Positions 1 through 64,000 of a DNA stretch of 64,000 nucleotides are shown here, piece by piece. The first letter of the stretch is position 1. Each line of letters opens with the position of its first letter. The notes under the pieces were generated by a model that was not told where the DNA came from, ran no database searches, and saw nothing but the letters and a program-made list of their open reading frames with translations. Position numbers and translations under genes: made by a program. Origin of the DNA: Haloarcula laminariae (GTDB lineage Archaea; Halobacteriota; Halobacteria; Halobacteriales; Haloarculaceae); NCBI RefSeq assembly GCF_025457605.1, contig NZ_JAMZFY010000001.1, positions 682,001 to 746,000 on the forward strand. The letters are read 5' to 3'.

Positions 1-815
1 ACATGCCCGTGCAGGCGTACTTCCGCATGAACAGCGAGGGGATGGGCCAGTTCGAGCACACGCTCATCATCGCCGAGGACAACTCCGAAGTCCACTACAT
101 CGAGGGCTGTTCCGCCCCGAAGTACTCCGCGTTCAACCTCCACAGCGGCGGCGTGGAAGTGTTCGTCGGCGAGAACGCCCACGTTCAGTACTCGACGGTA
201 CAGAACTGGTCGAAGAACACCTACAACCTCAACACCAAGCGCGCCATCTGCGAGGCAGAGGGGACGATGGAGTGGGTCTCGGGCTCGATGGGCTCGAAGG
301 CCACGATGCTGTACCCGTCGACGGTCCTCAAGGGGCCGGGCGCGACGGACAACCACATCACCATCGCCATGGCCGGCGAGGGGCAGGACATCGACACCGG
401 CGCGAAGGTCTACCACAACGCGCCCGACACGAAGTCCACCATCGAATCCAAGTCCATCAGCAAGGACGGCGGCCGCACGAACTACCGCGGGCTCGTCCAC
501 ATCGCCGACGGCGCCGAGGACTCCTCGACCGCAGTCGAGTGTGACGCGCTGATGTTCGACAACGAGTCGACCTCCGACACGATGCCGTACATGGAGATTC
601 AGGAGTCGAAAGTCGACGTTGCCCACGAGGCCACCGTCGGCAAGATCGGCGACGAGGACGTCTTCTATCTGCAGTCCCGCGGACTGGACGACGACGACGC
701 GAAGCAGATGATCGTCGCCGGCTTCATCGAGCCGATCACGGAGGAGCTGCCCATCGAGTACGCCGTCGAACTGAACCGCCTCATCGAACTGGAGATGGAG
801 GGGTCGCTCGGATAA
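1..815 (+). CDS. sufB: SufB, Fe-S cluster assembly scaffold (5' end outside window)
   Basis: The C-terminal ~270 residues of SufB, the scaffold subunit of the SufBCD complex that builds Fe-S clusters in the cytoplasm. Family text is clear: VPVQAYFRMN-type segment at the start, a repetitive right-handed beta-helix core, and a C-terminal helical domain with the MIVAGFIEP segment that normally contacts SufC. The first ATG in view lies inside the conserved body, so the true start is upstream. It ends two bases before the ATG of sufD, so the genes are co-transcribed; sufC is expected just upstream. No oddity seen. Confidence 0.96.
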   Translation, partial: MPVQAYFRMNSEGMGQFEHTLIIAEDNSEVHYIEGCSAPKYSAFNLHSGGVEVFVGENAHVQYSTVQNWSKNTYNLNTKRAICEAEGTMEWVSGSMGSKATMLYPSTVLKGPGATDNHITIAMAGEGQDIDTGAKVYHNAPDTKSTIESKSISKDGGRTNYRGLVHIADGAEDSSTAVECDALMFDNESTSDTMPYMEIQESKVDVAHEATVGKIGDEDVFYLQSRGLDDDDAKQMIVAGFIEPITEELPIEYAVELNRLIELEMEGSLG

Positions 816-817
816 CC

Positions 818-2029
818 ATGAGCACGCAGGTACACGCAACACTCAGCGAAGACGCAGTCGAACAGATATCCGAGGACCTCGGCGAGCCCGAGTGGCTGCT
901 GGAGACCCGGAGGGAGGCCCTCGCGGCCCTCGACGGGCTGGAGATGCCGGACGTCATCCAGACGCCGGGCCGCAAGTGGACGAACCTCGACGCGCTCGAC
1001 TACGAGTCCCTCGTCGACCCCCTGGAGTACGCCCAGGACAAGGACCGCATCGACGCCGAGGGCGTCGACGTGCTCTCCTGGAGCGACGCGCTCGACGAGC
1101 ACGGCGACCTCATCGAGGACCACTTCGGCTCCGTCGTCGACCCACAGCGGGACTACCTCACCGCGCTGTCGACCGCGCTGTTCTCGGCCGGCACAGTGGT
1201 GTACGTCCCCGAGGGCGTCGACGCCGAGGACGTGAAGATTCGGACCACGATGAACAGCCGGTCGCTGTTCAACTACACGCTCGTCATCGCCGAGGACTCG
1301 GCATCCGTCACTATCCTGGAGCGCCAGACGACCGGGACGGACGTCGACGGCGACCAGTACTACTCCGGCGTCGTCGAGGCCGTCGCGGGCGAGAACGCCT
1401 ACGTCCAGTACGGGACGCTCCAGAACCTCTCCGACGAGTCGTACAACTACCAGGTCAAGCGGGGCCACGCCGACACCTACGGCACCGTTGACTGGATAGA
1501 GGGCAACATGGGCTCGCGCCTGACGAAGTCGAGCGTCGAGACCCGACTGCTGGGGGACTCCTCGGAGTCGAAAATCGTCGGGGCCTTCTTCGGCCACGAC
1601 GACCAGCACGTCGACATCGCGGCCCGCGTGTGGCACGAGGCCGAGCACACCGTCGCCGACCTCGTCACCCGGGGCGTGCTCGACGACGAGGCCCGCTCGG
1701 TGTACGAGGGCGTCCAGGACGTCGGCCGAGAGGCGTGGGACACCAGCTCCTACCAGCGCGAGAACACGCTGATGCTCTCGGACGACTCCGAGGCCGACGC
1801 CTCCCCGAAGCTCATCATCAACAACCACGACACCGAGGCCTCCCACTCCGCGACGGTGGGTCAGGTCGACGCCGAGGAGATGTTCTACATGACCTCCCGC
1901 GGTGTCGACCCCGAGAAGGCCAAGAACATGCTCGTCGAGGGCTTCTTCGTCCCCGTCATGGAGGAAGTCGCCGTCGACGAGCTCCGCGAGGACCTCGACC
2001 AGCTCATCTACGAGCGGCTGCGTGAATAG
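818..2029 (+). CDS. sufD: SufD, Fe-S cluster assembly protein
   Basis: A 403-residue paralogue of SufB that pairs with it and SufC in the SUF Fe-S assembly complex. The central beta-helix (about residues 130-370) aligns by eye with the preceding SufB, including the NAYVQYGTLQNLS segment (SufB has NAHVQYSTVQNWS) and the terminal MLVEGFFVPV segment. Residues 1-110 form the extra helical N-terminal domain expected of SufD. The ATG follows the sufB stop by two bases, which fixes the start and implies translational coupling. Some annotations would label either paralogue simply SufB/SufD. Confidence 0.95.
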   Translation: MSTQVHATLSEDAVEQISEDLGEPEWLLETRREALAALDGLEMPDVIQTPGRKWTNLDALDYESLVDPLEYAQDKDRIDAEGVDVLSWSDALDEHGDLIEDHFGSVVDPQRDYLTALSTALFSAGTVVYVPEGVDAEDVKIRTTMNSRSLFNYTLVIAEDSASVTILERQTTGTDVDGDQYYSGVVEAVAGENAYVQYGTLQNLSDESYNYQVKRGHADTYGTVDWIEGNMGSRLTKSSVETRLLGDSSESKIVGAFFGHDDQHVDIAARVWHEAEHTVADLVTRGVLDDEARSVYEGVQDVGREAWDTSSYQRENTLMLSDDSEADASPKLIINNHDTEASHSATVGQVDAEEMFYMTSRGVDPEKAKNMLVEGFFVPVMEEVAVDELREDLDQLIYERLRE

Positions 2030-2300
2030 CCCGACGGGCTATGAACGCAAGCACGTGAGAGCGCCGCTCTCACGGCGTCTTCGGGAGTGACGTAGTCACG
2101 ACCGAAGGCTCACCAGGGCTTGCTCTGCTGGCGTCTGCGCGAATGAAGTGAGCGCGGGCTCGCGGGAGCTTTGCTCCCGCGGCGTCTGCGTGCGTAACGA
2201 GGCCGCGTAGCGACCTCGATTTTCGAGCGGTGTAACCGCGAGTGTGACGGGAAGGACGGCTCGCCGGAGCTGTCTCCGACGGCTCCGTCACCGCCGCGTT
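2030..2300. repeat. Cluster of short palindromes downstream of sufD
   Basis: This 270-base gene-free stretch is packed with inverted repeats: 10-base arms at 2054-2063/2065-2074, a nested pair around GTGAC-GTA-GTCAC (2087-2099) with an outer TTCGG/CCGAA stem, 9-base arms CGCGGGAGC/GCTCCCGCG around TTT (2161-2181), CGAGG/CCTCG at 2198-2218, and GCGGT/ACCGC further on. Three hairpins are followed by the same GGCGTCT string (about 2074, 2131, 2181), giving a modular look. It may act as a terminator region or be a degenerate mobile palindromic element; no ORF is convincing. Confidence 0.75.
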
Positions 2301-2308
2301 TCTGATGT

Positions 2309-2326
2309 ATCAAAACGCGTTTTGAT
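2309..2326. promoter_or_regulatory. Perfect 18-bp palindrome upstream of membrane-protein gene
   Basis: ATCAAAACGCGTTTTGAT is a perfect palindrome 42 bases upstream of the ATG at 2368. A weak TATA-like CCTCAATAGG follows at about 2338, roughly 28 bases from the ATG, so the palindrome sits just upstream of the core promoter, as expected for an operator of a dimeric winged-helix regulator. A half-site-like CGTTTTG recurs at 3178-3184, upstream of the ArsR-like gene at 3247. Binding by that regulator is inference. Confidence 0.55.
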
Positions 2327-2367
2327 TCTCCGGCCGCCTCAATAGGGGAGCGTTCGAAGCGTCTCGT

Positions 2368-3177
2368 ATGGCCGTGTTCGAGTCATTTCGCGACGGTTGG
2401 ACTGCGCTCAGAACGACTCCCGGGCTGTTACTCGCCGGCGGACTGCTGGTCGCGCTCTCGCTCGTGGGCGCACTGGACCTGGGGACCGCCGAACCGGGCG
2501 CGGACCTGGCGGTGGCCCTCGCCCTCCCGTTCGCACTCGGGGGCTTCCTCGCGACGGCAGTCACGGCGGTTCGGGGCGGCGAGTGCTCGCTGCGCTCGTT
2601 CCTCCGGGCCGGCGCGGCGAACTACCTCCGGCTCGTCGGTGCGGCGGTGCTGTTCGTCCTCGGCGTCGGGCTGGTGATGGCCGCCTCTACGGCGGTCGGC
2701 TTCGTCCCGGTCGTCCTGGTCGCGGTCGCTGGCTTCACCGAGGTCGCAGCGCTGAGCGCGGGGCTGGGGGCCGCGGTGAGCTTCGTGGCCACGCTGGTCG
2801 CACTCGCCGCGGCGCCCCTGTTCCTGCAGTTCTCCGCTCCCGCCATCGTCGCCGAAGACCGGGGCGTGGTGGATGCGTTCCGGCGAAGCGGCGGGCTCGT
2901 TCGCCGGAACCTCGGCAGCACCGTCGGCTTCACGCTGCTGTGGGCGCTGGCCGTCGAGTTCGTCCCCACGCTCGGGCCGCTGCTCGACTCGGGGGGCGTC
3001 GGCCTCCCAGTCGCTTTCCCGGCCACCGTCGCCGTCGTGGGCATCGTTTCGGTGGTGGGGCTGACGTACTGCTACACGGTGTACGTGGCCTACTTCCTCC
3101 GACTGACGGGCACGCTGCCGGTGCGAGACCGAGGGCCGGGACGTGTCGACCCCGACTCGCCTGTCGGCACACAGTAA
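2368..3177 (+). CDS. Polytopic membrane protein (DUF7847-like)
   Basis: A 269-residue protein with about six to seven hydrophobic segments (residues ~20-37, 49-67, 84-104, 112-155 as two, 180-205, 212-245) and a short hydrophilic tail. A soluble loop around residues 160-178 contains VVDAFRRSGGLVRRN, a pattern seen in haloarchaeal DUF7847-type membrane proteins. Function is unknown. The gene at 3696 encodes a protein of similar plan, and an ArsR-like gene lies between them. The start is the ATG with a TATA-like element about 28 bases upstream. Confidence 0.85.
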   Translation: MAVFESFRDGWTALRTTPGLLLAGGLLVALSLVGALDLGTAEPGADLAVALALPFALGGFLATAVTAVRGGECSLRSFLRAGAANYLRLVGAAVLFVLGVGLVMAASTAVGFVPVVLVAVAGFTEVAALSAGLGAAVSFVATLVALAAAPLFLQFSAPAIVAEDRGVVDAFRRSGGLVRRNLGSTVGFTLLWALAVEFVPTLGPLLDSGGVGLPVAFPATVAVVGIVSVVGLTYCYTVYVAYFLRLTGTLPVRDRGPGRVDPDSPVGTQ

Positions 3178-3246
3178 CGTTTTGTCGATGGGCCGACACA
3201 GCGGTGATACCGGCGACCTGCCGACGGATATCGACGCTACCTACAT

Positions 3247-3699
3247 ATGGGACGACTTCTGCCGACAGAGACGGACGCATCGGTCGAACGGAGCGAGGAG
3301 CCGTCGGTGCTGTGTATCGACGACGAGGAGACCAGCGAGGTGTTCGCGGCGCTGGGCTCGGAGACGGCGCAGGCGGTCTTTCGCCTGTTGAACGAGGAGC
3401 CGGCGACGCCCGCGACTGTCGCCGAGCGCCTGGAGATGTCGGTCCAGAACGTCCACTACCACCTCGGAAACCTGTCGGAGGCCGGCCTCATCGAGGTGGT
3501 CGACACCTGCTACTCGGAGAAGGGCCGCGAGATGGACGTGTTCGTCGTCGCCGAGGACCCGACGCTGGTCTTTCTGGGGACGAGCGACGACCGGACGGCG
3601 ATGAAACGCGCCTTCGAGTCGTTCGCGTCGTTCGCCGGCCTCTCCCCGCTGCTTGCGACACTCGGGGAAGTGAGCTCGTGGGTGTTCGGCGACGAATGA
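3247..3699 (+). CDS. ArsR-like winged-helix transcription regulator
   Basis: A 150-residue cytoplasmic DNA-binding protein. Residues ~28-80 form a winged helix: FAALGSETAQAVFRLLNEEP, then ATVAERLEMSVQNVHYHLGNL as recognition helices and a wing ending EKGREMDVFVV. The C-terminal ~50 residues may be a dimerisation or sensor part. Its stop overlaps the ATG of the next membrane gene (ATGA), so the two are coupled. A plausible role is control of the two flanking membrane proteins through the palindrome at 2309-2326; this is inferred from context only. No metal-binding cysteine motif is visible. Confidence 0.87.
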   Translation: MGRLLPTETDASVERSEEPSVLCIDDEETSEVFAALGSETAQAVFRLLNEEPATPATVAERLEMSVQNVHYHLGNLSEAGLIEVVDTCYSEKGREMDVFVVAEDPTLVFLGTSDDRTAMKRAFESFASFAGLSPLLATLGEVSSWVFGDE

Positions 3700-4586
3700 C
3701 CGGCGGCGACGGGCGGGGTCCGTCCGGAACTGGCGGGCTCCCGATTCGGCGGGACGCGGAGACCGACGGCTGTAGCTGTCTGGACTGCCGGAACGTCGAC
3801 GCGGCGACGACCCGGCGGAGCCTGTTCGATACAGTCCGGTGGGGCTGGCGGCTCTGCCGAGCGTATCCGTCGGTTCTCGTCCTCGGCGCGGCCCTCGTCA
3901 CGATGGGCACGCTCGTCGACACTGTCGGCGTCCGGGTTCTCCCGACGCCGGTCGTGTCGCTGCTCTCGCTCGTAGTCACTGTCGGGTTCTTCGTGGGGCT
4001 CAGAGCGTACGTGGCGACGCTCGCCGCGCGGGAACTCACCGGGAGCACGCTGTCACCGTGGCCGTGGTGCCGGCGGGCCATCGGCCGGGCGCTCCTGCTG
4101 GTCGCGGTGCTTCTGGGACTCGTGTTCGCGCTCTCGATGCTCTCGACGGTGGTCACCACCGTTCTGTTCGGGGTCCTGCTCCTCGCCGACGTACAGTCTG
4201 CCCTCCCGAGCCTCGGACAGCCCGCCTTCTTCGCGGTGATTGCGACGAGTGTCGTCGTGCTGGTGGCCCCCCTGCTGTTGATGGTGTTCAAGTGCTGGTT
4301 CGCGTTGGAGGCGTGCCTCATCGGACGGTACGGGCCAATCGACGCCGTCCGCGTGAGCTGGGGGATGACGACGGCCTACCGCAGGAAGCTACTCAGGCTC
4401 GTCGCCGCGGTCGTCGTCACTCTCGGGATTAGCTACGTCGACGGCGTCACACCGTCGCTCTCCGGTGACCCCGGCACGCTGCTTACGGGTCTCCAGACGG
4501 CGCTGGGAGCGCTCGGCCAACTGAGCGCGGTGCTGTGGTTCGCCGTCACCGCCCATCTCTACGTGCAGAGTATCGTCGACAGCTGA
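3696..4586 (+). CDS. Polytopic membrane protein with N-terminal Cys cluster
   Basis: A 296-residue protein starting at the ATG that overlaps the preceding stop. The first ~45 residues are hydrophilic and include CSCLDC, a possible metal- or redox-active cluster. About six transmembrane segments follow. The segment FDTVRWGWRLCRAYPSVLVL resembles FESFRDGWTALRTTPGLLLA at the start of the protein at 2368, so the two look like distant paralogues. A long open frame extends far upstream of 3696 but translates to Arg/Gly-rich text and overlaps the two real genes. Function is unknown. Confidence 0.8.
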   Translation: MTGGDGRGPSGTGGLPIRRDAETDGCSCLDCRNVDAATTRRSLFDTVRWGWRLCRAYPSVLVLGAALVTMGTLVDTVGVRVLPTPVVSLLSLVVTVGFFVGLRAYVATLAARELTGSTLSPWPWCRRAIGRALLLVAVLLGLVFALSMLSTVVTTVLFGVLLLADVQSALPSLGQPAFFAVIATSVVVLVAPLLLMVFKCWFALEACLIGRYGPIDAVRVSWGMTTAYRRKLLRLVAAVVVTLGISYVDGVTPSLSGDPGTLLTGLQTALGALGQLSAVLWFAVTAHLYVQSIVDS

Positions 4587-4688
4587 GACGGGGGCTCGTC
4601 GTACAGTGCTGGGGCCGGGAGTCGGTGCCAGCCGGACCGTCGCGATAGCGTTCCGGGCGAACCGCGGTCGACAGGCGGGCCCGGACAG

Positions 4689-4705
4689 GGAACCGCTTAA
4701 GTTCC
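4689..4705. promoter_or_regulatory. Inverted repeat over TATA-like box of the ferritin-like/SirR operon
   Basis: GGAAC-CGCTTAA-GTTCC forms an inverted repeat whose centre holds a TATA-like CTTAA, 53-69 bases upstream of the GTG at 4758. A DtxR-family gene is second in this operon, so autoregulation at this site is a reasonable guess; only the symmetry and position are seen. Confidence 0.45.
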
Positions 4706-4757
4706 GTCCTCCCCGACGATTGCCTATGATTGTATCGTGTCGCCCGGAGGTGGGCCG

Positions 4758-5240
4758 GTGAGTCTGACACAGCCGCTCGCTTCGGACCACCAGCTCGCCC
4801 GCCTGCTCCAGATAGGTATCGTCCTGGAGGAGGTCATCGAAGCGAGAGCCACCAAACACGTGGCAGCGACCCGCATCGACGACGACGCACAGCTTCACGC
4901 CCTGCTCGACGAGGCGTCGGCGGAGTCGGCCGAGCACCGTCGCCGCCTGGAGGCGCTCGTCGAGGAACTGGACGCGGAGACCGTCCCCTTCGAGGAGATA
5001 CAGACGCTCGTCGAGGCGCAGTACGAGGCCGACGAGGACTTCGACGGCGTACTGTACGACCAGCTCTGCAACGAGGAGACGGCCTACAAGTTCTACGACG
5101 ACCTCATCGGCGCCATCGAGGCGTCGGAGACCGACTTCAGTATCGACCGCGAGCAGCTACTCGACGTCCTGACGACTATCCGCGAGGAAGAGGCCGACGG
5201 CGTCGAGGACGTGACTGAACTCATGGAGGCACGACAATGA
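4758..5240 (+). CDS. Ferritin-like helical protein preceding SirR
   Basis: About 160 residues, almost all helical. Acidic and histidine residues are spaced as in ferritin-like four-helix bundles: EEVIEARATKHVAA, ESAEHRRRLEALVEEL, EAQYEADEDFDGVLYD, EETAYKFYDDLI. GTG at 4758 is preferred over GTG at 4737 because GGAGGTG lies five bases upstream. The stop overlaps the ATG of the DtxR-family gene, so the two are translated together. A role in binding or sensing Fe or Mn together with that regulator is likely but inferred. The di-metal ligands cannot be assigned with certainty by eye. Confidence 0.72.
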   Translation: MSLTQPLASDHQLARLLQIGIVLEEVIEARATKHVAATRIDDDAQLHALLDEASAESAEHRRRLEALVEELDAETVPFEEIQTLVEAQYEADEDFDGVLYDQLCNEETAYKFYDDLIGAIEASETDFSIDREQLLDVLTTIREEEADGVEDVTELMEARQ

Positions 5241-5671
5241 ACACGCAGGCGCAGTATCTGAAGGCGATATATCTCACCCAGCAACAGGCCGACGGGCCCG
5301 CGTCGACCGGCGACGTGGCGAACCTCCTCGACGTGAGCCCCGCCAGCGCCAACGAGATGATAGGCAAACTCGAAGACCGAGGCCTGCTGGACCACGAGAA
5401 GTACAAGGGCGTCGACCTCACTGACGAGGGCATCACACAGGCCCGAGACGCCCTACAGAACTACTGTATCATCGAGCGCTTCCTCATCGAGGTCCTGGAA
5501 GTCGAGGAGTTCCGGGCCGAAGCCAAGGCGCTGGAGGGGGTCATCGACGAGACCGTCGCCGAACGGCTCGACACCATCATCGACCGCGAACCGCAGTGTC
5601 CCGACTGTTTCAACGCCGAGGACGACGTCTGCGGGCTCGTCGACGTCGAAGCCGAAGTGAGCAGCGACTGA
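5237..5671 (+). CDS. sirR: DtxR/MntR-family metal-dependent repressor (SirR-like)
   Basis: A 144-residue cytoplasmic regulator. The N-terminal winged helix (residues ~1-62: YLKAIYLTQQQ, TGDVANLLDVSPASANEMIGKLEDRGLL) is typical of DtxR/MntR. The dimerisation and metal-binding domain follows (QNYCIIERFLIEVLEVEE). No SH3-like third domain is present, so it has the short MntR/SirR form. The tail has a cysteine cluster, CPDCFNAEDDVCG, which is unusual and might bind metal. It overlaps the upstream ferritin-like gene by four bases. The usual inverted EAHxxEH ligands are not all obvious, so Fe versus Mn specificity is open. Confidence 0.88.
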   Translation: MNTQAQYLKAIYLTQQQADGPASTGDVANLLDVSPASANEMIGKLEDRGLLDHEKYKGVDLTDEGITQARDALQNYCIIERFLIEVLEVEEFRAEAKALEGVIDETVAERLDTIIDREPQCPDCFNAEDDVCGLVDVEAEVSSD

Positions 5672-5721
5672 CTCTCGAAGCGTTCAAGTGCGCTCCAGCG
5701 GTTTGTAGATTCGCGGCTCGG

Positions 5722-5794
5722 AGTCCCGTGGTGTAGTGGCCAATCATATGGGCCTTTGGAGCCCATGACGGCGGTTCGAATCCGCCCGGGACTA
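5722..5794 (+). tRNA. tRNA-Gln (anticodon TTG)
   Basis: A 73-base cloverleaf. Acceptor arm AGTCCCG (5722-5728) pairs with CGGGACT (5787-5793), with discriminator A at 5794. The anticodon stem TGGGC/GCCCA encloses loop CTTTGGA, giving TTG. The T stem GGCGG/CCGCC (5770-5774/5782-5786) encloses TTCGAAT. No intron, and CCA is not encoded. Confidence 0.95.
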
Positions 5795-5825
5795 TTCTGC
5801 GACGAACGTACGTGAAGAGCGAATA

Positions 5826-5838
5826 GCCCGAGACTATT
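5826..5838 (+). repeat. Near-copy of the tRNA-Gln 3' end in an AT-rich stretch
   Basis: GCCCGAGACTATT matches 12 of 13 bases of the tRNA-Gln 3' end and flank (GCCCGGGACTATT, 5784-5796) 42 bases downstream. The following ~80 bases are unusually AT-rich for this genome. This could be a decayed attachment site left after excision of an integrated element, or chance. Confidence 0.35.
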
Positions 5839-5920
5839 GGAAAATCACAATATCTCTATCCTGGAATTTCACCCTTCTAACCGATAATTCTCACTGCTAG
5901 CGGAGATAAGACAGCTTAAT

Positions 5921-6649
5921 CTACATATACGCCGCGTCCCACCGAACCGGTTTCCGAACGTTCCCACACGACTCACACTCGATGCGCCCCATCGAATCCA
6001 TGGCGAGAGCGAGCGTGTTGCAGTTGCTACAGAAGTACCCGTAGCGGTCGTCGCCCTCGCGTTCGCTGAAGACCACGTGGAAGGTGGCCTTGGAGCCGCG
6101 TTCGTGGTTGTCGTGGTCGACGTAGACCGTGCGGCTGTCGGGGGCCTCGATGGCTTCACGGCCCCACCGCTCGGACTCGGCGTAGATGTTCTCGACGTAG
6201 CTCTCCCCGTCGATTTCGACGGTGTCGGTGCCGACCTGGTGGAACCCCCGCTGTCCGTAGAACTCGTTCCCGCCGGTGTTCTCGGCCAGCACCCGTCCGC
6301 GGAGGTTCATCACGTCGAGTTGCTCCAGCGCCCCGCGGGTCGCCTCGAACAGGTCGGTGGCGATGCCCTCGCCGCGGCGGGTGGGGTCGACGTGGAGCCA
6401 CAGCAGTGTGGCCGTGTTGGCCGTGGCGACGAGACTCTCCGAGAAGGCGACCACCTGACCCGCGTCGTCGGCGACGAGCAACACGTGGTCGGGGTCGGAA
6501 AGCATCGTCGCTAGTCGGTCCTCGTCGTACCACTCCTCGATAGCGCTGGTGATTGCCTGCGGTCCCAGCGAGTACGATGCCCCAAGCGACCGGCGCGCGA
6601 CGTCCCGGATGGCGGGACCGTCGGCCGGTCTGGCGCGGCGGAACTCCAT
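5921..6649 (-). CDS. GNAT acetyltransferase with C-terminal zinc ribbon
   Basis: A 242-residue protein. Residues ~1-145 are a GNAT acetyltransferase fold: MEFRRARPADGPAIRDVARR opens it, LLWLHVDPTRRGEGIATDLF gives the acetyl-CoA loop, and LAENTGGNEFYGQRGFHQVG the final strands. The C-terminal part ends in a CxxC...CxxC zinc ribbon (CSNCN near residue 208, CESCG near 225). The substrate is unknown; the ribbon suggests a protein or nucleic-acid target, which is inference. It reads toward the tRNA-Gln gene. The ATG at 6649 matches the conserved GNAT N-terminus. Confidence 0.85.
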   Translation of the reverse strand: MEFRRARPADGPAIRDVARRSLGASYSLGPQAITSAIEEWYDEDRLATMLSDPDHVLLVADDAGQVVAFSESLVATANTATLLWLHVDPTRRGEGIATDLFEATRGALEQLDVMNLRGRVLAENTGGNEFYGQRGFHQVGTDTVEIDGESYVENIYAESERWGREAIEAPDSRTVYVDHDNHERGSKATFHVVFSEREGDDRYGYFCSNCNTLALAMDSMGRIECESCGNVRKPVRWDAAYM

Positions 6650-7080
6650 ACGTCCCTGTCATCACGAACGGACATAAACCCACAGTCCAGTTGACCGGTC
6701 GGTCCGACGAAACTATCGGGCCTGAGTTATTTCGAAGAAACACTTATACTCCTGGACGCATGAGCTACAATTACACATGGAGGTTGATTATCACACACAG
6801 ATGGAGAGGATAACTGTCTGAACTAGGGAGTCGTGTCTCGCCGGCCGATGCCTGCCGGCTGCCCGCCGAGATGGCCCCTTAGCGTCCCACGCGCCGCCGG
6901 ACCGGTTCCGGTCCCCGCTCGCGATGGGCGCTCGCTCAACCATACCGCCACTCTCGGCACCGCTGTTTTCCGCCAGTCAGTATGTATTCGTGACCGCTGA
7001 GGGTGTCGTAACGCTAAAGAGTCGAACGGACCTTCGTATTTGTAAGATGAATACCGGAACCTATCGCCGGAGGTGTCGCT
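6650..7080. other. Intergenic region with an orphan promoter-like element
   Basis: There is no convincing gene in these ~430 bases. At 6735-6830 the composition becomes AT-rich, with a TATA-like CACTTATACTCC (about 6739-6750) and, about 30 bases on, ATG at 6777 opening only a 14-codon frame. This may be the promoter of a small RNA, a short leader peptide or a truncated gene. A GCCGGC palindrome pair follows near 6840-6862. The right end carries GGAGGTG, the ribosome-binding site of the HD gene. Confidence 0.4.
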
Positions 7081-7797
7081 GTGGGCGTCGAGATTAGGGA
7101 GTCACCAGTCTCGGACGAGACCTTCGACGCGATGCGGGAGTTCGTCCACGACTACCTGGCTGCCAGTGTCGAGAACGAGGAGGAGGGCGGCCGGATGCGC
7201 TGGTACCCCTGGCACTCCGCGGAGTATCGGTTCAACCACATCCTCAACGTCGTCGACATCTCGACGACTATCGCCGAGCGCGAGGGGGCAAACGTCGACG
7301 TCACCCGTGTGGCGGCTCTGTTCCACGACATCGCGAAGCTAGAGGCCGAACAGGACGTCCACGCCGAAGCCGGCGCCCGCATCGCTCGGGAGTATCTCGA
7401 AGCCCACGGTGACTACCCCGAGTCGTTCGTCGACCAGGTGTGCCGGTCGGTCGAGGAACACTCCTACCAGGGGGACCTCTCGGACCTCTCCCTGGAGACG
7501 CAGTGTCTCATCGAGGCGGACATCCTCGACAAGGTCGGTGCCAACGGAACGGCGCTGATGTTGCTGCGGATGGGCTACGAATCACGGACGCACATGGACG
7601 CCGCGGAGATGGTCGACCGCGTCATCGAGCGCGGCGAGGACGCCAGCGAGCGCGTCGAGAGCGACACCGCCGAGTCGCTCGTCCACCAGCGGCTCAAACG
7701 AACCCGGTGGTTCCAGGAGTGGCTGGAGATGGAGGTCGCCGAGATGGAGGCCGAAGAGAGCCTCGACGACGTCGCGACCGGGATGGGCGACTCCTAG
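7081..7797 (+). CDS. HD-domain phosphohydrolase
   Basis: A 238-residue soluble protein with an HD metal-dependent phosphohydrolase domain. The ligands are visible as FNHILNVVDIS (first His, ~residue 52), ALFHDIAKLEAEQDVHAEAGARIA (the HD doublet ~83 and a following His) and LIEADILDKVGA (a later Asp). Such enzymes cleave nucleotide or cyclic-nucleotide phosphates; the substrate here cannot be told. The GTG start is chosen because GGAGGTG precedes it by a few bases. The C-terminus is strongly acidic. It overlaps the convergent LysE gene by four bases. Confidence 0.85.
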   Translation: MGVEIRESPVSDETFDAMREFVHDYLAASVENEEEGGRMRWYPWHSAEYRFNHILNVVDISTTIAEREGANVDVTRVAALFHDIAKLEAEQDVHAEAGARIAREYLEAHGDYPESFVDQVCRSVEEHSYQGDLSDLSLETQCLIEADILDKVGANGTALMLLRMGYESRTHMDAAEMVDRVIERGEDASERVESDTAESLVHQRLKRTRWFQEWLEMEVAEMEAEESLDDVATGMGDS

Positions 7798-8510
7798 CCG
7801 ACCACCGCTTGCCGGAGAAAGAGCAGGCCGGAGACGGCCAGGATGGCGGCGCTGGCCCACGCGACCGTCGGCGCTAACCGTTCGACGCGCCGCCGCGCCG
7901 CGACGATAGCCGCCGGAAACGCCATTATCCACACCGCGATACCGCCGAACAGCCCCGCGAGCAGGGCCGGATGGCCGGTCCGAACCACGAACAGCCCCGC
8001 CAGTTCGCTCCCGACGCCGGGGACCTGCGAGAGGACGTCGACCGTCCCGGGCCGGAGGAGGCCGACACCGACCGTGAGCCAGAACACCACCTGGTAGGGG
8101 TTGGTGAGCGCCAGCACCAGCGCCTTCCGGAAGCCGCGGCTCTCGTCGGCGTCGGTCGGCGCGTCGCCGTCAACCGACGACAGGGCGGTCGCGTCCTCGA
8201 CTGCGCCGTAGGCGAACCAGCACATCAGGAGCCCGCCGGCGCCCACCATGAGCCGCTGGAGGCCGGGCGTCTCGGTGACGACCGCCGCGACGCCGAAAAG
8301 CGAGAGCGCCAGGAAACACAGGTCCGCGACCATCGCACCGAGGCCCGCAAACAGCCCCGCGCGCCACCCGCGGAGCGCGCTCTCCTCGGCGATGACGGCG
8401 TTCATCGGGCCCGGCGGCGCGGCCAGCGCGAGACCGAAGACGACGCCGCCCAGCACTGTCGGGAGGAGGTCGAGCGGTCCCGTAGACTGGAAGAGCGGAG
8501 AGGGATGCAT
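7794..8510 (-). CDS. LysE/RhtB-family amino-acid exporter
   Basis: A 238-residue inner-membrane protein with about six transmembrane segments. The LysE signature is present near the N-terminus (GLALAAPPGPMNAVIAEESALRGWRAGL), and TNPYQVVFWLTVGVGLL in the middle matches the second conserved region. The family exports amino acids or related small molecules; the substrate is unknown. The gene converges with and overlaps the HD gene, and follows the coiled-coil gene on the same strand by 39 bases, so read-through is possible. Confidence 0.86.
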   Translation of the reverse strand: MHPSPLFQSTGPLDLLPTVLGGVVFGLALAAPPGPMNAVIAEESALRGWRAGLFAGLGAMVADLCFLALSLFGVAAVVTETPGLQRLMVGAGGLLMCWFAYGAVEDATALSSVDGDAPTDADESRGFRKALVLALTNPYQVVFWLTVGVGLLRPGTVDVLSQVPGVGSELAGLFVVRTGHPALLAGLFGGIAVWIMAFPAAIVAARRRVERLAPTVAWASAAILAVSGLLFLRQAVVG

Positions 8511-8549
8511 CTATGGGGTGTGAAAAACGGAGAGAGAAAGAACCGCCGA

Positions 8550-9440
8550 TTACAGCTTGCCGGCCTTCTGCAGCTTCATCAGGTCCTCGGTGTCGAGGGT
8601 CTCGCCTTCCTTGAACTTCTGGTAGATTTCCTCGGCCTCCTCGCGGGCGGCCTCCTGTTTCTCCTCGCGCTGGCTGCGCTCTTCCTGCTCCTCTTTCTTG
8701 TCGAGTTCGCGCAGGCGCTTCTGGACGCGGACGAAGTCCTCGTGGTGCTGGTCGGCCGCTTCCTGGGCCTCGACGAACTCCTCGTGTTTCTCGTCGGCCT
8801 CGTCACGGATCTCGTCGGCCTCCCGGTAGGCCTCGATCATCTCGTTGTGGTGTTTCTGGGCCTCGTCGGCCAGCTCCGTGACCTTCTGGTGGTGTTTGGA
8901 CGCCTCGGAGCGGACCTCTTCGGCCTCCTCCTTGAGCCCTTCGAGGTCGCCGCTCTGGTCGAGCTTCTCCTTCTTGCTCTGGAGCTTCTCGCGCTTGTCC
9001 TCGATTTTCTCGATGAGCTCTTTCTCGTCCTCGGAGGAGAGCACCTCGGTCTGCTGTTTGAATTCGAGGTCCTCTATCTCCTCGGTGAGCTCGTCGACGG
9101 ACTTGCCCTCGTCGAGTTCGAGGTCGTTCTTGACCTTGTCGACCTTGTCGAACAGCTCGTTGGCCTCGGCGTTGAGCTCGTTTCGCTGGTCCTTGTGCTC
9201 CTGGACCTGCTCGTTGAGCTCGTCGCGCTTCTCGCGGTGTTCCTGGGCCTCGTCGACCTTCTCGCGAGTCTTCGCGTTCAGGTCGTCGCGGGCGCTGGCC
9301 CGCTCGGAGGCCATCTGGTTGAGCTCGTTGCGCCGGTCGCGGAGCTGCCCGGCGAGTTTGATGAGCTCGCCCTTCGATTTGTTCTCTAGGTCCTCTTCTG
9401 TTACTGCAACGTTCTTTGATTCGTCTATCGAGTCTGCCAT
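8550..9440 (-). CDS. Haloarchaeal coiled-coil protein
   Basis: A 296-residue, highly charged protein that is coiled coil almost end to end (residues ~15-275, rich in Glu/Lys/Asp/Arg with heptad spacing). It has no catalytic motif, no membrane segment and no signal peptide. Similar haloarchaeal proteins have sometimes been mislabelled as phosphatases; nothing here supports an enzyme. A structural or scaffolding role is the best guess. The C-terminal segment (EEIYQKFKEGETLDTEDLMKLQKAGKL) is globular and probably conserved. A long leader may precede it. Confidence 0.83.
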   Translation of the reverse strand: MADSIDESKNVAVTEEDLENKSKGELIKLAGQLRDRRNELNQMASERASARDDLNAKTREKVDEAQEHREKRDELNEQVQEHKDQRNELNAEANELFDKVDKVKNDLELDEGKSVDELTEEIEDLEFKQQTEVLSSEDEKELIEKIEDKREKLQSKKEKLDQSGDLEGLKEEAEEVRSEASKHHQKVTELADEAQKHHNEMIEAYREADEIRDEADEKHEEFVEAQEAADQHHEDFVRVQKRLRELDKKEEQEERSQREEKQEAAREEAEEIYQKFKEGETLDTEDLMKLQKAGKL

Positions 9441-9686
9441 TGTTGAAACCTCTATGCCATCACCGCTCTCGGACAGGCGAGGATATCGCTATGGAGGGGC
9501 TGGCACCAATAACAAGGGTTCCCTCTCATGTTGGGCGCGGAGCGATACTGCCTGAACGCGAAAGCGTTCTGGTACCAACATCTACCGGCGGACAGGGTTT
9601 AAATATTGCGGTACAACGAATACCGTGGCGCCCCCTCACACACCCGTCTACGGGCACGTGGCGGAATAACACGGATTCGAGTTCAG
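9441..9686. promoter_or_regulatory. Leader/promoter region of the coiled-coil gene
   Basis: The only strong TATA-like box is TTTAAATAT (about 9599-9607). Read on the minus strand it is ~160 bases upstream of the coiled-coil gene. A transcript from it would start near 9575 and open with the hairpin GAACGC-TTTC-GCGTTC (9557-9572), giving a structured 5' leader. A second minor promoter closer to the ATG cannot be excluded. No ORF is supported here. Confidence 0.4.
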
Positions 9687-11495
9687 TTATATATCCTCGC
9701 CGATGCGGTACTCGTTTTTCACCGCCCGGCCCTCGACGGCGGCGGCCAGCGTCAGCTCGTCGCCGGCCGCGAGTGTCACCGCCCCGACCGTGGCTCGACC
9801 AAAGCCCTCGACGGCTCGCTCCTCCTGGTGGCGCTGCCCGTTGTGGTCCCACTCGACGGTGATGGTCGCCCCCGAGGGCCGGTCGTGGCAGACGACGATG
9901 TCGCTCCGGCCCGGCGTCGGGTCCGAGAGGAACACCTGGGTGGGTTGGTAGCTGTCGGTCAGCGTCCCGTAGGCCGCCTTTTCGGTCCCGTCCTCGGCGA
10001 CCACGCCCGTCCCGCCGTCCCCGGCGTCCCGGAGACTGTCCAGCACGACGACCTCGCTCCCGCGCCGTCGAAGCCCCTCGCCGACGGCCTGGACGACTTG
10101 GGCCTGGCGCGCCTGTGAGTCGGGCGCGTCGGGCCCGGGGTCGTCAGTCGAGTCACCACCTCCGGCTGTACCGGCGCCGAAGCCCGCGACCACGTCGCCG
10201 ACGCCGTAGTGGTCACAGAGCCACGCCAGGTCGCCGACCGACCCGTAGCGCCAGCCGGGATACAGCGTGACCGCGTCGGGGTCGATACCCGGCGGGCCGA
10301 CGACCGGGACGGCCGGCACGCCCTCGACCCGCTCGGCCACCGCCTCGGCGGGCGCCTCGTTGTAGCTGGCCCGCCAGGCCCGGTAGCGATAGCGGAGCCG
10401 GTCGAGCGTGCCCGACCCCAGCCCGTCGGCGTATGGGGCAACGGGTTCGTCGTGTACCGCGACGCAGGCCAGGCTGGGGTGGTGGCCGACGGCGGTGGTG
10501 ACCGACTCGGCCAGCTCGCGGCCCCGGTCCATGTCGAAGCCGCCGGGCCCCGTGAGCGGGAGGTCCTGCCAGAGGAGCACGCCGAGTTCGTCACAGGCCT
10601 CGGCGACCGCCGGCGGGACGCCCTGCGCTCGCACGCGGACGAGGTTCGCGTTCGCCGCGACGGCCCGCTCGACGTCGTCAACGGTCGGGTCGAGCAGCGT
10701 CACGCCGCGGGCGCGGACCCGTTCGCCGTTGACGGAGAGCCCGTCGTCGTAGCCCACCGAGCGCAGTCCCGTCGTCAGCGAGCGCTCGGCGTCGCCGAGC
10801 TTCGCCCGAATCACGTACCGGGGCTGGCTCCCGCGGTCGTGGGGCCACCACAGCGACGGGTCGCGCACGTCGATAGTGTGGGGCACGACGGTCGAGCCCG
10901 GCCCGCTCTCGACGCGGGCGCGGTCCATCATCCCGCCGCCCCGGGCCTGTCCCGCGGGGCGGACGGAGAACGTGAGCCGCTCGTCGACGGGCTCGCTCGT
11001 GACCACGTCGGCGGTGACATCGACCGCCGCTCCCGCCTCGGTCCGTCGCGGTCGTGCCTCTATCGCGTGGACGTAGGGGTCCGGATACGTCTCCAGCGAC
11101 GCGTCCCACCAGATGCCGGGGACACACCGCTCCGGCGGGAGCCGGTCGGTGTCGTGGAGGCCGCCAAAGCGGTCCTCCGGGGCCCGACACTCGACTATGA
11201 GCCGGTACTCCTCGGCCTCGGGCAGTCGGACCCGAAGCGGCGTGACGTAGCTGTCGGACTCGGCGAGCAGCTCGCCGTTACACCAGACCCGCGTGTGGGC
11301 GTACGCCCCCTCGAGGACGAGCACCGCGTGCTCGTCTGCCCCCGTCCGCGGGTCCGCAACGGTGGTCTCGTAGGCGACGGCGTCGGCGCCGGCGAACTGC
11401 GCCGGCCGGCCCGGGACCGCCACCGCCTCCCAGGTCTCGGGGGACGGCTTCCCGTCGTCCGGCCGCACTGCCGCGCCACGCCACGAAAGCGACAT
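9687..11495 (-). CDS. GH2-like glycoside hydrolase homologue, possibly inactive
   Basis: A 602-residue protein with the order of glycoside hydrolase family 2: jelly-roll sugar-binding domain (~1-130, with LEGAYAHTRVWCNGEL), an Ig-like domain ending in PSLWWPHDRGSQPRYVI (~200-250), and a TIM-barrel-like part with VAANANLVRVRAQGVPP and CDELGVLLWQDLPL. The acid/base region reads VAVHDEP (~347), so a Glu is kept. Where active mannosidase-like members have SEFG with the nucleophile Glu, this protein reads AGFGAG (~437), so the nucleophile seems lost. The ATG at 11495 is used; an in-frame ATG at 11522 is possible. No signal peptide. Confidence 0.68.
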   Translation of the reverse strand: MSLSWRGAAVRPDDGKPSPETWEAVAVPGRPAQFAGADAVAYETTVADPRTGADEHAVLVLEGAYAHTRVWCNGELLAESDSYVTPLRVRLPEAEEYRLIVECRAPEDRFGGLHDTDRLPPERCVPGIWWDASLETYPDPYVHAIEARPRRTEAGAAVDVTADVVTSEPVDERLTFSVRPAGQARGGGMMDRARVESGPGSTVVPHTIDVRDPSLWWPHDRGSQPRYVIRAKLGDAERSLTTGLRSVGYDDGLSVNGERVRARGVTLLDPTVDDVERAVAANANLVRVRAQGVPPAVAEACDELGVLLWQDLPLTGPGGFDMDRGRELAESVTTAVGHHPSLACVAVHDEPVAPYADGLGSGTLDRLRYRYRAWRASYNEAPAEAVAERVEGVPAVPVVGPPGIDPDAVTLYPGWRYGSVGDLAWLCDHYGVGDVVAGFGAGTAGGGDSTDDPGPDAPDSQARQAQVVQAVGEGLRRRGSEVVVLDSLRDAGDGGTGVVAEDGTEKAAYGTLTDSYQPTQVFLSDPTPGRSDIVVCHDRPSGATITVEWDHNGQRHQEERAVEGFGRATVGAVTLAAGDELTLAAAVEGRAVKNEYRIGEDI

Positions 11496-11638
11496 ATCTT
11501 GTGGCCCGTCCCCCGGGCGCATATCCTTTACCCCCACCCGGCGCCGACACAGCGCGGGGACCGGCCCGCCGGCTGTTACTTTCACTTTCACTCCGGGGAT
11601 GGCTTGGATTAAGGTGGTATCGACCCCTATCCCGTCGT

Positions 11639-11806
11639 ATGATTCAGGACCTCCGCGGGGCGAACGCCTGCGACGCCGACGGCTGCGACCGGGCGTTGAC
11701 CGAGCCACAGCTCGTGTTCGAGACCGACGCCGGCCGGCGGGAGGCCTACGAGTGTCCCTGTGGCGCGGTGACGATAACCGTCGCCCGGCCGGAGTCGTCC
11801 CGTTGA
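11639..11806 (+). CDS. Small zinc-binding protein (55 aa)
   Basis: A 55-residue protein with two cysteine pairs: CDADGCD near residue 10 and CPCG near residue 39, separated by a beta-rich stretch (PQLVFETDAGRREAYE). This is the pattern of tiny haloarchaeal zinc-finger proteins. Partner and function are unknown. Codon use is typical of the genome (GC-rich third positions) and the frame ends 25 bases before the DUF371 gene, which has the same orientation. Confidence 0.65.
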   Translation: MIQDLRGANACDADGCDRALTEPQLVFETDAGRREAYECPCGAVTITVARPESSR

Positions 11807-11831
11807 AATACGGCCGCCGGAAACCAGCGGT

Positions 11832-12254
11832 ATGGAACGCGACGTAGTCATCACCGCAGAGGGCCACGAGAACGTCACGGCCGAACACGCCAGCACGCTG
11901 GAGGTCACCAGCGACGACTTCCTGACGCCCGCCGGCGACTGCATCCTCGGCGTCGAGGCCGACACCGTCCCCGCCGACCTCGACGACGAGTTCACCGAGG
12001 CCTGCCGGTCGGCCGACGCGACAATCACGGCGACACTCGACGCCGGCGGGCACCGGGCCGTCGTCGAGGGGTCGGGCCATCCCGACCTCTCCTTCGAGAA
12101 CGAGCGGAGCCACGTCCTGCGGACCAGCGACTACGTCGACGACCGGACGGTTATGGTCGGCGCCGACGCCGCCGCCGGCGACGTCGACCGCGACCTCGTG
12201 GCGGCGCTCGCGGACGGCGCCGACCTGACGCTGACGCTTTCCGTCGAGCAGTGA
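11832..12254 (+). CDS. DUF371 family protein
   Basis: A 140-residue archaeal protein of the DUF371 family, recognised from its opening (ITAEGHENVTAEHASTLEVT) and the central CILGVEADTVP and GHPDLSFENERSHVLRTSDY segments. The small beta-rich fold has no assigned function. It lies between a small zinc protein and endonuclease III, all on the plus strand with gaps of 25-35 bases, which suggests shared transcription. Confidence 0.85.
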   Translation: MERDVVITAEGHENVTAEHASTLEVTSDDFLTPAGDCILGVEADTVPADLDDEFTEACRSADATITATLDAGGHRAVVEGSGHPDLSFENERSHVLRTSDYVDDRTVMVGADAAAGDVDRDLVAALADGADLTLTLSVEQ

Positions 12255-12288
12255 GTGTATTTTTGCCCGTCGCGTCCCATCCGCCCGT

Positions 12289-13095
12289 ATGACCGACCGG
12301 GAGCCGACGAAAAACATCAGCGGCGGCGACGCTGGCGGGGGGAACGAGGCCCGGTTCGACCCGGCCACCGCGGGGACGCGGGCCGAGGCCGTCGTCGACC
12401 GCCTCGGGGAGCTGTACTGGACCAAGACCTACGGCGGCCGGGACGCCTTCGAGTGTCTCGTCCGGACGATACTCAGCCAGAACACCTCCGACACGGCCAG
12501 TCAGCCGGCCCACGACGCGCTGGTGGACCGGTACAGCGGCGACAGCGCCGACCTCGTCGACGCCCTCGCCGAGGCCGACCAGCAGACCCTCGCCGAGACC
12601 ATCCAGTCGGCGGGGCTGTACAACCAGAAGTCCGAGCGAATCATCGCTATCGCCGGGGTGGTACGCGAGGAGTTCGGCGGCGAGGCGGGGTTCGACGAGT
12701 TCGTCCGGGACGAGGACGCCGACATCGTCCGGGACCGTCTCCTGGAGATGAACGGCGTCGGCCCCAAGACGGCGGACTGTGTGCTCCTCTTTGCCGGCGG
12801 CCGCGGCGGCGTCTTCCCGGTGGACACGCACGTCCACCGCATCGCCCGCCGGATGGGGCTGGCCCCCGCCGACGCCGACCACGAGACGGTCCGGGAGTAC
12901 ATCGAGCGGGACGTGCCCGGCGAGAAGTGTGGCTTCGGCCACACGGCGATGATACAGTTCGGCCGCGAGTACTGCAAGGCCCGTAAGCCGGCCTGTCTGG
13001 ACGACCCCGAGGCCTGCCCGCTGGCCGACCGCTGTGACCAGGTCGGCGTCTATCCAGCCAGCGGCGAGGTCGTCGACCCGTCGGCGGCGGACTGA
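12289..13095 (+). CDS. nth: Endonuclease III (DNA glycosylase/AP lyase)
   Basis: A 268-residue base-excision repair enzyme. The helix-hairpin-helix GPD fold includes MNGVGPKTADCVLLF (catalytic Lys in the hairpin, ~residue 164) and VFPVDTHVHRIARR (catalytic Asp). The C-terminal [4Fe-4S] cluster ligands are CKARKPACLDDPEACPLADRC, with the middle spacing six residues instead of the bacterial two. It removes oxidised pyrimidines and nicks at abasic sites. The N-terminal ~25 residues are a low-complexity extension. The ATG follows the DUF371 gene by 34 bases. Confidence 0.93.
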   Translation: MTDREPTKNISGGDAGGGNEARFDPATAGTRAEAVVDRLGELYWTKTYGGRDAFECLVRTILSQNTSDTASQPAHDALVDRYSGDSADLVDALAEADQQTLAETIQSAGLYNQKSERIIAIAGVVREEFGGEAGFDEFVRDEDADIVRDRLLEMNGVGPKTADCVLLFAGGRGGVFPVDTHVHRIARRMGLAPADADHETVREYIERDVPGEKCGFGHTAMIQFGREYCKARKPACLDDPEACPLADRCDQVGVYPASGEVVDPSAAD

Positions 13096-13096
13096 G

Positions 13097-14128
13097 TCAC
13101 TCCCGGTGGCCCCACCGCTCGCCGTCGTCGGCGTAGCGGGCGGAGACGATGCGGTTGAACTGGTCGTCCGACAGCGAGATGTCGGCCGCCCCGACGTTCT
13201 CGTCTAGCTGGTCGACGGTGCGGGCCCCGACGATGGGGATACAGGTGATGTCGGGCTGTTCGATGAGCCAGCGCAGGGCGACCTGCGGCGTCGTCGCGTC
13301 GAGTTCGTCGGCCACGTCGCGGAGCTCGTCCAGGACGTGCCAGCCGCGTTCGGAGAGGTAGAAGTCCTCGAAGCGGTCCGACAGGGAGCCGCGCGCGCCC
13401 TCGGGCCCCTCGAACTTCGTCGGGTCGTCGTCGTCGGTGCGCTCGTACTTGCCGGTGAGAAAGCCGCCAGCAAGCGGCGAATACGGACAGACGGCCATGT
13501 CCTGGTCGGCGGCGACGTCGAGGTAGTCCTTGATGTCGTCGCGGTAGCCGGCGTGGAACAGGGGCTGGGTCACCTCGAAGCGAGCCAGGTCCTCCACGTC
13601 GCTCTTCCAGAGGGCCTTCGTCAGCTGCCAGGCGGCCATCGTCGACGCGCCGAGATAGTGGACCTTCCCCTCGCGGACGAGGTCGTTCAGCGTCCGCAGC
13701 GTCTCGACGATGTCGCTCTCCTCGTCCCAGCGGTGGATGTAGTACAGGTCGAGATAGTCCGTGTCCAGCCGGTCGAGGGTCCCCTCTATCTGGGCGCGGA
13801 TGTGCTTGCGACCGAGCCCGGAGTCGTTCGGGCCGGGCTCGCCCCAGCCGTCGAAGGGGAAGTACACCTTCGAGGCGATGACGACGTCCTCGCGGTCGCG
13901 GTCGTCGAGCCACTCGCCGATGTAGCGCTCGGACTTGCCGTTCGGCGTCCCGTAGACGTTCGCCGTGTCGAAGAAGTTGATGCCCCGCTCCCAGGCCGCG
14001 TCCAGCAGCTCGTGGGCCTGCTCACGGTCGGTCTCGACGACGCCGCCGGTCTCCCGGCCGAAGCGCCACGTCCCGTAACAGAGCTGTGACACCGTCGTCC
14101 CGGTCGAACCGAGTCGTGTGTACTCCAT
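13097..14128 (-). CDS. Aldo/keto reductase
   Basis: A 343-residue NADPH-dependent oxidoreductase of the AKR superfamily (TIM barrel). The catalytic tetrad is visible: Asp and Tyr in FFDTANVYGTPNGKSE, Lys in VVIASKVYF, His in LDLYYIHRWD. The nucleotide-binding end is IPIVGARTVDQLDENV. It resembles the voltage-gated potassium channel beta-subunit-like branch of AKRs. The ATG at 14128 opens with MEYTRLGSTGTTVS, the family's normal N-terminus, so the longer open frame upstream is not used. Substrate unknown. It converges with nth. Confidence 0.92.
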   Translation of the reverse strand: MEYTRLGSTGTTVSQLCYGTWRFGRETGGVVETDREQAHELLDAAWERGINFFDTANVYGTPNGKSERYIGEWLDDRDREDVVIASKVYFPFDGWGEPGPNDSGLGRKHIRAQIEGTLDRLDTDYLDLYYIHRWDEESDIVETLRTLNDLVREGKVHYLGASTMAAWQLTKALWKSDVEDLARFEVTQPLFHAGYRDDIKDYLDVAADQDMAVCPYSPLAGGFLTGKYERTDDDDPTKFEGPEGARGSLSDRFEDFYLSERGWHVLDELRDVADELDATTPQVALRWLIEQPDITCIPIVGARTVDQLDENVGAADISLSDDQFNRIVSARYADDGERWGHRE

Positions 14129-14294
14129 AGCGGCGCACAGTCGGCCGACGGTGAAAAATAGTGGTGTAGCCGCAATCGAGTCCCCCACTGTCCCCGGTGG
14201 GCGCGGCCGGCGCTTCGCGTCCCATACTGGTAGCTGTGCGTTCGCACCGATAGTCGCGGTGGCGAATTCCGTCAGTCTGTTACAGCCGCCGGTA

Positions 14295-14711
14295 TCAGTC
14301 CCACCGCCACGCCAGCAGGACGGCCCCGCTCACGAGGAGGAAGGCGATGAGTGAGAGGTTCGGCACCGTCAGCCCCGCGATTCGGTACTGCACCCGCGCA
14401 CAGCTGACGGCACCCACGCCACAGGCCACCTGCGTCGCCTGTAGCCAGGAGTGATACGCCGCAATCGCCGTACCGAGCGCTGTCAGGGGAAGCGCCGTCC
14501 ACGCGACGGCCGCCCGCCGCTCGACGGCTGCGACGCCCAGCACGACCACCAGCGGGTACATCAGGATTCGCTGGTACCAGCAGAGCCGACAGGGCTCCAG
14601 CCCGAGCCCCAGCGACAGGAAGAGGCTCCCCGCCGTCGCGACGAGCGCGACCAGCGTCGCCGCGCCCAGCAGCGTCCGCGTGTCTGTTTCCCGCAGTTCC
14701 CGTCTGTCCAT
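14295..14711 (-). CDS. dsbB: DsbB-family disulfide bond formation protein
   Basis: A 138-residue membrane protein with four transmembrane helices. The first redox pair is in LEPCRLCWYQRILMYPL (CxxC, ~residue 41) and the second in VACGVGAVSCARV (~residue 97), as in DsbB. It passes electrons from a periplasm-side thiol oxidase to quinone. The short loops and length are normal for archaeal members. No DsbA-like partner is in the window. Confidence 0.92.
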   Translation of the reverse strand: MDRRELRETDTRTLLGAATLVALVATAGSLFLSLGLGLEPCRLCWYQRILMYPLVVVLGVAAVERRAAVAWTALPLTALGTAIAAYHSWLQATQVACGVGAVSCARVQYRIAGLTVPNLSLIAFLLVSGAVLLAWRWD

Positions 14712-14945
14712 CGTCTGACGTGGCTTGCCCTACCGGAAAAAGCGTTCCGCCTGGCGCGATGGCCGTGCCAGCGCTCCGTCGCTGGCAGACGGGGGAGGGC
14801 AGGCATGCGCATACCGCGAGCGGAGCGAGCGGTTGCACCGGAATCGAGCGAAGCGAGGTTCCGGCCTTTTTAGCGTAGAGTTTTGCGCCGAGAGGTTCCC
14901 GCAGGCCGCTTCGGCGGCCGAGGAAACCCGAAGCGGAAAACGGTA
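14712..14945. repeat. Palindrome-rich intergenic region downstream of the FttA gene
   Basis: A gene-free stretch between the aCPSF1/FttA stop and dsbB. It contains nested inverted repeats: CGCGAGCGGAGCGAGCGG near 14819, CCGGAA...TTCCGG around 14838-14866 followed by CCTTTTTAG, and GGCCGCTTCGGCGGCC near 14905-14925 flanked by GTTCCCGC and GAAACCCG. The T-run gives a likely terminator; the rest resembles the palindromic cluster after sufD. Confidence 0.6.
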
Positions 14946-16850
14946 CTATATGAAACGGAACGTCTCCAGGTTCTCGGGGGTGAACGTCCGGAGGTTGTAG
15001 TCGTGATACAGCGACGAGGAGAGGTCCTGCGTGGCCGACCGGTCGCCGTCGACACAGAGGACCTTCTCCGGACGCGGGTGCATCGTCTTCACGAAGTTCT
15101 CAAGGCCCTGCCGGTCGGCGTGGCCCGAGAAGCCGTCGATGGTATCGACCCGTAGCTCCAGGGGAACCGTCTCGCCGTCGAGGGTGACCGAGTCGGTGCC
15201 GCCCTGGATGCGGTTGCCGAGCGTCCCGCGGGCCTGCTTTTCGACGAACACGAGCGCGTTGTCGGGGTCGGGAGCCAGCGCTTCGAGCCAGGTTCGGACC
15301 GGCCCGGGCGTACACGTGCCGGGCGTCGAGAGGACGACGCTGGCCTCGTCGCGCTCGGCCAGCTCGCGCCGCTTCTCGTCGTCCCCGACCGGCGTGAACT
15401 GGTCGGCCAGGAACGGGTTCTCGTCGTCGGCCTGGAGCCGGCTCGCCATGTCGTCCCGGAGGAACTCGGGGTAGCTGGTGTGGACGGCCGTGGCCTCCCA
15501 TATCATCTCGTCGAGGTAGACCGGCATCTCGGGGACCTCGCCCGACGACATGAGCGCTTCGAGGACGACCAGCAGCTCCTGGGGCCGGCCGACGGCGTCG
15601 GTCGGTATCAGCACGGTCGCGTCGTTCTCCGCGGCGCTTTGCAGGCGCTCGGTGAGCTTGCGCTCGGAGTCGTCCCGGTCGGTCTGGTAGTCGTTCCGGC
15701 CGCCGTAGGTCGACTCCAGGACCAGCGTCTCGACCCGGGGGAACTCGTTCACCGCGCCGTCGAGCAGCCGGCTGCTGTCGTAGCGGATGTCGCCGGAGAA
15801 GGCGACGTTGTACAGTCCGTCGCCGATGTGGAAGTGGACGACCGAACTGCCCAGCACGTGGCCGGCGTTGTGCAGCGTCAGCTTCACGTCGGGCGCGATG
15901 TCGGTCACGTCGCCGTACTCCAGCGGGATACAGTGTTTGACCGCCTCGCGGACCATCCCGGCGCCGTAGGGCTGTCGCTGCCCCGTCCGCGTCGCCGAAT
16001 CGATGTAGTCGAGCGTCAACAGCCCCAGCAGGTCCCGCGTGGGTTCGGTGCAGTAGATGGGGCCGTCGTACCCGTTCTCGTACAGCAGCGGGACCAGCGC
16101 GGCGTGGTCCAGGTGGGCGTGTGTCAGCACCACGGCGTCGAGCGAGGTCGCCCCGGACCCGATGGCCTCGGGAACGTCCAAGTACGGCCGCTCGGCCCGT
16201 TCGCCGGGTTTGTCGCCGCAGTCGACGAGGATGCGCGTGTCCGCTGTCGAGATGATGTAGGCCGCCCGTCCGACCTCCTTGCAGCCGCCCAGGGTGGTGA
16301 CGCGGACCCACTCCTCGCTCGACATGGGGTCGCGGTGAATCTGGCGACCGACGCGCTCCAGGATATCGCGGCGGTCGTCCCGCTCCTGTGTCAGGAACGT
16401 GCGGACGTTGGCGACCGCCGGCGAGTCGATGGACGGCGTCCGTTCCACCTCCGGCGTCCAGCCGGTGGCTTTGGTTATCTCCCGTAGCGTCTCGCCGCGC
16501 CGGCCGATGACCTGCCCCGGCTTCTTGGCGCGGATGACGACCTCGCCGGTGTCGGCGAGAAACTGGATGTCGCTCACCGAGGCGTCCTCGGGGACGAGGT
16601 CGCGTATCTCCGCCTCCGCCGCCTCCGGCGGCGTCAGCACGTCCGGGTCAGGCCGGACGGTGATGCGCTTCCGGAGTTTGGAGGCCAGCCGCCGGACGAG
16701 GTCGCTGTCGGCGGCGAACTCCTTCGGGTCGCGGGTGTAGATGACCAGCTCCGGCCCCTCGTAGGTCACATCGGAGACCGTAATGCCTCTCGGAACCTCT
16801 TCGTCTATCGTTTCGCGGACGTCTTCGAGTTGCTTGTCTACCGTGCTCAT
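14946..16850 (-). CDS. aCPSF1/FttA, archaeal transcription-termination ribonuclease
   Basis: A 634-residue KH-domain metallo-beta-lactamase/beta-CASP nuclease of the archaeal CPSF1 (FttA) type, which cleaves nascent RNA and drives termination. Two N-terminal KH domains (~1-140, with KKPGQVIGRRGETLREITK) precede the MBL domain with LTHAHLDHAAL (~247) and the beta-CASP part (VFVEKQARGTLGNRIQGG, then DGFSGHADRQGL). The length matches the family. The ATG gives the conserved MSTVDKQLEDVRETIDEEVP start. Monocistronic; the palindromic region lies downstream. Confidence 0.95.
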   Translation of the reverse strand: MSTVDKQLEDVRETIDEEVPRGITVSDVTYEGPELVIYTRDPKEFAADSDLVRRLASKLRKRITVRPDPDVLTPPEAAEAEIRDLVPEDASVSDIQFLADTGEVVIRAKKPGQVIGRRGETLREITKATGWTPEVERTPSIDSPAVANVRTFLTQERDDRRDILERVGRQIHRDPMSSEEWVRVTTLGGCKEVGRAAYIISTADTRILVDCGDKPGERAERPYLDVPEAIGSGATSLDAVVLTHAHLDHAALVPLLYENGYDGPIYCTEPTRDLLGLLTLDYIDSATRTGQRQPYGAGMVREAVKHCIPLEYGDVTDIAPDVKLTLHNAGHVLGSSVVHFHIGDGLYNVAFSGDIRYDSSRLLDGAVNEFPRVETLVLESTYGGRNDYQTDRDDSERKLTERLQSAAENDATVLIPTDAVGRPQELLVVLEALMSSGEVPEMPVYLDEMIWEATAVHTSYPEFLRDDMASRLQADDENPFLADQFTPVGDDEKRRELAERDEASVVLSTPGTCTPGPVRTWLEALAPDPDNALVFVEKQARGTLGNRIQGGTDSVTLDGETVPLELRVDTIDGFSGHADRQGLENFVKTMHPRPEKVLCVDGDRSATQDLSSSLYHDYNLRTFTPENLETFRFI

Positions 16851-17047
16851 AGTGTAGAACCGACGCCGGCCTGTGTCGGCCGCCGCCGTCGCGGGTCGGC
16901 CCGGACCGAAATGCCCCAGTGGCGAGCGCGTCGCCGACGGTACTGCCCGGAAAACCGAACGTGCCAGTAGCTTCCACTGTTGAATTATTAAAGTCTTCGC
17001 ACTTTCCGCGGCGCCACACCGAAGTTCGCGCCCCGCGATGTCGGGCT

Positions 17048-17527
17048 ATGCGCGTGACACCAGCCGTGGTGGCCGACGAGTACGAGTGGGTCCGCGGGCG
17101 GGCCGACGTGGCGGTCCCGCTGGTCAACGAGACGCGGGCCCACCTGGGCGAGCAGTTCGGCGCCGACGTGGCACGCATCGACGGGGCGGACTACCGCGAG
17201 GCCGTCGATGCCGTCTTCGCCGACGGGGATAGGGCGGTGAACGTGGCGGCCCTGGTCAGGCTCCTGCGGGACCTCGACGTCGAGGGCGATTATCCGGGCT
17301 TTGTGGTGGACGAGCTCCTGGGTCGTGAGCTGGCCGCGATGCTCGCCGGCGACCAGCCGTTGCGACTGCTCGCGGAGGCGACGTTCCACGTCGCGGACGT
17401 GCGAACGCACGGGGACCCCGGCGACGCCGCCGGCGCGGACGACCTCGACGCGGCGATAGCGGCGGGTATCCAGACCCGGCTGCCGGGGTGGCCCTGGACG
17501 GAGGGTGAGAGCCCGTTTTCCGTCTAG
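17048..17527 (+). CDS. Conserved haloarchaeal hypothetical protein (159 aa)
   Basis: A soluble, mostly helical acidic protein. Visible segments are DEYEWVRGRADVAVPLVNETR, AALVRLLRDLDVEGDYPGFVVDELLGRELA and LPGWPWTEGESPF at the end. I do not recognise the family; no catalytic motif or membrane segment is apparent. The ATG at 17048 is chosen because the upstream extension has atypical composition; TATTAAAG near 16987 may be the promoter. It overlaps the 3' end of the convergent lipoprotein gene by four bases. Confidence 0.72.
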   Translation: MRVTPAVVADEYEWVRGRADVAVPLVNETRAHLGEQFGADVARIDGADYREAVDAVFADGDRAVNVAALVRLLRDLDVEGDYPGFVVDELLGRELAAMLAGDQPLRLLAEATFHVADVRTHGDPGDAAGADDLDAAIAAGIQTRLPGWPWTEGESPFSV

Positions 17528-18570
17528 AACTCGATGGTCGGCGTCCCCAGGAACGCCGTCTCGTACCCCTCGTGGCGGGAGACCTGCGACGGGCCGACGG
17601 TCTCGACGGTGACGGAGGGGTCGCCGGTCGCCTCGACTACGGCGCCGTAGTGGTAGCCGATGTCGGGGTGGACCGCGGCCGAGAGGCTGTCGTCGTAGGC
17701 GGTCTCGCCGCCGATGTCGACCGCCCCGTCGATGCTCATCATCGGCAGCGGGACGCGGTTGTACGGCGTGCGGACCGAGACGGCCAGGTACGACTGCCCC
17801 GAGTCGAGGAACGGGGCCTCCGAGAGCCACGTCGCCGCGTACACCTCGTCGCTGCCCTTCCCGGTGCCCAGTAGCTCCCCGGGCAGGTCGTCGGGGGCGG
17901 GGACCTGCGAGGTAGGCATCATCTCCATCTTCATCAGGTCGAGCGCGGCGCGGCTACCCTGCTGGTCGGGGTATTCGGTAAAGGCGATGTCGTCCCGCGC
18001 CGAGCGGGAGAACTCGAAGTTGGTGGTCATCTCGCCGGCGTCCCCGAACCGGTCGGCGAACCCGCCCAGCCGGCGCTCGGTCATCCCGTCGACGCGGACG
18101 GTCATCTCGTAGACGCCCTCGCCGTCCAGCTGGTAGTTGTCGCCGTAGTGGAATCCCATGTTCTGTGAGACCATCGGCCAGGGCTGCTTGTCGGCGACCG
18201 TCTCGCCGTCCGAGCTGACCGTGATGGAGACGCCCGACTGAATCGGAAGCACCGTCATCGTGTCGGGGTCCCACACGGACGCCATCAGGTGGACGCTGTC
18301 GTCGTCCTGAATCGTGACTTGCTCTGCGGTCGTGCCGGTCACCGTCCAGAACCGGTGCGGGTAGGAGTAGGTCAGCCCGACCTTGTAGTCGCCGGCGTCG
18401 CCCACGCCTATCATCTTCATTCCCTCCTTGTGGGTGGGGTAGTACGTCGCGTCGGGCCGGTTCTCGACCAGCGGCGGCGACCGAGTCGACTGGTTCTCGA
18501 CGGAGCCACAGCCGGCGAGTATCGATGCCCCTGCCACCCCAGCGCTCGCGAGGAAACGACGGCGGTTCAT
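17524..18570 (-). CDS. Tat-exported lipoprotein, P19-like (probable Fe2+ binding)
   Basis: A 348-residue secreted lipoprotein: a twin-arginine signal (NRRRFLASAGVAGA) ends in the lipobox LAGC at residue ~21. Two beta-sandwich-like regions follow. The first holds MGFHYGDNYQLDGEGVYEMT, close to the HYGxN...G.Y segment of periplasmic P19/Tpd iron-transport proteins; the second repeats IGYHYGAVVEA. Methionines and histidines are frequent. The likely role is binding Fe or another metal at the cell surface. Its promoter shares a motif with the DyP-like gene at 19192-20460. The family assignment is by eye only. Confidence 0.68.
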   Translation of the reverse strand: MNRRRFLASAGVAGASILAGCGSVENQSTRSPPLVENRPDATYYPTHKEGMKMIGVGDAGDYKVGLTYSYPHRFWTVTGTTAEQVTIQDDDSVHLMASVWDPDTMTVLPIQSGVSITVSSDGETVADKQPWPMVSQNMGFHYGDNYQLDGEGVYEMTVRVDGMTERRLGGFADRFGDAGEMTTNFEFSRSARDDIAFTEYPDQQGSRAALDLMKMEMMPTSQVPAPDDLPGELLGTGKGSDEVYAATWLSEAPFLDSGQSYLAVSVRTPYNRVPLPMMSIDGAVDIGGETAYDDSLSAAVHPDIGYHYGAVVEATGDPSVTVETVGPSQVSRHEGYETAFLGTPTIEF

Positions 18571-18571
18571 A

Positions 18572-18621
18572 CCCGGCCTAGCGGTCGTTACTCAAAGACG
18601 GTTCTGGTACGGCTGGCGAAC
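18572..18621 (-). promoter_or_regulatory. Promoter of the P19-like gene with shared motif
   Basis: On the plus strand, CCCGGCCTAG (18572-18581) abuts the start codon and CGGTTCTGGTACGGCTGG (from 18599) lies 29 bases upstream, at the usual TATA/BRE distance. The same two blocks, in the same order and spacing, precede the DyP-like gene (20464-20513). There is no ordinary TATA box, so this may be an operator-type promoter. Confidence 0.6.
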
Positions 18622-18781
18622 AGTCCGGTCGGCTGTGCGGACCAGTCGTTTCGGCCAGTCGGCCCTCTCTCGTCAGTGCTGTGGCCCCGATGACGGGGGA
18701 CCCCGAAACAAAACAATAAGCGATTGGATATATCATCTGCAACCGATTTATTTATTGGCAATCAGGGGGGTGAGCGTAACA

Positions 18782-19039
18782 ATGGACCACACGAGACACC
18801 CAGACACGCCGATGACTGTCGCAGTCGCTGAAGCGGTGAGTTCCTTCGAGAACTGTGACCCGACCGCCCTGCCGCCGCTACACGACACCCTAGACGCCGA
18901 CGCGCTGGACACGCTTTTCGAGACCGGCGGCGACCGCAGTTGCACCGTCTTCTTTGCCTTCAGTGACTCGTACGTCACCATCGAGAACGGCGAGCGGATT
19001 GTCGTTGAAGCGGCCGAAACCAGTCAGGTGTCATCGTAA
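18782..19039 (+). CDS. HalOD1 output domain protein
   Basis: An 85-residue stand-alone HalOD1 domain (VAEAVSSFENCDPTALPPLHDTLDADALDTLF, then TVFFAFSDSYVTIENGERIVV). Such domains occur at the ends of haloarchaeal signalling proteins and as orphans, with no defined biochemical function. The start is the ATG at 18782, preceded by GGGGGGTGAG and a strong TATA-like TTTATTTATT at 18747-18756. It lies between the P19-like and DyP-like genes but on the opposite strand. Confidence 0.8.
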   Translation: MDHTRHPDTPMTVAVAEAVSSFENCDPTALPPLHDTLDADALDTLFETGGDRSCTVFFAFSDSYVTIENGERIVVEAAETSQVSS

Positions 19040-19191
19040 CCGGTCCGGCAGCGCTCCCCTCCGCCGCTACAGTAGCGATGTACCTACAGATTGGCCCGGA
19101 AGGCGACGGGACAGCACACGGCGAGACCGGGCCGACCGACGGCGTGACCGAGACGCGGACCGCCACGCCGTCCGCGATGCAGAGGGCCGCC

Positions 19192-20460
19192 TCAGGCGGG
19201 TTCGGCCGGTGGCAGCGCCCGCAGGTCGCGAGGGGGTAGCAGGTAGTTCCCGCGGCGCTCGACACGCATGTACTGGAGAATGCCGTTGTTGACCCGTTGG
19301 CCGACCGAGGACCCGTCGGCCACGTCGGTACCGTTCATCATCGACTTCGTGGCGACGAAGTCGGCGATAGAGCGCTGTAGGGAGAGGAAGTGGACCCCCG
19401 CCTGACCGCCGTTGGTCGAGTCGAAGTCCCGCCGGAGGATGACCGGCGTGTCGCTGTCGTCCCGGGCCCGGGCGGCCTTCTGCGCGTGGCCGGCGACGCC
19501 CTCGGTCCGGCTGTTCTCGACCACGTCCTCGGCACACTCGCCGACGCCGCTGTCGGTACCGAGGTTCTCGCCGACGCCGTCGACTTTCCCCTCGTCGGCG
19601 TGGGCGGGACAGAACATCTTCGAGACGCGCTGGTCCCGGGAGTCCTGCTCGTACCACTGCTGGAGCTGTAGCCGGATGTGCGAGAGGTGCTGGGTCGACC
19701 CGCCGGCGAAGGGGCCCGACTCGATTGTGACGCTGTCCTCGCTGGCCTGGTTCTCCTTGAACCCGGACTTGAAGCCCATGAACAGCGGGGCGTCCTCGGG
19801 CACCGGCTCCGAATCGGGGATGCCGTCGGCGTCCTGGTTCTCGGCGGGGAGACCGGCCCCCACGAAGCCGGTGCGCCGGTCGGCCTGGGTGAAGACGCCG
19901 TCGAAGGAGGCCGCCATCTCGGTGTCGTTGACTGTGGACTGTTCGCCCTTCAGCGCCTCTTCGGCCGCGAGGACGACCTGTTCGTAGTCGCTGGCCAGAT
20001 GCAACAGAGCGTCGGGCGTGTCGAACTCGGGGTCCTCGAAGGGGGCCAGCGCCGCCGGCTCGGGGAGGTCGACGCCGGCCGGGCCGCTCCCGAACCGTTC
20101 GAAGTACGCCGGGCTGTAGCCGAGCGTGAACTGGAGCCCCTCGGCCTGCCAGGCGTAGGCCCGCTCCAGGGAGCGGAGGGCGTCTGCGATCTGCGTCCGG
20201 TCGGCGTCGGTCGGTGTCCCGTCGCGCTCGTAATCGAGCAGGAGCAGGACGTGGTGACGCCCCAGCCGCTCGTTGCCCGCGTCGTCCGTCGGCAACCCCT
20301 GGTTCCAGGCGTGCTGTCGAGCCGGAAGCTCGGCGGGGTCGGTCCCCTCGGGGACGTCGGGCGACCCGAACCGGTCGAGACAGGCGGAAAGCGCCGACGC
20401 CCCGCCGATGGCGACGGCGCTTTTGGCGAAGTCGCGTCTGGAGATACCACGGTCACTCAT
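19192..20460 (-). CDS. Tat-exported DyP-like heme peroxidase with altered GxxDG motif
   Basis: A 422-residue protein with a twin-arginine signal (SRRDFAKSAVAIGGASALSAC) and lipobox-like Cys near 27. The two-domain ferredoxin-like DyP fold is indicated by FTLGYSPAYFERFG, GGSTQHLSHIRLQLQQWYE, and AGHAQKAAR followed by VILRRDFDSTNGG and FLSLQRSIADF. The proximal His and distal Arg regions are thus recognisable, but the GxxDG acid motif reads GFKSG (~residue 227), Asp to Ser. Activity may be changed, for example toward heme or iron handling as in EfeB. It shares a promoter motif with the P19-like gene. Confidence 0.78.
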   Translation of the reverse strand: MSDRGISRRDFAKSAVAIGGASALSACLDRFGSPDVPEGTDPAELPARQHAWNQGLPTDDAGNERLGRHHVLLLLDYERDGTPTDADRTQIADALRSLERAYAWQAEGLQFTLGYSPAYFERFGSGPAGVDLPEPAALAPFEDPEFDTPDALLHLASDYEQVVLAAEEALKGEQSTVNDTEMAASFDGVFTQADRRTGFVGAGLPAENQDADGIPDSEPVPEDAPLFMGFKSGFKENQASEDSVTIESGPFAGGSTQHLSHIRLQLQQWYEQDSRDQRVSKMFCPAHADEGKVDGVGENLGTDSGVGECAEDVVENSRTEGVAGHAQKAARARDDSDTPVILRRDFDSTNGGQAGVHFLSLQRSIADFVATKSMMNGTDVADGSSVGQRVNNGILQYMRVERRGNYLLPPRDLRALPPAEPA

Positions 20461-20463
20461 CGG

Positions 20464-20513
20464 CCCGGCCTAGGGACTCACCGCATTACTCGGTTCTGGT
20501 ACGCTGGACGAAC
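20464..20513 (-). promoter_or_regulatory. Promoter of the DyP-like gene with shared motif
   Basis: On the plus strand, CCCGGCCTAG (20464-20473) and CGGTTCTGGTACGCTGG (from 20491) lie 3 and 30 bases upstream of the ATG at 20460, as at the P19-like gene. Read toward the gene, the block contains CCAG-CGTA-CCAG, a short direct repeat. Confidence 0.6.
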
Positions 20514-20600
20514 GCGTTCCGCACACTGCTGGCTGTACCATTACGGCCGGTTTCGGAACCCGGGGCGCCGAATATCTCCACGGACGTACAGCCGGCGGTA

Positions 20601-21113
20601 TCAGTCCCGATTCGGGGGCTCCAGCAAGCTATCGACCAGCCGCTCGAATCGGTCGGTCAGTCGCTCGGCGAGGCCCGGTTCCACCGTCCGGAGCAGCGCC
20701 ACCGTTTCGTCGGGCCGGGACAGCGAGAGCGTGACCCGGTTCCCCTCCCGGTCCTTCCGGACGATGTCGCCCGCCACCAGCCCGTCGAGGTGGTGTTCCA
20801 GCGTGGACCGGGCGATACCGACCCGGTCGGCGACGGCGTCGGGTCGCGCCCCGTTGGAATCGTATAGCGCCACGACGACGTCGCGGGCGGTCTCCCGCCG
20901 GAGCATCGCCAGCGCCGTCCGCTCCCACCCGTCGTACCCCGGCGGGTAGTAGTGGGTCCGGCCGTTGACCCGCTCCTCCGTGACGTCCTCCAGGCGGGCG
21001 AGGTGGTACTGGACTTGCCCCGTCGCCAGCTCCAGCCCGCGCGTCAGCGCCCGGAAGTGGACGCCCGGCTTCCGCTCTATGTACCGCCTAATCCGCGCCC
21101 GCGTCTCGCTCAC
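20601..21113 (-). CDS. Double winged-helix transcription regulator
   Basis: A 170-residue cytoplasmic regulator with two helix-turn-helix units: IERKPGVHFRALTRGLELATGQVQYHLARLED (~8-42) and GARPDAVADRVGIARSTLEHHLDGL (~88-115), each followed by a wing. The C-terminal ~45 residues are amphipathic helix (LTDRFERLVDSLLEPP). GTG at 21113 is chosen because GGGAGGTG precedes it and it overlaps the stop of the upstream membrane gene (GTGA). Co-translation suggests the membrane protein senses or controls the regulator. The long frame upstream is not real coding. Confidence 0.82.
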   Translation of the reverse strand: MSETRARIRRYIERKPGVHFRALTRGLELATGQVQYHLARLEDVTEERVNGRTHYYPPGYDGWERTALAMLRRETARDVVVALYDSNGARPDAVADRVGIARSTLEHHLDGLVAGDIVRKDREGNRVTLSLSRPDETVALLRTVEPGLAERLTDRFERLVDSLLEPPNRD

Positions 21114-21445
21114 CGTTCCACCTCCCGCCGTCGGCCGGTCCGGCGGGCGTCGTACACCGCTCCGAGGACCAGCAGGACGACGACGGCGTCGGCCCCGTGT
21201 TCCAGCGTGTGATGGGCGGCGGGGCCGACGGCGCCGACCATCGCCAGCCCGCCCAGTACCGGCTGTGCGACGAGCGCCGCGAGGGCGAGCGTGACGAGCA
21301 GGTACGCCCGCGACCCCCGCCGACGGTAGGCCGTCAGGCCGGCCAGACAGAGCGCCGCCGTGGTCAGTGCAGACACCGCGAGCACGGCCGTGAAGTCGAC
21401 GTGGAGCGCCCCCCAGTGTCCGCCGACGTGACCCGGCACAATCAT
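21110..21445 (-). CDS. Three-TM membrane protein partnered with regulator
   Basis: A 111-residue protein with three predicted membrane segments (~18-42, 52-78, 83-100). The N-terminus is His-rich (IVPGHVGGHWGALHVD) and HHTLEHGAD lies before the third segment, a possible metal-binding outer face. It overlaps by four bases the winged-helix gene downstream, a pairing that recurs in haloarchaea as membrane protein plus wHTH. The function is unknown. The ATG at 21445 is the first start after the promoter region. Confidence 0.72.
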   Translation of the reverse strand: MIVPGHVGGHWGALHVDFTAVLAVSALTTAALCLAGLTAYRRRGSRAYLLVTLALAALVAQPVLGGLAMVGAVGPAAHHTLEHGADAVVVLLVLGAVYDARRTGRRREVER

Positions 21446-21523
21446 GGTCGTGTTTCGGGCCCAATCCACCTGACTCGTTCGGTTCGTGGGGAGTTTTTTA
21501 CGCCCGCCCTTCGAGCGACGGGT

Positions 21524-22249
21524 ATGGACAGTATCGGGTTCGTCTGCGACCCGGACCACCCGCTGTTTCGCCCCGTGGCCGAGCGGTTGGCCGCCCGGGG
21601 GTTCGAGGTCGAGTTCCACCGACCGTCCGACTCGGTCGCGCCCGCCGACGTCGACGGGCTGTCGGCCCTCGTCGGCGGCACGGTCCACCCGGTCGCCCTC
21701 GCCGCGCTCCGGTACGCGGACGCCAACGGCGTCCAGACGTGGAACGGCTTCGGCGCGACGGTGGCGCTTTCGGCCCGGCTGGTCGCGCTCTCGGCGCTCG
21801 AAGCCGCCGGCTGTCGGGTCCCCGAGGTCAGGTTCGACGACCCCGGCGAGGGGTACGAGCCCGGCCGGTGGTACGCCTGGGAGGGGCCGACCACGCTCGA
21901 CGCCCCCGCGCCGTTCCACGTCGAGGCGGTCGGCGCGGAGCCGGTTGAGCACCGCTACTACGCGGTCGACGACGGCCGGGAAACCCACATGCGCGCCGTC
22001 GAGCTCCGGGCCGAACTGGTCGACGACGAGTCCGTCCTCCGGCGGACCGACGTCGACGTGTCGCTGGCCGCGTCGGTCCGGGAGCTGCTGGAGCAGTTCG
22101 ACGCCCGTGCCGTCGCCGTCGATTTCACCAGGGGCGAGGGCGGCGAGTTCTACGCGGTGCGCGCGACGCCGATGCCGACCTTCACCGGCGCCGGCATGGA
22201 CCGTCGGGTGGCCGACTCCGTGGCGTCGCTGACGACCATCGGGGCCTGA
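21524..22249 (+). CDS. ATP-grasp-like protein, degenerate
   Basis: A 241-residue soluble protein with the outline of a RimK-type ATP-grasp ligase: an N-terminal pre-ATP-grasp half (IGFVCDPDHPLFRPVAERLAARGFEVEFH), NGFGATVALSARLVALSALEAAGCRVPEVRF as the lid-like part, and AVAVDFTRGEGGEFYAVRATPMPTF where ligases carry the metal-binding E-x-N. The Glu and Asn appear replaced (RAT), so ligase activity is doubtful. TTTTTTA near 21493 is a likely promoter. It sits just upstream of proS with a 48-base gap. Confidence 0.62.
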   Translation: MDSIGFVCDPDHPLFRPVAERLAARGFEVEFHRPSDSVAPADVDGLSALVGGTVHPVALAALRYADANGVQTWNGFGATVALSARLVALSALEAAGCRVPEVRFDDPGEGYEPGRWYAWEGPTTLDAPAPFHVEAVGAEPVEHRYYAVDDGRETHMRAVELRAELVDDESVLRRTDVDVSLAASVRELLEQFDARAVAVDFTRGEGGEFYAVRATPMPTFTGAGMDRRVADSVASLTTIGA

Positions 22250-22297
22250 CACGGCCCCTTCGGGGAGTTTATGTGCGCCCTGGGCCACCCTCCGATA

Positions 22298-23752
22298 ATG
22301 AGCGGCGAGCAGGATCTCGGTATCACGGAAAGCAAGGAGCATTCACCCGGCGAGTGGTACGCCGAGGTCGTCCAGAAGGCCGGCCTCGCGGACTACGCCC
22401 CGATGGGCGGGTTCATCGTCACGAAACCGCGCGGCTACGCGGTCTGGGAGCGCATCCAGAACCACCTCGACGGCTGGTTCAAGGACACCGGTGTCCAGAA
22501 CAGCTACTTCCCGATGTTCATCCCAGAGAGCTTCCTCGAACGGGAGAAGGACATCGTCGAAGGGTTCGACCCCGAGGTCGCCTGGGTCACCCACGGCGGC
22601 CACGAGGAACTGGAGGAGCGGCTGGCGGTTCGCCCGACGAGCGAGTCCATCATCGCGCCCTTCATGGCCGACTGGACCCGCTCGCACCGTGACCTCCCCC
22701 TCAGACTGAACCAGTGGTGTTCGGTCGTCCGGTGGGAGGCCACCGAGACCAAGCCGTTCTTCCGCACCAAGGAGTTCCTCTGGCAGGAGGGCCACACCGC
22801 CCACACCGACCAGGAGGGCGCGTGGGACGAGACGATGACCCGCCTCGAACAGTACAAGCGGCTCTACGAGGAGGTCATGGCGGTACCGGTCATGGAGGGG
22901 CGCAAGCCGCCCCACGACAAGTTCCCGGGCGCACACACCACCACCACGGTCGAGGCGCTGATGCCCGACGGCAAGACCGTCCAGGGCGGCACCTCTCACT
23001 ATCTCGGTACGTCGTTCGCCGAGGCCTTCGACATCACCTACGCCGACGAGAACGAGGAGGACAACGTCGCCCACACGACCTCCTGGGGACTGTCCTGGCG
23101 CGCGATGGGCGCGCTCATCATGACCCACTCCGACGACCAGGGGCTCGTCCTGCCCCCCGCCGTCGCGCCGACCCAGGTCGTCATCGTCCCCATCTGGCAG
23201 GAGGACACGAAAGACGAGGTCCAGGAGTACGCCGCCGACCTCGCCGTCGACCTCGAAGATTCGGGTGTGCGGGTCGAACTCGACGACCGGGACCACTACA
23301 ACCCCGGCTTCAAGTACAACGAACACGAGCTCAACGGCGTTCCCCTTCGTATCGAGGTCGGGCCTCACGAGGTCGAGGACGACGAGGCGACGCTGGTCCA
23401 CCGGCCCGACGGCGAGAGCGAGACCGTCGGCCGGGAGGGCATCGGCGACACCGTCTCCGACCACCTGGACACCGTCCACGCCAAGCTCTACGCCAGCGCC
23501 GAGGAGACCCTCGAAGGCGAAATCCGGGAGGCCGACTCCCGGGAGGAGATTCTGGGCACCATCGGCCAGCACGGCGGCTACGTGAAGTGTGGTTGGTGTG
23601 GCGACGAGGATTGCGAAGACCCCATCAAGGACGCCATCGCCGCCGAAATCGTGATGGTTCCCCTGGACCGGGACGAGGAACCCGTTCACGACGAGTGTGC
23701 CATCTGCGGCGACGACGCCGAAGAGACTGCCTACTTCGCGAAGAGCTACTGA
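22298..23752 (+). CDS. proS: Prolyl-tRNA synthetase
   Basis: A 484-residue class II aminoacyl-tRNA synthetase of the archaeal/eukaryotic type. Visible features: FIPESFLEREKDIVEGFDPEVAWV, the motif 2 region RLNQWCSVVRWEATETKPFFRTKEFLWQEGHTAH, motif 3 (TTSWGLSWRAMGALIMTHSDDQGLVLPP), an anticodon-binding domain (~285-390) and a C-terminal zinc domain with CGWCGDEDC...CAICG. It ends in Tyr (AKSY), as archaeal-type enzymes do. The ATG at 22298 gives the normal start; the upstream in-frame ATG adds nine atypical residues. Confidence 0.96.
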   Translation: MSGEQDLGITESKEHSPGEWYAEVVQKAGLADYAPMGGFIVTKPRGYAVWERIQNHLDGWFKDTGVQNSYFPMFIPESFLEREKDIVEGFDPEVAWVTHGGHEELEERLAVRPTSESIIAPFMADWTRSHRDLPLRLNQWCSVVRWEATETKPFFRTKEFLWQEGHTAHTDQEGAWDETMTRLEQYKRLYEEVMAVPVMEGRKPPHDKFPGAHTTTTVEALMPDGKTVQGGTSHYLGTSFAEAFDITYADENEEDNVAHTTSWGLSWRAMGALIMTHSDDQGLVLPPAVAPTQVVIVPIWQEDTKDEVQEYAADLAVDLEDSGVRVELDDRDHYNPGFKYNEHELNGVPLRIEVGPHEVEDDEATLVHRPDGESETVGREGIGDTVSDHLDTVHAKLYASAEETLEGEIREADSREEILGTIGQHGGYVKCGWCGDEDCEDPIKDAIAAEIVMVPLDRDEEPVHDECAICGDDAEETAYFAKSY

Positions 23753-23804
23753 GAGCGGACCGCTGCCCGGCCGGAGCGGTTCCCCGCACCGGCGAACGGG
23801 CCTC

Positions 23805-23978
23805 TCACGACGTGATTTCTTCCCAGGCCGCATCGAGGACCGACGTGACCTCGTCGTCATCGAAGGGGTCCCCTTCGCCGGGGTCACTGCTATCCGTCTC
23901 CGCGTCGGACCCGAGGCTGTCGTCGGACCGTCTGTCGGTCGGCGCTTGGGAGCGTTTTCCGGAGAGTGCCGTGTCCAT
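23805..23978 (-). CDS. Small acidic protein (57 aa)
   Basis: A 57-residue frame rich in Asp, Glu and Ser (SDAETDSSDPGEGDPFDDDEVTSVLDAAWEEI), typical of haloarchaeal small acidic proteins. Support comes from a TATA-like CTATAG 26 bases upstream of the ATG (24004-24009), fitting a leaderless transcript. No family recognised. It could also be fortuitous. Confidence 0.45.
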   Translation of the reverse strand: MDTALSGKRSQAPTDRRSDDSLGSDAETDSSDPGEGDPFDDDEVTSVLDAAWEEITS

Positions 23979-24286
23979 GTGCGGAACTAGGGCCGCCACC
24001 CATCTATAGCGACACCAGCGGTTTCCGGTTCTGAAAGAGCCTCACGAAGGATGGGATGGGGCTGAGGGAGCGTGTGACTTTCTCCGTGCCCCCATGGGCG
24101 ACTCTCTCCTCGGGGGATATAAATCGGCGTCAGACTCGGGGCTGACAACCGGCAGACAGCGGCCAGTTCCATCCCACAAATGACAGGTTTCGGACCGGTT
24201 CCCCGGGCGCGCTGTCGGGGCGGGCCGTTCCGGCCACCGGACAGCCGCCGCATAACAACAGGCTTTTGCACACCTGCATGTGAACA
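23979..24286. other. Intergenic region with plus-strand promoter-like box
   Basis: About 300 bases between the small acidic ORF and the CBS gene. A clear TATA-like GGATATAAATC (24115-24125) points right but is ~165 bases from the CBS start, so it would give a long leader or a small RNA. A 36-codon frame from 24180 is not convincing. A closer box, CGCATAAC (24248), may serve the CBS gene. Confidence 0.35.
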
Positions 24287-24709
24287 ATGACCATGGACGA
24301 CGTATTTGTCGGTAGCCTGATGACTTCGCCCGTCACGACCGTCCCGGCCGACACGCCGGCGAAAGCGGCGGCCGCACTGATGCTCGAAGAGGGGATTAGC
24401 TCCGTCGTCGTCACGGACGACGACAACCAGCCGGTGGGGATTCTCACCTCCACGGACTTCGTCGCTATCGCCGCCGCAGAACGGGCCGCGGGGGCCTTCT
24501 CGGTCGCCGACCACATGACGACCGACGTGGTGACGACGACGGCCCAGGCGTCCATCGTCGACGTCGCGGACCTCCTCATCGAACACGGTATCCATCACGT
24601 CCCCGTCGTCGACGAGACGGAAGGCGTCGTGGGCATGGTGACGACGACGGACCTGACGGCCTATCTCGCGGGGGCAGTGGACGCCGAGTCCACCCGCGCG
24701 TGGACCTGA
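24287..24709 (+). CDS. Tandem CBS-domain protein
   Basis: A 140-residue protein made of two CBS domains (~5-62 and ~70-132): VGSLMTSPVTTVPADTPAKAAAALMLEEGISSVVVTD... and ADHMTTDVVTTTAQASIVDVADLLIEHGIHHVPVVD. A pair forms a Bateman module that binds adenosine nucleotides. With no attached effector domain, it probably regulates a partner enzyme or transporter; the partner is unknown. It precedes the glutamate synthase gene but is separated by 180 bases with its own promoter. Confidence 0.9.
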   Translation: MTMDDVFVGSLMTSPVTTVPADTPAKAAAALMLEEGISSVVVTDDDNQPVGILTSTDFVAIAAAERAAGAFSVADHMTTDVVTTTAQASIVDVADLLIEHGIHHVPVVDETEGVVGMVTTTDLTAYLAGAVDAESTRAWT

Positions 24710-24806
24710 ATCCACGGTTGACAGCGGCAAATATGACGGCGACCGATAGCCGGCGGTCCCCGCGCTCGCCCCCGCAAACCGCTATACAGCGCGGTTGATT
24801 ATGGAC

Positions 24807-24835
24807 AATATAAATCCCCTAATGGGGGGATTAGG
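24807..24835 (+). promoter_or_regulatory. TATA box and inverted repeat upstream of gltB
   Basis: AATATAAAT (about 24807-24815) is followed by CCTAAT-GGGGGG-ATTAGG (24818-24835), a perfect 6-base inverted repeat nested with AATCCCC/GGGGATT. The symmetry lies where transcription would start, so a repressor operator responding to nitrogen or amino-acid supply is plausible. A second box (CTTATG, ~24861) lies 30 bases from the gltB ATG. Confidence 0.55.
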
Positions 24836-24893
24836 AACACTAGTCCCTTGATGAACATCCTCTTATGGGAGTCGCCACTAGAGACGCGCACAC

Positions 24894-27800
24894 ATGGTTG
24901 AGCGACACATCAGTAACCAGTCTGCGGGCGAGGCCGGGCTTGCAGACCCGACTGACGAACGGTCGAACTGCGGCGTCGGCGTCGTGATGGACTTGGACGG
25001 TGAGAGCGACAACAGCACCGTCGCCGACGGGCTCGAACTCCTGGAGAACCTCGAACACCGCGGCACCACCGGCGCCGAGAAGGGCACCGGCGACGGCGCG
25101 GGCATCATGCTCCAAATCCCCCACGAGTTCTTCGCCGATGAGATGGATGCGGACCTCCCCGAACCGGGGGCGTATGCGGTCGGGACGCTCTTTCTACCAC
25201 AGGACGACGAGGCCGCGACGGACCTGAAGGCCCTCGTCGAGACGGAACTGGCCGGCGAGGGGCTGGACGTGCTGGGCTGGCGAACGGTCCCCACCGACAA
25301 CAGCGACCTGGGTGCGACGGCGCTGGAGTCCGAGCCCGAAATCGTCCAGTTCGTCGTCACCGCCGAGGACGACGCGACCGGCGAGGAACTCGACAACCGG
25401 CTCTACGTCGGCCGGCGCACCCTCGAAAACACCGTCGAGGCGGAGGAACCGGCGGGCCACGACCGCTTCTACGTCGTCTCGCTCGCCACCGATACCGTCG
25501 TCTACAAGGGCCTGCTCAAGGCCGAGCAACTGCTCGACTACTACCCGGACCTCTCCGACGACCGCTTCGAGTCCACTTTCGCGATGGTCCACGCCCGCTT
25601 CTCGACGAACACGCTCGGGGCGTGGCACCTCGCACACCCATACCGCCGAATCATTCACAACGGCGAGTTCAACACCATCCAGGGCAACATCAACTGGATG
25701 CGCGCCCGCGAGACGGACCTCGCGAGCGACACCTTCGAGGGTGACATCGACCGCGTCAAGCCCATCATCGACGACCCCTCCCAGTCCGACACCGCGAGCG
25801 TCGACAACGCCCTGGAACTGCTCCTGCAGGGCGGTCGCGACCTTCCCCACGCCCTGCGAATGCTCATCCCCGAGGCCTGGCGCGGCGAGATGAACGACGT
25901 CTCCGGCGACCGCCGGGACTTCTATGACTACCACGCCTCGCTGGTCGAGCCGTGGGACGGCCCCGCTCTCGTGGCCGCGACCGACGGCGAGCGCATCGGC
26001 GCGGTGCTCGACCGCAACGGTCTGCGCCCGTGCCGGTACGACATCCTGGAGGACAACACGCTCGTCATGTCCTCGGAGGCCGGCGCACTGGAGAGCGACC
26101 CGAGCGACATAGCCGAGCGCGGCCGGCTCCAGCCGGGCCAGTGTTTCCTGGCCGACCCCGAGGAGGGCCGCGTCATCCCCGACGCCGAAGTGTTCGAAGA
26201 CATCGCCGACGACAAGTACGGCGAGTGGGTCGAGGCCGAACAGCTCCACCTCGACGACGTGGCCCCGCGTGAGGACAACACCCCACAGGACGCTGTCGGC
26301 GGCCTGCGCAGCCAGCAGGCGATGTACGGCTACACCTACGACGAGGTCGACCACCTCATCGAACCGATGGCCGAGAAGGGGAAAGACCCGGTCGGCTCCA
26401 TGGGCGACGACACGCCGCTGTCGGTGCTGTCGCAGTTCAACCGCCCGCTGTTTACCTACTTCAAGCAGCTGTTCGCACAGGTCACCAACCCGCCGCTGGA
26501 CTACATCCGCGAGGAACTCGTCACCTCGCTGGAGTCGCGGCTGGGCTTCCAGCGCAACCTGCTCGAAGAGAGCCAGGCCCACGCCCGACAGCTGGTGCTT
26601 GACTCCCCCATCCTCACCGACGAGGAGACCGACTCGATCAAGAACTTAGACGAGAACGGCATGTCGACGAAGGTCGTCGACATCACCTACGAGAGGGGGA
26701 CCGACCTCCGCGAGGCCGTCGAGGACGTACGAGCGGAGGCCGACGCCGCCGCCCAGGAACACGACATCATCGTCCTCTCGGACCGCGCGGCCGGCGAGGA
26801 CCGCGTCCCGATTCCCTCCCTGCTCGCGGTCGGTGGCATCCACCACCACCTCGTGCGCAACGGGCTTCGCAACCACGTCGGGCTCGTCGTCGAGTCCGGC
26901 GACCCCCGCGCCGTCCACCACTTCGCGACGCTCATCGGCTACGGCGCCGGCGCGGTCAACCCCTACCTCTCCTACCAGACAATCGAGGACCTCGTGGCCG
27001 GGCCCGACGGCGCGGACCTGGACAAGGCCATCGACGCGTACATCACGGCCGTCGAGGACGGCCTGCTGAAGACGATGGCCAAGATGGGCATCTCCACGGT
27101 GGAGTCCTACCAGGGCGCCCAGATATTCGAGGCCGTCGGGCTCTCCTCCGACTTCATCGCGGAGTACTTCGAGGGGACCACGTGCCGGACCGAGGGTATC
27201 GGCCTCGAGGAAATCGAGGAGGACCTCCTCCAGCGCCACGACGTGGCCTGGAGCGAGGAGGAGCCGGACATGCCCCGTCAGGGCGAGTACGAGTTCCGCT
27301 CGAACGGTATCCACCACCAGTGGAACCCCAACACGGTCGGCAAGATACAGCAGGCCGTCCGCATGGGCGACTACTCCATCTACAAGGAGTTCGCGGAGCT
27401 CATCAACGACCAGAACGAGCAGCTCCAGACGCTTCGCGGGCTCCTTGAGACTGACTCCGACCGCGAGCCCGTCGACATCGAGGATGTCGAACCCATCGAG
27501 GACATCGTCGACCGCTTCGAGACGGCCGCGATGTCGCTTGGCTCGCTCTCCCCGGAGATGCACGAGAACAACGCCATCGCGATGAACCGGCTCGGCACCA
27601 ACGCCAACACCGGCGAGGGCGGCGAGCCCCCGGAGCGGTTCGGTACCGAGAAGGAGTGCAAGACCAAGCAGGTCGCCTCCGGCCGCTTCGGCGTCACCTC
27701 AGAGTACCTCTCGGAGGCCGAGGAGATCCAGATCAAGATGGCCCAGGGCTCGAAGCCCGGCGAGGGCGGCCATCTGCCCGGCAAGAAGGTCAACGAGATG

Positions 27801-29447
27801 ATCGCCCACGTCCGGTACGCGACCCCCGGCGTCGGCCTCATCTCCCCGCCGCCGCTGCACGACATCTACTCCATCGAGGACCTCAAACAGCTCATCCACG
27901 ACCTGAAGGCGGCGAACCCGGAGGCCGACATCAACGTCAAGCTGGTCGCCGAGGACGGCATCGGGACCGTCGCGGCCGGCGTCGCCAAGGCCAACGCCGA
28001 CGTGGTCCACATCTCGGGCCACGACGGCGGCACGGGCGCCTCGCCCAAGACCTCCATCAAGAACGCCGGGCTCCCCTGGGAGCTTGGCGTCGCGGAGGCC
28101 AACCAGATGCTCCGGGCCACGGGGCTGCGCTCGCGCATCGAGGTCCACTCCGACGGCGGGATGAAGACCGGCCGCGACGTGGCCGTCGCCGCCCTGCTTG
28201 GCTCCGAGGGGTACGCCTTCGGGACCGCCTCGATGGTCACTTCGGGCTGTGTGATGGCCCGCCAGTGCCACGAGAACACCTGCCCCGTCGGCGTCGCCAC
28301 GCAGAACGAGAACCTCCGGAGCCGGTTCCCGGGCGAGCCCGAGCACGTCATCAACTACATGACCTTCGTCGCCCAGGAGCTGAGGGAGATAATGGCCGAG
28401 CTGGGCTTCGAGACGGTCGACGAGATGATAGGCAAGGCCAGCGTCCTCGAACAGCGCGACGACGTGAAACAGGCCAAAGCGAAGAAGCTCGACCTCTCGT
28501 CGGTCATCGCGGAGCCGGCCGGCGACGACGGCCGCTACAAGCAGCGCGAGCAGGACCACGAGGTCGACGAGCAACTCGACTGGGAGCTCATCGACGCGGC
28601 CGAGGACGCCATCGAGAACGGCGACCCGGTCGCTATCGACACCGAGATAACCAACGTCGACCGCGCGGTCGGCGCGACGCTGTCGAACCGCATCTGTCGG
28701 GAACACGGCGGTGAGGGACTGCCCGACGACACCGTCCGGGTGGACTTCGACGGCACCGCCGGCCAGTCCTTCGGCGCCTTCCTCGCACGCGGCGTGACGA
28801 TGGCGCTGACCGGTACCGGCAACGACTACGTCGGCAAGGGGCTCTCGGGCGGGAAGCTCATCGTCAACACGCCAAACGAGGCGCCTTACGACGCCGCAGA
28901 CAACATCGTCATCGGCAACGTCGCGCTGTACGGCGCGACCCAGGGCGAGGCCTACGTCAACGGCCAGGCCGGCGAGCGCTTCGGCGTCCGCAACTCCGGC
29001 GTCAAGGGCGTCGTCGAGGGCGTCGGCGACCACGGCTGTGAGTACATGACCGGCGGCGCCATCGTCGTACTGGGCGAGACGGGCAAGAACTTCGCGGCCG
29101 GGATGTCCGGCGGCGTTGCCTACGTCTACGACCCCGACGGCACGTTCGCCGAGAAGGCGAACACCGGGATGGTCTCCATCCGGGACTCGCTCGAAGCGAA
29201 GGACCGCGGGATGATAACCCGCCTCGTCGAGAACCACGCCGCCTACACCGACTCCGACCGGGCGAAGGCGCTGCTGGAGAACTGGGACGAGGAGCTGTCG
29301 AACTTCACGATGGTGATGCCCGACGCCTACGCCGAGGTCATCAGCGACCGCGAGCGCGACGACGTGCGCAACGAGCCGCCCGCGGCGGCCACGCCGACGA
29401 CCGACGACGGGACCGAGGCGGACTTCGCGGCCTCCTCGGACGACTAG
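24894..29447 (+). CDS. gltB: Glutamate synthase, large subunit
   Basis: A 1517-residue enzyme that transfers the glutamine amide to 2-oxoglutarate in ammonia assimilation. The N-terminal class II glutamine amidotransferase domain begins at Cys26 (RSNCGVGVV), which is exposed after removal of a 25-residue propeptide; FSTNTLGAWHLAHPYRRIIHNGE is part of it. The synthase barrel has GGTGASPKTSIKNAGLPWELG and the 3Fe-4S ligands CVMARQCHENTCPVG (~1119). The C-terminal beta-helix has repeated GxxxG motifs (~1300-1450). No small subunit gene adjoins it; archaeal enzymes often use ferredoxin. Confidence 0.96.
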   Translation: MVERHISNQSAGEAGLADPTDERSNCGVGVVMDLDGESDNSTVADGLELLENLEHRGTTGAEKGTGDGAGIMLQIPHEFFADEMDADLPEPGAYAVGTLFLPQDDEAATDLKALVETELAGEGLDVLGWRTVPTDNSDLGATALESEPEIVQFVVTAEDDATGEELDNRLYVGRRTLENTVEAEEPAGHDRFYVVSLATDTVVYKGLLKAEQLLDYYPDLSDDRFESTFAMVHARFSTNTLGAWHLAHPYRRIIHNGEFNTIQGNINWMRARETDLASDTFEGDIDRVKPIIDDPSQSDTASVDNALELLLQGGRDLPHALRMLIPEAWRGEMNDVSGDRRDFYDYHASLVEPWDGPALVAATDGERIGAVLDRNGLRPCRYDILEDNTLVMSSEAGALESDPSDIAERGRLQPGQCFLADPEEGRVIPDAEVFEDIADDKYGEWVEAEQLHLDDVAPREDNTPQDAVGGLRSQQAMYGYTYDEVDHLIEPMAEKGKDPVGSMGDDTPLSVLSQFNRPLFTYFKQLFAQVTNPPLDYIREELVTSLESRLGFQRNLLEESQAHARQLVLDSPILTDEETDSIKNLDENGMSTKVVDITYERGTDLREAVEDVRAEADAAAQEHDIIVLSDRAAGEDRVPIPSLLAVGGIHHHLVRNGLRNHVGLVVESGDPRAVHHFATLIGYGAGAVNPYLSYQTIEDLVAGPDGADLDKAIDAYITAVEDGLLKTMAKMGISTVESYQGAQIFEAVGLSSDFIAEYFEGTTCRTEGIGLEEIEEDLLQRHDVAWSEEEPDMPRQGEYEFRSNGIHHQWNPNTVGKIQQAVRMGDYSIYKEFAELINDQNEQLQTLRGLLETDSDREPVDIEDVEPIEDIVDRFETAAMSLGSLSPEMHENNAIAMNRLGTNANTGEGGEPPERFGTEKECKTKQVASGRFGVTSEYLSEAEEIQIKMAQGSKPGEGGHLPGKKVNEMIAHVRYATPGVGLISPPPLHDIYSIEDLKQLIHDLKAANPEADINVKLVAEDGIGTVAAGVAKANADVVHISGHDGGTGASPKTSIKNAGLPWELGVAEANQMLRATGLRSRIEVHSDGGMKTGRDVAVAALLGSEGYAFGTASMVTSGCVMARQCHENTCPVGVATQNENLRSRFPGEPEHVINYMTFVAQELREIMAELGFETVDEMIGKASVLEQRDDVKQAKAKKLDLSSVIAEPAGDDGRYKQREQDHEVDEQLDWELIDAAEDAIENGDPVAIDTEITNVDRAVGATLSNRICREHGGEGLPDDTVRVDFDGTAGQSFGAFLARGVTMALTGTGNDYVGKGLSGGKLIVNTPNEAPYDAADNIVIGNVALYGATQGEAYVNGQAGERFGVRNSGVKGVVEGVGDHGCEYMTGGAIVVLGETGKNFAAGMSGGVAYVYDPDGTFAEKANTGMVSIRDSLEAKDRGMITRLVENHAAYTDSDRAKALLENWDEELSNFTMVMPDAYAEVISDRERDDVRNEPPAAATPTTDDGTEADFAASSDD

Positions 29448-29497
29448 TCGGCCCCGTCGACTTCTCCGCGGTTACCCACCGGAAACGCCGGGAGCCG

Positions 29498-30586
29498 TCA
29501 GACCGGCACGGGCACCCAGCCGCTGTCCGGGAAGACGCCGATAATCGCCAGGACGGCGATAGTGAAGGTCGTCACGACGATAGCGGCCGCGGGCGGGTCC
29601 CAGTGGGTGTCGCTGTGGGCGTAGAAGACCCGCTGGTGTACCTCGCCGGCCAGCGCGCCGTAGACGCCGAAGACGGTGCCGACGGCCAGCGCGACCAGAG
29701 CGTCCGGGCCCGACCCCAGTATCAGCGCCGCGGTACTCGCCGGCAGCGTGATGTGGTGGGTCACCGGTATCTTCTCGACGCCCAGGTTCAGGAACAGCAG
29801 CGAGGCCGCGCTGATGCCGAAGCCGAGGAAGAAGCTCTCGGTCACCAGGGCGATGTACGCCCCCAGGATTCCCGCGGCCAGCCCCAGCACCGCGACGCCG
29901 GACCACTTGTACTGGTGGGGGAGCCACGGCTCGACGGCGAGGCGGTCCGCCTCGACCCCGCCGTCGGCCGCCACGTCACCGCCCGCCGCCGTTCGCGTAT
30001 CCCCGCGGGCGAAGGGGCTCATGTCGAGCAGGCCGTCGCCGCGGGCCTCGCCGACGAGCGGGTAGCCGAAGGCGAGCCGGTGGGCCACAGCCGAGAGCGT
30101 GACGCCCATGGCGATGGGGTCCCAGGGGAGCGCCAGCCCGCCGGACAGCTGGCGGATGAACATCCCGAGGACCCCGAAGACGCCGCCGACAAGGAGAATG
30201 TCCGGCTCCGTGCCGAACGCATAGAGGATGTTCTTCCCCTCGTGGTAGTCGAACCCCGTGTCCATCTTCCCGTTCTTCGCGGCGTAGGCGGTCGCCGCCG
30301 CCCCGCCGGCGAAGGCGATGTGGGGGCCAAAGACCGGGCCGAACGCGACCAGTCCGGTGACGTTCGGGGCCACGTCGCCGGTGGCGATACCGGCCACCTC
30401 GCCCAGCTGCGCCGTCAGGATGTTGATGGCCTCCCCGGCGATGACCATGAACCCGGTGAAGATGAAGGCCGGGAGCGCCCCGAGGGCCGCGCCGAACATC
30501 CCGCCGGCGAAGGAGGCGACGAGGAGGACGAGAAACGCCGTGACGCTGACGTCCAGCACCGGCACCTGCAACACGGGCGCTAGCAC
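29498..30586 (-). CDS. Polytopic permease-like membrane protein
   Basis: A 362-residue membrane protein with about nine to ten hydrophobic segments and a variable soluble loop (~195-225). Gly-rich segments such as FAGGMFGAALGALPAFIFTGFMV and GPVFGPHIAFAGGAAATAYAAKNGKMDTGFDYHEGKN are conserved-looking. I do not recognise a named transporter family; it is an uncharacterised haloarchaeal permease-like protein. GTG at 30586 is supported by GGGAGGTG about nine bases upstream. It converges with gltB. Confidence 0.7.
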   Translation of the reverse strand: MLAPVLQVPVLDVSVTAFLVLLVASFAGGMFGAALGALPAFIFTGFMVIAGEAINILTAQLGEVAGIATGDVAPNVTGLVAFGPVFGPHIAFAGGAAATAYAAKNGKMDTGFDYHEGKNILYAFGTEPDILLVGGVFGVLGMFIRQLSGGLALPWDPIAMGVTLSAVAHRLAFGYPLVGEARGDGLLDMSPFARGDTRTAAGGDVAADGGVEADRLAVEPWLPHQYKWSGVAVLGLAAGILGAYIALVTESFFLGFGISAASLLFLNLGVEKIPVTHHITLPASTAALILGSGPDALVALAVGTVFGVYGALAGEVHQRVFYAHSDTHWDPPAAAIVVTTFTIAVLAIIGVFPDSGWVPVPV

Positions 30587-30939
30587 CGCGGGTCACCTCC
30601 CGGTACCGCCGGGGCCGACTGGCTCGGCGGTGTCCGTGAACCACTCGCCCTGCCGCCGGAGTCGTGGTGGTCGGATAGCGGTTCGCCAGCGGCCGTCCGC
30701 GTGTGTTTGCCAGCCATGGTTTCGGTCGGGGGTGCGGTCGTTCGTTCCGTCTCGGCCACACGGCGCCGTGGGGCACAGCGGTGGGTCGTCACAGCCGACG
30801 CTGCCGCTACGTCAATGACTGACACGATTAATCCACATAACTCTTATCAGCAATAGTGAATTTGTTGCTTACCAATACATTTTCCCGGGCCGCCGGCGGA
30901 GGACAAACCGTTTTCCCATCCCGGTGAGGAAGTGGCTGT
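30587..30939. other. Divergent intergenic region with possible uORF
   Basis: About 350 bases between the permease-like gene (left) and egsA (right). An AT-rich block (30822-30885) should hold both promoters: GTGGATTAAT on the minus strand and ACCAATACAT on the plus strand. If the former is used, the permease mRNA has a leader of ~230 bases. A minus-strand frame starting GTG at 30825 runs through it and ends at 30580, overlapping the permease start, but its Arg/Thr/Pro-rich text is unconvincing as a protein. Confidence 0.35.
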
Positions 30940-31998
30940 ATGTTCGACAAATCGACGTGGATACGTCTCCCGCGAAACGTCGTGGTGGGCCACGGCGTCC
31001 TCTCTCAGACGCTGGACGCCGTCGAGGAGCTCCACCTCACCGGGCGGCCGCTCGTCGTCTCCAGCCCGACACCGTACGAGGTCGCCGGAAAACGGGTCAT
31101 AGAGCAGTTCGCGGCGGCCGGGTACGACCCGGCCGAAATCGTCATCGAAGAGGCGAGTTTCGACGCCGTCCAGGAGGTGATCAGCCACGCCGAGGACGTC
31201 GACCCCGGCTTCCTCATCGGCGTCGGCGGCGGGAAGGCAATCGACATCGCGAAGATGGCGGCCGACCACATCGGTCGCGGGTTCATCTCGATTCCCACGG
31301 CGGCCAGCCACGACGGCATCGTCTCGGGACGGGGGTCGGTTCCGGAGGAGGACACCCGCCACAGCGTCGCCGCGGAACCGCCGCTGGCCGTGGTCGCGGA
31401 CACGGAGGTCCTCGCGGAGGCCCCCTGGCGGCTGACGACGGCCGGCTGTGCCGACATCATCTCGAACTACACCGCCGTCCGGGACTGGGAGCTCGCTCAC
31501 CGGCTGAAAAACGTCCCCTACTCGGAGTACGCCGGCGCGCTCTCCCAGATGACCGCCGAGATGCTCGTCGAGAACGCCGACTCCATCAAGCGCAACCTGG
31601 AGGAGTCTTCGTGGATTGTCGTGAAAGCGCTCGTCTCCTCGGGCGTGGCGATGTCCATCGCCGGCTCCTCCCGGCCGGCGAGCGGCGCGGAGCACCTCTT
31701 TTCCCACCAGCTCGACCGCATCGCGCCGGGCGCGGCGCTGCACGGCCACCAGGTCGGCGTCGGCGCCGTCATGACCGAGTACCTCCACACCGGCCCCCAG
31801 GGGCGCTGGCGCGACGTGCGCGACGCGCTGGCGGCCATCGGCGCGCCGACGACAGCGGCCGACCTGGATATCGACCGCGACACCGTCATCGAGGCGCTGA
31901 CGACGGCCCACGAGATTCGGGACCGCTACACCATCCTGGGCGACGGGATGAGCGAAGAAGCCGCAATCGAGGCGGCGACAGTCACGGGCGTCGTGTAG
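30940..31998 (+). CDS. egsA: sn-Glycerol-1-phosphate dehydrogenase
   Basis: A 352-residue NAD(P)-dependent enzyme that reduces dihydroxyacetone phosphate to sn-glycerol-1-phosphate, the backbone of archaeal ether lipids. The dehydroquinate synthase-like fold shows the nucleotide loop FLIGVGGGKAIDIAKMAA, FISIPTAASHDGIVSGRGSV, and the metal ligands in SGAEHLFSHQLD and LHGHQVGVGAVM. Length is normal. The ATG matches the conserved MFDKSTWIRLPRNVVVGHGVL start. Its TAG stop lies in a TAGCGAG that opens a dispersed repeat element. Confidence 0.96.
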   Translation: MFDKSTWIRLPRNVVVGHGVLSQTLDAVEELHLTGRPLVVSSPTPYEVAGKRVIEQFAAAGYDPAEIVIEEASFDAVQEVISHAEDVDPGFLIGVGGGKAIDIAKMAADHIGRGFISIPTAASHDGIVSGRGSVPEEDTRHSVAAEPPLAVVADTEVLAEAPWRLTTAGCADIISNYTAVRDWELAHRLKNVPYSEYAGALSQMTAEMLVENADSIKRNLEESSWIVVKALVSSGVAMSIAGSSRPASGAEHLFSHQLDRIAPGAALHGHQVGVGAVMTEYLHTGPQGRWRDVRDALAAIGAPTTAADLDIDRDTVIEALTTAHEIRDRYTILGDGMSEEAAIEAATVTGVV

Positions 31999-32063
31999 CG
32001 AGATCGACCGGAAAGAGACCTCGAAAGCGACGCGGTGACCGAAGGGAACCGCAGAGCAGTAGC
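31996..32063 (+). repeat. Dispersed 3'-end element, copy 1
   Basis: Starts with the egsA stop codon as TAGCGAG and contains TCGAAAGCGACGCGGTGACC (32021-32040), identical to 60428-60447, followed by a GGGAA-[C/T]CGC block and GTAGC. The same GCGGTGACCG..GGGAACCGC core occurs inverted at 53600-53620. It lies between convergent genes and may help termination. Confidence 0.7.
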
Positions 32064-32122
32064 ACGCTCGCTCCGCGACCCGAAGGCAAGTGAAACGAAC
32101 CGGCGAGAAGCGGCGGCCTCGC

Positions 32123-32608
32123 CTACACCAGCTCGCTGACGGCGTCGGCCTCGGCGTCCCACCGGAGCGACTCCCCGGTCGGCACGTCCGCTTCGGTGAC
32201 TTCGGCGGTGAAGACGACACACAGCCGATAGACGGTGTCGGCGTCCTCGTCGTCGCTGTTTCGGATTCCGTGGATGTTGGCCGTGGTGGCGTCGGTCACG
32301 GTACAGTCCACGTCGGCCGTCTCGGAGACGATGCGCTGTACCGCTCCCGAGAGGGGTTCGTCGACTCTGGTCTGACCTCGGGGGACCAGCCACTCGCCGT
32401 CGCCCTCCTGTAGCAGTACCGCGCCGTCCTCGTCACGCACCACCGCCCGGACGTCCAGTTGGCCGTCACGGGAGTTCTCGATGGCCCGCTGGTAGCGGCG
32501 TGGCCCCACCTCGAAGGTCGTCTGTGTGACCTCCAGCGTTCCAAACTGCTCTTCGAGTCGCGTCAACCGCTCCTCGACGCGGGACCGGGAGCGGCTGGCT
32601 ACGTCCAT
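32123..32608 (-). CDS. Nudix-like protein with degenerate Nudix box
   Basis: A 161-residue protein. The N-terminal ~50 residues are charged helix (RSRVEERLTRLEEQFGTLEV); the rest follows the Nudix fold: VRAVVRDEDGAVLLQEGDGEWLVPRG, then the box GQTRVDEPLSGAVQRIVSET. Compared with GX5EX7REUXEEXGU the first metal Glu is Ile and the last is Thr, so hydrolysis may be weak or lost. ATG at 32608 is chosen as the likely start; the upstream extension is hydrophobic and atypical. It converges with egsA. Confidence 0.7.
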   Translation of the reverse strand: MDVASRSRSRVEERLTRLEEQFGTLEVTQTTFEVGPRRYQRAIENSRDGQLDVRAVVRDEDGAVLLQEGDGEWLVPRGQTRVDEPLSGAVQRIVSETADVDCTVTDATTANIHGIRNSDDEDADTVYRLCVVFTAEVTEADVPTGESLRWDAEADAVSELV

Positions 32609-32690
32609 GGAGGGGCAGTCAAAGCCGACCAGTATAAAGCCGCCCAATCGTTTTCAACGGCTGAAAGCACCCTCTGTCGACGGTAGGCGG

Positions 32691-34553
32691 TCAGACGTGG
32701 TCGTCGAGGAAATCGACGACCCGGGTGTAGGCTTCGATACGGTTCTCGCGCTTGCTGATGCCGTGGCCCTCGTCCTCGAAGACGAGCGTCTCGACGGGGA
32801 CGCCGTGGTCGGCGACCTCCGCAGCGATCTGTTCGGCCTCGCCGACCGGGACCCGCGGGTCGTTCGCGCCGTGGAGGACGAAAAGCGGGGCCTCGATGCG
32901 GTCTGCCTTGTTGATGGGCGAGATGGATTCGAGGAAGTCGCGGTCCTCCGACAGCGAGCCGTACTCGGCCTCCCGGAGCTCCCGCCGCCACTCGCCGGTG
33001 TTCTCGAGGAACGTGACGAAGTTCGCGATGCCGACCACGTCGACGCCGGCAGCCCACAGCGACGGGTACTCCGCGAGCGCCGCCAGCACCATGAACCCGC
33101 CGTAGGACCCGCCCATGGCGACGATGCGGTCGGGGTCCACGGCGGGGTGGTCGTGGAGCCAGTCGACGCCCGCGCGGACGTCTTTCACCGAGTCCATCCG
33201 CTTTTCCACGTCGTCGAGGTGGGTGTAGGCCTTCCCGTAGCCGGTCGACCCGCGGACGTTCGGCTCGAAGACGGCGTAACCCCGCGAGAGGAAGTACTGG
33301 GTTAGCCCGGCGAAGGAGGGCCGCCGCTGGCTCTCGGGGCCGCCGTGGATGTCGACGACGACCGGCGTGTCGCCGTCCCCGTCGGCCCCCGCCGGCAGCG
33401 AGAACAGGGCCGGAATCGCCCGGCCGTCGAAGCTCTCGAAGCGGACGACCTCGGGTTCGACGAACGTCTCCTGTGGGATTCCGGCCGTCGAGGCGTGGGT
33501 CCAGCGCTCGGCCGTACCCGTCGCCGTCTCGACGACGAAGACGTTCGTGTTGACGGTGCGGCCGGTGACGCTGACGGCGAAGCGGTCGGCGTCAGGCCCC
33601 CACGACACGCCGCCGGCCAGCCCGCCGGGGAGGTCCGGCGTCGGGAACTCCGAGACGGTCGTCGGCCCCGCCAGTTCGCCGACGTTGAGTTCGTTGTACC
33701 CCTCGATGTTCCGGGAGTAGGCGAGCCGGCCGCTCTCGCGGTCGACCGAGACGCCGTCGATGTTCCACCCGCCGCCCTCGCGGACGACGTCGAGGTCGCC
33801 CGAGAGCGAGAGCCGCGCGAGCTCCAGCGTGTCGCTCTCGGCGTCGGTGACCAGATACAGCGCCTCGCTGTCGGGGCCCCAGGAGAGGCTCGAATACCGG
33901 ACCGACCCCTCGTGTGGCGTCAGGTGGGTGCGTTCGCCCGACTCGACGTCGAGGACGTAGACGTCCTGGTCGAAACTGGAGTGGGCCTCGCTGATGGCGA
34001 CCTTGGTCCCGTCCGGCGAGAAGCCGCTGACGGTGAACCAGCCGTCGCCCTCGAACACCAGCCGCGCGTCCTCGCCGGTGGCGTCGCGGTCCTGGACGTA
34101 CACGTCGAACACCGACTCGTCGCGACGGTTCGAGGCGAACGCGAAGCGGTCACCGTCCGGTCCCCAGCCGCCCCACCGGTGTTTCGCGTCGGGCATCGCC
34201 GTCAGCTCCGTGACCGCGCCGCTTTCGTCGTCGAGGCGGTACAGCTGGGTGCGCTCGTTGCCCCCCTCGTCCATCCCGAAGACGAGTTCGGACCGCGTCG
34301 GGGAGTAGTCGACGAAGCCGACCGGCTCGTCGTAGAAGGTCCGCTGTTCGGGCCACGCGCCGGGCTCGTCGAGCGTCCAGACCTGTTCCACGCCGGTCGT
34401 GTTCAGCAGGAAGGCCAGACGGCCGTCGGGCCCCATCGAGGCCCCGTAGGCGCTCCGGACGTTGAGATACCGTTCGAGGTCGTACACGCACGTCCGGTGT
34501 AGTCGCTCGGGCAAAACGTTTGCTGGGCGATGCCGCGGGCTCTCGGTCGTCAT
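32691..34553 (-). CDS. S9 family peptidase (prolyl oligopeptidase-like)
   Basis: A 620-residue serine peptidase of the acylaminoacyl/dipeptidyl type. An N-terminal beta-propeller (~20-350) has repeated WGPD and SPDG turns. The alpha/beta-hydrolase domain holds the catalytic triad: Ser in AMGGSYGGFMVLAAL, Asp in LHGANDPRVPVGEAEQ and His in EDEGHGISKRENR. There is no signal peptide, so it is probably cytoplasmic and trims peptides. ATG at 34553 is the first start that does not enter atypical upstream text, which overlaps the divergent glycosyltransferase gene. Confidence 0.93.
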   Translation of the reverse strand: MTTESPRHRPANVLPERLHRTCVYDLERYLNVRSAYGASMGPDGRLAFLLNTTGVEQVWTLDEPGAWPEQRTFYDEPVGFVDYSPTRSELVFGMDEGGNERTQLYRLDDESGAVTELTAMPDAKHRWGGWGPDGDRFAFASNRRDESVFDVYVQDRDATGEDARLVFEGDGWFTVSGFSPDGTKVAISEAHSSFDQDVYVLDVESGERTHLTPHEGSVRYSSLSWGPDSEALYLVTDAESDTLELARLSLSGDLDVVREGGGWNIDGVSVDRESGRLAYSRNIEGYNELNVGELAGPTTVSEFPTPDLPGGLAGGVSWGPDADRFAVSVTGRTVNTNVFVVETATGTAERWTHASTAGIPQETFVEPEVVRFESFDGRAIPALFSLPAGADGDGDTPVVVDIHGGPESQRRPSFAGLTQYFLSRGYAVFEPNVRGSTGYGKAYTHLDDVEKRMDSVKDVRAGVDWLHDHPAVDPDRIVAMGGSYGGFMVLAALAEYPSLWAAGVDVVGIANFVTFLENTGEWRRELREAEYGSLSEDRDFLESISPINKADRIEAPLFVLHGANDPRVPVGEAEQIAAEVADHGVPVETLVFEDEGHGISKRENRIEAYTRVVDFLDDHV

Positions 34554-34665
34554 CCCAGGGGCGATGCGTTCAACTGTCCGGCCCGTTCCTGTCCGTCCGA
34601 ATCGGCTCGGACGGCGGTCACTGATATGGGGTGGGTTTTTGAGCGGCCCCGTTCTCGACTCCGGT

Positions 34666-35715
34666 ATGCGCGTCGCGGTCGTCGTCATGGAGACGAGCCA
34701 CCACCGGGATACCGAGGGACGGCGCCACATCGAGCGCCTCGCCGCGACATTGAACGAGGCCGGCCACGAGGTGTCCGTCTTCTGTGCCCAGTGGTGGGGC
34801 GGCAACGCGAGCCGGTTCGAGCCCGACGAGGTGACCTACCGCGGGGTCACCGTCGAGCCCGCGGAGACGTCGTTCTGCACGCGGCTGCCGGCGCTTTTGG
34901 CGAAGTACCGCCCCGACGTGGTTCACGCCTTCCCGACGCCGTCGTCGGTGTTGCGGGCGGCCAACGCCGGTGCCAAACTCGCCCGGGCGCAGCTGGTCGT
35001 CGAGTGGTTCGGCGACCACGAGGAGTCCGTGTCGGCCCGGGCGATAGGGACCGCCAATCAGTTTGTCACGCCGTCCGAACTCGTCCAGACGGAGCTCTGG
35101 GAGGCCGGCGCCGACAGCGACCTGACGACCGTCATCCCGGAGAGCATCGACATGGACCTCGTCCGGGACGTGGAGCCGGCCGAGGAGGTCGACGTGGTGT
35201 ACGCCCATCCGCTGGACGACAGCGCCAACATCGAATCGCTGTTCCTGGGGCTGGCCGAACTCCGACAGAAGGGGTGGTCGGCGACGGTCATCGGCGACGG
35301 GCCCGAGCGCGACACCTACGAGCGGGCGGCCGCCGACCTCCGCATCGACGACCGGGTCGACTTCGTCGGCTCGTGTGACCGCGAGCGGCGGCTGGCCATC
35401 TACAAGGGCGCCCAGGTGTTCGTCCAGACGGCGTGGCGCGAGTACTTCGCGACGGAGCTGCTGTGGGCGCTGGCGTGTGGCTGTATCGCCGTCGTGGAGT
35501 ATCAGGCCGAGTCCAGCGCCCACGAGCTCGTCGAACACCGCGACCGGGCCTTCCGCGTGACGACGCCCCAGGAGATAGCCGACAGCATCGTCGCCTCGGC
35601 CGACATGGACCGCCGGACCGTCGACGAATCGCTGGCCGAATACGACCACGCCGCGGTCGTCGAGCAGTACGAGGCGCTGTACGAGCGGTTAGTCGACGAG
35701 TACGGCCTGTTCTAG
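34666..35715 (+). CDS. GT4-type glycosyltransferase
   Basis: A 349-residue GT-B fold glycosyltransferase of the group 1 (GT4) type. The N-terminal acceptor domain begins MRVAVVVMETSHHRDTEGRRHIERLAATLNEAGHEVSVF; the C-terminal nucleotide-sugar domain has WSATVIGDGPERDTYERAA, VDFVGSCDRERRLAIYKGAQVFVQTAWREYFATELLWALACGC and VEYQAESSAHELVEH in place of the EX7E motif. Donor and acceptor unknown; cell-surface glycan or glycolipid synthesis is likely. Divergent from the S9 peptidase gene. Confidence 0.9.
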   Translation: MRVAVVVMETSHHRDTEGRRHIERLAATLNEAGHEVSVFCAQWWGGNASRFEPDEVTYRGVTVEPAETSFCTRLPALLAKYRPDVVHAFPTPSSVLRAANAGAKLARAQLVVEWFGDHEESVSARAIGTANQFVTPSELVQTELWEAGADSDLTTVIPESIDMDLVRDVEPAEEVDVVYAHPLDDSANIESLFLGLAELRQKGWSATVIGDGPERDTYERAAADLRIDDRVDFVGSCDRERRLAIYKGAQVFVQTAWREYFATELLWALACGCIAVVEYQAESSAHELVEHRDRAFRVTTPQEIADSIVASADMDRRTVDESLAEYDHAAVVEQYEALYERLVDEYGLF

Positions 35716-35854
35716 CTCGCGCCGATGGGGCCACGGCCCGCTATGTATCCGTCGTGCCGACGAGAAGCGTCTGAATCGGTCGGTAGAGCGGCGCAAAGCC
35801 TATCGTATGGGCGTCACCCATCCGGCTCCGACCGACGGCTCCTCCGAGAGCCGT

Positions 35855-36064
35855 TCAAAAATACGCCCGTCTGACCACAGACAGCAGCCAGAGTACCGGC
35901 GCGAGAGCGAGTATCAAGCCGAAGACTCCTCGCACGTAGTTCCCCTCCACGAGCCCCCGCGCCAACCCCCGTCCGAGGTGAAACGCGACCAGGACAAGGA
36001 CGACCAAGGCCACGTTGCGGAGCGAGAACCCCATCCCTCCCGTATCGGAATCAGGTTGGGACAT
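35855..36064 (-). CDS. Small two-TM membrane protein (69 aa)
   Basis: A 69-residue protein with two hydrophobic segments (NVALVVLVLVAFHLGRGLA and GVFGLILALAPVLWLLSVV) and basic ends. No known function. A TATA-like CTTATACT lies about 30 bases upstream of the ATG (36090-36097), so the transcript is probably leaderless, which supports the gene. Confidence 0.7.
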   Translation of the reverse strand: MSQPDSDTGGMGFSLRNVALVVLVLVAFHLGRGLARGLVEGNYVRGVFGLILALAPVLWLLSVVRRAYF

Positions 36065-36175
36065 TTCGAACTACTCCGCCCGGCCCCAGTATAAGCGTTC
36101 TTCCGCTGTCCCAGGCTCCCATCCGCTGTTGCTCGGTCGGAGGACTCGTCCGTCTGTACTGGCTACGACGTTCTC

Positions 36176-36352
36176 TCACTGGAAATACAGATAGAGGACC
36201 GAGAACGCGATGCCGGCCAGGCCGGCCTGCAGCACCGCCTCGAACAGCCCGCCGTCGAAGAGGAGCAGCTGTATCGCCCCCCAGATGACGACCCACGCGA
36301 CGACGTTCACGGTCGTGAAGACCCAGGGGTTCTCCCAGTTCAGTTCGGGCAC
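36176..36352 (-). CDS. Small two-TM membrane protein (58 aa)
   Basis: A 58-residue protein starting at GTG 36352 (MPELNWENPWVFTTVNVVAW) with two membrane segments (~13-32 and 37-56) and very little else. The Trp/Asn-rich start looks conserved. It lies upstream of the other small membrane gene on the same strand, 111 bases apart. The function is unknown. The longer upstream frame has poor composition, so GTG is preferred. Confidence 0.66.
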   Translation of the reverse strand: MPELNWENPWVFTTVNVVAWVVIWGAIQLLLFDGGLFEAVLQAGLAGIAFSVLYLYFQ

Positions 36353-36453
36353 GGCGACCCGTTGTCCCGCCGCCGTGAAATCTCTACGGGTCGACCGTCC
36401 GGCGGCACGGCCAGACGAAACCCGTTTTGGGCTGTGGCGCCCAGTCGGGAGTA

Positions 36454-38292
36454 GTGACTTCCGAACCCGAGGACAGCGAGGCCCGCCTCGAACTCGACGC
36501 GGTGTACGACGCCATCGACGGCGTGGGTCGCCCCCATCTGACGGCGACCGAGCTCTCCCGCAAGACGGACCTGACGCCCGACGAAGCGCGCGACGCCCTG
36601 GCGACACTGGCCGACGAGGGCGAGATACAGCGACAGGACGTGACCGAGACCGAGTCGGTCTGGTACCCGACCGACGTGGCCGAGGTGACCGACCGCGAGC
36701 GCGTCATCCTCTTCCCGGACCGCCGCGAGGTCGTCGTCGAACACCCGGACCAGTTCACCCGCGCACAGCTCTCGCAGTTCGCCCGCCTGCGGGACTCGAA
36801 CCGTTCCGGCGGCTACGTCTACGAGCTACGCGAGGCCGACATCTGGGCCGCCCCCCACGAGACCCTCGATGCGCTGCTCTCGACGATGCGGGACGTCCTG
36901 GGGGAACGCTCGACCCACCTGGAGGAGTGGGTGACCAGCCAGTGGGAACGCGCCCGGAAGTTCCGCCTGTACACCCACGAGGACGGCTACGTGGTGCTGG
37001 AAGCCGAGAGCGACGACCTGATGGGCAACGTCGCCCGCCCGAAGCTTGACGACGACCTGCTGCGGGCCCCCATCTCCGACTCGGAGTCGTGGGTCGACGC
37101 CGACGCCACCGCTCAGGTCAAGCGGACGCTGTACGAGGCCGGCTATCCGGTCCGTGACGACCGGGAGCTGGCGACCGGCGAACCCCTGGAGATGGAGCTT
37201 CGACTCCGTCTGCGGGACTACCAGGCCGACTGGGTCGAGCGGTTCACCGAACAGGGCTCGGGCGTGTTCGTCGGACCGCCCGGGTCGGGCAAGACCGTCG
37301 CGGCGATGGGCGCGATGGCCGCCGTCGGCGGGGAGACGCTGATACTGGTGCCGTCGAGGGAGCTTGCCACCCAGTGGCGCGACGAACTGGTCCGCCACAC
37401 GACGCTAACCGACGACGACATCGGCGAGTACCACGGCGGCGAGAAGGAGATTCGCCCGGTCACCATCGCGACCTACCGCACCGCCGGGATGGACCGCCAC
37501 CGGAAGCTGTTCGACCAGCGCAAGTGGGGGCTCGTGGTGTTCGACGAGGTCCACCACGTCCCGGCGCCCATCTACCGCCGGAGCGCGAACCTCCAGACCA
37601 AACACCGGCTCGGGCTCACGGCGACGCCGACCCGCGAGAGCGACGACGAGGAGGAGATATTCACCCTCGTCGGGCCGCCCATCGGCACCGACTGGGGGAA
37701 GCTCTTCGACGAGGGGTACGTCGCCGAGCCGGAGGTCGAGATTCGGCTGGTCCCGTGGGGAAGCGAGGACGAGCGCACGGAGTACGCCGCCACGTCGGGC
37801 CACGACCGCCGGCAGGCCGCGGCGGGTAACACCGGGAAAATCGACGAGATACGCTACACGCTCGCCCAGCACCCGGAGGCGAAGGCGCTCGTCTTCGTGG
37901 AGTATCTGGACGACGGCGAGGCCATCAGCGAGGCCATCGGCGCGCCCTTCATCAGCGGCGAGACGCGCCACGCCGAGCGCGAGCGGCTGTTCGAGGCCTT
38001 CCGCCGGGGCGAGCAGGACACCCTGGTCGTCTCCCGCGTGGGCGACGAGGGCATCGACCTGCCCGACGCCGAACTCGCCGTCGTGGCCTCTGGACTGGGC
38101 GGCTCCCGCCGACAGGGCGCCCAGCGGGCCGGCCGGACGATGCGCCCCGCCGGCGACGCCCGGATGGTCGTGCTGGCGACCCGCGGGACGACCGAGGAGG
38201 ACTTCGTCCGCCGGCAGATGCGCCACCTGGCTTCGAAGGGCATCCAGGTCACCGAACAGGACGCACACGCCGTAGAGCCCGAAACCGAGTGA
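36454..38292 (+). CDS. XPB/Rad25-like DNA helicase
   Basis: A 612-residue SF2 helicase resembling archaeal XPB. An N-terminal helical part (~1-75) is a winged-helix-like module (TATELSRKTDLTPDEARDALATLADEGEI). The helicase core has motif I GPPGSGKTVAAMGAM (~274), motif II DEVHHVPAPIYRR (~363), motif III GLTATPTRES, and motif VI SRRQGAQRAGRTMRP. ATP-driven DNA unwinding in repair or transcription is expected. GTG at 36454 is preferred to TTG at 36427; a GGGAG lies just upstream. Confidence 0.9.
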   Translation: MTSEPEDSEARLELDAVYDAIDGVGRPHLTATELSRKTDLTPDEARDALATLADEGEIQRQDVTETESVWYPTDVAEVTDRERVILFPDRREVVVEHPDQFTRAQLSQFARLRDSNRSGGYVYELREADIWAAPHETLDALLSTMRDVLGERSTHLEEWVTSQWERARKFRLYTHEDGYVVLEAESDDLMGNVARPKLDDDLLRAPISDSESWVDADATAQVKRTLYEAGYPVRDDRELATGEPLEMELRLRLRDYQADWVERFTEQGSGVFVGPPGSGKTVAAMGAMAAVGGETLILVPSRELATQWRDELVRHTTLTDDDIGEYHGGEKEIRPVTIATYRTAGMDRHRKLFDQRKWGLVVFDEVHHVPAPIYRRSANLQTKHRLGLTATPTRESDDEEEIFTLVGPPIGTDWGKLFDEGYVAEPEVEIRLVPWGSEDERTEYAATSGHDRRQAAAGNTGKIDEIRYTLAQHPEAKALVFVEYLDDGEAISEAIGAPFISGETRHAERERLFEAFRRGEQDTLVVSRVGDEGIDLPDAELAVVASGLGGSRRQGAQRAGRTMRPAGDARMVVLATRGTTEEDFVRRQMRHLASKGIQVTEQDAHAVEPETE

Positions 38293-38386
38293 CCGCGTTA
38301 CGAAGCGTCGGGAAATGATACGCCGCTGGGCGCTACCCGACCGTATCTGGCCGCTCAGTTTACCCTGCCACCCGCCTACTTACAGT

Positions 38387-38560
38387 ATGGACTCCGCGAT
38401 GACCTGCCCCGACTGTGGCCTGCAGCTACGCGTCGGCGACGACCTCGCGACCGGTCGCCGCGTCCACCGGCTCGCAGTCCGCGACGACGGCATCGAACTG
38501 ACGGGGACCGTCGTCCTGCGCCACTGCGTCGGCTGTGACCGCGTCGTCGGGGTCAGCTGA
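38387..38560 (+). CDS. Small zinc-finger protein (57 aa)
   Basis: A 57-residue protein with two CxxC pairs, MTCPDCGLQLRVGDD and LRHCVGCDRVVGV, around a short beta-rich middle (HRLAVRDDGIELTGTVV). Typical of tiny haloarchaeal zinc proteins. Two ATGs (38387 and, four codons on, 38399) are possible. It overlaps the folC-folP stop by eight bases on the opposite strand. Confidence 0.68.
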   Translation: MDSAMTCPDCGLQLRVGDDLATGRRVHRLAVRDDGIELTGTVVLRHCVGCDRVVGVS

Positions 38561-41009
38561 ACCGGTCGGGGTTGTCGGCCGCCTGAGCCACCCTGACCGC
38601 GGCCGCGTTCTCGGCCACGTCGTGGACCCGTACCACGTCGGCGCCCCGCTCCGTGGCGATTGCCGTCCCCGCGACCGTCGCTTCGAGGCAGTCACCGGGC
38701 TGTTCGCCGACGAGGCCGAACAGGGACTTATGCGAGTGGCCGACCAGAATCGGACAGCCAAGCGCCCGGAACTCCTCGATTCGGTCGAGCAGCTCGAAGC
38801 TCTCCGCGGGCGATTTCCCGAAGCCGATGCCGGGGTCGACGAGAATCTGCTCGCGGTCCAGCCCCGCTTTCTCGGCCAGCAGGACCCGCTCGGTCAGCTC
38901 GTCGATGACGTCTTCCACCACGTCGTCGTAGTGGATGTCGCTGTCGGGGTCGACGGGCGTGTTGATGGAGTGCATCACGACGACGGGCACGTCGTACTCG
39001 GCGGCGACCAGCCGCATCTCCGGGTCCTCCAGGCCCGACACGTCGTTGAGGATGTCCGCGCCCGCGTCGAGAGCCGCGCGTGCCACCTCGGCCTTCCGCG
39101 TGTCGACTGAGATGGCCACGTCCACGTCCGAGAGGGCCTCGATGACCGGAACCACGCGGTCGATTTCCGTCCCGACCGGGACGGGGTCGGCCCCCGGTCT
39201 GGTCGACTCGCCGCCGATGTCGAGGATGTCCGCGCCGTCTTCGACCATCTCCCTGGCGCGGGCCACGGCGTCCTCGGCGGCGTCGTACTCCCCGCCGTCG
39301 TGGAACGAGTCGGGCGTGACGTTGAGGATACCCATCACCGCGGTGCCGTCGCTCCAGGGGTAGTCGGCCTCGGTTGGCGGCTGCTGGATGTCCAGGGCCT
39401 CGCGGAGCTCGTCGGAGAAGGTCGAGAGGCCGTACGGTTGGCCGTCGAGCTTCTTTGCGAGCCGTTTGAACTGTGCCATCGTCCCCATCAACACACAGTC
39501 GACGCGCTCCTCGTCCTGGTCGTTCAGGCCGGAGACGGCACACTCGCCGCCAAGCGACAGCAGCTCCTCCTTGAGATAGCTCGCCTGACGGGGCTGGACG
39601 CGGGTCTGGAGGACCCGGTGGACGGCCTTCCCGCGCATCCGCCACGCGCCGGCTTCGGTGACGTGGGCGCCCTCGATGGTCGCCTTCGCCTCGGAAATCG
39701 AGTCGACCGCCTTGGGTACCATCGACCGCGACCAGCGGGTGCGGGCCTCGCGGACGGCGTAGAGCGACCCGGTCACGAGGACGGCGTCGTCCGGCTCGGC
39801 GGCGTCCAGTGCCATCCCCAGCGCACCGGCAACGTCGGAGCGGGTCTGGACCTCGGCGTCGGTCGCCTCGTCCAGCGCCTCGGCCAGTACGTCGGGCGCC
39901 TCCGCCCGGTCGACATTGGGCCGGCAGGCGATTACGTGGTCGGCCCCGCGCAGTTCGGCCGCGATGGCCGAGTGGTCCTTGTCGACCATCGCGCCCAGGA
40001 CGACGTGGAGGTCGTCGTAGTCGAACGAGTCGAGCGTCGCCATCGTCCGTTCGAGCCCGCCGGGGTTGTGCGCGCCGTCGAGGACGGTGAGCGGCGACTC
40101 GCCCATCACCTCGAAGCGGCCCGGCCAGTGGGCGTTTCGCAGGCCGCGTTCGATGTCGGCCCGGGAGACGTCGGTCCCGAGCGCGTCGGCGACCTGTCGG
40201 GCCAGCGTCGCCGCGATGCCCGCGTTGTGGGCCTGGTGGTCGCCAAGCAGCGGGAGGCGGGTGTCGACGGCCCAGTCGTGGCCCTCGATGTCGACGGCCG
40301 CCTCCAGCCCCTCGCGGCCGCCGTAGCCGACCCGTACGTCGGGGTCGCCGTCGCTCCCGTCGCCGACGGTGACGACGTCGCCGGCCTGCTCGCGCACCGC
40401 GGCGAGCGCGTCGCCCGTCGCGCCGGTCACCAGCGGCCGGTCGGCGGGCGCGACGTGGGCCTTGTCGGTGGCTATCTCCTCGACCGTGTCGCCGAGGATA
40501 TGCGTGTGTTCCAGCGTGACGCTGGTCACCGCGCTGGCGACGGGGTCGACGACGCTGGTGGCGTCGTACTTCCCGCCGATGCCGACCTCCAGGACGGCGA
40601 CGTCGACGTCCCGACGGTCGAACTCCCAGAAGGCGAAGGCGGTCAGCGTCTCGAAGAAGGTCGGGGACTCGCCGACGGCTCCCTCGTCCGTGATGTACTC
40701 GTGAGCGGCCTCGACGAACTCGACGACGGCGGCCTCCGGGACCTTCCGGCCGTTGACCTGGATGCGCTCGCGGACGTCGTCGAGGTGTGGCGAGGTGTAG
40801 AGGCCGACGTCGAGCCCGGCCTCCCGGAGCGTCCGCTCGACCATCCGGGCGGTCGACCCCTTGCCGTTGGAGCCGGCTATCTGCACACAGCTGGGTCCCG
40901 TCTGTGGGTCCCCCAGTTCCGAAAGCAGCGCCTGCGTGGCGTCGGTGCCGGCCCGGGAGTCGAACCGGCGCAACTCGAAGAGGAAGTTCGCGGCCTCGTG
41001 GAACTCCAT
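38553..41009 (-). CDS. FolC-FolP fusion: folylpolyglutamate synthase / dihydropteroate synthase
   Basis: An 818-residue bifunctional folate enzyme. Residues ~1-430 are FolC (Mur ligase fold): P-loop IAGSNGKGSTARMVE (~46), YTSPHLDDVRERIQVNG, AVLEVGIGGKYDATSVVDP, and VLDGAHNPGGLERT. Residues ~558-818 are dihydropteroate synthase: MGILNVTPDSFHDGGEYD, DILDIGGESTRPGADPV, DPGIGFGKSPAESFELL, VGHSHKSLFG. A linker domain of ~110 residues lies between them. The fusion is familiar in haloarchaea. The ATG at 41009 gives the FolC start. Confidence 0.94.
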   Translation of the reverse strand: MEFHEAANFLFELRRFDSRAGTDATQALLSELGDPQTGPSCVQIAGSNGKGSTARMVERTLREAGLDVGLYTSPHLDDVRERIQVNGRKVPEAAVVEFVEAAHEYITDEGAVGESPTFFETLTAFAFWEFDRRDVDVAVLEVGIGGKYDATSVVDPVASAVTSVTLEHTHILGDTVEEIATDKAHVAPADRPLVTGATGDALAAVREQAGDVVTVGDGSDGDPDVRVGYGGREGLEAAVDIEGHDWAVDTRLPLLGDHQAHNAGIAATLARQVADALGTDVSRADIERGLRNAHWPGRFEVMGESPLTVLDGAHNPGGLERTMATLDSFDYDDLHVVLGAMVDKDHSAIAAELRGADHVIACRPNVDRAEAPDVLAEALDEATDAEVQTRSDVAGALGMALDAAEPDDAVLVTGSLYAVREARTRWSRSMVPKAVDSISEAKATIEGAHVTEAGAWRMRGKAVHRVLQTRVQPRQASYLKEELLSLGGECAVSGLNDQDEERVDCVLMGTMAQFKRLAKKLDGQPYGLSTFSDELREALDIQQPPTEADYPWSDGTAVMGILNVTPDSFHDGGEYDAAEDAVARAREMVEDGADILDIGGESTRPGADPVPVGTEIDRVVPVIEALSDVDVAISVDTRKAEVARAALDAGADILNDVSGLEDPEMRLVAAEYDVPVVVMHSINTPVDPDSDIHYDDVVEDVIDELTERVLLAEKAGLDREQILVDPGIGFGKSPAESFELLDRIEEFRALGCPILVGHSHKSLFGLVGEQPGDCLEATVAGTAIATERGADVVRVHDVAENAAAVRVAQAADNPDRFS

Positions 41010-41067
41010 GCGCGCAGTTCCGTAGCCGCCCGCTTTAGGCTGTCGGACCGTCGACTGCGCGACCCGC

Positions 41068-41339
41068 TCAGCCCGACCGGACCCAGTCCGGTTCGCTCAC
41101 GGTCACGTCGCCGAGGGACAGCACGGTGAACGACCACTCGCACTCGTTCCCGGCGGGAGCCCCATCGATTCCGGCGTCGCCGCCGACTGCGGTGAGGGCG
41201 TCGCTGAGGAAACCGGTGTTTCGGCCTCCGACGCCGTCGGCGGGCTGTCGGCGTTACAGCCCGCAAGCGCTGTGATTCCGGCCGCCCCGAGCGAAGCGAG
41301 CAGCGCGCGGCGGGTAACTGCTTGAAAACTCCGGCTCAT
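41068..41339 (-). pseudogene. Tat lipoprotein gene with apparent frameshift
   Basis: The frame from ATG 41339 gives a clean Tat lipoprotein signal (TRRALLASLGAAGITALAGC) and a low-complexity Ser/Thr/Pro linker, then runs into MGLPPGTSASGRSPCCPSAT and stops at 41103. In another minus-strand frame the same DNA reads DGAPAGNECEWSFTVLSLGD then VTVSEPDWVRSG to a stop at 41068-41070, which looks like real protein. A one- or two-base indel between ~41240 and 41160 would join them. The gene has its own promoter-like CACTATTAG ~30 bases upstream. A sequencing error is possible. Confidence 0.5.
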
Positions 41340-41381
41340 ACACCGTCGTGACGGCTGACCGCTAATAGTGTTGGGGGGTCT

Positions 41382-42092
41382 TCAGGCCTCGTCGCCGGTC
41401 TGGAGCCACTGCACGACGGCGCCGCTCGCGGCGAGGAAAGCGAGCCCCAGCAGCGGCGCGGCGTCGACCGACTCGGCCGGCCGCGCGCCGTCGCTCGTCT
41501 CCGCCGACTCCTGTATCGCCGGCTCGTCTGTGGTCTCTGGCTCGCTCGCCGGTTCCGCGTCTCTGGTCTCCCACTCCACGTCTGTTCGGTCGCCTTCGGC
41601 TCGGCCGCGTGGCTCCGCTTTCTCGTCCGGTTGGGCTATCGACGGCGAGGGCGTCGCCGGGTCGGGGTCCGTGTCGGCCACCCGCGACTCCGGCCCGCTG
41701 GTCGACGGCGCGGGCGTCGCAGTCGGTGCCGTCTCGTCGGTGTCAACCTCCGCCGGCGGCGGCGTCTCCGACTCGTCGCCGCTCCGCCGGCGATACACCC
41801 AGATACCGACCGTGGCGATACCGAGTGCGACCATCGAGACGCCCAGCCCGAGCAGCCCGTACGTCTTCACGACCGAGGCGTCCCCCTCGCCGACGATGTC
41901 GGTCCCGGGGGACGGGATTCTGTCCCGGAGCCCCTCGTCCTCGTCGCTCCCGCCCGGTGCCGTCGGCGGCCCAGGTTCGTCGTCCGCTTTGGCCCCCTCG
42001 TCGGCCCCGACCGCCACGCCCGGGACCGCGCCGAGCACGCGCGCGACCCGCGGCGAGTCGACATCGGCCCGGTAGAGTGTGAACTTGCTCAT
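41382..42092 (-). CDS. Single-pass membrane protein with acidic linker
   Basis: A 236-residue protein. The N-terminal ~25 residues (MSKFTLYRADVDSPRVARVLG) look globular; one transmembrane helix follows (~78-100, LLGLGVSMVALGIATVGIWVYRRR), then a long Ser/Thr/Pro/Glu-rich disordered stretch (~105-205) and a second hydrophobic segment near the C-terminus (LLGLAFLAASGAVVQWL). Unknown function. The gene lies 46 bases downstream of the SHOCT gene on the same strand, so they may be co-transcribed. Confidence 0.7.
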   Translation of the reverse strand: MSKFTLYRADVDSPRVARVLGAVPGVAVGADEGAKADDEPGPPTAPGGSDEDEGLRDRIPSPGTDIVGEGDASVVKTYGLLGLGVSMVALGIATVGIWVYRRRSGDESETPPPAEVDTDETAPTATPAPSTSGPESRVADTDPDPATPSPSIAQPDEKAEPRGRAEGDRTDVEWETRDAEPASEPETTDEPAIQESAETSDGARPAESVDAAPLLGLAFLAASGAVVQWLQTGDEA

Positions 42093-42138
42093 ACCTGTCG
42101 TGACGCACGGGCGAAACAAAAACCCGCAGGCTGTCCGT

Positions 42139-42681
42139 TCAGCGTTCCCGCTCGCGCTCGACCTCGCGGTCGGGCGTTGCGGCCGCGTCCGGTTCGCCGC
42201 GCGCCGTCTGTCGGTTTCCCCGCTCGTCGAGCAGCGAGTCGAGCCGCGCCTCGAACTCCCGCTCGGAGAGCTCGCCGTCGACGTACCGTTCCGTGAGCCG
42301 TGCCCGCCGGTCCTCGACCGTCGGTTCGAGGCGGTCGGCCAGCCCGAGCCGCCGGAGCGGGGGGACGGCGGCTTCCAGGCCGGACAGGACGCTCGCGGCG
42401 CGTCGGTTCCGGGGCACCGAGGGTAGCGAGGCGCGGCTGGCGAGCGTCGAGAGGAGCCCGGTGGCAAAGATAAGCGTCAGCCCGCCACACAGCAAGGTAG
42501 CGAGCAAGAAGGCGCCGACCGTCAGCAGCAGGGACCCACCGGTCACCAACACGGAGGCCGTCGCGAGGACGCCGATAACGGCGACGCCGACGGTCGAGAG
42601 CCCGGACAGGACCGTCCCGGCAAACAGCAGCCAGTGGCGGTTCTCGGCGAGCCAGGTCACAGCGGCTCTAGCGGATGTCAC
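42139..42681 (-). CDS. SHOCT-domain membrane protein
   Basis: A 180-residue protein with two to three transmembrane segments in the first ~80 residues (WLLFAGTVLSGLSTVGVAVIGVLATASVLV; LLLTVGAFLLATLLCGGLTLIFATGLL) and a C-terminal SHOCT motif (RLTERYVDGELSEREFEARLDSLL, ~128-151). SHOCT tails are thought to promote oligomerisation. The last 25 residues are charged. Common and uncharacterised in haloarchaea. Confidence 0.83.
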   Translation of the reverse strand: MTSARAAVTWLAENRHWLLFAGTVLSGLSTVGVAVIGVLATASVLVTGGSLLLTVGAFLLATLLCGGLTLIFATGLLSTLASRASLPSVPRNRRAASVLSGLEAAVPPLRRLGLADRLEPTVEDRRARLTERYVDGELSEREFEARLDSLLDERGNRQTARGEPDAAATPDREVERERER

Positions 42682-42699
42682 CGCAAATGACTTTGGACA

Positions 42700-42837
42700 T
42701 CACTCGCGGTCCTCCCTCTTGGGGACGTAGGCCCGGTCGTCCCCGGCGACCAGCTTGCGGGGGCGGGCCGTGATTTCCCCGCTCTCCGAGTGGTTATCGG
42801 GCGGTCGACGGCGTTCTCCGCGAGCGGAATCATCCAT
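42700..42837 (-). CDS. Possible small charged protein (45 aa)
   Basis: A 45-residue frame (starts MDDSARGERRRPPDNHSESG) just upstream of the SHOCT gene. It is highly charged, with no motif. It directly follows a T-run that probably terminates the phosphoesterase transcript, and I see no clear promoter, so support is weak. The 235 bases between the two neighbours hold nothing else obvious. Confidence 0.3.
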   Translation of the reverse strand: MDDSARGERRRPPDNHSESGEITARPRKLVAGDDRAYVPKREDRE

Positions 42838-42838
42838 G

Positions 42839-42845
42839 CCAAAAA
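42839..42845 (-). terminator. T-run terminator after the phosphoesterase gene
   Basis: On the minus strand CTTTTTTGG lies ~70 bases downstream of the phosphoesterase stop at 42917. Archaeal RNA polymerase with FttA releases transcripts at such U-tracts. The position fits; termination is inferred. Confidence 0.5.
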
Positions 42846-42916
42846 AGGTAGCTCTATTGACGTGATGTTTTCGAGATACTGCGGTGGACGGCGAGGTGAA
42901 CACACGACGCCGGCGG

Positions 42917-44185
42917 TCACCGCTCGATGACGGTCTCGTCGGGAATCTCGGCCGTTCGGTCGGGCCGTTTCGAGAGCAGTCGCTCCAGCGCCGATAGCTC
43001 CGTCGGATTCGCTTTCGCCACCTCGTCGTACTGGATGACGACGCCGTCTTCCGACGCGGTGATACGGAAGTAGCTCAGTCTGAACGATGGGTGAAACACC
43101 GGCGGCAGGATGCCGACCCAGGTGGCCGCGGGTGTGAACCGCTTGAGCCACGTCCCCGTGTTGACGAGCGCCCGGCCGTCGATACGGCGCAGTGAGACCC
43201 GATGGGTGTGGCCGTAGACGAACGCGGCCACGTCCGGGTTGGCCGCGAACACCGACCGAGCGCGTTCGACGTAGGGGTCTCGCTCCGCCGGCTCCCCGAA
43301 CAGGCCGAACCGAGTGAGCGTCGTTCGCACGTCGCGGACGTAGACGTACAGCGGAATCGAGACGAGGACCAGCAGCGTGACGACCGTGAGGTTGACCGCG
43401 ATGACCGCATCGAGGATGGAGCCGACGACGCCGAGGCCCACGATGGCGCTGTGGACGGCCTCGAGCGGTGTCGACCAGAGTCCGGTCAGGTCGAGCAACA
43501 CCAGCAACAGGTAGCCGATACTCACGTTGAACATGAGCAAGAACGGGAGCGAGGCATAGCGCAAGAGCGGGTTCATCTCCCGATAGAAGTAGTTGGAGAC
43601 GAGCCACTCGGGAATCCGTTCCATCGGCGTCACCGACTGGATGTCCTTGAGCCAGTTGTACCGGCCGCGCCCTGACAGCTGGCCGGCTTTGCTCGTGAAG
43701 TGACGGTTGACGAAGTAGCCAAGCGGGTTCGCGTAGGGGTTCCCGTAGTCCGGAATTCGATTGTTCCTGTCTTCCTGCATGCCGTGTTCGATCCAGATGT
43801 CGCGGTCGCCGACAGACCGGGTGATGGCGATGTTCTGTTCGAGCGCGACGTTCCACTCGGCCAGCCGGTCTACGTAGTCGTCGTAGGCCGCCAGCTCGTA
43901 GTCGTGGTTCCCCGGGATGACAGTTATCTGTATCTCTTTGCCGGTCGCTCGGAACTGCTCGAACAGCTCCGGGTAGCGCTCCAGTAGCGCGTCGAACTTC
44001 GCCATCCCCTCAAGTTCCGTGAACTCCCAGAGGCCGAAGGTGTCGCCGTTGATGATGAGTTCGGCGTCCTCGTCGGTCGCTTCTAGCCGTTCGAGAAAGC
44101 CGATGAGCTCCGCCTCGAACTGGACCTCACGCAACTGCTCGTCGCCGCCGATGTGCAGGTCGCTGATGAAGTAGTACGTCGTCAT
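42917..44185 (-). CDS. Calcineurin-like phosphoesterase with membrane insertion
   Basis: A 422-residue metallophosphoesterase. Metal-ligand motifs are in order: DLHIGGD (~9), NGDTFGLWEF (~46), PGNHDYE (~91) and YGHTHRVSLRR (~325). Between GNHD and GHTH lies a hydrophobic block (~205-310) with about four transmembrane segments, for example LPFLLMFNVSIGYLLLVLLDL and LTVVTLLVLVSIPLYVYV. The N-terminal half recalls LpxH-type lipid diphosphatases, so a lipid or cell-envelope substrate is possible. ATG 44185 (MTTYYFISDLHIGG) is the natural start; the long upstream frame overlaps the HdeD-like gene. Confidence 0.85.
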   Translation of the reverse strand: MTTYYFISDLHIGGDEQLREVQFEAELIGFLERLEATDEDAELIINGDTFGLWEFTELEGMAKFDALLERYPELFEQFRATGKEIQITVIPGNHDYELAAYDDYVDRLAEWNVALEQNIAITRSVGDRDIWIEHGMQEDRNNRIPDYGNPYANPLGYFVNRHFTSKAGQLSGRGRYNWLKDIQSVTPMERIPEWLVSNYFYREMNPLLRYASLPFLLMFNVSIGYLLLVLLDLTGLWSTPLEAVHSAIVGLGVVGSILDAVIAVNLTVVTLLVLVSIPLYVYVRDVRTTLTRFGLFGEPAERDPYVERARSVFAANPDVAAFVYGHTHRVSLRRIDGRALVNTGTWLKRFTPAATWVGILPPVFHPSFRLSYFRITASEDGVVIQYDEVAKANPTELSALERLLSKRPDRTAEIPDETVIER

Positions 44186-44403
44186 CGAGCTGTCCGTTGG
44201 GTCTGGAACGTCCCGGCTCTCGGCAATAGGCGTACTTATCGGAACGGTTCCAACTCTGTACCGTGTCTGTGCCGCCGATGTGGCCCGACAGCCGACCGCT
44301 GAGGTGCCGGGCCACCGCAGACGCCGCGCTCTCGCTTTGGGCGTTACTAACTGGCCGGTTCCAGGTCTGACAGGCGCCGACGGCAGGATAAAAACGGGGA
44401 GGA

Positions 44404-44979
44404 CTAGCCCATCGTCTCCGCAGGCGTCTCGGCACCGGTGGCCGCCTGCTCGGCCCGGCCGTGCATCGCCATCGAGACGCCCGTGACCAGCAGGTTGATG
44501 CCGAAGAGGACACCGACGGCCCACAGCGCCGAGGCCGGGAAGCCGACCAACAGCATTCCCGCAAGCAGCAGCGAGACGGCGCCACTGGCGGCGAGCCAGA
44601 GGGCGCTTCCCTGACCGGTGATTGCCCAGACGAGCTGGACCACGCCCTCGACCGCGAAGAACGCGATGACCAGGACGGTCAGCGTCGTCAGCCCGAGCAC
44701 GGGGTTGGCAAGTATCGAGATACCGACAATCCCGTAGATGATGCCGAGTGCGACCTGCCAGACGGCGTTCGACACAGTGCCCGCCGAGAACGCGGCGGCG
44801 ACGTGGACGAGTGCGCCGACGACCAGAGCCGCACCGAGCAACACCGAAAGCGCGAGCCCGGTGATAAATGGCGTAAACAGCGCCAGCAGCCCGAGCAGTG
44901 CCAGGAGGATACCGCCTACGACGCCCCCTCGTTGTAACTGTTCCTGCATCGATTCGGTGGATGATGAGTCTGTCGCCAT
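44404..44979 (-). CDS. HdeD/DUF308 family membrane protein
   Basis: A 191-residue protein with six transmembrane helices in three similar hairpins (GGILLALLGLLALFTPFITGLALSVLLGAALV and two repeats), the pattern of the HdeD (DUF308) family, linked to acid resistance in enteric bacteria; its role in haloarchaea is unknown. Short polar ends. ATG 44979 gives MATDSSSTESMQEQL. A T-rich run (GTTTTTATCC) downstream on the minus strand, at about 44388-44397, may terminate it. Confidence 0.85.
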   Translation of the reverse strand: MATDSSSTESMQEQLQRGGVVGGILLALLGLLALFTPFITGLALSVLLGAALVVGALVHVAAAFSAGTVSNAVWQVALGIIYGIVGISILANPVLGLTTLTVLVIAFFAVEGVVQLVWAITGQGSALWLAASGAVSLLLAGMLLVGFPASALWAVGVLFGINLLVTGVSMAMHGRAEQAATGAETPAETMG

Positions 44980-45192
44980 TGAGACCACTACCCATAGTGT
45001 GGGGGTCCTGACACGAAAAGCGTAGTCTCGTCTTGTGTGTTGAATGGTACCAGCCCACAACTAACCTGGCGGCCGGTACTGTCCGCTTGTGTCCATCTGA
45101 GCACCACTGCGGCCGAAACGAATCTGCAGGCCGGCACTAATCGTGCGGGAACCACGGTCAGAGCAAGCTCTGACGTGCTTCAGACACTCCTT

Positions 45193-46773
45193 TCAGTCGT
45201 GTCTGAACGACCGCTGGCCGGTCATGACCATCGTCATGCCGTGTTCGTCTGCGGCCTCGATGACGCTCTCGTCGTTTTTCGACCCGCCGGGCTGGATGAC
45301 GGCTTCGATGCCGGCTTCCGCGGCCTCCTCGATGCCGTCCGGGAACGGGAAGAACGCGTCGGAGGCCATCACGGCGCCCTCGGCGTCCTTGCCTTCGGCG
45401 TGTTCGTCTGCCTTCATCGCGGCCAGCCGGACGGCGTCGACCCGCGAGACCTGTCCCATGCCGATGCCCACGGTCTCGGTGCCTTTCGCGAAGAGGATGC
45501 CGTTCGACTTGACGTGTTTGAGCGTGTGCCAGGCAAAGAGCATCGACTCGATCTGCTCGTCGGTGGGCTGGCGCTCGGTGACCACTTCGAGGTCCTCGGG
45601 GGTGAGATGCTGGGTGTCGCGTTCCTGGACGAGTCGCCCCCCGACGAGGGGCTTCTCGGTCAGGGTGTCCGTCACCTCGAAGTTGTCGTTGACGTCCAGC
45701 ACGCGCAGGTTCTCCTTCTCGAAGAGGACGTCCAAGGCGGCGTCGGTGTAGCCCGGCGCGACGACGACCTCCTTGAACGAGTCGATAATCTGCTCGGCGG
45801 TGGCGGTGTCACACTCCCGGTTGAGGGCGACGATACCGCCGAACGCGCTCATCGGGTCCGTCGAGAGCGCCTTCCCGTAGGCCTCGGCCACGGAGTCTCC
45901 GGTCGCACAGCCGGCGGGGTTCGTGTGTTTGATGACGGCGGCGGCCGGCTCGTCGAACTCCTTGATGAGATTCAGGGCCCCGTCGGCGTCGTTGTAGTTG
46001 TTGTACGACAGGGCCTTCGCGCCCTCGTTTAACTGGTCGGCGTGGACGACGCTGGCCTCCGAGACGGTGGTGTCGGCGTACAGCGCGGCGTCCTGGTGGG
46101 GGTTCTCCCCGTACCGGAGGGCCGCGGCGCGGTCGTCCGAGACCAGCCGGCGAGCCGGGAACTCGCCGCCGTCGTCGCCCTCGACGGCGACGGTGCCGGC
46201 GTCCCAGTCCACGTCGACGCGGTCCTCGGCGAACCACTTGACGACTCTGGGGTAGGCCGTGAACTCGCCCTCGTAGAGGACGCGCTCTTTCAGGTCGTCG
46301 ACCTCGTCGCCCTCGACGACGGGGATGGGTTCCTGGGTGACGATTGGGCCGCCGTCGACCGTCTCGTCGACGACGTGGACGGTACAGCCCGTCACCTTGA
46401 CGCCCGCCTCCAGCACCTGCTCGTGGGTGTCCATCCCCGGGAAGTTCGGGAGCAGCGACGGGTGTACGTTCAGTGTCGTTGGCGCCCCGTCGAGGAAGGT
46501 CTCGCTCAGGACGCGCATGTAGCCATCGAGGGTCACGAGGTCGAAGTCGTAGTCCGCGAGCGCGTCGAGCACCCGCTCCTCATGGGCCTCGCGCGATTCG
46601 TCCTCGCCGCGTTCGACGACTTCGGTCGGGATGCCACGCTCCGCTGCGGCCTCCAGAACGGGCGCGTCGGCGTCGTTCGTCAGGACGACGGCGAACTCGG
46701 CGCCGCCCGGCGCGCGGTCCGCGATGTTCAAGAGGTTCCGCCCACGGTTGCTGGCCATACCGGCGAGTTTCAT
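45193..46773 (-). CDS. PurN-PurH fusion: GAR and AICAR formyltransferases
   Basis: A 526-residue purine enzyme. Residues ~1-190 are a PurN-type glycinamide ribonucleotide formyltransferase (GRNLLNIADRAPGGAEFAVVLTNDAD; VHPSLLPNFPGMDTHEQVLEAG; TGCTVHVVDETVDGGPIV). Residues ~205-526 are the AICAR transformylase half of PurH (LRYGENPHQDAALY, IKHTNPAGCATG, SNGILFAKG). The IMP cyclohydrolase half of bacterial PurH is absent, as expected where PurO does that step. ATG at 46773 has GGAGGTA upstream. A TCAGACAC/GTGTCTGA hairpin spans the stop. Confidence 0.92.
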   Translation of the reverse strand: MKLAGMASNRGRNLLNIADRAPGGAEFAVVLTNDADAPVLEAAAERGIPTEVVERGEDESREAHEERVLDALADYDFDLVTLDGYMRVLSETFLDGAPTTLNVHPSLLPNFPGMDTHEQVLEAGVKVTGCTVHVVDETVDGGPIVTQEPIPVVEGDEVDDLKERVLYEGEFTAYPRVVKWFAEDRVDVDWDAGTVAVEGDDGGEFPARRLVSDDRAAALRYGENPHQDAALYADTTVSEASVVHADQLNEGAKALSYNNYNDADGALNLIKEFDEPAAAVIKHTNPAGCATGDSVAEAYGKALSTDPMSAFGGIVALNRECDTATAEQIIDSFKEVVVAPGYTDAALDVLFEKENLRVLDVNDNFEVTDTLTEKPLVGGRLVQERDTQHLTPEDLEVVTERQPTDEQIESMLFAWHTLKHVKSNGILFAKGTETVGIGMGQVSRVDAVRLAAMKADEHAEGKDAEGAVMASDAFFPFPDGIEEAAEAGIEAVIQPGGSKNDESVIEAADEHGMTMVMTGQRSFRHD

Positions 46774-46929
46774 ACCTACCTCCGGGCGGCCGGCGCGCAA
46801 AGTAGTTGCGGAACGCGTAGGTCGCACTCGGGGCCTGCTGTCCCACCGGACAGTCGGCTCAGGCCGAGTACGGCCGCTTGCCCCGCCTGGCGGCCGGGGG
46901 TTTATTTCGGTCCGTGCGCACTGACTGGC

Positions 46930-47289
46930 ATGGGTAGTCACTGTTCGATTCTGGTACACATCTCCAGCGACGACATCGGCGACTGGCGGATGGCCCTGCG
47001 GAACCTCGTGAACCTCGTCAACGACGACTCCATCGAGACGCCCCCGGAGCTGATGGAGGTCGTCGTCAACGGCCCCGGGGTCCGCTTTCTCCTCGAGACC
47101 AGCCCCGAGGCCGCCGAAGTGACGCGGATGGCCAAGTCCGGGGTCGAAATCTCCGCCTGTACGAACTCGCTGGACCGGTTCGGCCACGCCGCACAGGACC
47201 TCGCGACGGGCGTGACGACGGTGCAGTCCGGCGTCGCCGAGGTCGTCCGGGTCCAGCAGCGGGGCGACACGTATCTGAAGCTCCCGTAG
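46930..47289 (+). CDS. DsrE-family protein
   Basis: A 119-residue DsrE/DsrF-like protein: SILVHISSDDIGDWRMALRNLVNLVND, ELMEVVVNGPGVRFLL and VEISACTNSLDRFG, with one candidate sulfur-carrier Cys in SACTNS. The family handles persulfide or related small cofactors. TATA-like GTTTATTT lies ~30 bases upstream. The stop is TAGCGAG, as at three repeat-associated genes. It is upstream of purB by 42 bases. Confidence 0.82.
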   Translation: MGSHCSILVHISSDDIGDWRMALRNLVNLVNDDSIETPPELMEVVVNGPGVRFLLETSPEAAEVTRMAKSGVEISACTNSLDRFGHAAQDLATGVTTVQSGVAEVVRVQQRGDTYLKLP

Positions 47290-47331
47290 CGAGTCGACAC
47301 GCTTTTTCGAGTCTCCGGCGGAGAGTCCGGT

Positions 47332-48723
47332 ATGACCGACAGAGGCCCCCTCGCAGCCGTTTCGCCCCTCGACGGGCGCTACACCCGTTACACCGAACCG
47401 CTCGTCCCGTACGCCAGCGAGCGGGCGCTCATGCGCGCCCGCGTCGAGGTCGAGGTGGAGTATCTCATCGCGCTGGCCGACCTCGAAGCCACGCCGCTGT
47501 CGATATCCGACGGCCAGCGAGCCGATCTCCGCGCGCTTTACGAGGCGTTCGACGACGAAGACGCGACCATCGTCAAGCAGTTAGAGACCGAGGGGTACGG
47601 CGAGTATTCGGCCACGAACCACGACGTCAAGGCCATCGAGTACTTCATCCGCCTCGGCATGCCCGAGGGGCTCGACGCCGACCACTGGATTCACTTCGGG
47701 CTGACCAGCGAGGACGTGAACAACCTCGCTCACCGGCTGCTGGTCAAGCCCGCCGCCGAGGACGTACTCGTCCCGGAACTCCGCGACATCCGCGACACGC
47801 TCGTCGAGATGGCCCACGAGTACGCTGACCTGCCGATGCTCGCCCGGACCCACGGCCAGCCCGCGACCCCCACCACCTTCGGCAAGGAGATGGCCGTCTA
47901 CGCCTCGCGGCTCGGGCGGGCCGTCACCCGCATCGAGCGGGCCGCGGACGACCTCTCGGGGAAACTCGCCGGCGCGTCGGGCACCTACGCGGCTCACCAC
48001 GCCGCCTACCCGGACGTGGACTGGCCCGCCGTCGCCAGCGACTTCGTCGACTCGCTGGGCCTGGCCCACGAGCCGCTGACCACGCAGGTCAACCCCTGTG
48101 ACGACCTCGCCGCGCTCTTCGACGCGGTTCGGGGTGCCAACAACGTCCTGCTGGACATGGACCGGGACATGTGGCTCTACGTCTCCGACCGCTATCTCGG
48201 ACAGCAGTCCGTCGAGGGCGAGACCGGCTCCTCGACGATGCCCCACAAGGTCAACCCGATAGACTTCGAGAACAGCGAGGGGAACCTCTCGAAAGCGAAC
48301 TCGGACCTCGTCTTCCTGGGCGATTACGTCACCAACTCCCGCCTCCAGCGGGACCTCTCGGACTCGACGGTCAAGCGCAACATCGGCGCCGCCTTCGCGT
48401 ACTCCCTTATCGCCTACGGCAAGTGTCAGAACGGGCTGGCGAAGGTCGTGCCGAACGAGCAGGTCATGCGCGAGGAGCTTGACGGGACGCCCGAGATCAT
48501 CGGGGAGGCGGTCCAGACTATCCTCCGCCGCGAGGGTCACGACGACGCCTACGAGCAGGTGAAGAAGGCGACACGGGGCAAGGCGGTGACCATCGAGGAC
48601 TTCCGGGAGCTGTTTGCCGACCTCGACGTCAGCGAGGACGTGCGAGCGGAGCTAGAGGCGCTGACGCCGGCGGGCTACACCGGACTCGCGGCCGATCTGG
48701 CGGCGGGCGCCGACGGGGCGTAG
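47332..48723 (+). CDS. purB: Adenylosuccinate lyase
   Basis: A 463-residue fumarase/aspartase-superfamily enzyme acting twice in purine synthesis (SAICAR to AICAR, adenylosuccinate to AMP). It opens AVSPLDGRYTRYTEPLVPYASERALMRARVEVEVEYLIAL; the catalytic signature is GSSTMPHKVNPIDFENSEGN (~295). HFGLTSEDVNNLAHR and LARTHGQPATPTTFGKE match substrate-binding regions. It adjoins dsrE on the same strand and the divergent purN-purH gene, forming a small purine neighbourhood. Confidence 0.96.
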   Translation: MTDRGPLAAVSPLDGRYTRYTEPLVPYASERALMRARVEVEVEYLIALADLEATPLSISDGQRADLRALYEAFDDEDATIVKQLETEGYGEYSATNHDVKAIEYFIRLGMPEGLDADHWIHFGLTSEDVNNLAHRLLVKPAAEDVLVPELRDIRDTLVEMAHEYADLPMLARTHGQPATPTTFGKEMAVYASRLGRAVTRIERAADDLSGKLAGASGTYAAHHAAYPDVDWPAVASDFVDSLGLAHEPLTTQVNPCDDLAALFDAVRGANNVLLDMDRDMWLYVSDRYLGQQSVEGETGSSTMPHKVNPIDFENSEGNLSKANSDLVFLGDYVTNSRLQRDLSDSTVKRNIGAAFAYSLIAYGKCQNGLAKVVPNEQVMREELDGTPEIIGEAVQTILRREGHDDAYEQVKKATRGKAVTIEDFRELFADLDVSEDVRAELEALTPAGYTGLAADLAAGADGA

Positions 48724-48736
48724 CCGGGCGCGGCGG

Positions 48737-48961
48737 TCACGTGACCAGGGGTTCGAGCGCGACGTCGCCGTCGCTGCTGACCGTCACCACGTACTCCTTG
48801 TACTCGAAGGTGACGTGGCCTCGGGTGTCACGGAAGAGCCGCTCTAATGCCTCTGTGTCGACGGACTCGGACAGCGGCGGCTCGACGTCCGTCGGGTCGA
48901 CGCCCTCGGCGCGAGCCACCGCCGAGACGACCGCATGTGTCACTGTGCCTTCGTCTGCCAT
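48737..48961 (-). CDS. HalOD1 output domain protein
   Basis: A 74-residue stand-alone HalOD1 domain (VTHAVVSAVARAEGVDPTDVEPPLSESVDTEALERLF; HVTFEYKEYVVTVSSDG). It resembles the HalOD1 protein at 18782 in plan. ATG 48961 is preferred; the longer frame upstream is Arg/Ser-rich and overlaps the next promoter region. Converges with purB. Function unknown. Confidence 0.8.
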   Translation of the reverse strand: MADEGTVTHAVVSAVARAEGVDPTDVEPPLSESVDTEALERLFRDTRGHVTFEYKEYVVTVSSDGDVALEPLVT

Positions 48962-49097
48962 GGTAAAAGGTGGACTGTCACGTTTGAATACTTGATGGCC
49001 GTCCCGCTCACTCCCGCCGGAGGGGTTCGCTGCTCCAGTCCGGCCAGCCGGACGGGCGGCCGCGGGGATTAAGTCCGACTCGTCCCTAGCATCAGAT

Positions 49098-49718
49098 ATG
49101 TTCACGGACCGCACGGACGCCGGTGAACAGCTGGCCGCGGAGGTCCGTCAGTCGGCGTTCGCTGTCGATGTCGTCCTCGGTATCCCGCGCGGCGGGCTTC
49201 CCGTCGCCCGCCCCGTGGCGGACGCGCTCGACGTGCCCCTGGACGTGGTGGTCGCGAGCAAGGTCGGCGCGCCCGACAACCCCGAGCTGGCGGTCGCCGC
49301 CGTCGCCGACGACGGGACGGTCTGGTACAACGACTCGCTGGTCGGGAAGCTCGACCTGCCGGCGGGGTATCTGGACGACGAGACCGACCGCGAACGGCGG
49401 GCCGCCCGGGAGAAGTTCGACCGCTACCGCGAGGGCCGCCCGCCCCTTTCCCTCGACGGCAAGCGCGTCTGTCTCGTCGACGACGGGCTCGCCACGGGCG
49501 CGACGATGTTCGCCTGCGTCGAGCGGGTCCGAGCGGCCGGCGCCGAAAGCGTCGCCGCCGCGGTCCCGGTCGGCTCGCCCCGGACCGCCGACGAACTGGA
49601 GCCGCGGGTCGACGACCTCGTGGTGCTGGAGCGGCCCCGGTCGTTCAGGGCCGTCGGGCAGTTCTTCCGGGACTTCTCGCAGGTGACCGACGAGGAAGCG
49701 ATGGCGCTCCTAGACTAG
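49098..49718 (+). CDS. Phosphoribosyltransferase-domain protein
   Basis: A 206-residue PRTase-fold protein with the PRPP motif RVCLVDDGLATGATM (~128) and the hood segment VLGIPRGGLPVARPVADALDVPLDVVVASKVGAPDNPELA. This family of predicted phosphoribosyltransferases lacks a known substrate. TATA-like GGATTAAG lies ~38 bases upstream. It overlaps the 3' end of dapE by nine bases on the other strand. Confidence 0.86.
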   Translation: MFTDRTDAGEQLAAEVRQSAFAVDVVLGIPRGGLPVARPVADALDVPLDVVVASKVGAPDNPELAVAAVADDGTVWYNDSLVGKLDLPAGYLDDETDRERRAAREKFDRYREGRPPLSLDGKRVCLVDDGLATGATMFACVERVRAAGAESVAAAVPVGSPRTADELEPRVDDLVVLERPRSFRAVGQFFRDFSQVTDEEAMALLD

Positions 49719-50864
49719 ACGCTCGACGGTCTCGCGGACCGCGCGGGCGGCCGCCCGGACCTCGGAGAGACGGACGTACTCCCGCTTGGAGTGGGCGACG
49801 GAGCCGACATCGTCGGACAGCACTCCGGGGCCGAAGACGACTGTCGGACCGTGCTCGGCGAAGTAGGAGGCCTCCGTCGCGGCCTCGAACGGCCGGACGG
49901 TCCCGCCGCTGGCCTCACGCAACGTCGTGACGAGGTCGGCCTCGGGGTCCGTGGCGAAGGCGTCGGGAAACGGGGTGTCCGGTCGGATAAGCGCCACGTC
50001 AAGCGACATCGAGTCGGGGAGCCACTCCGAGAGGTGGGCCTCCAGCGCCGCGGGGAACTCGTCGCTGGTCTCCGGGGGCACCGAGCGCCGGTCGAACGTG
50101 ATGGTACACTCGGCGGGTATCTGGTTTGTCGCCTCGCCGCCCTCGACCATCGACGGCGTCAGGATGGGGCGACCCAGCGTGTCGTGGGTCGCCGGGCCTT
50201 CCGTCTCGTCGTAGCTTTCGATGGCTTGCAGAACCGGTGCGGCCGCCCGGATTGCGTTGGCCCCACTCTCGGGGTCCGCCGCGTGACCGCTCTCGCCGTG
50301 GATGGTGACGGTGCCCTCGAACTGGCCCTTCGCCGCGGTACAGACGTCCAGCCCCGTGGGCTCGCCGACGATGTAACCGTCCGCATCGAGCGTCTCGGCG
50401 AGGTGTGCGCCCCCCGTCTGGGTCGTCTCCTCGTCGATTGAGACGGCCAGCGTCACCGCCCCGTCGGCGGGCTCGACGGTGAGGAAGGCCTCGACGAGCG
50501 CAGCGAGTGGCCCCTTGGCGTCGCAGGCCCCGCGGCCACAGACGACGTCGCCGGTGAGACCGCCCCCCGTCCCGTCGACGCGCTCGTCCCCGGGCGGCTC
50601 CTCCCGGCGCTCGTAGGGGAGATGGGGCGGCACGGTGTCGATGTGGGTGTTCAAGACGAGGTAGGTCCCGTCTGCGGCGGCCGCGGCGTCGGGGTCGGCC
50701 GCGCCCGCCGTCGCGACGACGTTACCCAGCTCGTCGACGGTCGGGTCGGCGCCGGCGCGGTCCAGCGTCGCCACGAGCAGGTCACGCATCGGGCCCACGT
50801 CCTCGGTCGAGTCGGTCTCGACGGCCTCCCGGTGGAACCCTTCGAGGTCGAAGCCGACGCTCAT
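49710..50864 (-). CDS. dapE: Succinyl-diaminopimelate desuccinylase (M20)
   Basis: A 384-residue M20 di-zinc peptidase-family enzyme. Metal ligands: VLNTHIDTVPPHLP, GRGACDAKGPLAAL, SIDEETTQTGGAH and the terminal GSVAHSKREYVRL. A dimerisation domain (~180-295) interrupts the catalytic domain. Its place next to lysA, dapD, dapB and dapA supports the desuccinylase step of the succinylase DAP pathway. Its ATG overlaps the lysA stop (ATGA), so the pair is coupled and no dapF lies between them. Confidence 0.88.
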   Translation of the reverse strand: MSVGFDLEGFHREAVETDSTEDVGPMRDLLVATLDRAGADPTVDELGNVVATAGAADPDAAAAADGTYLVLNTHIDTVPPHLPYERREEPPGDERVDGTGGGLTGDVVCGRGACDAKGPLAALVEAFLTVEPADGAVTLAVSIDEETTQTGGAHLAETLDADGYIVGEPTGLDVCTAAKGQFEGTVTIHGESGHAADPESGANAIRAAAPVLQAIESYDETEGPATHDTLGRPILTPSMVEGGEATNQIPAECTITFDRRSVPPETSDEFPAALEAHLSEWLPDSMSLDVALIRPDTPFPDAFATDPEADLVTTLREASGGTVRPFEAATEASYFAEHGPTVVFGPGVLSDDVGSVAHSKREYVRLSEVRAAARAVRETVERLV

Positions 50865-52096
50865 CGCTCCATCCGGGTCACGTCCGCGAGCGTCTCGCGC
50901 TCCCGGACGACCCGCGTCTCGCCGCCCTCGATGGCGACCTCCGCGGGCCGGGGCTGGGAGTGGAACTGGTTCGCGAGCTCGTAGCCGTAGGCGCCGGCGT
51001 TGCCGATGGCGAGCAGGTCCGTCCGCTCCGGGCGGGCGATGGGTCGGTCGGTACAGAACACGTCGGCGCTGGTACAGCACGGGCCGCCGACAGAGACGGG
51101 TTCCGCCTCCCGCTTGGGCGCCGAAACGTTCCGAATCGGGTGGTACGACCCGAACATCGCCGGCCGGATGAGCGTCGCCAGCGAGGCGTCGACGCCGACG
51201 ACGGTCGCGGCGGGCGCCTCCTTGACGGTGTTGACCGCCGTGAGGATGAGCTCGGCGTCGGCGACGACGTAGCGACCCGGTTCGAGCTTGATTTGGGCGT
51301 CGAGGTCGCCGACCGCGTCGCGCACTTTCTCGCCGACGACCTGCATGTCAAGCGGTTCCTCGTCCTCGCGGTAGGGCACGCCGAAGCCGCCGCCGAAGTC
51401 GACGAACGAAAGCGGCGTGACCTCGCGTTCGACCCGTCGGCCCATGTCGGCGACCTTCCCGATGGCGCGGCAGTGGTCGTCCAGGTCGTCGTGGAGGACG
51501 CCGCTGCCGGCGTGGGCGTGGATGCCGACGAGGTCGAACCGGTCGGCCACGTCCGCGGCGACCTCTGGCACCTGCTCGTAGGGGATGCCGAACTTGGCGT
51601 CCTTGCCCGTCGCCACCTTCTCGTGGTGACCGGTGCCGATACCGGGGTTGATGCGGATTGCGACGCGGCCGTCGTAGCCGCGCTCTTCGAGGCGGTCGAA
51701 GGTGTCGCGGGCGCCGCCGGTGATAGTGAGGCCGGGGTTCTCCGCGGCCAGTTCGACCGCGTAGTCGAGGTCCGCGTCCGGCGGGTTCACCGCGGTGTAC
51801 TGGAGCGTGTTCGGGTCCGCGCCGGCCTCGATGGCCCGCTGTAGTTCGCCCGCGGCGGCACACTCGATGTCCGCGCCGGTCTCCAGAAGTTTCGAGAGGA
51901 CGGCGTGGCCGGTGTGGGCCTTCGCGGCGTACATCACGTGGGCGTCGGGGAAGGCTGACGCGAACCGCTCGTAGTTCTCGGCGACGCGGTCGAGGTCGAC
52001 GACGTACAGCGGCGTTCCGTGGTCTGCCGCGAGCCGACCGAGACGGTCGTGGTCCCAGTCCGCGAGGCGGCGGACCGGCGGCGAGTCCTGACTCAT
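50861..52096 (-). CDS. lysA: Diaminopimelate decarboxylase
   Basis: A 411-residue PLP enzyme (alanine racemase-like barrel) that makes lysine from meso-diaminopimelate. PLP-Lys is in HVMYAAKAHTGHAVL (~65); LVGIHAHAGSGVL, FVDFGGGFGVPY, KLEPGRYVVADAE and the C-terminal GPCCTSADVF (active-site Cys) plus NAGAYGYELANQFHS follow the family. ATG 52096 gives MSQDSPPVRRLADWD. It overlaps dapE downstream; the upstream neighbour is the divergent pseudokinase-like gene. Confidence 0.95.
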   Translation of the reverse strand: MSQDSPPVRRLADWDHDRLGRLAADHGTPLYVVDLDRVAENYERFASAFPDAHVMYAAKAHTGHAVLSKLLETGADIECAAAGELQRAIEAGADPNTLQYTAVNPPDADLDYAVELAAENPGLTITGGARDTFDRLEERGYDGRVAIRINPGIGTGHHEKVATGKDAKFGIPYEQVPEVAADVADRFDLVGIHAHAGSGVLHDDLDDHCRAIGKVADMGRRVEREVTPLSFVDFGGGFGVPYREDEEPLDMQVVGEKVRDAVGDLDAQIKLEPGRYVVADAELILTAVNTVKEAPAATVVGVDASLATLIRPAMFGSYHPIRNVSAPKREAEPVSVGGPCCTSADVFCTDRPIARPERTDLLAIGNAGAYGYELANQFHSQPRPAEVAIEGGETRVVRERETLADVTRMER

Positions 52097-52231
52097 TGCT
52101 TGACACACGGCCTCGCCCGGTAACAAGGGTTGCGCTCCGGGGTTGCCGTCTCCGGCCGCTGTCCGCACCCAAACCTATTTTTGCTCCAACAGTCGACTCT
52201 CTAACGAGACCGACGGACACCAGGAAGTATC

Positions 52232-53581
52232 ATGCAACAGGAGGTTCCACGACGGCCGCCGCTGGAGATAATCAAGCAGGGGAGCCTCTGGATTGTCGAG
52301 GACTACCGCAAGGGGTCGCGAACGGGCGAGACCCACGCCACTCACGACTCCCAGCTCTCGGCCATGCGCTACGCGAAATCGAAGATGGAGGCCGACCGCC
52401 ACCCGTGTCTCGTCCGCTGGGACTCCCCGCGCAGCGTCGGCGGGCTCTACTGGAACCCGCTGTTCGAGATACTCACGGTCAGGCGCGACGAGCTGGTCGA
52501 CGGCTGGGCCGTCGTCCCCGAGGCCGGGACCTGTGCGATGACCGTCGCGCCGGAGCGCGAGGCGGCCACCGACCGCGCCAAGAAGCTCCAGCGCCTCTAC
52601 GATTTCAAGCACCTCCGGGCCTACGACGGCCGCGGCGAGGAGTACGAGGAGCGCGACCACCGGTTTCTCCGCAACGACATTACCCGCTCGGGCGTGCGGT
52701 TCGACCCCGACGCTGTCGCCGAGCCCGATGAGCCGGACGAACCCGAGCCCGAACCCCGGACGACCCCGTCCGACGAGCCGGCCGGTCCCTCGGACGTGGG
52801 AACGGTCGGTCCGGCCAGTCCCGGCCAGCTCGGGGCCTCAGTCCCCGACGTGACCCAGGTGGAGTTCACCGACACCGACGGCGCCGTCCACCGCTACTCG
52901 ACGCCGTGGCACGGCGGCACCGAGGCTCAGATACTCACCGTCTCGCGGAAGTACGCGACCGACGAGGGCGTCCCCGAGGCCTTCGCCGAGCCGTTCGAAC
53001 GCTGGCAGGCGGCCGACGGCGCGCCCAACGTCGCCACGGTACACGAGTCCGGTACCGACCCGGCCTCCTGGGTCGCCTACCGCGTCGGCGCCCACTCGCT
53101 CGCCGGCATCGGTACGGAGCTGCCGGCCCGCTCCCGGGTGGAGGTGCTCGGCGACATCGCCGACGCGACCGCCGCCGTGGGCGGGCAGTCGACGCCGCTC
53201 TGCGGGCTCGTCCCGGCGAACGTCCACCTGCTGGAAGCGGACGGCGACCGGCGGGCGACGGTCGCCAACTGGGGCATCGAGTGGGCCGTCCGCGAGGCGG
53301 TCGGGCTCGCCCACGACGGCCCGTTCCTCGCGCCCGAACAGCGCGGGGGACGCCTGACCGCGACGACCGACGTCTACCAGCTCGGCGCGCTCGCCTTCTG
53401 GCTCTGCTGTGAGCAGCGCCCGCCGGAGTCGCCGTCGCCCGACCCCGGGGCGATTCCGCGGCCGATACAGGGCGTCTCCTCGCGGGTCAAACCCCATCTC
53501 GCCCGGGCGCTCGCGGCCGACCCCGACGAGCGATTCGACTCCGCCGGGGCGTTCTATCGGGCGCTAGTGGAAGCGGTGTAG
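52232..53581 (+). CDS. Pseudokinase-like protein in the lysine cluster
   Basis: A 449-residue protein. An N-terminal alpha/beta domain (~1-155: LWIVEDYRKGSRTGETHATH, CLVRWDSPRSVGGLYWNP) is joined by an acidic Pro-rich linker (~163-200) to a kinase-like C-terminal domain. Late kinase subdomains are recognisable: LAPEQ (~367), TDVYQLGALAFWLCCEQRPP (~380), ALAADPDERFDSAGAFYRAL. The catalytic loop reads LVPANVHL instead of HRDxKPxN, and the DFG position reads VANWG, so catalytic and metal Asp are missing. It is likely a pseudokinase with a regulatory or scaffold role. Confidence 0.68.
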   Translation: MQQEVPRRPPLEIIKQGSLWIVEDYRKGSRTGETHATHDSQLSAMRYAKSKMEADRHPCLVRWDSPRSVGGLYWNPLFEILTVRRDELVDGWAVVPEAGTCAMTVAPEREAATDRAKKLQRLYDFKHLRAYDGRGEEYEERDHRFLRNDITRSGVRFDPDAVAEPDEPDEPEPEPRTTPSDEPAGPSDVGTVGPASPGQLGASVPDVTQVEFTDTDGAVHRYSTPWHGGTEAQILTVSRKYATDEGVPEAFAEPFERWQAADGAPNVATVHESGTDPASWVAYRVGAHSLAGIGTELPARSRVEVLGDIADATAAVGGQSTPLCGLVPANVHLLEADGDRRATVANWGIEWAVREAVGLAHDGPFLAPEQRGGRLTATTDVYQLGALAFWLCCEQRPPESPSPDPGAIPRPIQGVSSRVKPHLARALAADPDERFDSAGAFYRALVEAV

Positions 53582-53659
53582 CGAGGAATCTCACCGCTCG
53601 CGGTTCCCTGCGGTCACCGCTGTGCGTTATCGAGGCGTTTCGCTCCGCTCAACGCCTCG
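53579..53659 (-). repeat. Dispersed 3'-end element, copy 2, with hairpin
   Basis: Between the convergent pseudokinase-like and dapD genes. The left side begins with TAGCGAG, which includes the pseudokinase stop. The core GCGGTGACCG-CA-GGGAACCGC lies inverted at 53600-53620. A hairpin with 9-base arms (CGAGGCGTT 53631-53639, AACGCCTCG 53651-53659) directly abuts the dapD stop and could terminate both transcripts. Confidence 0.7.
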
Positions 53660-54499
53660 CTAGTCCCGCAGCGCGTCTTCCCGCTCCGTCGCTTCGAGCG
53701 TCTCCTCTTCGACGTCAGTCGCCACCACGGCGGGCTTGTAGGCGCCGCCGGGGATGAGGTCGTGGTCGCCGACGGAGGAGTCGACGAACCGCTGGAAGGC
53801 CCGTCGCTCGGGCGGCAGTTCGCCGTAGATGACTTCCTCCTCGACGAGGTCGTAGACGGGGATGCGCGGCGTCAGCAGCGTGTTCTCGCCGACGATGGAG
53901 CCCTCGCCGACGACGAAGCCGCTCGTGACCCGACAGCCCGCACCCAGGGCGACGTCGTCCTCGACGATGACCGGGGCGCTCTCGACCGGTTCGAGGACGC
54001 CGCCGATGAGCGTGTTCGCGCCGAGCTTGACGTTCTCGCCGATCTGGGCACAGGAGCCGACCGTGTCACAGGAGTCGATGAGCGTGCCGTCGCCGACGTG
54101 GGCGCCGATATTGACGAAGGAGGGCGACATCATGATGCAGTCCTCGCCCAGGTAGGCACCGCGGCGGATGGTCGTCCCGTCGGGCGTGTTGCGGGTCCCT
54201 CGGTCCCCGAGGTCGGCGGTGTCACGCAGCGGGAGCACGTCGTGGTAAGTGACGCCGCCGTGTTCGCGTTCGCGGGTCTTCCGGAAAGAGAAGTTCAGCA
54301 GGATGCCCTGTTTCACCCACTCGTTTGCCTCCCACTCGCCGTCGACCTTCTCGGCGGCCCGCACCTCGCCAGTCTCCAGGGCGGCGAGGAACTCGTCGAG
54401 CGTGTCGAGCTGTGCCGGCTCGACGTCCTCGACGGTGGTGCCCTGTTCGTACGCTGTCCAGAGGTCCTCGATGTTGTGCTGCAGGTCTTGTCCGGGCAT
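53660..54499 (-). CDS. dapD: Tetrahydrodipicolinate N-succinyltransferase
   Basis: A 279-residue left-handed beta-helix acyltransferase of the DAP pathway. A helical N-terminal part (~1-100) precedes the hexapeptide-repeat coil (IRRGAYLGEDCIMMSPSFVNIGAHVGDG, IGENVKLGANTLIGGVLEP, VIVEDDVALGAGCRVTSGFVVGEGSIVGENTLL) and a short C-terminal tail. The ATG at 54499 is the only sensible start. It follows the tiny zinc-ribbon gene in the dapA-dapB-dapD run. Confidence 0.94.
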   Translation of the reverse strand: MPGQDLQHNIEDLWTAYEQGTTVEDVEPAQLDTLDEFLAALETGEVRAAEKVDGEWEANEWVKQGILLNFSFRKTREREHGGVTYHDVLPLRDTADLGDRGTRNTPDGTTIRRGAYLGEDCIMMSPSFVNIGAHVGDGTLIDSCDTVGSCAQIGENVKLGANTLIGGVLEPVESAPVIVEDDVALGAGCRVTSGFVVGEGSIVGENTLLTPRIPVYDLVEEEVIYGELPPERRAFQRFVDSSVGDHDLIPGGAYKPAVVATDVEEETLEATEREDALRD

Positions 54500-54617
54500 A
54501 CGCCGGCGTACCCGCTCCGAACGTATAGCGACACTGGATTCCGTCCGGAGCGGACGCTACGCGGGGTCGGTCAACGGGGAACAGTCGGCTCGTTGTGAGT
54601 CGATACAGCGGGGACAG

Positions 54618-54734
54618 TCAGTCGTCGCTTCGTATGTAGCCACAGTCGCCGCAGTGGGTGGCTGTCGGTGTCGGTTCGAACTCGCCCGCGCAGTGCGGGC
54701 ATCTGGATGCGGGCCTTTGTTGCAGTGTTACCAT
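54618..54734 (-). CDS. Tiny zinc-ribbon protein (38 aa)
   Basis: A 38-residue protein with CPHCAGEFEPTPTATHCGDCG, two CxxC knuckles 16 residues apart, ending in acidic residues. An in-frame ATG nine codons upstream (54761) is an alternative start. It sits between dapB and dapD on the same strand; whether it belongs to lysine synthesis is unknown. CTTATG lies ~28 bases upstream and may be its promoter. Confidence 0.65.
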   Translation of the reverse strand: MVTLQQRPASRCPHCAGEFEPTPTATHCGDCGYIRSDD

Positions 54735-54811
54735 ATACCACGGTTTCGGCGCGACCGGCATAAGGGTATCCGTTAAATACAGAATTTCATATAAGGTGAG
54801 TAATACGATTC

Positions 54812-55564
54812 TCAGGCGTCGACGACTTCGCCGAAGTCGTACCGGCCGGCCTCGCGGTCCGCGAGCCACGCCGCGGCGTCGAGGGCCCCGGCGGCGAAGA
54901 CGGCCCGGTCCTCCGCGTGATGGGAGAGCGACAGCACCTCGTCGTTGCCCGCGAGGATGAGCTCGTGTTCGCCGCGGATGTCGCCCGCCCGGCGGGCGAA
55001 GACGCCGATTTCGTCGTCCTTCCGGGGCGCGTGGCCCTCGCGGCCGTAGACCGGCTCGACGTCGCGCTCTTCCTGAACCACGTTCAACAGGCTCTTCGCC
55101 GTGCCGGAGGGCGCGTCGACTTTCCCGTTGTGGTGGCTCTCCATGAGTTCGAGGTCGTAGTCGTCCAGCGCGCGGACGGCCTCCCGAACCGTGCGCTGGA
55201 GCACCTGGATGCCCCGCGAGAAGTTCGTCGCCTTCAACAGCGGAATCGAGTCGCTGGCGCCGTCAAGCGCGGCCAGGCCGCCCTCGTCGAACCCCGTGGT
55301 CCCGACGACGAGGCCGACGCCGGTCTCGACGCAGGCCTCGGCCAGCGCCAGCGTCGCCTCGGGGACGGCGAAGTCGACGACCACGTCGACCTCGTGTTCG
55401 GTCAACACATCGGCAATCCCCTCGGCAACGACCGGGACGCCGGCTATCTCGTCCGGTTCCGTCCCGAAGCCGACGACCGCCGTCACGCCGTCGCGGCCGG
55501 CCGCCGTCTCGATGACTGTCCGCCCCATCCGGCCCGCGGCGCCGTTGACAGCGACCCGTGTCAT
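54812..55564 (-). CDS. dapB: 4-hydroxy-tetrahydrodipicolinate reductase
   Basis: A 250-residue NAD(P)H-dependent reductase. The Rossmann loop VAVNGAAGRMGRTVIE opens the protein; GLVVGTTGFDE, LKATNFSRGIQVLQ and the catalytic ESHHNGKVDAPSGTAK (His-His and Lys) identify DapB. The ATG overlaps the dapA stop by four bases, so the two are translationally coupled. Confidence 0.96.
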   Translation of the reverse strand: MTRVAVNGAAGRMGRTVIETAAGRDGVTAVVGFGTEPDEIAGVPVVAEGIADVLTEHEVDVVVDFAVPEATLALAEACVETGVGLVVGTTGFDEGGLAALDGASDSIPLLKATNFSRGIQVLQRTVREAVRALDDYDLELMESHHNGKVDAPSGTAKSLLNVVQEERDVEPVYGREGHAPRKDDEIGVFARRAGDIRGEHELILAGNDEVLSLSHHAEDRAVFAAGALDAAAWLADREAGRYDFGEVVDA

Positions 55565-56487
55565 CGCTCTATCTCCGCGTAGGCGTCCTCTAAGTCCTCC
55601 GTTTCGAGGGTGGCCAGCACGTCACGCAGGTCGTCGAGGTACTCGTCATCGAGCCGCGAGAGCGGCGAGCGCAGGCGGGCCGGGCCGTACCCGCGAATCC
55701 GCATGGCTTCCTTGACCGGGATGGGGTTGGTCTCGACGAACAGCTGACGGAAGAGCGGCCCCAGTTCGTGATGGATGGCCCGCGCTCGCTCGTAGTCCTC
55801 GGCCAGCGCCGCGCCGATCATCGCACAGGTCCGCTCGGGCTCGACGTTCGCCGCGACGGAGATACAGCCCGCCCCCCCGATCGAGATCATCGGGACGGTC
55901 ATCCCGTCGTCGCCCGACAGCATCGCGAACTCCTCGTCGCGCGTGCGCTCGATTATCTCCGAAATCTGGTTCATGTCGCCGCTCGCGGCCTTGTACGCCT
56001 GGATGTTCTCGTGACTCGCCAGTTCGACGGCGGTGTCGGGCTCGATGTTCTGGCCCGTCCGCGAGGGGACGTTGTAGACGATCTGCGGGCAGTCGACGGC
56101 GTCGGCGATGGTCCGGAAGTGCTCTACCAGCCCGCGCTGTTCGGGCTTGTTGTAGTACGGCGAGATGAGAAGCAGCGCGTCCGCGCCGGCGTCGGCGGCC
56201 CGCCGGGAGAGCGAGAGGGCCTCGCGGGTGTTGTTGGAGCCGGTGCCGGCGATGACGGGGACGTCGTCGACGGCGTCGATGACCGCCTCGACGACCTCGA
56301 TGTGTTCGTCGTGGGTCATCGTCGCCGACTCGCCGGTGGAGCCGGCCGGAACGAGCCCGTCGACGCCGGCGGCTTCGAGCCGCCGGGCGTCTTCGCGGAG
56401 TGTCTCGAAGTCGATACTGCGCTCGTCGTCGTCGTGGAACGGCGTACACATCGCGGGGTAGACGCCGTGGAAGTCGATTGCTGTCAT
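55561..56487 (-). CDS. dapA: 4-hydroxy-tetrahydrodipicolinate synthase
   Basis: A 308-residue TIM-barrel aldolase, first committed enzyme of the DAP route to lysine. PAGSTGESATMTHDEHIEVVEAVI, LISPYYNKPEQRGLVEHF, the catalytic Tyr in IVYNVPSRTGQN and the Schiff-base Lys in QAYKAASGDMNQI are all present. ATG 56487 (MTAIDFHGVYPAMCTPF) is the normal start. It is first in the minus-strand dapA-dapB-zinc ribbon-dapD run; its upstream region may encode a microprotein. Confidence 0.96.
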   Translation of the reverse strand: MTAIDFHGVYPAMCTPFHDDDERSIDFETLREDARRLEAAGVDGLVPAGSTGESATMTHDEHIEVVEAVIDAVDDVPVIAGTGSNNTREALSLSRRAADAGADALLLISPYYNKPEQRGLVEHFRTIADAVDCPQIVYNVPSRTGQNIEPDTAVELASHENIQAYKAASGDMNQISEIIERTRDEEFAMLSGDDGMTVPMISIGGAGCISVAANVEPERTCAMIGAALAEDYERARAIHHELGPLFRQLFVETNPIPVKEAMRIRGYGPARLRSPLSRLDDEYLDDLRDVLATLETEDLEDAYAEIER

Positions 56488-56587
56488 TGCTGAGTGGTGT
56501 GGTGTCGCTGTGGGATTAGTCGTCCGATTGTCCACCGTCAGAAAGACGACCCGCGACGGGTGTGCCACGCCCGCCGCGAGTCAGAAG

Positions 56588-56665
56588 CTATGGCTTGCGC
56601 TTGCGTTTGGGGACGACGCCGTCGCCACTGGATACCGCCCGGTCCGGGAGCCAGCGCCGTCGCAT
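56588..56665 (-). CDS. Candidate leaderless basic microprotein (25 aa)
   Basis: A 26-codon frame upstream of dapA encodes a 25-residue, very basic peptide beginning MRRRWLPDRAV and ending PKRKRKP, striking in an acidic proteome. A TATA-like GGATAAG (minus strand, 56690-56696) lies 28 bases from the ATG, the usual spacing for a leaderless haloarchaeal transcript. It could be an RNA-binding microprotein or a leader peptide for the lysine genes 100 bases downstream; it may also be chance. Confidence 0.4.
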   Translation of the reverse strand: MRRRWLPDRAVSSGDGVVPKRKRKP

Positions 56666-56751
56666 ACCAATAGCGCCGTCCGTGAGCGACTTATCCTTTT
56701 TGCTCCCGCCAAGCCCGAAAACCTATCCGCGCTCGGGTGACAAATCAGCGT

Positions 56752-57249
56752 ATGACTGTCTCACATTCGGGACAACGCGTGGCCATTCTGGCCGACGCCC
56801 AGAATCTCTATCACACGGCCCGGAGTCTCTACTCGCGCAACATCGACTACTCGGAACTGCTCGATGCGGCCGTCGACGGCCGCGAACTCACCCGCGCTAT
56901 CGCCTACGTTATCCGCGCCGACTCACCGGAGGAGGAGACCTTCTTCGAGGCGCTGACCGACATCGGCTTCGAGACCCGCATCAAGGACATCAAGACGTTC
57001 CAGGACGGCTCCCAGAAGGCCGACTGGGACGTGGGGATGAGCCTCGACGCGGTCACGCTGGCGAAACACAACGACGCCATCGTCCTCTGTACCGGCGACG
57101 GCGACTTCGCCCGCGTCTGTCGGTACGTCCGTCACGAGGGGTGTCGAATCGAGGCGATGGGATTCGAGGAGTCCTCCTCGGAGGACCTCAAGTCCGCCGT
57201 CGACGGCTTCGTCGACCTCAGTAGCGACCCCGACAAATACCTGCTGTAG
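56752..57249 (+). CDS. NYN/LabA-like (DUF88) PIN-fold protein
   Basis: A 165-residue NYN-domain protein of the LabA/DUF88 type. The acidic active-site residues are recognisable: VAILADAQNLYHTARSLY (first Asp and Asn), KADWDVGMSLDAVTLA, and IVLCTGDGDFARVCRYVRHEGCRIEAMGF. Many such proteins are predicted ribonucleases. ATG 56752 (MTVSHSGQRVAIL) is taken over GTG 56737. Divergent from the dapA side. Confidence 0.88.
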   Translation: MTVSHSGQRVAILADAQNLYHTARSLYSRNIDYSELLDAAVDGRELTRAIAYVIRADSPEEETFFEALTDIGFETRIKDIKTFQDGSQKADWDVGMSLDAVTLAKHNDAIVLCTGDGDFARVCRYVRHEGCRIEAMGFEESSSEDLKSAVDGFVDLSSDPDKYLL

Positions 57250-57269
57250 CCGGATAGACTGCCCTGCGT

Positions 57270-57464
57270 TCAGACCGCCCGACCGTCCCCGGAGGTGCCG
57301 ACCAGCAACGCGCCGGCGGCGAGCCCCAGCGCCGCGGCGCCGCCCATGACGCCGGCGATGGTCGTCGAGATGCCGATATCGAACGGGCCCGACGCGAGAA
57401 TCAGCACCGAGCTGACGACCAGCAACGCGACGCCCGCATACACTTTCCGCTTGTCTGTAGCCAT
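57270..57464 (-). CDS. Small two-TM membrane protein (64 aa)
   Basis: A 64-residue protein with two hydrophobic helices (VYAGVALLVVSSVLILASGPFDIG and TIAGVMGGAAALGLAAGALLVG) and a basic N-terminus. Unknown function. A good TATA-like TTTATACC lies about 30 bases upstream of the ATG on the minus strand, which supports it as real. It converges with the NYN gene. Confidence 0.7.
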   Translation of the reverse strand: MATDKRKVYAGVALLVVSSVLILASGPFDIGISTTIAGVMGGAAALGLAAGALLVGTSGDGRAV

Positions 57465-57611
57465 TGTGCGTGATTCTAACGGAGCATCGGGTATAAATTT
57501 CCCCAAACGCGGCCACCAGTGCGTTCGGAAGTGACACACACCGAGGTTCGGGGGCTCTGTGCCCGCCCCGGGACCGAAAACGGGTTATCCACACGGCCGC
57601 CACGACAGGCA

Positions 57612-58079
57612 ATGAGCGACAGCGAGTTCCGCGGCCTCCGTCGGGGGGCCGACTACCAGTTCGGCCGCGGCGCCGGCGCGGCGCTGTTCCCGACCGAGTC
57701 CGCCGTCGAAATCACCCACACCAGTTCGGGACGGCCCCGCCAGGTCCACGCCGACGACGGCCGCGTCGCCACCTACGCCACCGACGGGCGGTTCGTCCTC
57801 GGGCTGGCCGGCGGTCGTCGCCTGCTGGACTCGTTCGCCGCTCCCGCCCACCGCGTCGTCGTGGGCGACGAGAGCGAGCCGTTCGTCCGCGAGGGCCGCA
57901 ACGCCTTCGCGAAGTTCGTGCAACGGGCGGACCCGGACATCCGGCCCGGCGACGAGACGCTCGTCGTCCACGAGGACGGCGACCTGCTCGCGGTCGGGCG
58001 CGCGGAGCTGCCCGGCGAGGGGATGGCCGACTTCGAGACCGGGATGGCCGTGAAAGTTCGGCAGGGCGCCGATAGCTGA
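57612..58079 (+). CDS. PUA-domain protein
   Basis: A 155-residue protein whose C-terminal half (~75-150) is a PUA RNA-binding domain: HRVVVGDESEPFVREGRNAFAKFVQRADPDIRPGDETLVVHEDGDLLAVGRAELPGEGMADFETGMAVKVR (read in parts). The N-terminal half resembles the TGT-associated pre-PUA region. Likely RNA modification or binding. A TATA-like GGTTATCC lies ~28 bases upstream. It is near the NAC and tRNA-methyltransferase genes, a translation-related neighbourhood. Confidence 0.83.
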   Translation: MSDSEFRGLRRGADYQFGRGAGAALFPTESAVEITHTSSGRPRQVHADDGRVATYATDGRFVLGLAGGRRLLDSFAAPAHRVVVGDESEPFVREGRNAFAKFVQRADPDIRPGDETLVVHEDGDLLAVGRAELPGEGMADFETGMAVKVRQGADS

Positions 58080-58152
58080 GCGCCGCTGTGTGACGGGCGG
58101 GGCCGTCGTACCACGAGGGCCGGGACGACGGCGTGTCGGTGACCGAAAGCGG

Positions 58153-58545
58153 CTACGCGTAGGCGTCCGCGAACGTCTGCTCGCGCCGGAGCAGTTCCTC
58201 GACGCCGTGGTCGAGCAGCGCCTCACCGAGCGCCGTCGCTCGGTAGTACGAGTACAGCCCCTCGCTCGTCGGCTCGTTGCGCTTGCGGTTCTCGACGAGG
58301 CCCACGTCGACCAGCGTATCGAGGTGGTGGTGGAGCGTGTTCCCGGGCAGGTCAAGCGCCTCCCGTAGCTCCTTTGCGCTCATCGACCCGTCGCGCTTGA
58401 GCCGGTAGAGGACCCGAAACCGGGTCTCGTTGCCGACGGCCCGCTGCATCGCCATGTACTCCTCGAAGGTGAGGACGCTCCGCTCCGGGAGGAGGTCCGA
58501 CGGCTCCGCGGGTCCGGTCTTCTCGTCGTGCGTGCTGGTCCCCAT
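58153..58545 (-). CDS. ArsR-family winged-helix regulator
   Basis: A 130-residue DNA-binding protein: MAMQRAVGNETRFRVLYRLKRDG, SAKELREALDLPGNTLHHHLDTLVDVGLVENRKR and the wing/terminal helix (LYSYYRATALGEALLDHGVEELLRRE). ATG 58545 is used; an ATG is absent further down until the domain. Its promoter region is shared with the divergent gene at 58644, a possible target. Confidence 0.85.
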   Translation of the reverse strand: MGTSTHDEKTGPAEPSDLLPERSVLTFEEYMAMQRAVGNETRFRVLYRLKRDGSMSAKELREALDLPGNTLHHHLDTLVDVGLVENRKRNEPTSEGLYSYYRATALGEALLDHGVEELLRREQTFADAYA

Positions 58546-58613
58546 TGTAGTCGTACCTAGTCCGCCACGCGGCATAACAGTTGCTGAGTCAGCCGATGCT
58601 GAGTATCGCCGTG

Positions 58614-58622
58614 TTTTATATA
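58614..58622 (+). promoter_or_regulatory. TATA box of the leaderless gene at 58644
   Basis: TTTTATATA lies 22-30 bases upstream of the ATG at 58644, textbook spacing for a leaderless haloarchaeal transcript. It sits in the divergent region with the ArsR-family gene. Confidence 0.7.
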
Positions 58623-58643
58623 CTTTCCGGGTGTGGTGCCGGT

Positions 58644-59237
58644 ATGCGCACCCGCATCAAGTCCTCGCTCGGGTCCGTTCCCTACGGCGATTTCCTCGTC
58701 TACCTGATGGGGCCGTACACCACGTTCGACGTGGCCGACCTCGTGCCCGACGGCGTCGACCCCGCCGACGTCTCGCTCCCCGCGGCGTCGGCCGACGGGG
58801 ACGACCTCGACGCGATGATGGGGACGCTGCGCTCGATACAGGGGTCGCTGCGAACCGACCCCGGCGTCAACGCCTTCCTCGCGGTAGACCCCGGGATACC
58901 CCTCGACGAGATGGACGCCGCGAGCCAGAGCATCGCCTTCGCCCGCGCGAGCAACGCGACGCTCTTTGTCGTCCCCGCGATGGGTGACAAGCTGGGGGTC
59001 GGGATGGAAGTGGGGTCGGTACTGGAGGAGCTGGACGACGAGGGCCGCGAGCGGGTCATGTTCGCCCACGAGGATGCCGTCTCCAGTGCGATGATACGGG
59101 CGATTAGTCAGCGCTGGGACGCTCGCGTCGTCAGCTACGGGGACGAGACCGAACTGCTGGACGAAATCAGGCAGTTCGTCGCCGACCTGATGAACCGCGA
59201 GCTGTACGGCGACCTCCCCAGGAAGACCACCGAGTGA
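58644..59237 (+). CDS. Haloarchaeal protein with nucleoside-deoxyribosyltransferase-like features
   Basis: A 197-residue soluble acidic protein. I do not recognise a named family for certain. [10 protein letters not shown] near the start, [37 protein letters not shown] in the middle and a helical C-terminus recall the NDT fold (GP...; S...; GxxxExG), so nucleotide or base binding is possible. It is leaderless (TATA at 58614) and lies 47 bases before the NAC gene. Confidence 0.7.
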
Positions 59238-59284
59238 GCCGACGGGTCGGTGGGCTTTTTATTCCAGAACGCGGACCCTCGGAC

Positions 59285-59674
59285 ATGTTCGGCGGAGGCG
59301 GCGGGATGAACCCGCGCAAGATGAAACAGATGATGGAACAGATGGGTATCGATATGGAGGATATCGATGCCGAGGAAGTGATTATCCGGACCCCCGACGA
59401 GGAGCTCGTCTTCACGGACGCGGAGGTCCAGCTCATGGAGGCCCAGGGCCAGAAGACCTACCAGGTCGTCGGCGACCCGGAGAGCCGCGAGCGCGGCGAT
59501 GGCACACCGGCTGTCGAGGCCGAGTCCTCGGGCGACTCGGACGCGGACAGCGGGGTCGACGAGGACGACGTCGAGCTCGTCGCGATGCGGACCGGTGTCG
59601 ACGAGGACACCGCCCGCGAGGCCCTGGTTGCAAACGACGGCGACCTGGCGGACGCGGTCGACGAACTGGAGTAG
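59285..59674 (+). CDS. Nascent polypeptide-associated complex protein
   Basis: A 129-residue archaeal NAC homologue that binds nascent chains at the ribosome exit. Gly-rich start ([23 protein letters not shown]), NAC domain ([39 protein letters not shown]), an acidic linker and a C-terminal UBA domain ([34 protein letters not shown]). TATA-like CTTTTTATT ends 22 bases upstream of the ATG. One base separates its stop from the GTG of the tRNA methyltransferase gene. Confidence 0.94.
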
Positions 59675-59675
59675 C

Positions 59676-60395
59676 GTGTACCTGTTCGTCCACGAGGACC
59701 GCGAGTACCTGCTCGAACCCGGCGAGCGCTTCGAGTCCGACCTCGGTATTCTGGAGGTGCCAGCGGAGGTCGAACCCGGCGACGTGGTCGAGACACATCT
59801 GGGCACCGCGTTCACCGTCCGCCGGCTGCGCGGGCCTGACCTCTTTACCCATCTGGAACGGACCGGCGCGCCGATGATGCCACGGGACGTGGGGCTGGTC
59901 GCCGGCAAGACCGGTGTCGCCGCCGGCGACCGGGTTCTGGACGCGGGCACCGGAACCGGCATCCTCAGCGCCTACATGGGCCGGATGGGCGCCGACGTGG
60001 TGACCTACGAGATAGACCCCGACTTCGCCGACGTCGCCCGCGACAACATGGCGATAGCGGGCGTCGAAGACAGCGTCGAGGTCCGCACCGGCGACGTGAC
60101 CGACGACCTGGACGAGCTATCGGGCTTTGACGTGGTGACGCTGGACACCGAGGACGCCCCGGTCGTCGTCGAGCGGACGCCGACGCTGCTCACACGCGGG
60201 GGGTCGCTCGCGGTGTACTCGCCGTTTGTCGAGAACACCCGGGAGGTCGTCGCCACGGCCCGTGAGGTCGGACTCGACGGTATCGAGACGCTCGACACCA
60301 TCCAGCGGGAGATGGATTTCGACGACCGCGGCTCCCGACCCTCGACCGGCGGCGTCGGCCACACCGGGTATCTGACGTTCGCAAGGCGGCCGTAG
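59676..60395 (+). CDS. trmI: TrmI-like tRNA (adenine-N1)-methyltransferase
   Basis: A 239-residue SAM-dependent methyltransferase of the TrmI (m1A57/58) type. N-terminal small beta domain (~1-70) then a Rossmann domain: RVLDAGTGTGILSAYMGRMGADVVTYEIDPDF, with motif IV near FDVVTLDTEDAP. GTG 59676, one base after the NAC stop, is the start and implies an operon. Its TAG stop opens a copy of the dispersed element (TAGCGAG). Substrate position is inferred from the family. Confidence 0.9.
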   Translation: MYLFVHEDREYLLEPGERFESDLGILEVPAEVEPGDVVETHLGTAFTVRRLRGPDLFTHLERTGAPMMPRDVGLVAGKTGVAAGDRVLDAGTGTGILSAYMGRMGADVVTYEIDPDFADVARDNMAIAGVEDSVEVRTGDVTDDLDELSGFDVVTLDTEDAPVVVERTPTLLTRGGSLAVYSPFVENTREVVATAREVGLDGIETLDTIQREMDFDDRGSRPSTGGVGHTGYLTFARRP

Positions 60396-60470
60396 CGAGG
60401 CTTTCGGCCGCTTCGCTCCCGAAAGACTCGAAAGCGACGCGGTGACCGGCGGGAATCGCGGAGCCGTAGC
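60393..60470 (+). repeat. Dispersed 3'-end element, copy 3
   Basis: Begins at the trmI stop as TAGCGAG. A hairpin CTTTCGG/CCGAAAG (60401-60407, 60419-60425) is followed by TCGAAAGCGACGCGGTGACC (60428-60447), identical to 32021-32040, and GGGAATCGCGGAGCCGTAGC. The rest of the gap to 60582 shows CCGAGG/CCCCGAGGGCGG-type palindromes and no ORF. Confidence 0.7.
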
Positions 60471-60582
60471 GACTGCCCCTCGACACGAGCCGCCCCGAGG
60501 GCGGCAATCGCTCGACAGGCCAGCCAGCGCCGGCTTCCGCGGGGCGTGGTTTCAAGCCCCAGTGACACCTACACCCCCGTGT

Positions 60583-60786
60583 ATGAGTGACGCTCCCGAC
60601 GAGACGACGACGTGGCCCGAGCTCGCCATCGGGTTGTACGACCGATTGACCGGCCGGAACGCGGAGATAACGTACGAGTTCGAGGACATGGAGGTCGACG
60701 TCCCGAGCACCACGGGCGAGGACCCCGAGTACGCCTACTGGCGCATCGACGGCACGCTCACCGTCAAGGCCCGCGAGAAGGAGTGA
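60583..60786 (+). CDS. Small conserved haloarchaeal protein (67 aa)
   Basis: A 67-residue acidic protein (WPELAIGLYDRLTGRNAEITYEFEDMEVDVPS, then YWRIDGTLTVKARE). The pattern is helix followed by beta strands; no known motif. It is coupled by a GTGA overlap to the next gene, so the two are probably an operon. Unknown function. Confidence 0.7.
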   Translation: MSDAPDETTTWPELAIGLYDRLTGRNAEITYEFEDMEVDVPSTTGEDPEYAYWRIDGTLTVKAREKE

Positions 60787-61187
60787 CGTCGACATCGACG
60801 CGACCACCGGAGCGACCGCCCGAGAGCCTCGCCGAGCTGCTGGACGCCCTCGAAGGGCGGCCCGCCCTGTCGGTCGAGGCCGACCTGGACGTCGAGCTGG
60901 ACGGCCACCGGGCGACCGTCGTGGGGTACGACGACCTCGTGGCCCTCGACCTGCCGTCCGTCCCCGCGCTCGTCTCGCTGGCCCGGGACCGGCCGGTCGC
61001 CGTGACGGACGCGGCGGCGCTGCTCTCCACGGTCGGCCTGACCGCCGAGCTCCGGGTCCGCGGGGTCCCGGTCGCCCGCATCGGCGACGCGGCCGTCCCC
61101 AGCGGGCTCGCCCGCCGGCTCGGACTGGGGCCGGTCGAGCTGGTCCCCGAGAGCCCCCTGCTCGCGCTCACTCGACGGCGCGGATGA
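60783..61187 (+). CDS. Conserved hypothetical protein (134 aa)
   Basis: A 134-residue protein with regular beta-strand repeats (VEADLDVELDGHRATVVGYDDLVALDLPSVPALVSL; GLTAELRVRGVPVARIGDAAVPSGLARRLGLGPVELVP). I do not recognise the family. GTG 60783 overlaps the preceding stop. The 3' end overlaps the convergent gene at 61168 by 20 bases, a tight arrangement. The larger upstream frame is rejected on composition. Confidence 0.65.
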   Translation: MTSTSTRPPERPPESLAELLDALEGRPALSVEADLDVELDGHRATVVGYDDLVALDLPSVPALVSLARDRPVAVTDAAALLSTVGLTAELRVRGVPVARIGDAAVPSGLARRLGLGPVELVPESPLLALTRRRG

Positions 61188-61779
61188 GGTCGAGCAGCTC
61201 ATCGCGGTAGTCCTGTGGCGCCCGGTCGAGCGGCGCGTCTGGGTCTTCGAGGTCGAGTAACTCGGCTATCGGTCGGGCCGGGTAGGCGCCCGCGGCGATG
61301 CGGAACCCGTCGGCGTGCCAGACGCCGACCCAGCCGGTGACCGGCAGCGTCGACGCCACGCCGTCGAGGGGCAACTCGGCCGCGTAGCTCCGCAGATTGA
61401 GCCTGTCGCCGCTGTCGGTCCGTACCCGTTCCCTGCGCCCCCGCGAGACGTTCTCGAAGCCCCGGTCCCGGAGTTCGCTCGCGAAGGCCGACCCCGCTTC
61501 CGAGCGTATCGTCGGCAGCACCATCATCGGGCCGATACCGGGCGCCAGCGGCGGCCGGAAAGAGAGCGCCGTCGCGAAGAAAAAGCGCCACTGCCGGTCC
61601 AGTCCCGCCGCCGACTCGACTGCCTCGCGCGTCCGCGCGTCGTCGTAGAGCGCCGTCGCGCCGGTGACTTTGGCCCGCTGGAGCTCGAAGACGGTCTCGA
61701 CTCGCTCGTCGGTCAGCTCCCAGCCGCCGTCGGCCAGCCGCCCTTCGGGGACGGCCGGGAGGGCGGCGTCGGGCGCCAC
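61168..61779 (-). CDS. Conserved haloarchaeal hypothetical protein (203 aa)
   Basis: A 203-residue soluble protein opening ALPAVPEGRLADGGWELTDERVETVFELQRAKVTGATALY, with RQWRFFFATALSFRPPLAPGIGPMMVLPTI centrally and VGVWHADGFRIAAGAYP toward the end. No recognised family. GTG 61779 lies four bases downstream of the transcription factor S stop, so the two are co-transcribed; a role near transcription is only a guess. Confidence 0.7.
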   Translation of the reverse strand: MAPDAALPAVPEGRLADGGWELTDERVETVFELQRAKVTGATALYDDARTREAVESAAGLDRQWRFFFATALSFRPPLAPGIGPMMVLPTIRSEAGSAFASELRDRGFENVSRGRRERVRTDSGDRLNLRSYAAELPLDGVASTLPVTGWVGVWHADGFRIAAGAYPARPIAELLDLEDPDAPLDRAPQDYRDELLDLIRAVE

Positions 61780-61783
61780 GGCT

Positions 61784-62107
61784 CTAGTGGTCGTCCTCGC
61801 GCCACTTGTGCTCGCACTCGGTACAGGTGAAAAAGCGGGTCTCGGACTCGTCGGCGGCGCGAATCTGTTTCATCTCGTAGAACGCCCGGTCGTTGCCACA
61901 CTCCGGACAGCGTGCGCCCGTCGTCGGCCCCATGTCCTCGACGTCGACTTCGGAGGTGTCGACGACCTCGGAGGACTCCTGGCCCTGTGTCGTGACCGCC
62001 TTCTTGTCGGCCTCGGCGTCGCGCGCCTTCTCGTAGCCACAGCTGCCACAGATCCACATATCGTCCTCTGTCTTCATCATCGAACCGCAGTCGTCGCAGA
62101 ATTCCAT
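61784..62107 (-). CDS. Transcription factor S (TFIIS/RPB9-like)
   Basis: A 107-residue archaeal transcription elongation factor that stimulates RNA cleavage by stalled RNA polymerase. N-terminal zinc ribbon (FCDDCGSMMKTEDDMWICGSCGYEK) and C-terminal ribbon (ARCPECGNDRAFYEMKQIRAADESETRFFTCTECEHKW in parts) with the DE pair in RAADESET that enters the active site. Full length and normal. Confidence 0.95.
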   Translation of the reverse strand: MEFCDDCGSMMKTEDDMWICGSCGYEKARDAEADKKAVTTQGQESSEVVDTSEVDVEDMGPTTGARCPECGNDRAFYEMKQIRAADESETRFFTCTECEHKWREDDH

Positions 62108-62214
62108 TGGTGTCCCAGGCTAGGCCGCCCGTCTGTGTTAAACGCCGGGGTTCCCGCGCGCCGCGTCGGTCGGGGCAGTACGACCCCTGTACGCGGCCAC
62201 GGAGCAACCGGGTG

Positions 62215-63222
62215 TCACGGGCCCTTGTCTACCCAGGCGGGGCAGGCGTCCATGTCGTCGAGGGGCTCCTCGTGGAACGAGCAGTACGGGGCGACGTCCT
62301 CGCCGTCCATCACGTACTGGAAGTGCCGGCAGTTGCCGCAGTAGCTGTCGGGTTCGCCGCGGTGGACCGCCGTCTCGGTGATGGGGTCCCGACCGGTTGC
62401 GGTCGTGGTCCCGCCGTCGGTGGTGGGGGCGGCCTCCGGGCCGGCGTTGGCAAGCTCCGGGTCGAGTTCGCGTTCGGTCGGGCCGGAGGTAGCACTGGAA
62501 GGAGACCGCTGAGTGCCGGCGTCGGGCTGTCGGGAGTCGGCTCGCTGGGAGCCGGTGGCGGACTGCTCCCGGAGCTCGCTCCCGTCGGCGCCGCCTTGGC
62601 TCGCCCCGCCGTCGCTGGTGGCCGCCGCCTGGCGGTTGGTCTGGGTCTCGACGTCGCCGTCCGGCTCGCGCCCGAAGAACCCGATTCCCCCCAGGCCGGG
62701 AATCGAGCGCGACTCCTCGACGAGCTTGATGGTCCCCTCCTCGGTGACCGCCATCCGGGCGGTACCGCCGGGGTCGTTGCGGGTCTTGAACGTCGCCAGG
62801 GCGGCGAACAGACACCAGAACGTCGTCAGCACCCCGGTGAAGTAGACGGTGCTGGTAGCCAGGGCGAGCAGCGGGGCGTCGGCCATCCAGCTGTAGGGGT
62901 AGAGCTGCTGGAACGCGAGCACCCCGACCACTGCGACGCTGGCGCCGCCGACCGCGGTCAACCGGGTCCGACGCCCGGCCGGGAGCACGGCGAAGATGCC
63001 GAGCACGACCGCCGGCAGCCCGACGCCGGCGACGATACCGGCGACCTCCCGGGCCGCGTAGTCCCCCAGTCCCAGCGTCGCCCCGAGGCCGGTGGTCGCC
63101 AGCGCGATGGCGCCGACGAGCCCCGCGGCCCCCGCCAGGAACAACCCGCTCCCGACGAGCTGCTGGCGCCGCGTCGCCACGCGGCCGACCTCCCCCTCGT
63201 ATACGTCCGTCAAACTGGTCAT
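62215..63222 (-). CDS. Membrane protein with Cys-rich C-terminal domain (DUF7139-like)
   Basis: A 335-residue protein. The first ~145 residues hold four to five transmembrane segments (LVGSGLFLAGAAGLVGAIALATTG; GIVAGVGLPAVVLGIFAVLPAG; AVGGASVAVVGVLAFQQLY; ALATSTVYFTGVLTTFWCLFAALATF). A Ser/Gly/Thr-rich disordered stretch (~185-285) leads to a C-terminal YCGNCRHFQYV...PYCSFHEEPLDDMDACPAWV domain, with CxxC, Cys-His and Cys ligands, probably a metal site. Function unknown. Confidence 0.75.
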   Translation of the reverse strand: MTSLTDVYEGEVGRVATRRQQLVGSGLFLAGAAGLVGAIALATTGLGATLGLGDYAAREVAGIVAGVGLPAVVLGIFAVLPAGRRTRLTAVGGASVAVVGVLAFQQLYPYSWMADAPLLALATSTVYFTGVLTTFWCLFAALATFKTRNDPGGTARMAVTEEGTIKLVEESRSIPGLGGIGFFGREPDGDVETQTNRQAAATSDGGASQGGADGSELREQSATGSQRADSRQPDAGTQRSPSSATSGPTERELDPELANAGPEAAPTTDGGTTTATGRDPITETAVHRGEPDSYCGNCRHFQYVMDGEDVAPYCSFHEEPLDDMDACPAWVDKGP

Positions 63223-63344
63223 ACAGGCCCTAGCGCGGCGTTCCTCAAAACTACCCGTCAGACAGGCGCAAGACGGGTGCGGGCGGGCGAACGGACGGCC
63301 GGCGTTCCGAAAGCACTAATCGGACCCGCGGGTACAGTGGTGAT

Positions 63345-63632
63345 ATGAGCGACGAGGACAGCGAGGAAGAGGCGGAACCGGCCGTCGAACTCGGCGAGGG
63401 GCCCGACGTCGAGGGCGCCCCGCTCTCGCGGGTGACCGCACGGCTCACGTGGGGTATCGAACACAGCACCGTCGTCGACCGGGAGGGCGACACGACGATA
63501 CGGACGCCGGAGGGGCCACAGGAGCTGGCGTCGGTGCTGGAGTCGGTCGACGAGACGTACTTCCCGGACCGACAGGAGTTCGAGGCCGCGGTGCGGGAGG
63601 TCATCGGCACCGGCCCGGTCCCGACGGAGTAA
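63345..63632 (+). CDS. DUF5789-family small protein
   Basis: A 95-residue acidic protein (MSDEDSEEEAEPAVELGEG start; LSRVTARLTWGIEHSTVVDREGDTTIRTPEGPQEL then LASVLESVDETYFPDRQEFEAAVREVIG), consistent with the haloarchaeal DUF5789 family. No known function. It meets the small minus-strand gene at 63633 end to end. Confidence 0.78.
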   Translation: MSDEDSEEEAEPAVELGEGPDVEGAPLSRVTARLTWGIEHSTVVDREGDTTIRTPEGPQELASVLESVDETYFPDRQEFEAAVREVIGTGPVPTE

Positions 63633-63806
63633 CTACCGCATCGACTCCAGGGCGGTGACCGTATCGGAGATGAGCCACGCCTGGTCGTTCTCGGGCGATT
63701 CGATGCTGAGCGCACAGAACGAGTCCGCCCCGTCGTCGACGGTTATGTGGTAGGCCTCGCTCTCTAGCTCGGCACTGCTGGGACCATCTGGTGGCTGTGA
63801 GGGCAC
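63633..63806 (-). CDS. Small acidic haloarchaeal protein (57 aa)
   Basis: A 57-residue frame from GTG 63806 (starts MPSQPPDGPSSAELESEAY) that continues HITVDDGADSFCALSIESPE and ends DTVTALESMR. The strand pattern and acidic bias look like a conserved haloarchaeal microdomain (DUF7331-like). Stop-to-stop contact with the DUF5789-type gene leaves no spacer. No motif beyond a single Cys. Confidence 0.62.
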   Translation of the reverse strand: MPSQPPDGPSSAELESEAYHITVDDGADSFCALSIESPENDQAWLISDTVTALESMR

Positions 63807-63930
63807 GTCCGACCCTCGCAGGTTCGACGGTGTAAACCCGTCGATTCGGTAGATAGCAGCCCTGTAACGCTGTATTAAAGGTAAAACTCCGAGACGGCGA
63901 CGGGGTCCTGGCTCGCTGTCCCGGGCCGGT

Positions 63931-64000
63931 TCAGAAGTCCGAGAGCTGTGACTGCAGGCCGGCGACGAGTTCGGACTTGCGCCGGAGCGCGCCCATCGGG
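63931..64000 (-). CDS. C-terminal end of an unidentified gene
   Basis: Only the last ~22 codons are visible, reading PMGALRRKSELVAGLQSQLS then DF and TGA. The gene continues beyond the window. The family cannot be told from this much. The gap 63807-63930 shows a TATA-like GTATTAAAGG near 63871 but no other gene. Confidence 0.5.
   Translation of the reverse strand, partial: PMGALRRKSELVAGLQSQLSDF

Follow-up and report, generated by a model that had tools for sequence, protein, structure and literature searches.

In a haloarchaeal genome of 3.69 Mb, the genes for two exported proteins, one P19-like and the other resembling a DyP-type peroxidase, were found to share a promoter signature that is specific and conserved among related haloarchaea. 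Because the same signature also stands ahead of copper-handling genes in related species, the two genes appear, judging from sequence, to be members of an undescribed haloarchaeal metal regulon. Overall, we consider it rather probable that this is a metal regulon governed by an HVO_0163-type regulator and serving a copper-linked extracytoplasmic module. Neither the motif nor the DUF7405 family is described in the literature that we searched, the coverage of which was limited.

A promoter signature shared by two exported-protein genes

The window (bases 682001 to 746000 of contig 1) is the whole stretch of 64,000 nucleotides that was analyzed, and positions are counted from its first base. On its minus strand, four genes follow one another in the order DUF7471, HVO_0163-type winged helix, DyP-like and P19-like, and a HalOD1 gene lies on the opposite strand between the last two:

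21110 to 21445, minus strand: DUF7471-type small membrane protein (by BLAST clustering with Pfam DUF7471 proteins), candidate partner; its gene overlaps the regulator gene
20601 to 21113, minus strand: HVO_0163-type tandem winged-helix protein (PF24266 and ArsR-like helix-turn-helix), candidate regulator
20488 to 20512, minus strand: promoter signature of the DyP gene, TTCGTCCAGCGTACCAGAACCGAGT (variant without the TTT part)
20470 to 20473, minus strand: CTAG element of the DyP promoter, -13 to -10 from the ATG
19192 to 20460, minus strand: DyP-like exported heme-peroxidase-fold protein (Pfam DUF7405 and Dyp_perox_C; Tat signal; GFKSG replaces GFKDG)
18782 to 19039, opposite strand: HalOD1 gene
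18594 to 18620, minus strand: promoter signature of the P19 gene, TTCGCCAGCCGTACCAGAACCGTCTTT
18578 to 18581, minus strand: CTAG element of the P19 promoter, -11 to -8 from the ATG
17524 to 18570, minus strand: P19/FtrA/FetP-like Tat lipoprotein (Pfam PF10634 and DUF7350)

Both window promoters contain GTACCAGAAC and CTAG at near-equal distances from the ATG. The 12-mer CGGTTCTGGTAC lies at 18599 to 18610 ahead of the P19-like gene (start codon 18568 to 18570) and at 20491 to 20502 ahead of the DyP-like gene (start codon 20458 to 20460), with the ACCAGAA core beginning, in coding orientation, at -38 and -40, respectively. The common sequence and spacing that the first-pass annotation had reported at the two starts are thus confirmed. 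Two of its details require revision. The start-codon element CCCGGCCTAG (18572 to 18581 and 20464 to 20473) was dropped as a full motif, since only its CTA(G) near -12 is widespread, and the conserved part upstream of the core is not a GCTGG-type sequence but a TTCG placed 5 to 8 nt before ACCAGAA. The longer signature reads TTCG[A]-n5-8-ACCAGAA-n3-6-TTT, often with CTAG near -12.

By pattern searches and fetched stretches, on which our genome-wide statements rest, we located four exact copies of the 12-mer in the 3.69 Mb: in the two window promoters and at two sites within unrelated coding sequence. The P19 promoter sequence GTACCAGAACSGTCTTT is placed identically in all 13 same-genus orthologs found, and DyP promoters across haloarchaea carry, at the same position, either ACCAGAA or (in many Haloarcula) ACCACAA. 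Among non-redundant upstream regions from haloarchaeal relatives, ACCAGAA falls at -44 to -34 in 13 of 32 DyP and 15 of 28 P19 regions, compared with 0 of 433 controls (non-redundant upstream regions of other genes at the same loci), so the motif is not common in unrelated promoters; CTA(G) near -12 is present in 15/32, 6/28 and 30/433, respectively. With a matrix trained on DyP promoters, 17 of 28 P19 promoters scored higher than the 99% level of the controls, as did 17 of 32 DyP promoters with a matrix trained on P19 promoters (p = 7e-8 and 4e-12). Where a P19 copy has no motif, it is mostly the second gene of a DyP-P19 operon, with a start that overlaps the upstream DyP gene, and would therefore use the DyP promoter.

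An unbiased scan of 146 family genomes with the pattern TTCGNN{4,7}ACCAGAANNNN{0,3}TTT returned at least 122 distinct sites, most of them ahead of P19 or DyP, whereas the reversed pattern gave about 6. For about 18 of the 122 listed sites, no recognizable regulon gene lies downstream. In most cases the ATG lies 38 to 45 nt from ACCAGAA (53 to 56 nt for a zinc-finger/polytopic membrane pair and for DUF7471, with a DUF7475 gene, at 23 nt, as the exception), and a near-constant spacing of this kind is expected of one promoter type. Given the genome copy count, the empty controls and the reversed-pattern comparison, a chance origin of the motif was dropped. Taken together, the same-genus footprint, the controls, the cross-trained matrices and the family-wide scan make it very probable, as far as sequence can tell, that the DyP-like and P19-like genes are under common and specific regulation. 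One could instead imagine that an ancestral promoter was simply duplicated with neighboring genes, leaving a likeness with no common control. DyP and P19 do adjoin in most genomes (a P19 gene adjoins 86 of 128 DyP-type genes), but the element has been kept while its flanks diverged, and it also precedes unrelated, unlinked genes at an equal distance, all of which renders duplication highly improbable.

Identity of the two exported proteins

Both proteins are exported, the P19-like protein as a Tat lipoprotein and the DyP-like protein by means of a Tat signal, and both of the family assignments made in the first-pass annotation hold. For the P19-like protein, the PF10634 match (26.6 bits against a gathering threshold of 21) covers only positions 73 to 129 of the 150 in the profile, and DUF7350 is an additional domain match. 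Its AlphaFold2 model (pLDDT 85.2) retrieved, in a Foldseek search of the PDB, P19/FtrA/FetP/HftA proteins as nearly all of the first fifteen matches (probability 1.00, target TM about 0.6), including Brucella FtrA, E. coli FetP, Rubrivivax FtrA and Treponema HftA. When PDB sequences were searched with a profile, FtrA was likewise found (9e-7), with WPM...HYGDN aligned to the FtrA motif MPM...HYGDN. M133 and H141, invariant in 30 sequences, align with this FtrA/FetP motif, so that two ligands could be mapped. P19 proteins elsewhere function in iron uptake (PMC11966278). As in FtrABCD and FetMP-type systems, we find a P19 fold, an exported location and the Met/His motif (WPM...HYGDN); unlike them, the window P19 is a Tat lipoprotein with DUF7350, has a DyP-type partner and resides in a genome without an FTR1 permease (no match to PF03239 in the genome, whereas four control genomes do match).

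The model of the DyP-like protein (pLDDT 83) matches DyP peroxidases in Foldseek (E 4e-15, probability 1.00). H325 and R343/R344 are invariant and correspond, in a MAFFT alignment, to H329 and the LRRG Arg of E. coli EfeB, so that the proximal His and distal Arg are kept. The distal Asp of GxxDG is absent, however: both MAFFT and hhalign align EfeB GFKDG with GFKSG, Ser232 is invariant in 32/32, and the family form across these relatives is GFxSG. BurrH matches to the DyP query were discarded as spurious, reflecting an alignment of the DyP signal region with repeats. The closest of the named relatives retrieved with the DyP protein are mostly Haloarcula species. Like EfeB, the deferrochelatase/peroxidase of EfeUOB, the protein has a DyP fold, is exported by the Tat route and retains the proximal His and distal Arg; from the EfeUOB system the locus differs in its Ser-for-Asp replacement and in a genome without EfeU/FTR1 or EfeO/M75 (searched for in the genome and not found). 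With FTR1 and EfeO/M75 both missing, the known parts do not add up to an iron importer of either the Ftr or the Efe type.

Genes behind the signature and the metal involved

Beyond DyP and P19, the signature precedes NosL lipoproteins (L195 and L196, and L166 in the genus scan), a CopC-CopD fusion (L207), heme A synthase CtaA (L205 and L241), an exported family with AHFP after the signal (L201 to L203 and L208), DUF7471 (L206 and L233), DUF7475 (L198) and the membrane pair mentioned above. Pfam confirms the NosL, CopC/CopD and COX15-CtaA identities; all three are copper or heme-copper-oxidase genes, found behind the signature in 1 to 3 genomes each. The membrane protein c7 has no Pfam, NCBIfam or PDB match. 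A P-type ATPase in L199 was not counted as a direct target, since its own start is about 160 nt from the site, and what follows the site at 53 nt is a broken c11-like start. The copper delivery proteins NosL and CopC/CopD share the promoter signature with the window genes in some relatives, but they have no homology to the window proteins, and NosL was not found in the genome studied.

The genome itself contains two further clusters. On contig 3, a multicopper oxidase, a ZIP transporter, a cupredoxin, the regulator pair and a DyP gene are grouped with two P19 genes, the membrane pair, a heavy-metal ATPase and a cation-efflux gene; a third P19 cluster lies near 97 kb on contig 1. The promoters of the DyP, P19 and membrane-pair genes in these clusters carry the ACCAGAA core or a one-base variant of it. 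Their context leans toward copper, although it is mixed-metal.

What is known of metal-dependent gene regulation in haloarchaea comes, to our knowledge, chiefly from DtxR-type iron regulators. The first-pass annotation had proposed an iron/heme module under one regulator, possibly a DtxR-type gene at 5237. The shared promoter stands, but the iron reading is weakened by the signature genes NosL, CopC-CopD and CtaA and by the missing FTR1 and EfeO/M75. An iron or heme regulon under a DtxR-family repressor would accord with the role of P19 and EfeB-type proteins in bacterial Fe2+ uptake (PMC11966278, PMC9174327), and the gene at 5237 does encode a genuine DtxR-family protein. Another DtxR-like gene (family judged by eye) is present in a plasmid metal island. 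On the other hand, the window DtxR gene is about 12 kb from the pair, and TTCG-n5-8-ACCAGAA shows, on visual inspection of the alignments, no obvious long palindrome such as a DtxR box would be expected to have. With nothing found to link it to the pair, we dropped the gene at 5237 as the controller, and we regard the DtxR-based alternative as unlikely. The copper genes behind the signature in a few relatives and the missing iron permeases are better explained by copper, with or without iron, and these sequence data incline us modestly to a copper signal over one of iron alone.

Candidate regulators

A better candidate for the one common regulator, by neighborhood and phylogenetic profile, is the HVO_0163-type gene that lies immediately upstream. 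Its product combines an HVO_0163-type N-terminal domain with a second, ArsR-like helix-turn-helix, the match to metalloregulator ArsR/SmtB being below threshold (42.6 bits, cut-off 55). In 54 of 110 cases the ortholog is no more than 3.5 kb from DyP or P19, and in 49 genomes it has one of them as a neighbor; seven genomes have the ortholog without DyP or P19. A signature site is present in 59 of 83 genomes with an ortholog and in 6 of 33 without (p about 3e-7), a comparison confounded by shared ancestry; outside the genus, among genomes with DyP or P19, the figures are 43/64 and 6/29 (p = 4e-5, kinship ignored). Four genomes in these co-occurrence counts were entered by hand from the scan tally. 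Neither the ortholog nor the site accompanies the DyP-P19 pairs of genera g2 and g7, or those in most of g4. From these sequence comparisons, we think it probable that the tandem winged-helix protein is the regulator, and its two winged helices per chain would, we infer, suit an asymmetric site. Autoregulation of the window regulator was considered and set aside, there being no ACCAGAA close upstream of the DUF7471 or helix-turn-helix genes at most loci. In a few genomes, the signature is nevertheless seen ahead of DUF7471.

Alternatively, ACCAGAA may be a BRE-type core element read by a specialized TFB paralog, such that the genes form an alternative-TFB regulon with no classical regulator. 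Haloarchaea possess several TFBs, which have been proposed to serve distinct promoter classes (PMC2121645), ACCAGAA is located just upstream of a TATA-like TTTT, and TFB genes occur near P19 at a few loci (L080, L100, L162 and L200). A search for a dedicated TFB across the family, however, found that the closest subfamily is not systematically beside DyP/P19; it shares the same mobile islands, which account for the adjacency, and is often 10 to 13 kb away. Specialized haloarchaeal TFB regulons resemble the present one in having a motif at the BRE position or immediately before it, but here the site is limited to few genes per genome and the best neighbor is a winged-helix protein rather than a TFB. 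We retain this alternative as a rival, albeit a quite improbable one.

Proposed model and its implications

The model that we favor places the two genes in a haloarchaeal regulon whose promoter reads roughly TTCGA-n5-GTACCAGAAnCnnTTTT-n12-CTAG-n9-ATG. Transcripts are probably leaderless, or nearly so, since the ATG follows the TATA-like TTTT by about 25 nt. ACCAGAA, just upstream of the BRE position and partly overlapping it, would be bound by a sequence-specific regulator, for which the likeliest candidate is the neighboring HVO_0163-type protein, perhaps tethered or controlled by the membrane protein DUF7471. The module itself may serve in the extracytoplasmic capture and redox handling of copper, possibly with ferrous iron, and so supply cuproenzymes; the P19-like lipoprotein would bind the metal at its Met/His site, and the DyP-like protein would act as its heme-dependent redox partner. 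In its fullest form, this is a conserved copper-supply regulon in which the HVO_0163-type protein is coupled to DUF7471 and the Asp-less DyP and P19 constitute a surface redox pair for copper or copper/iron, operating without FTR1, a proposal that we put forward tentatively.

From the signature, a separate regulon can be predicted in many species and a candidate regulator named for it, and the functionally uncharacterized families DUF7405, DUF7350 and DUF7471 gain a common context. Should the copper-supply regulon prove true, it would provide the first functions for DUF7405, DUF7471 and one clade of PF24266.

Metal island and other loci

Between the genes for the DyP-like peroxidase and the P19-like lipoprotein, on the strand opposite to both, lies a small HalOD1 gene, which occupies the equivalent place in two close relatives (L083 and L085) and is missing from most others.

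Window 18782-19039, plus strand: small HalOD1 gene; DdfA-like match, below cut-off
G103 (one Haloarcula genome) contig 8, 133808-135159: DyP-like gene in two frames
L192, 5111-11865: interrupted DyP-like gene copies
L079, 15-35 kb on contig 3 of the window's own genome: metal island
L079, 12634-14395, minus strand: 503-aa polytopic membrane protein and 88-aa zinc-finger partner

The two-frame gene is probably a pseudogene or a sequencing error. The L192 copies are disrupted by apparent transposon-type insertions; the promoter signature and the candidate winged-helix regulator are still present there. The signature also recurs upstream of an exported family of unassigned function (AHFP after the signal; L201, L202, L203, and L208).

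In L079, the signature found ahead of the DyP and P19 genes precedes the membrane protein/zinc-finger pair, whose 503-aa member had no matches in Pfam, NCBIfam, or PDB. The island comprises a multicopper oxidase, ZIP, a cupredoxin, DyP, two P19 genes, a heavy-metal ATPase, and cation efflux, with a TFB (transcription factor B paralog) gene ca. 13 kb from the rest. Near-identical counterparts were found in several genera (L107-L111), which suggests that the island travels.
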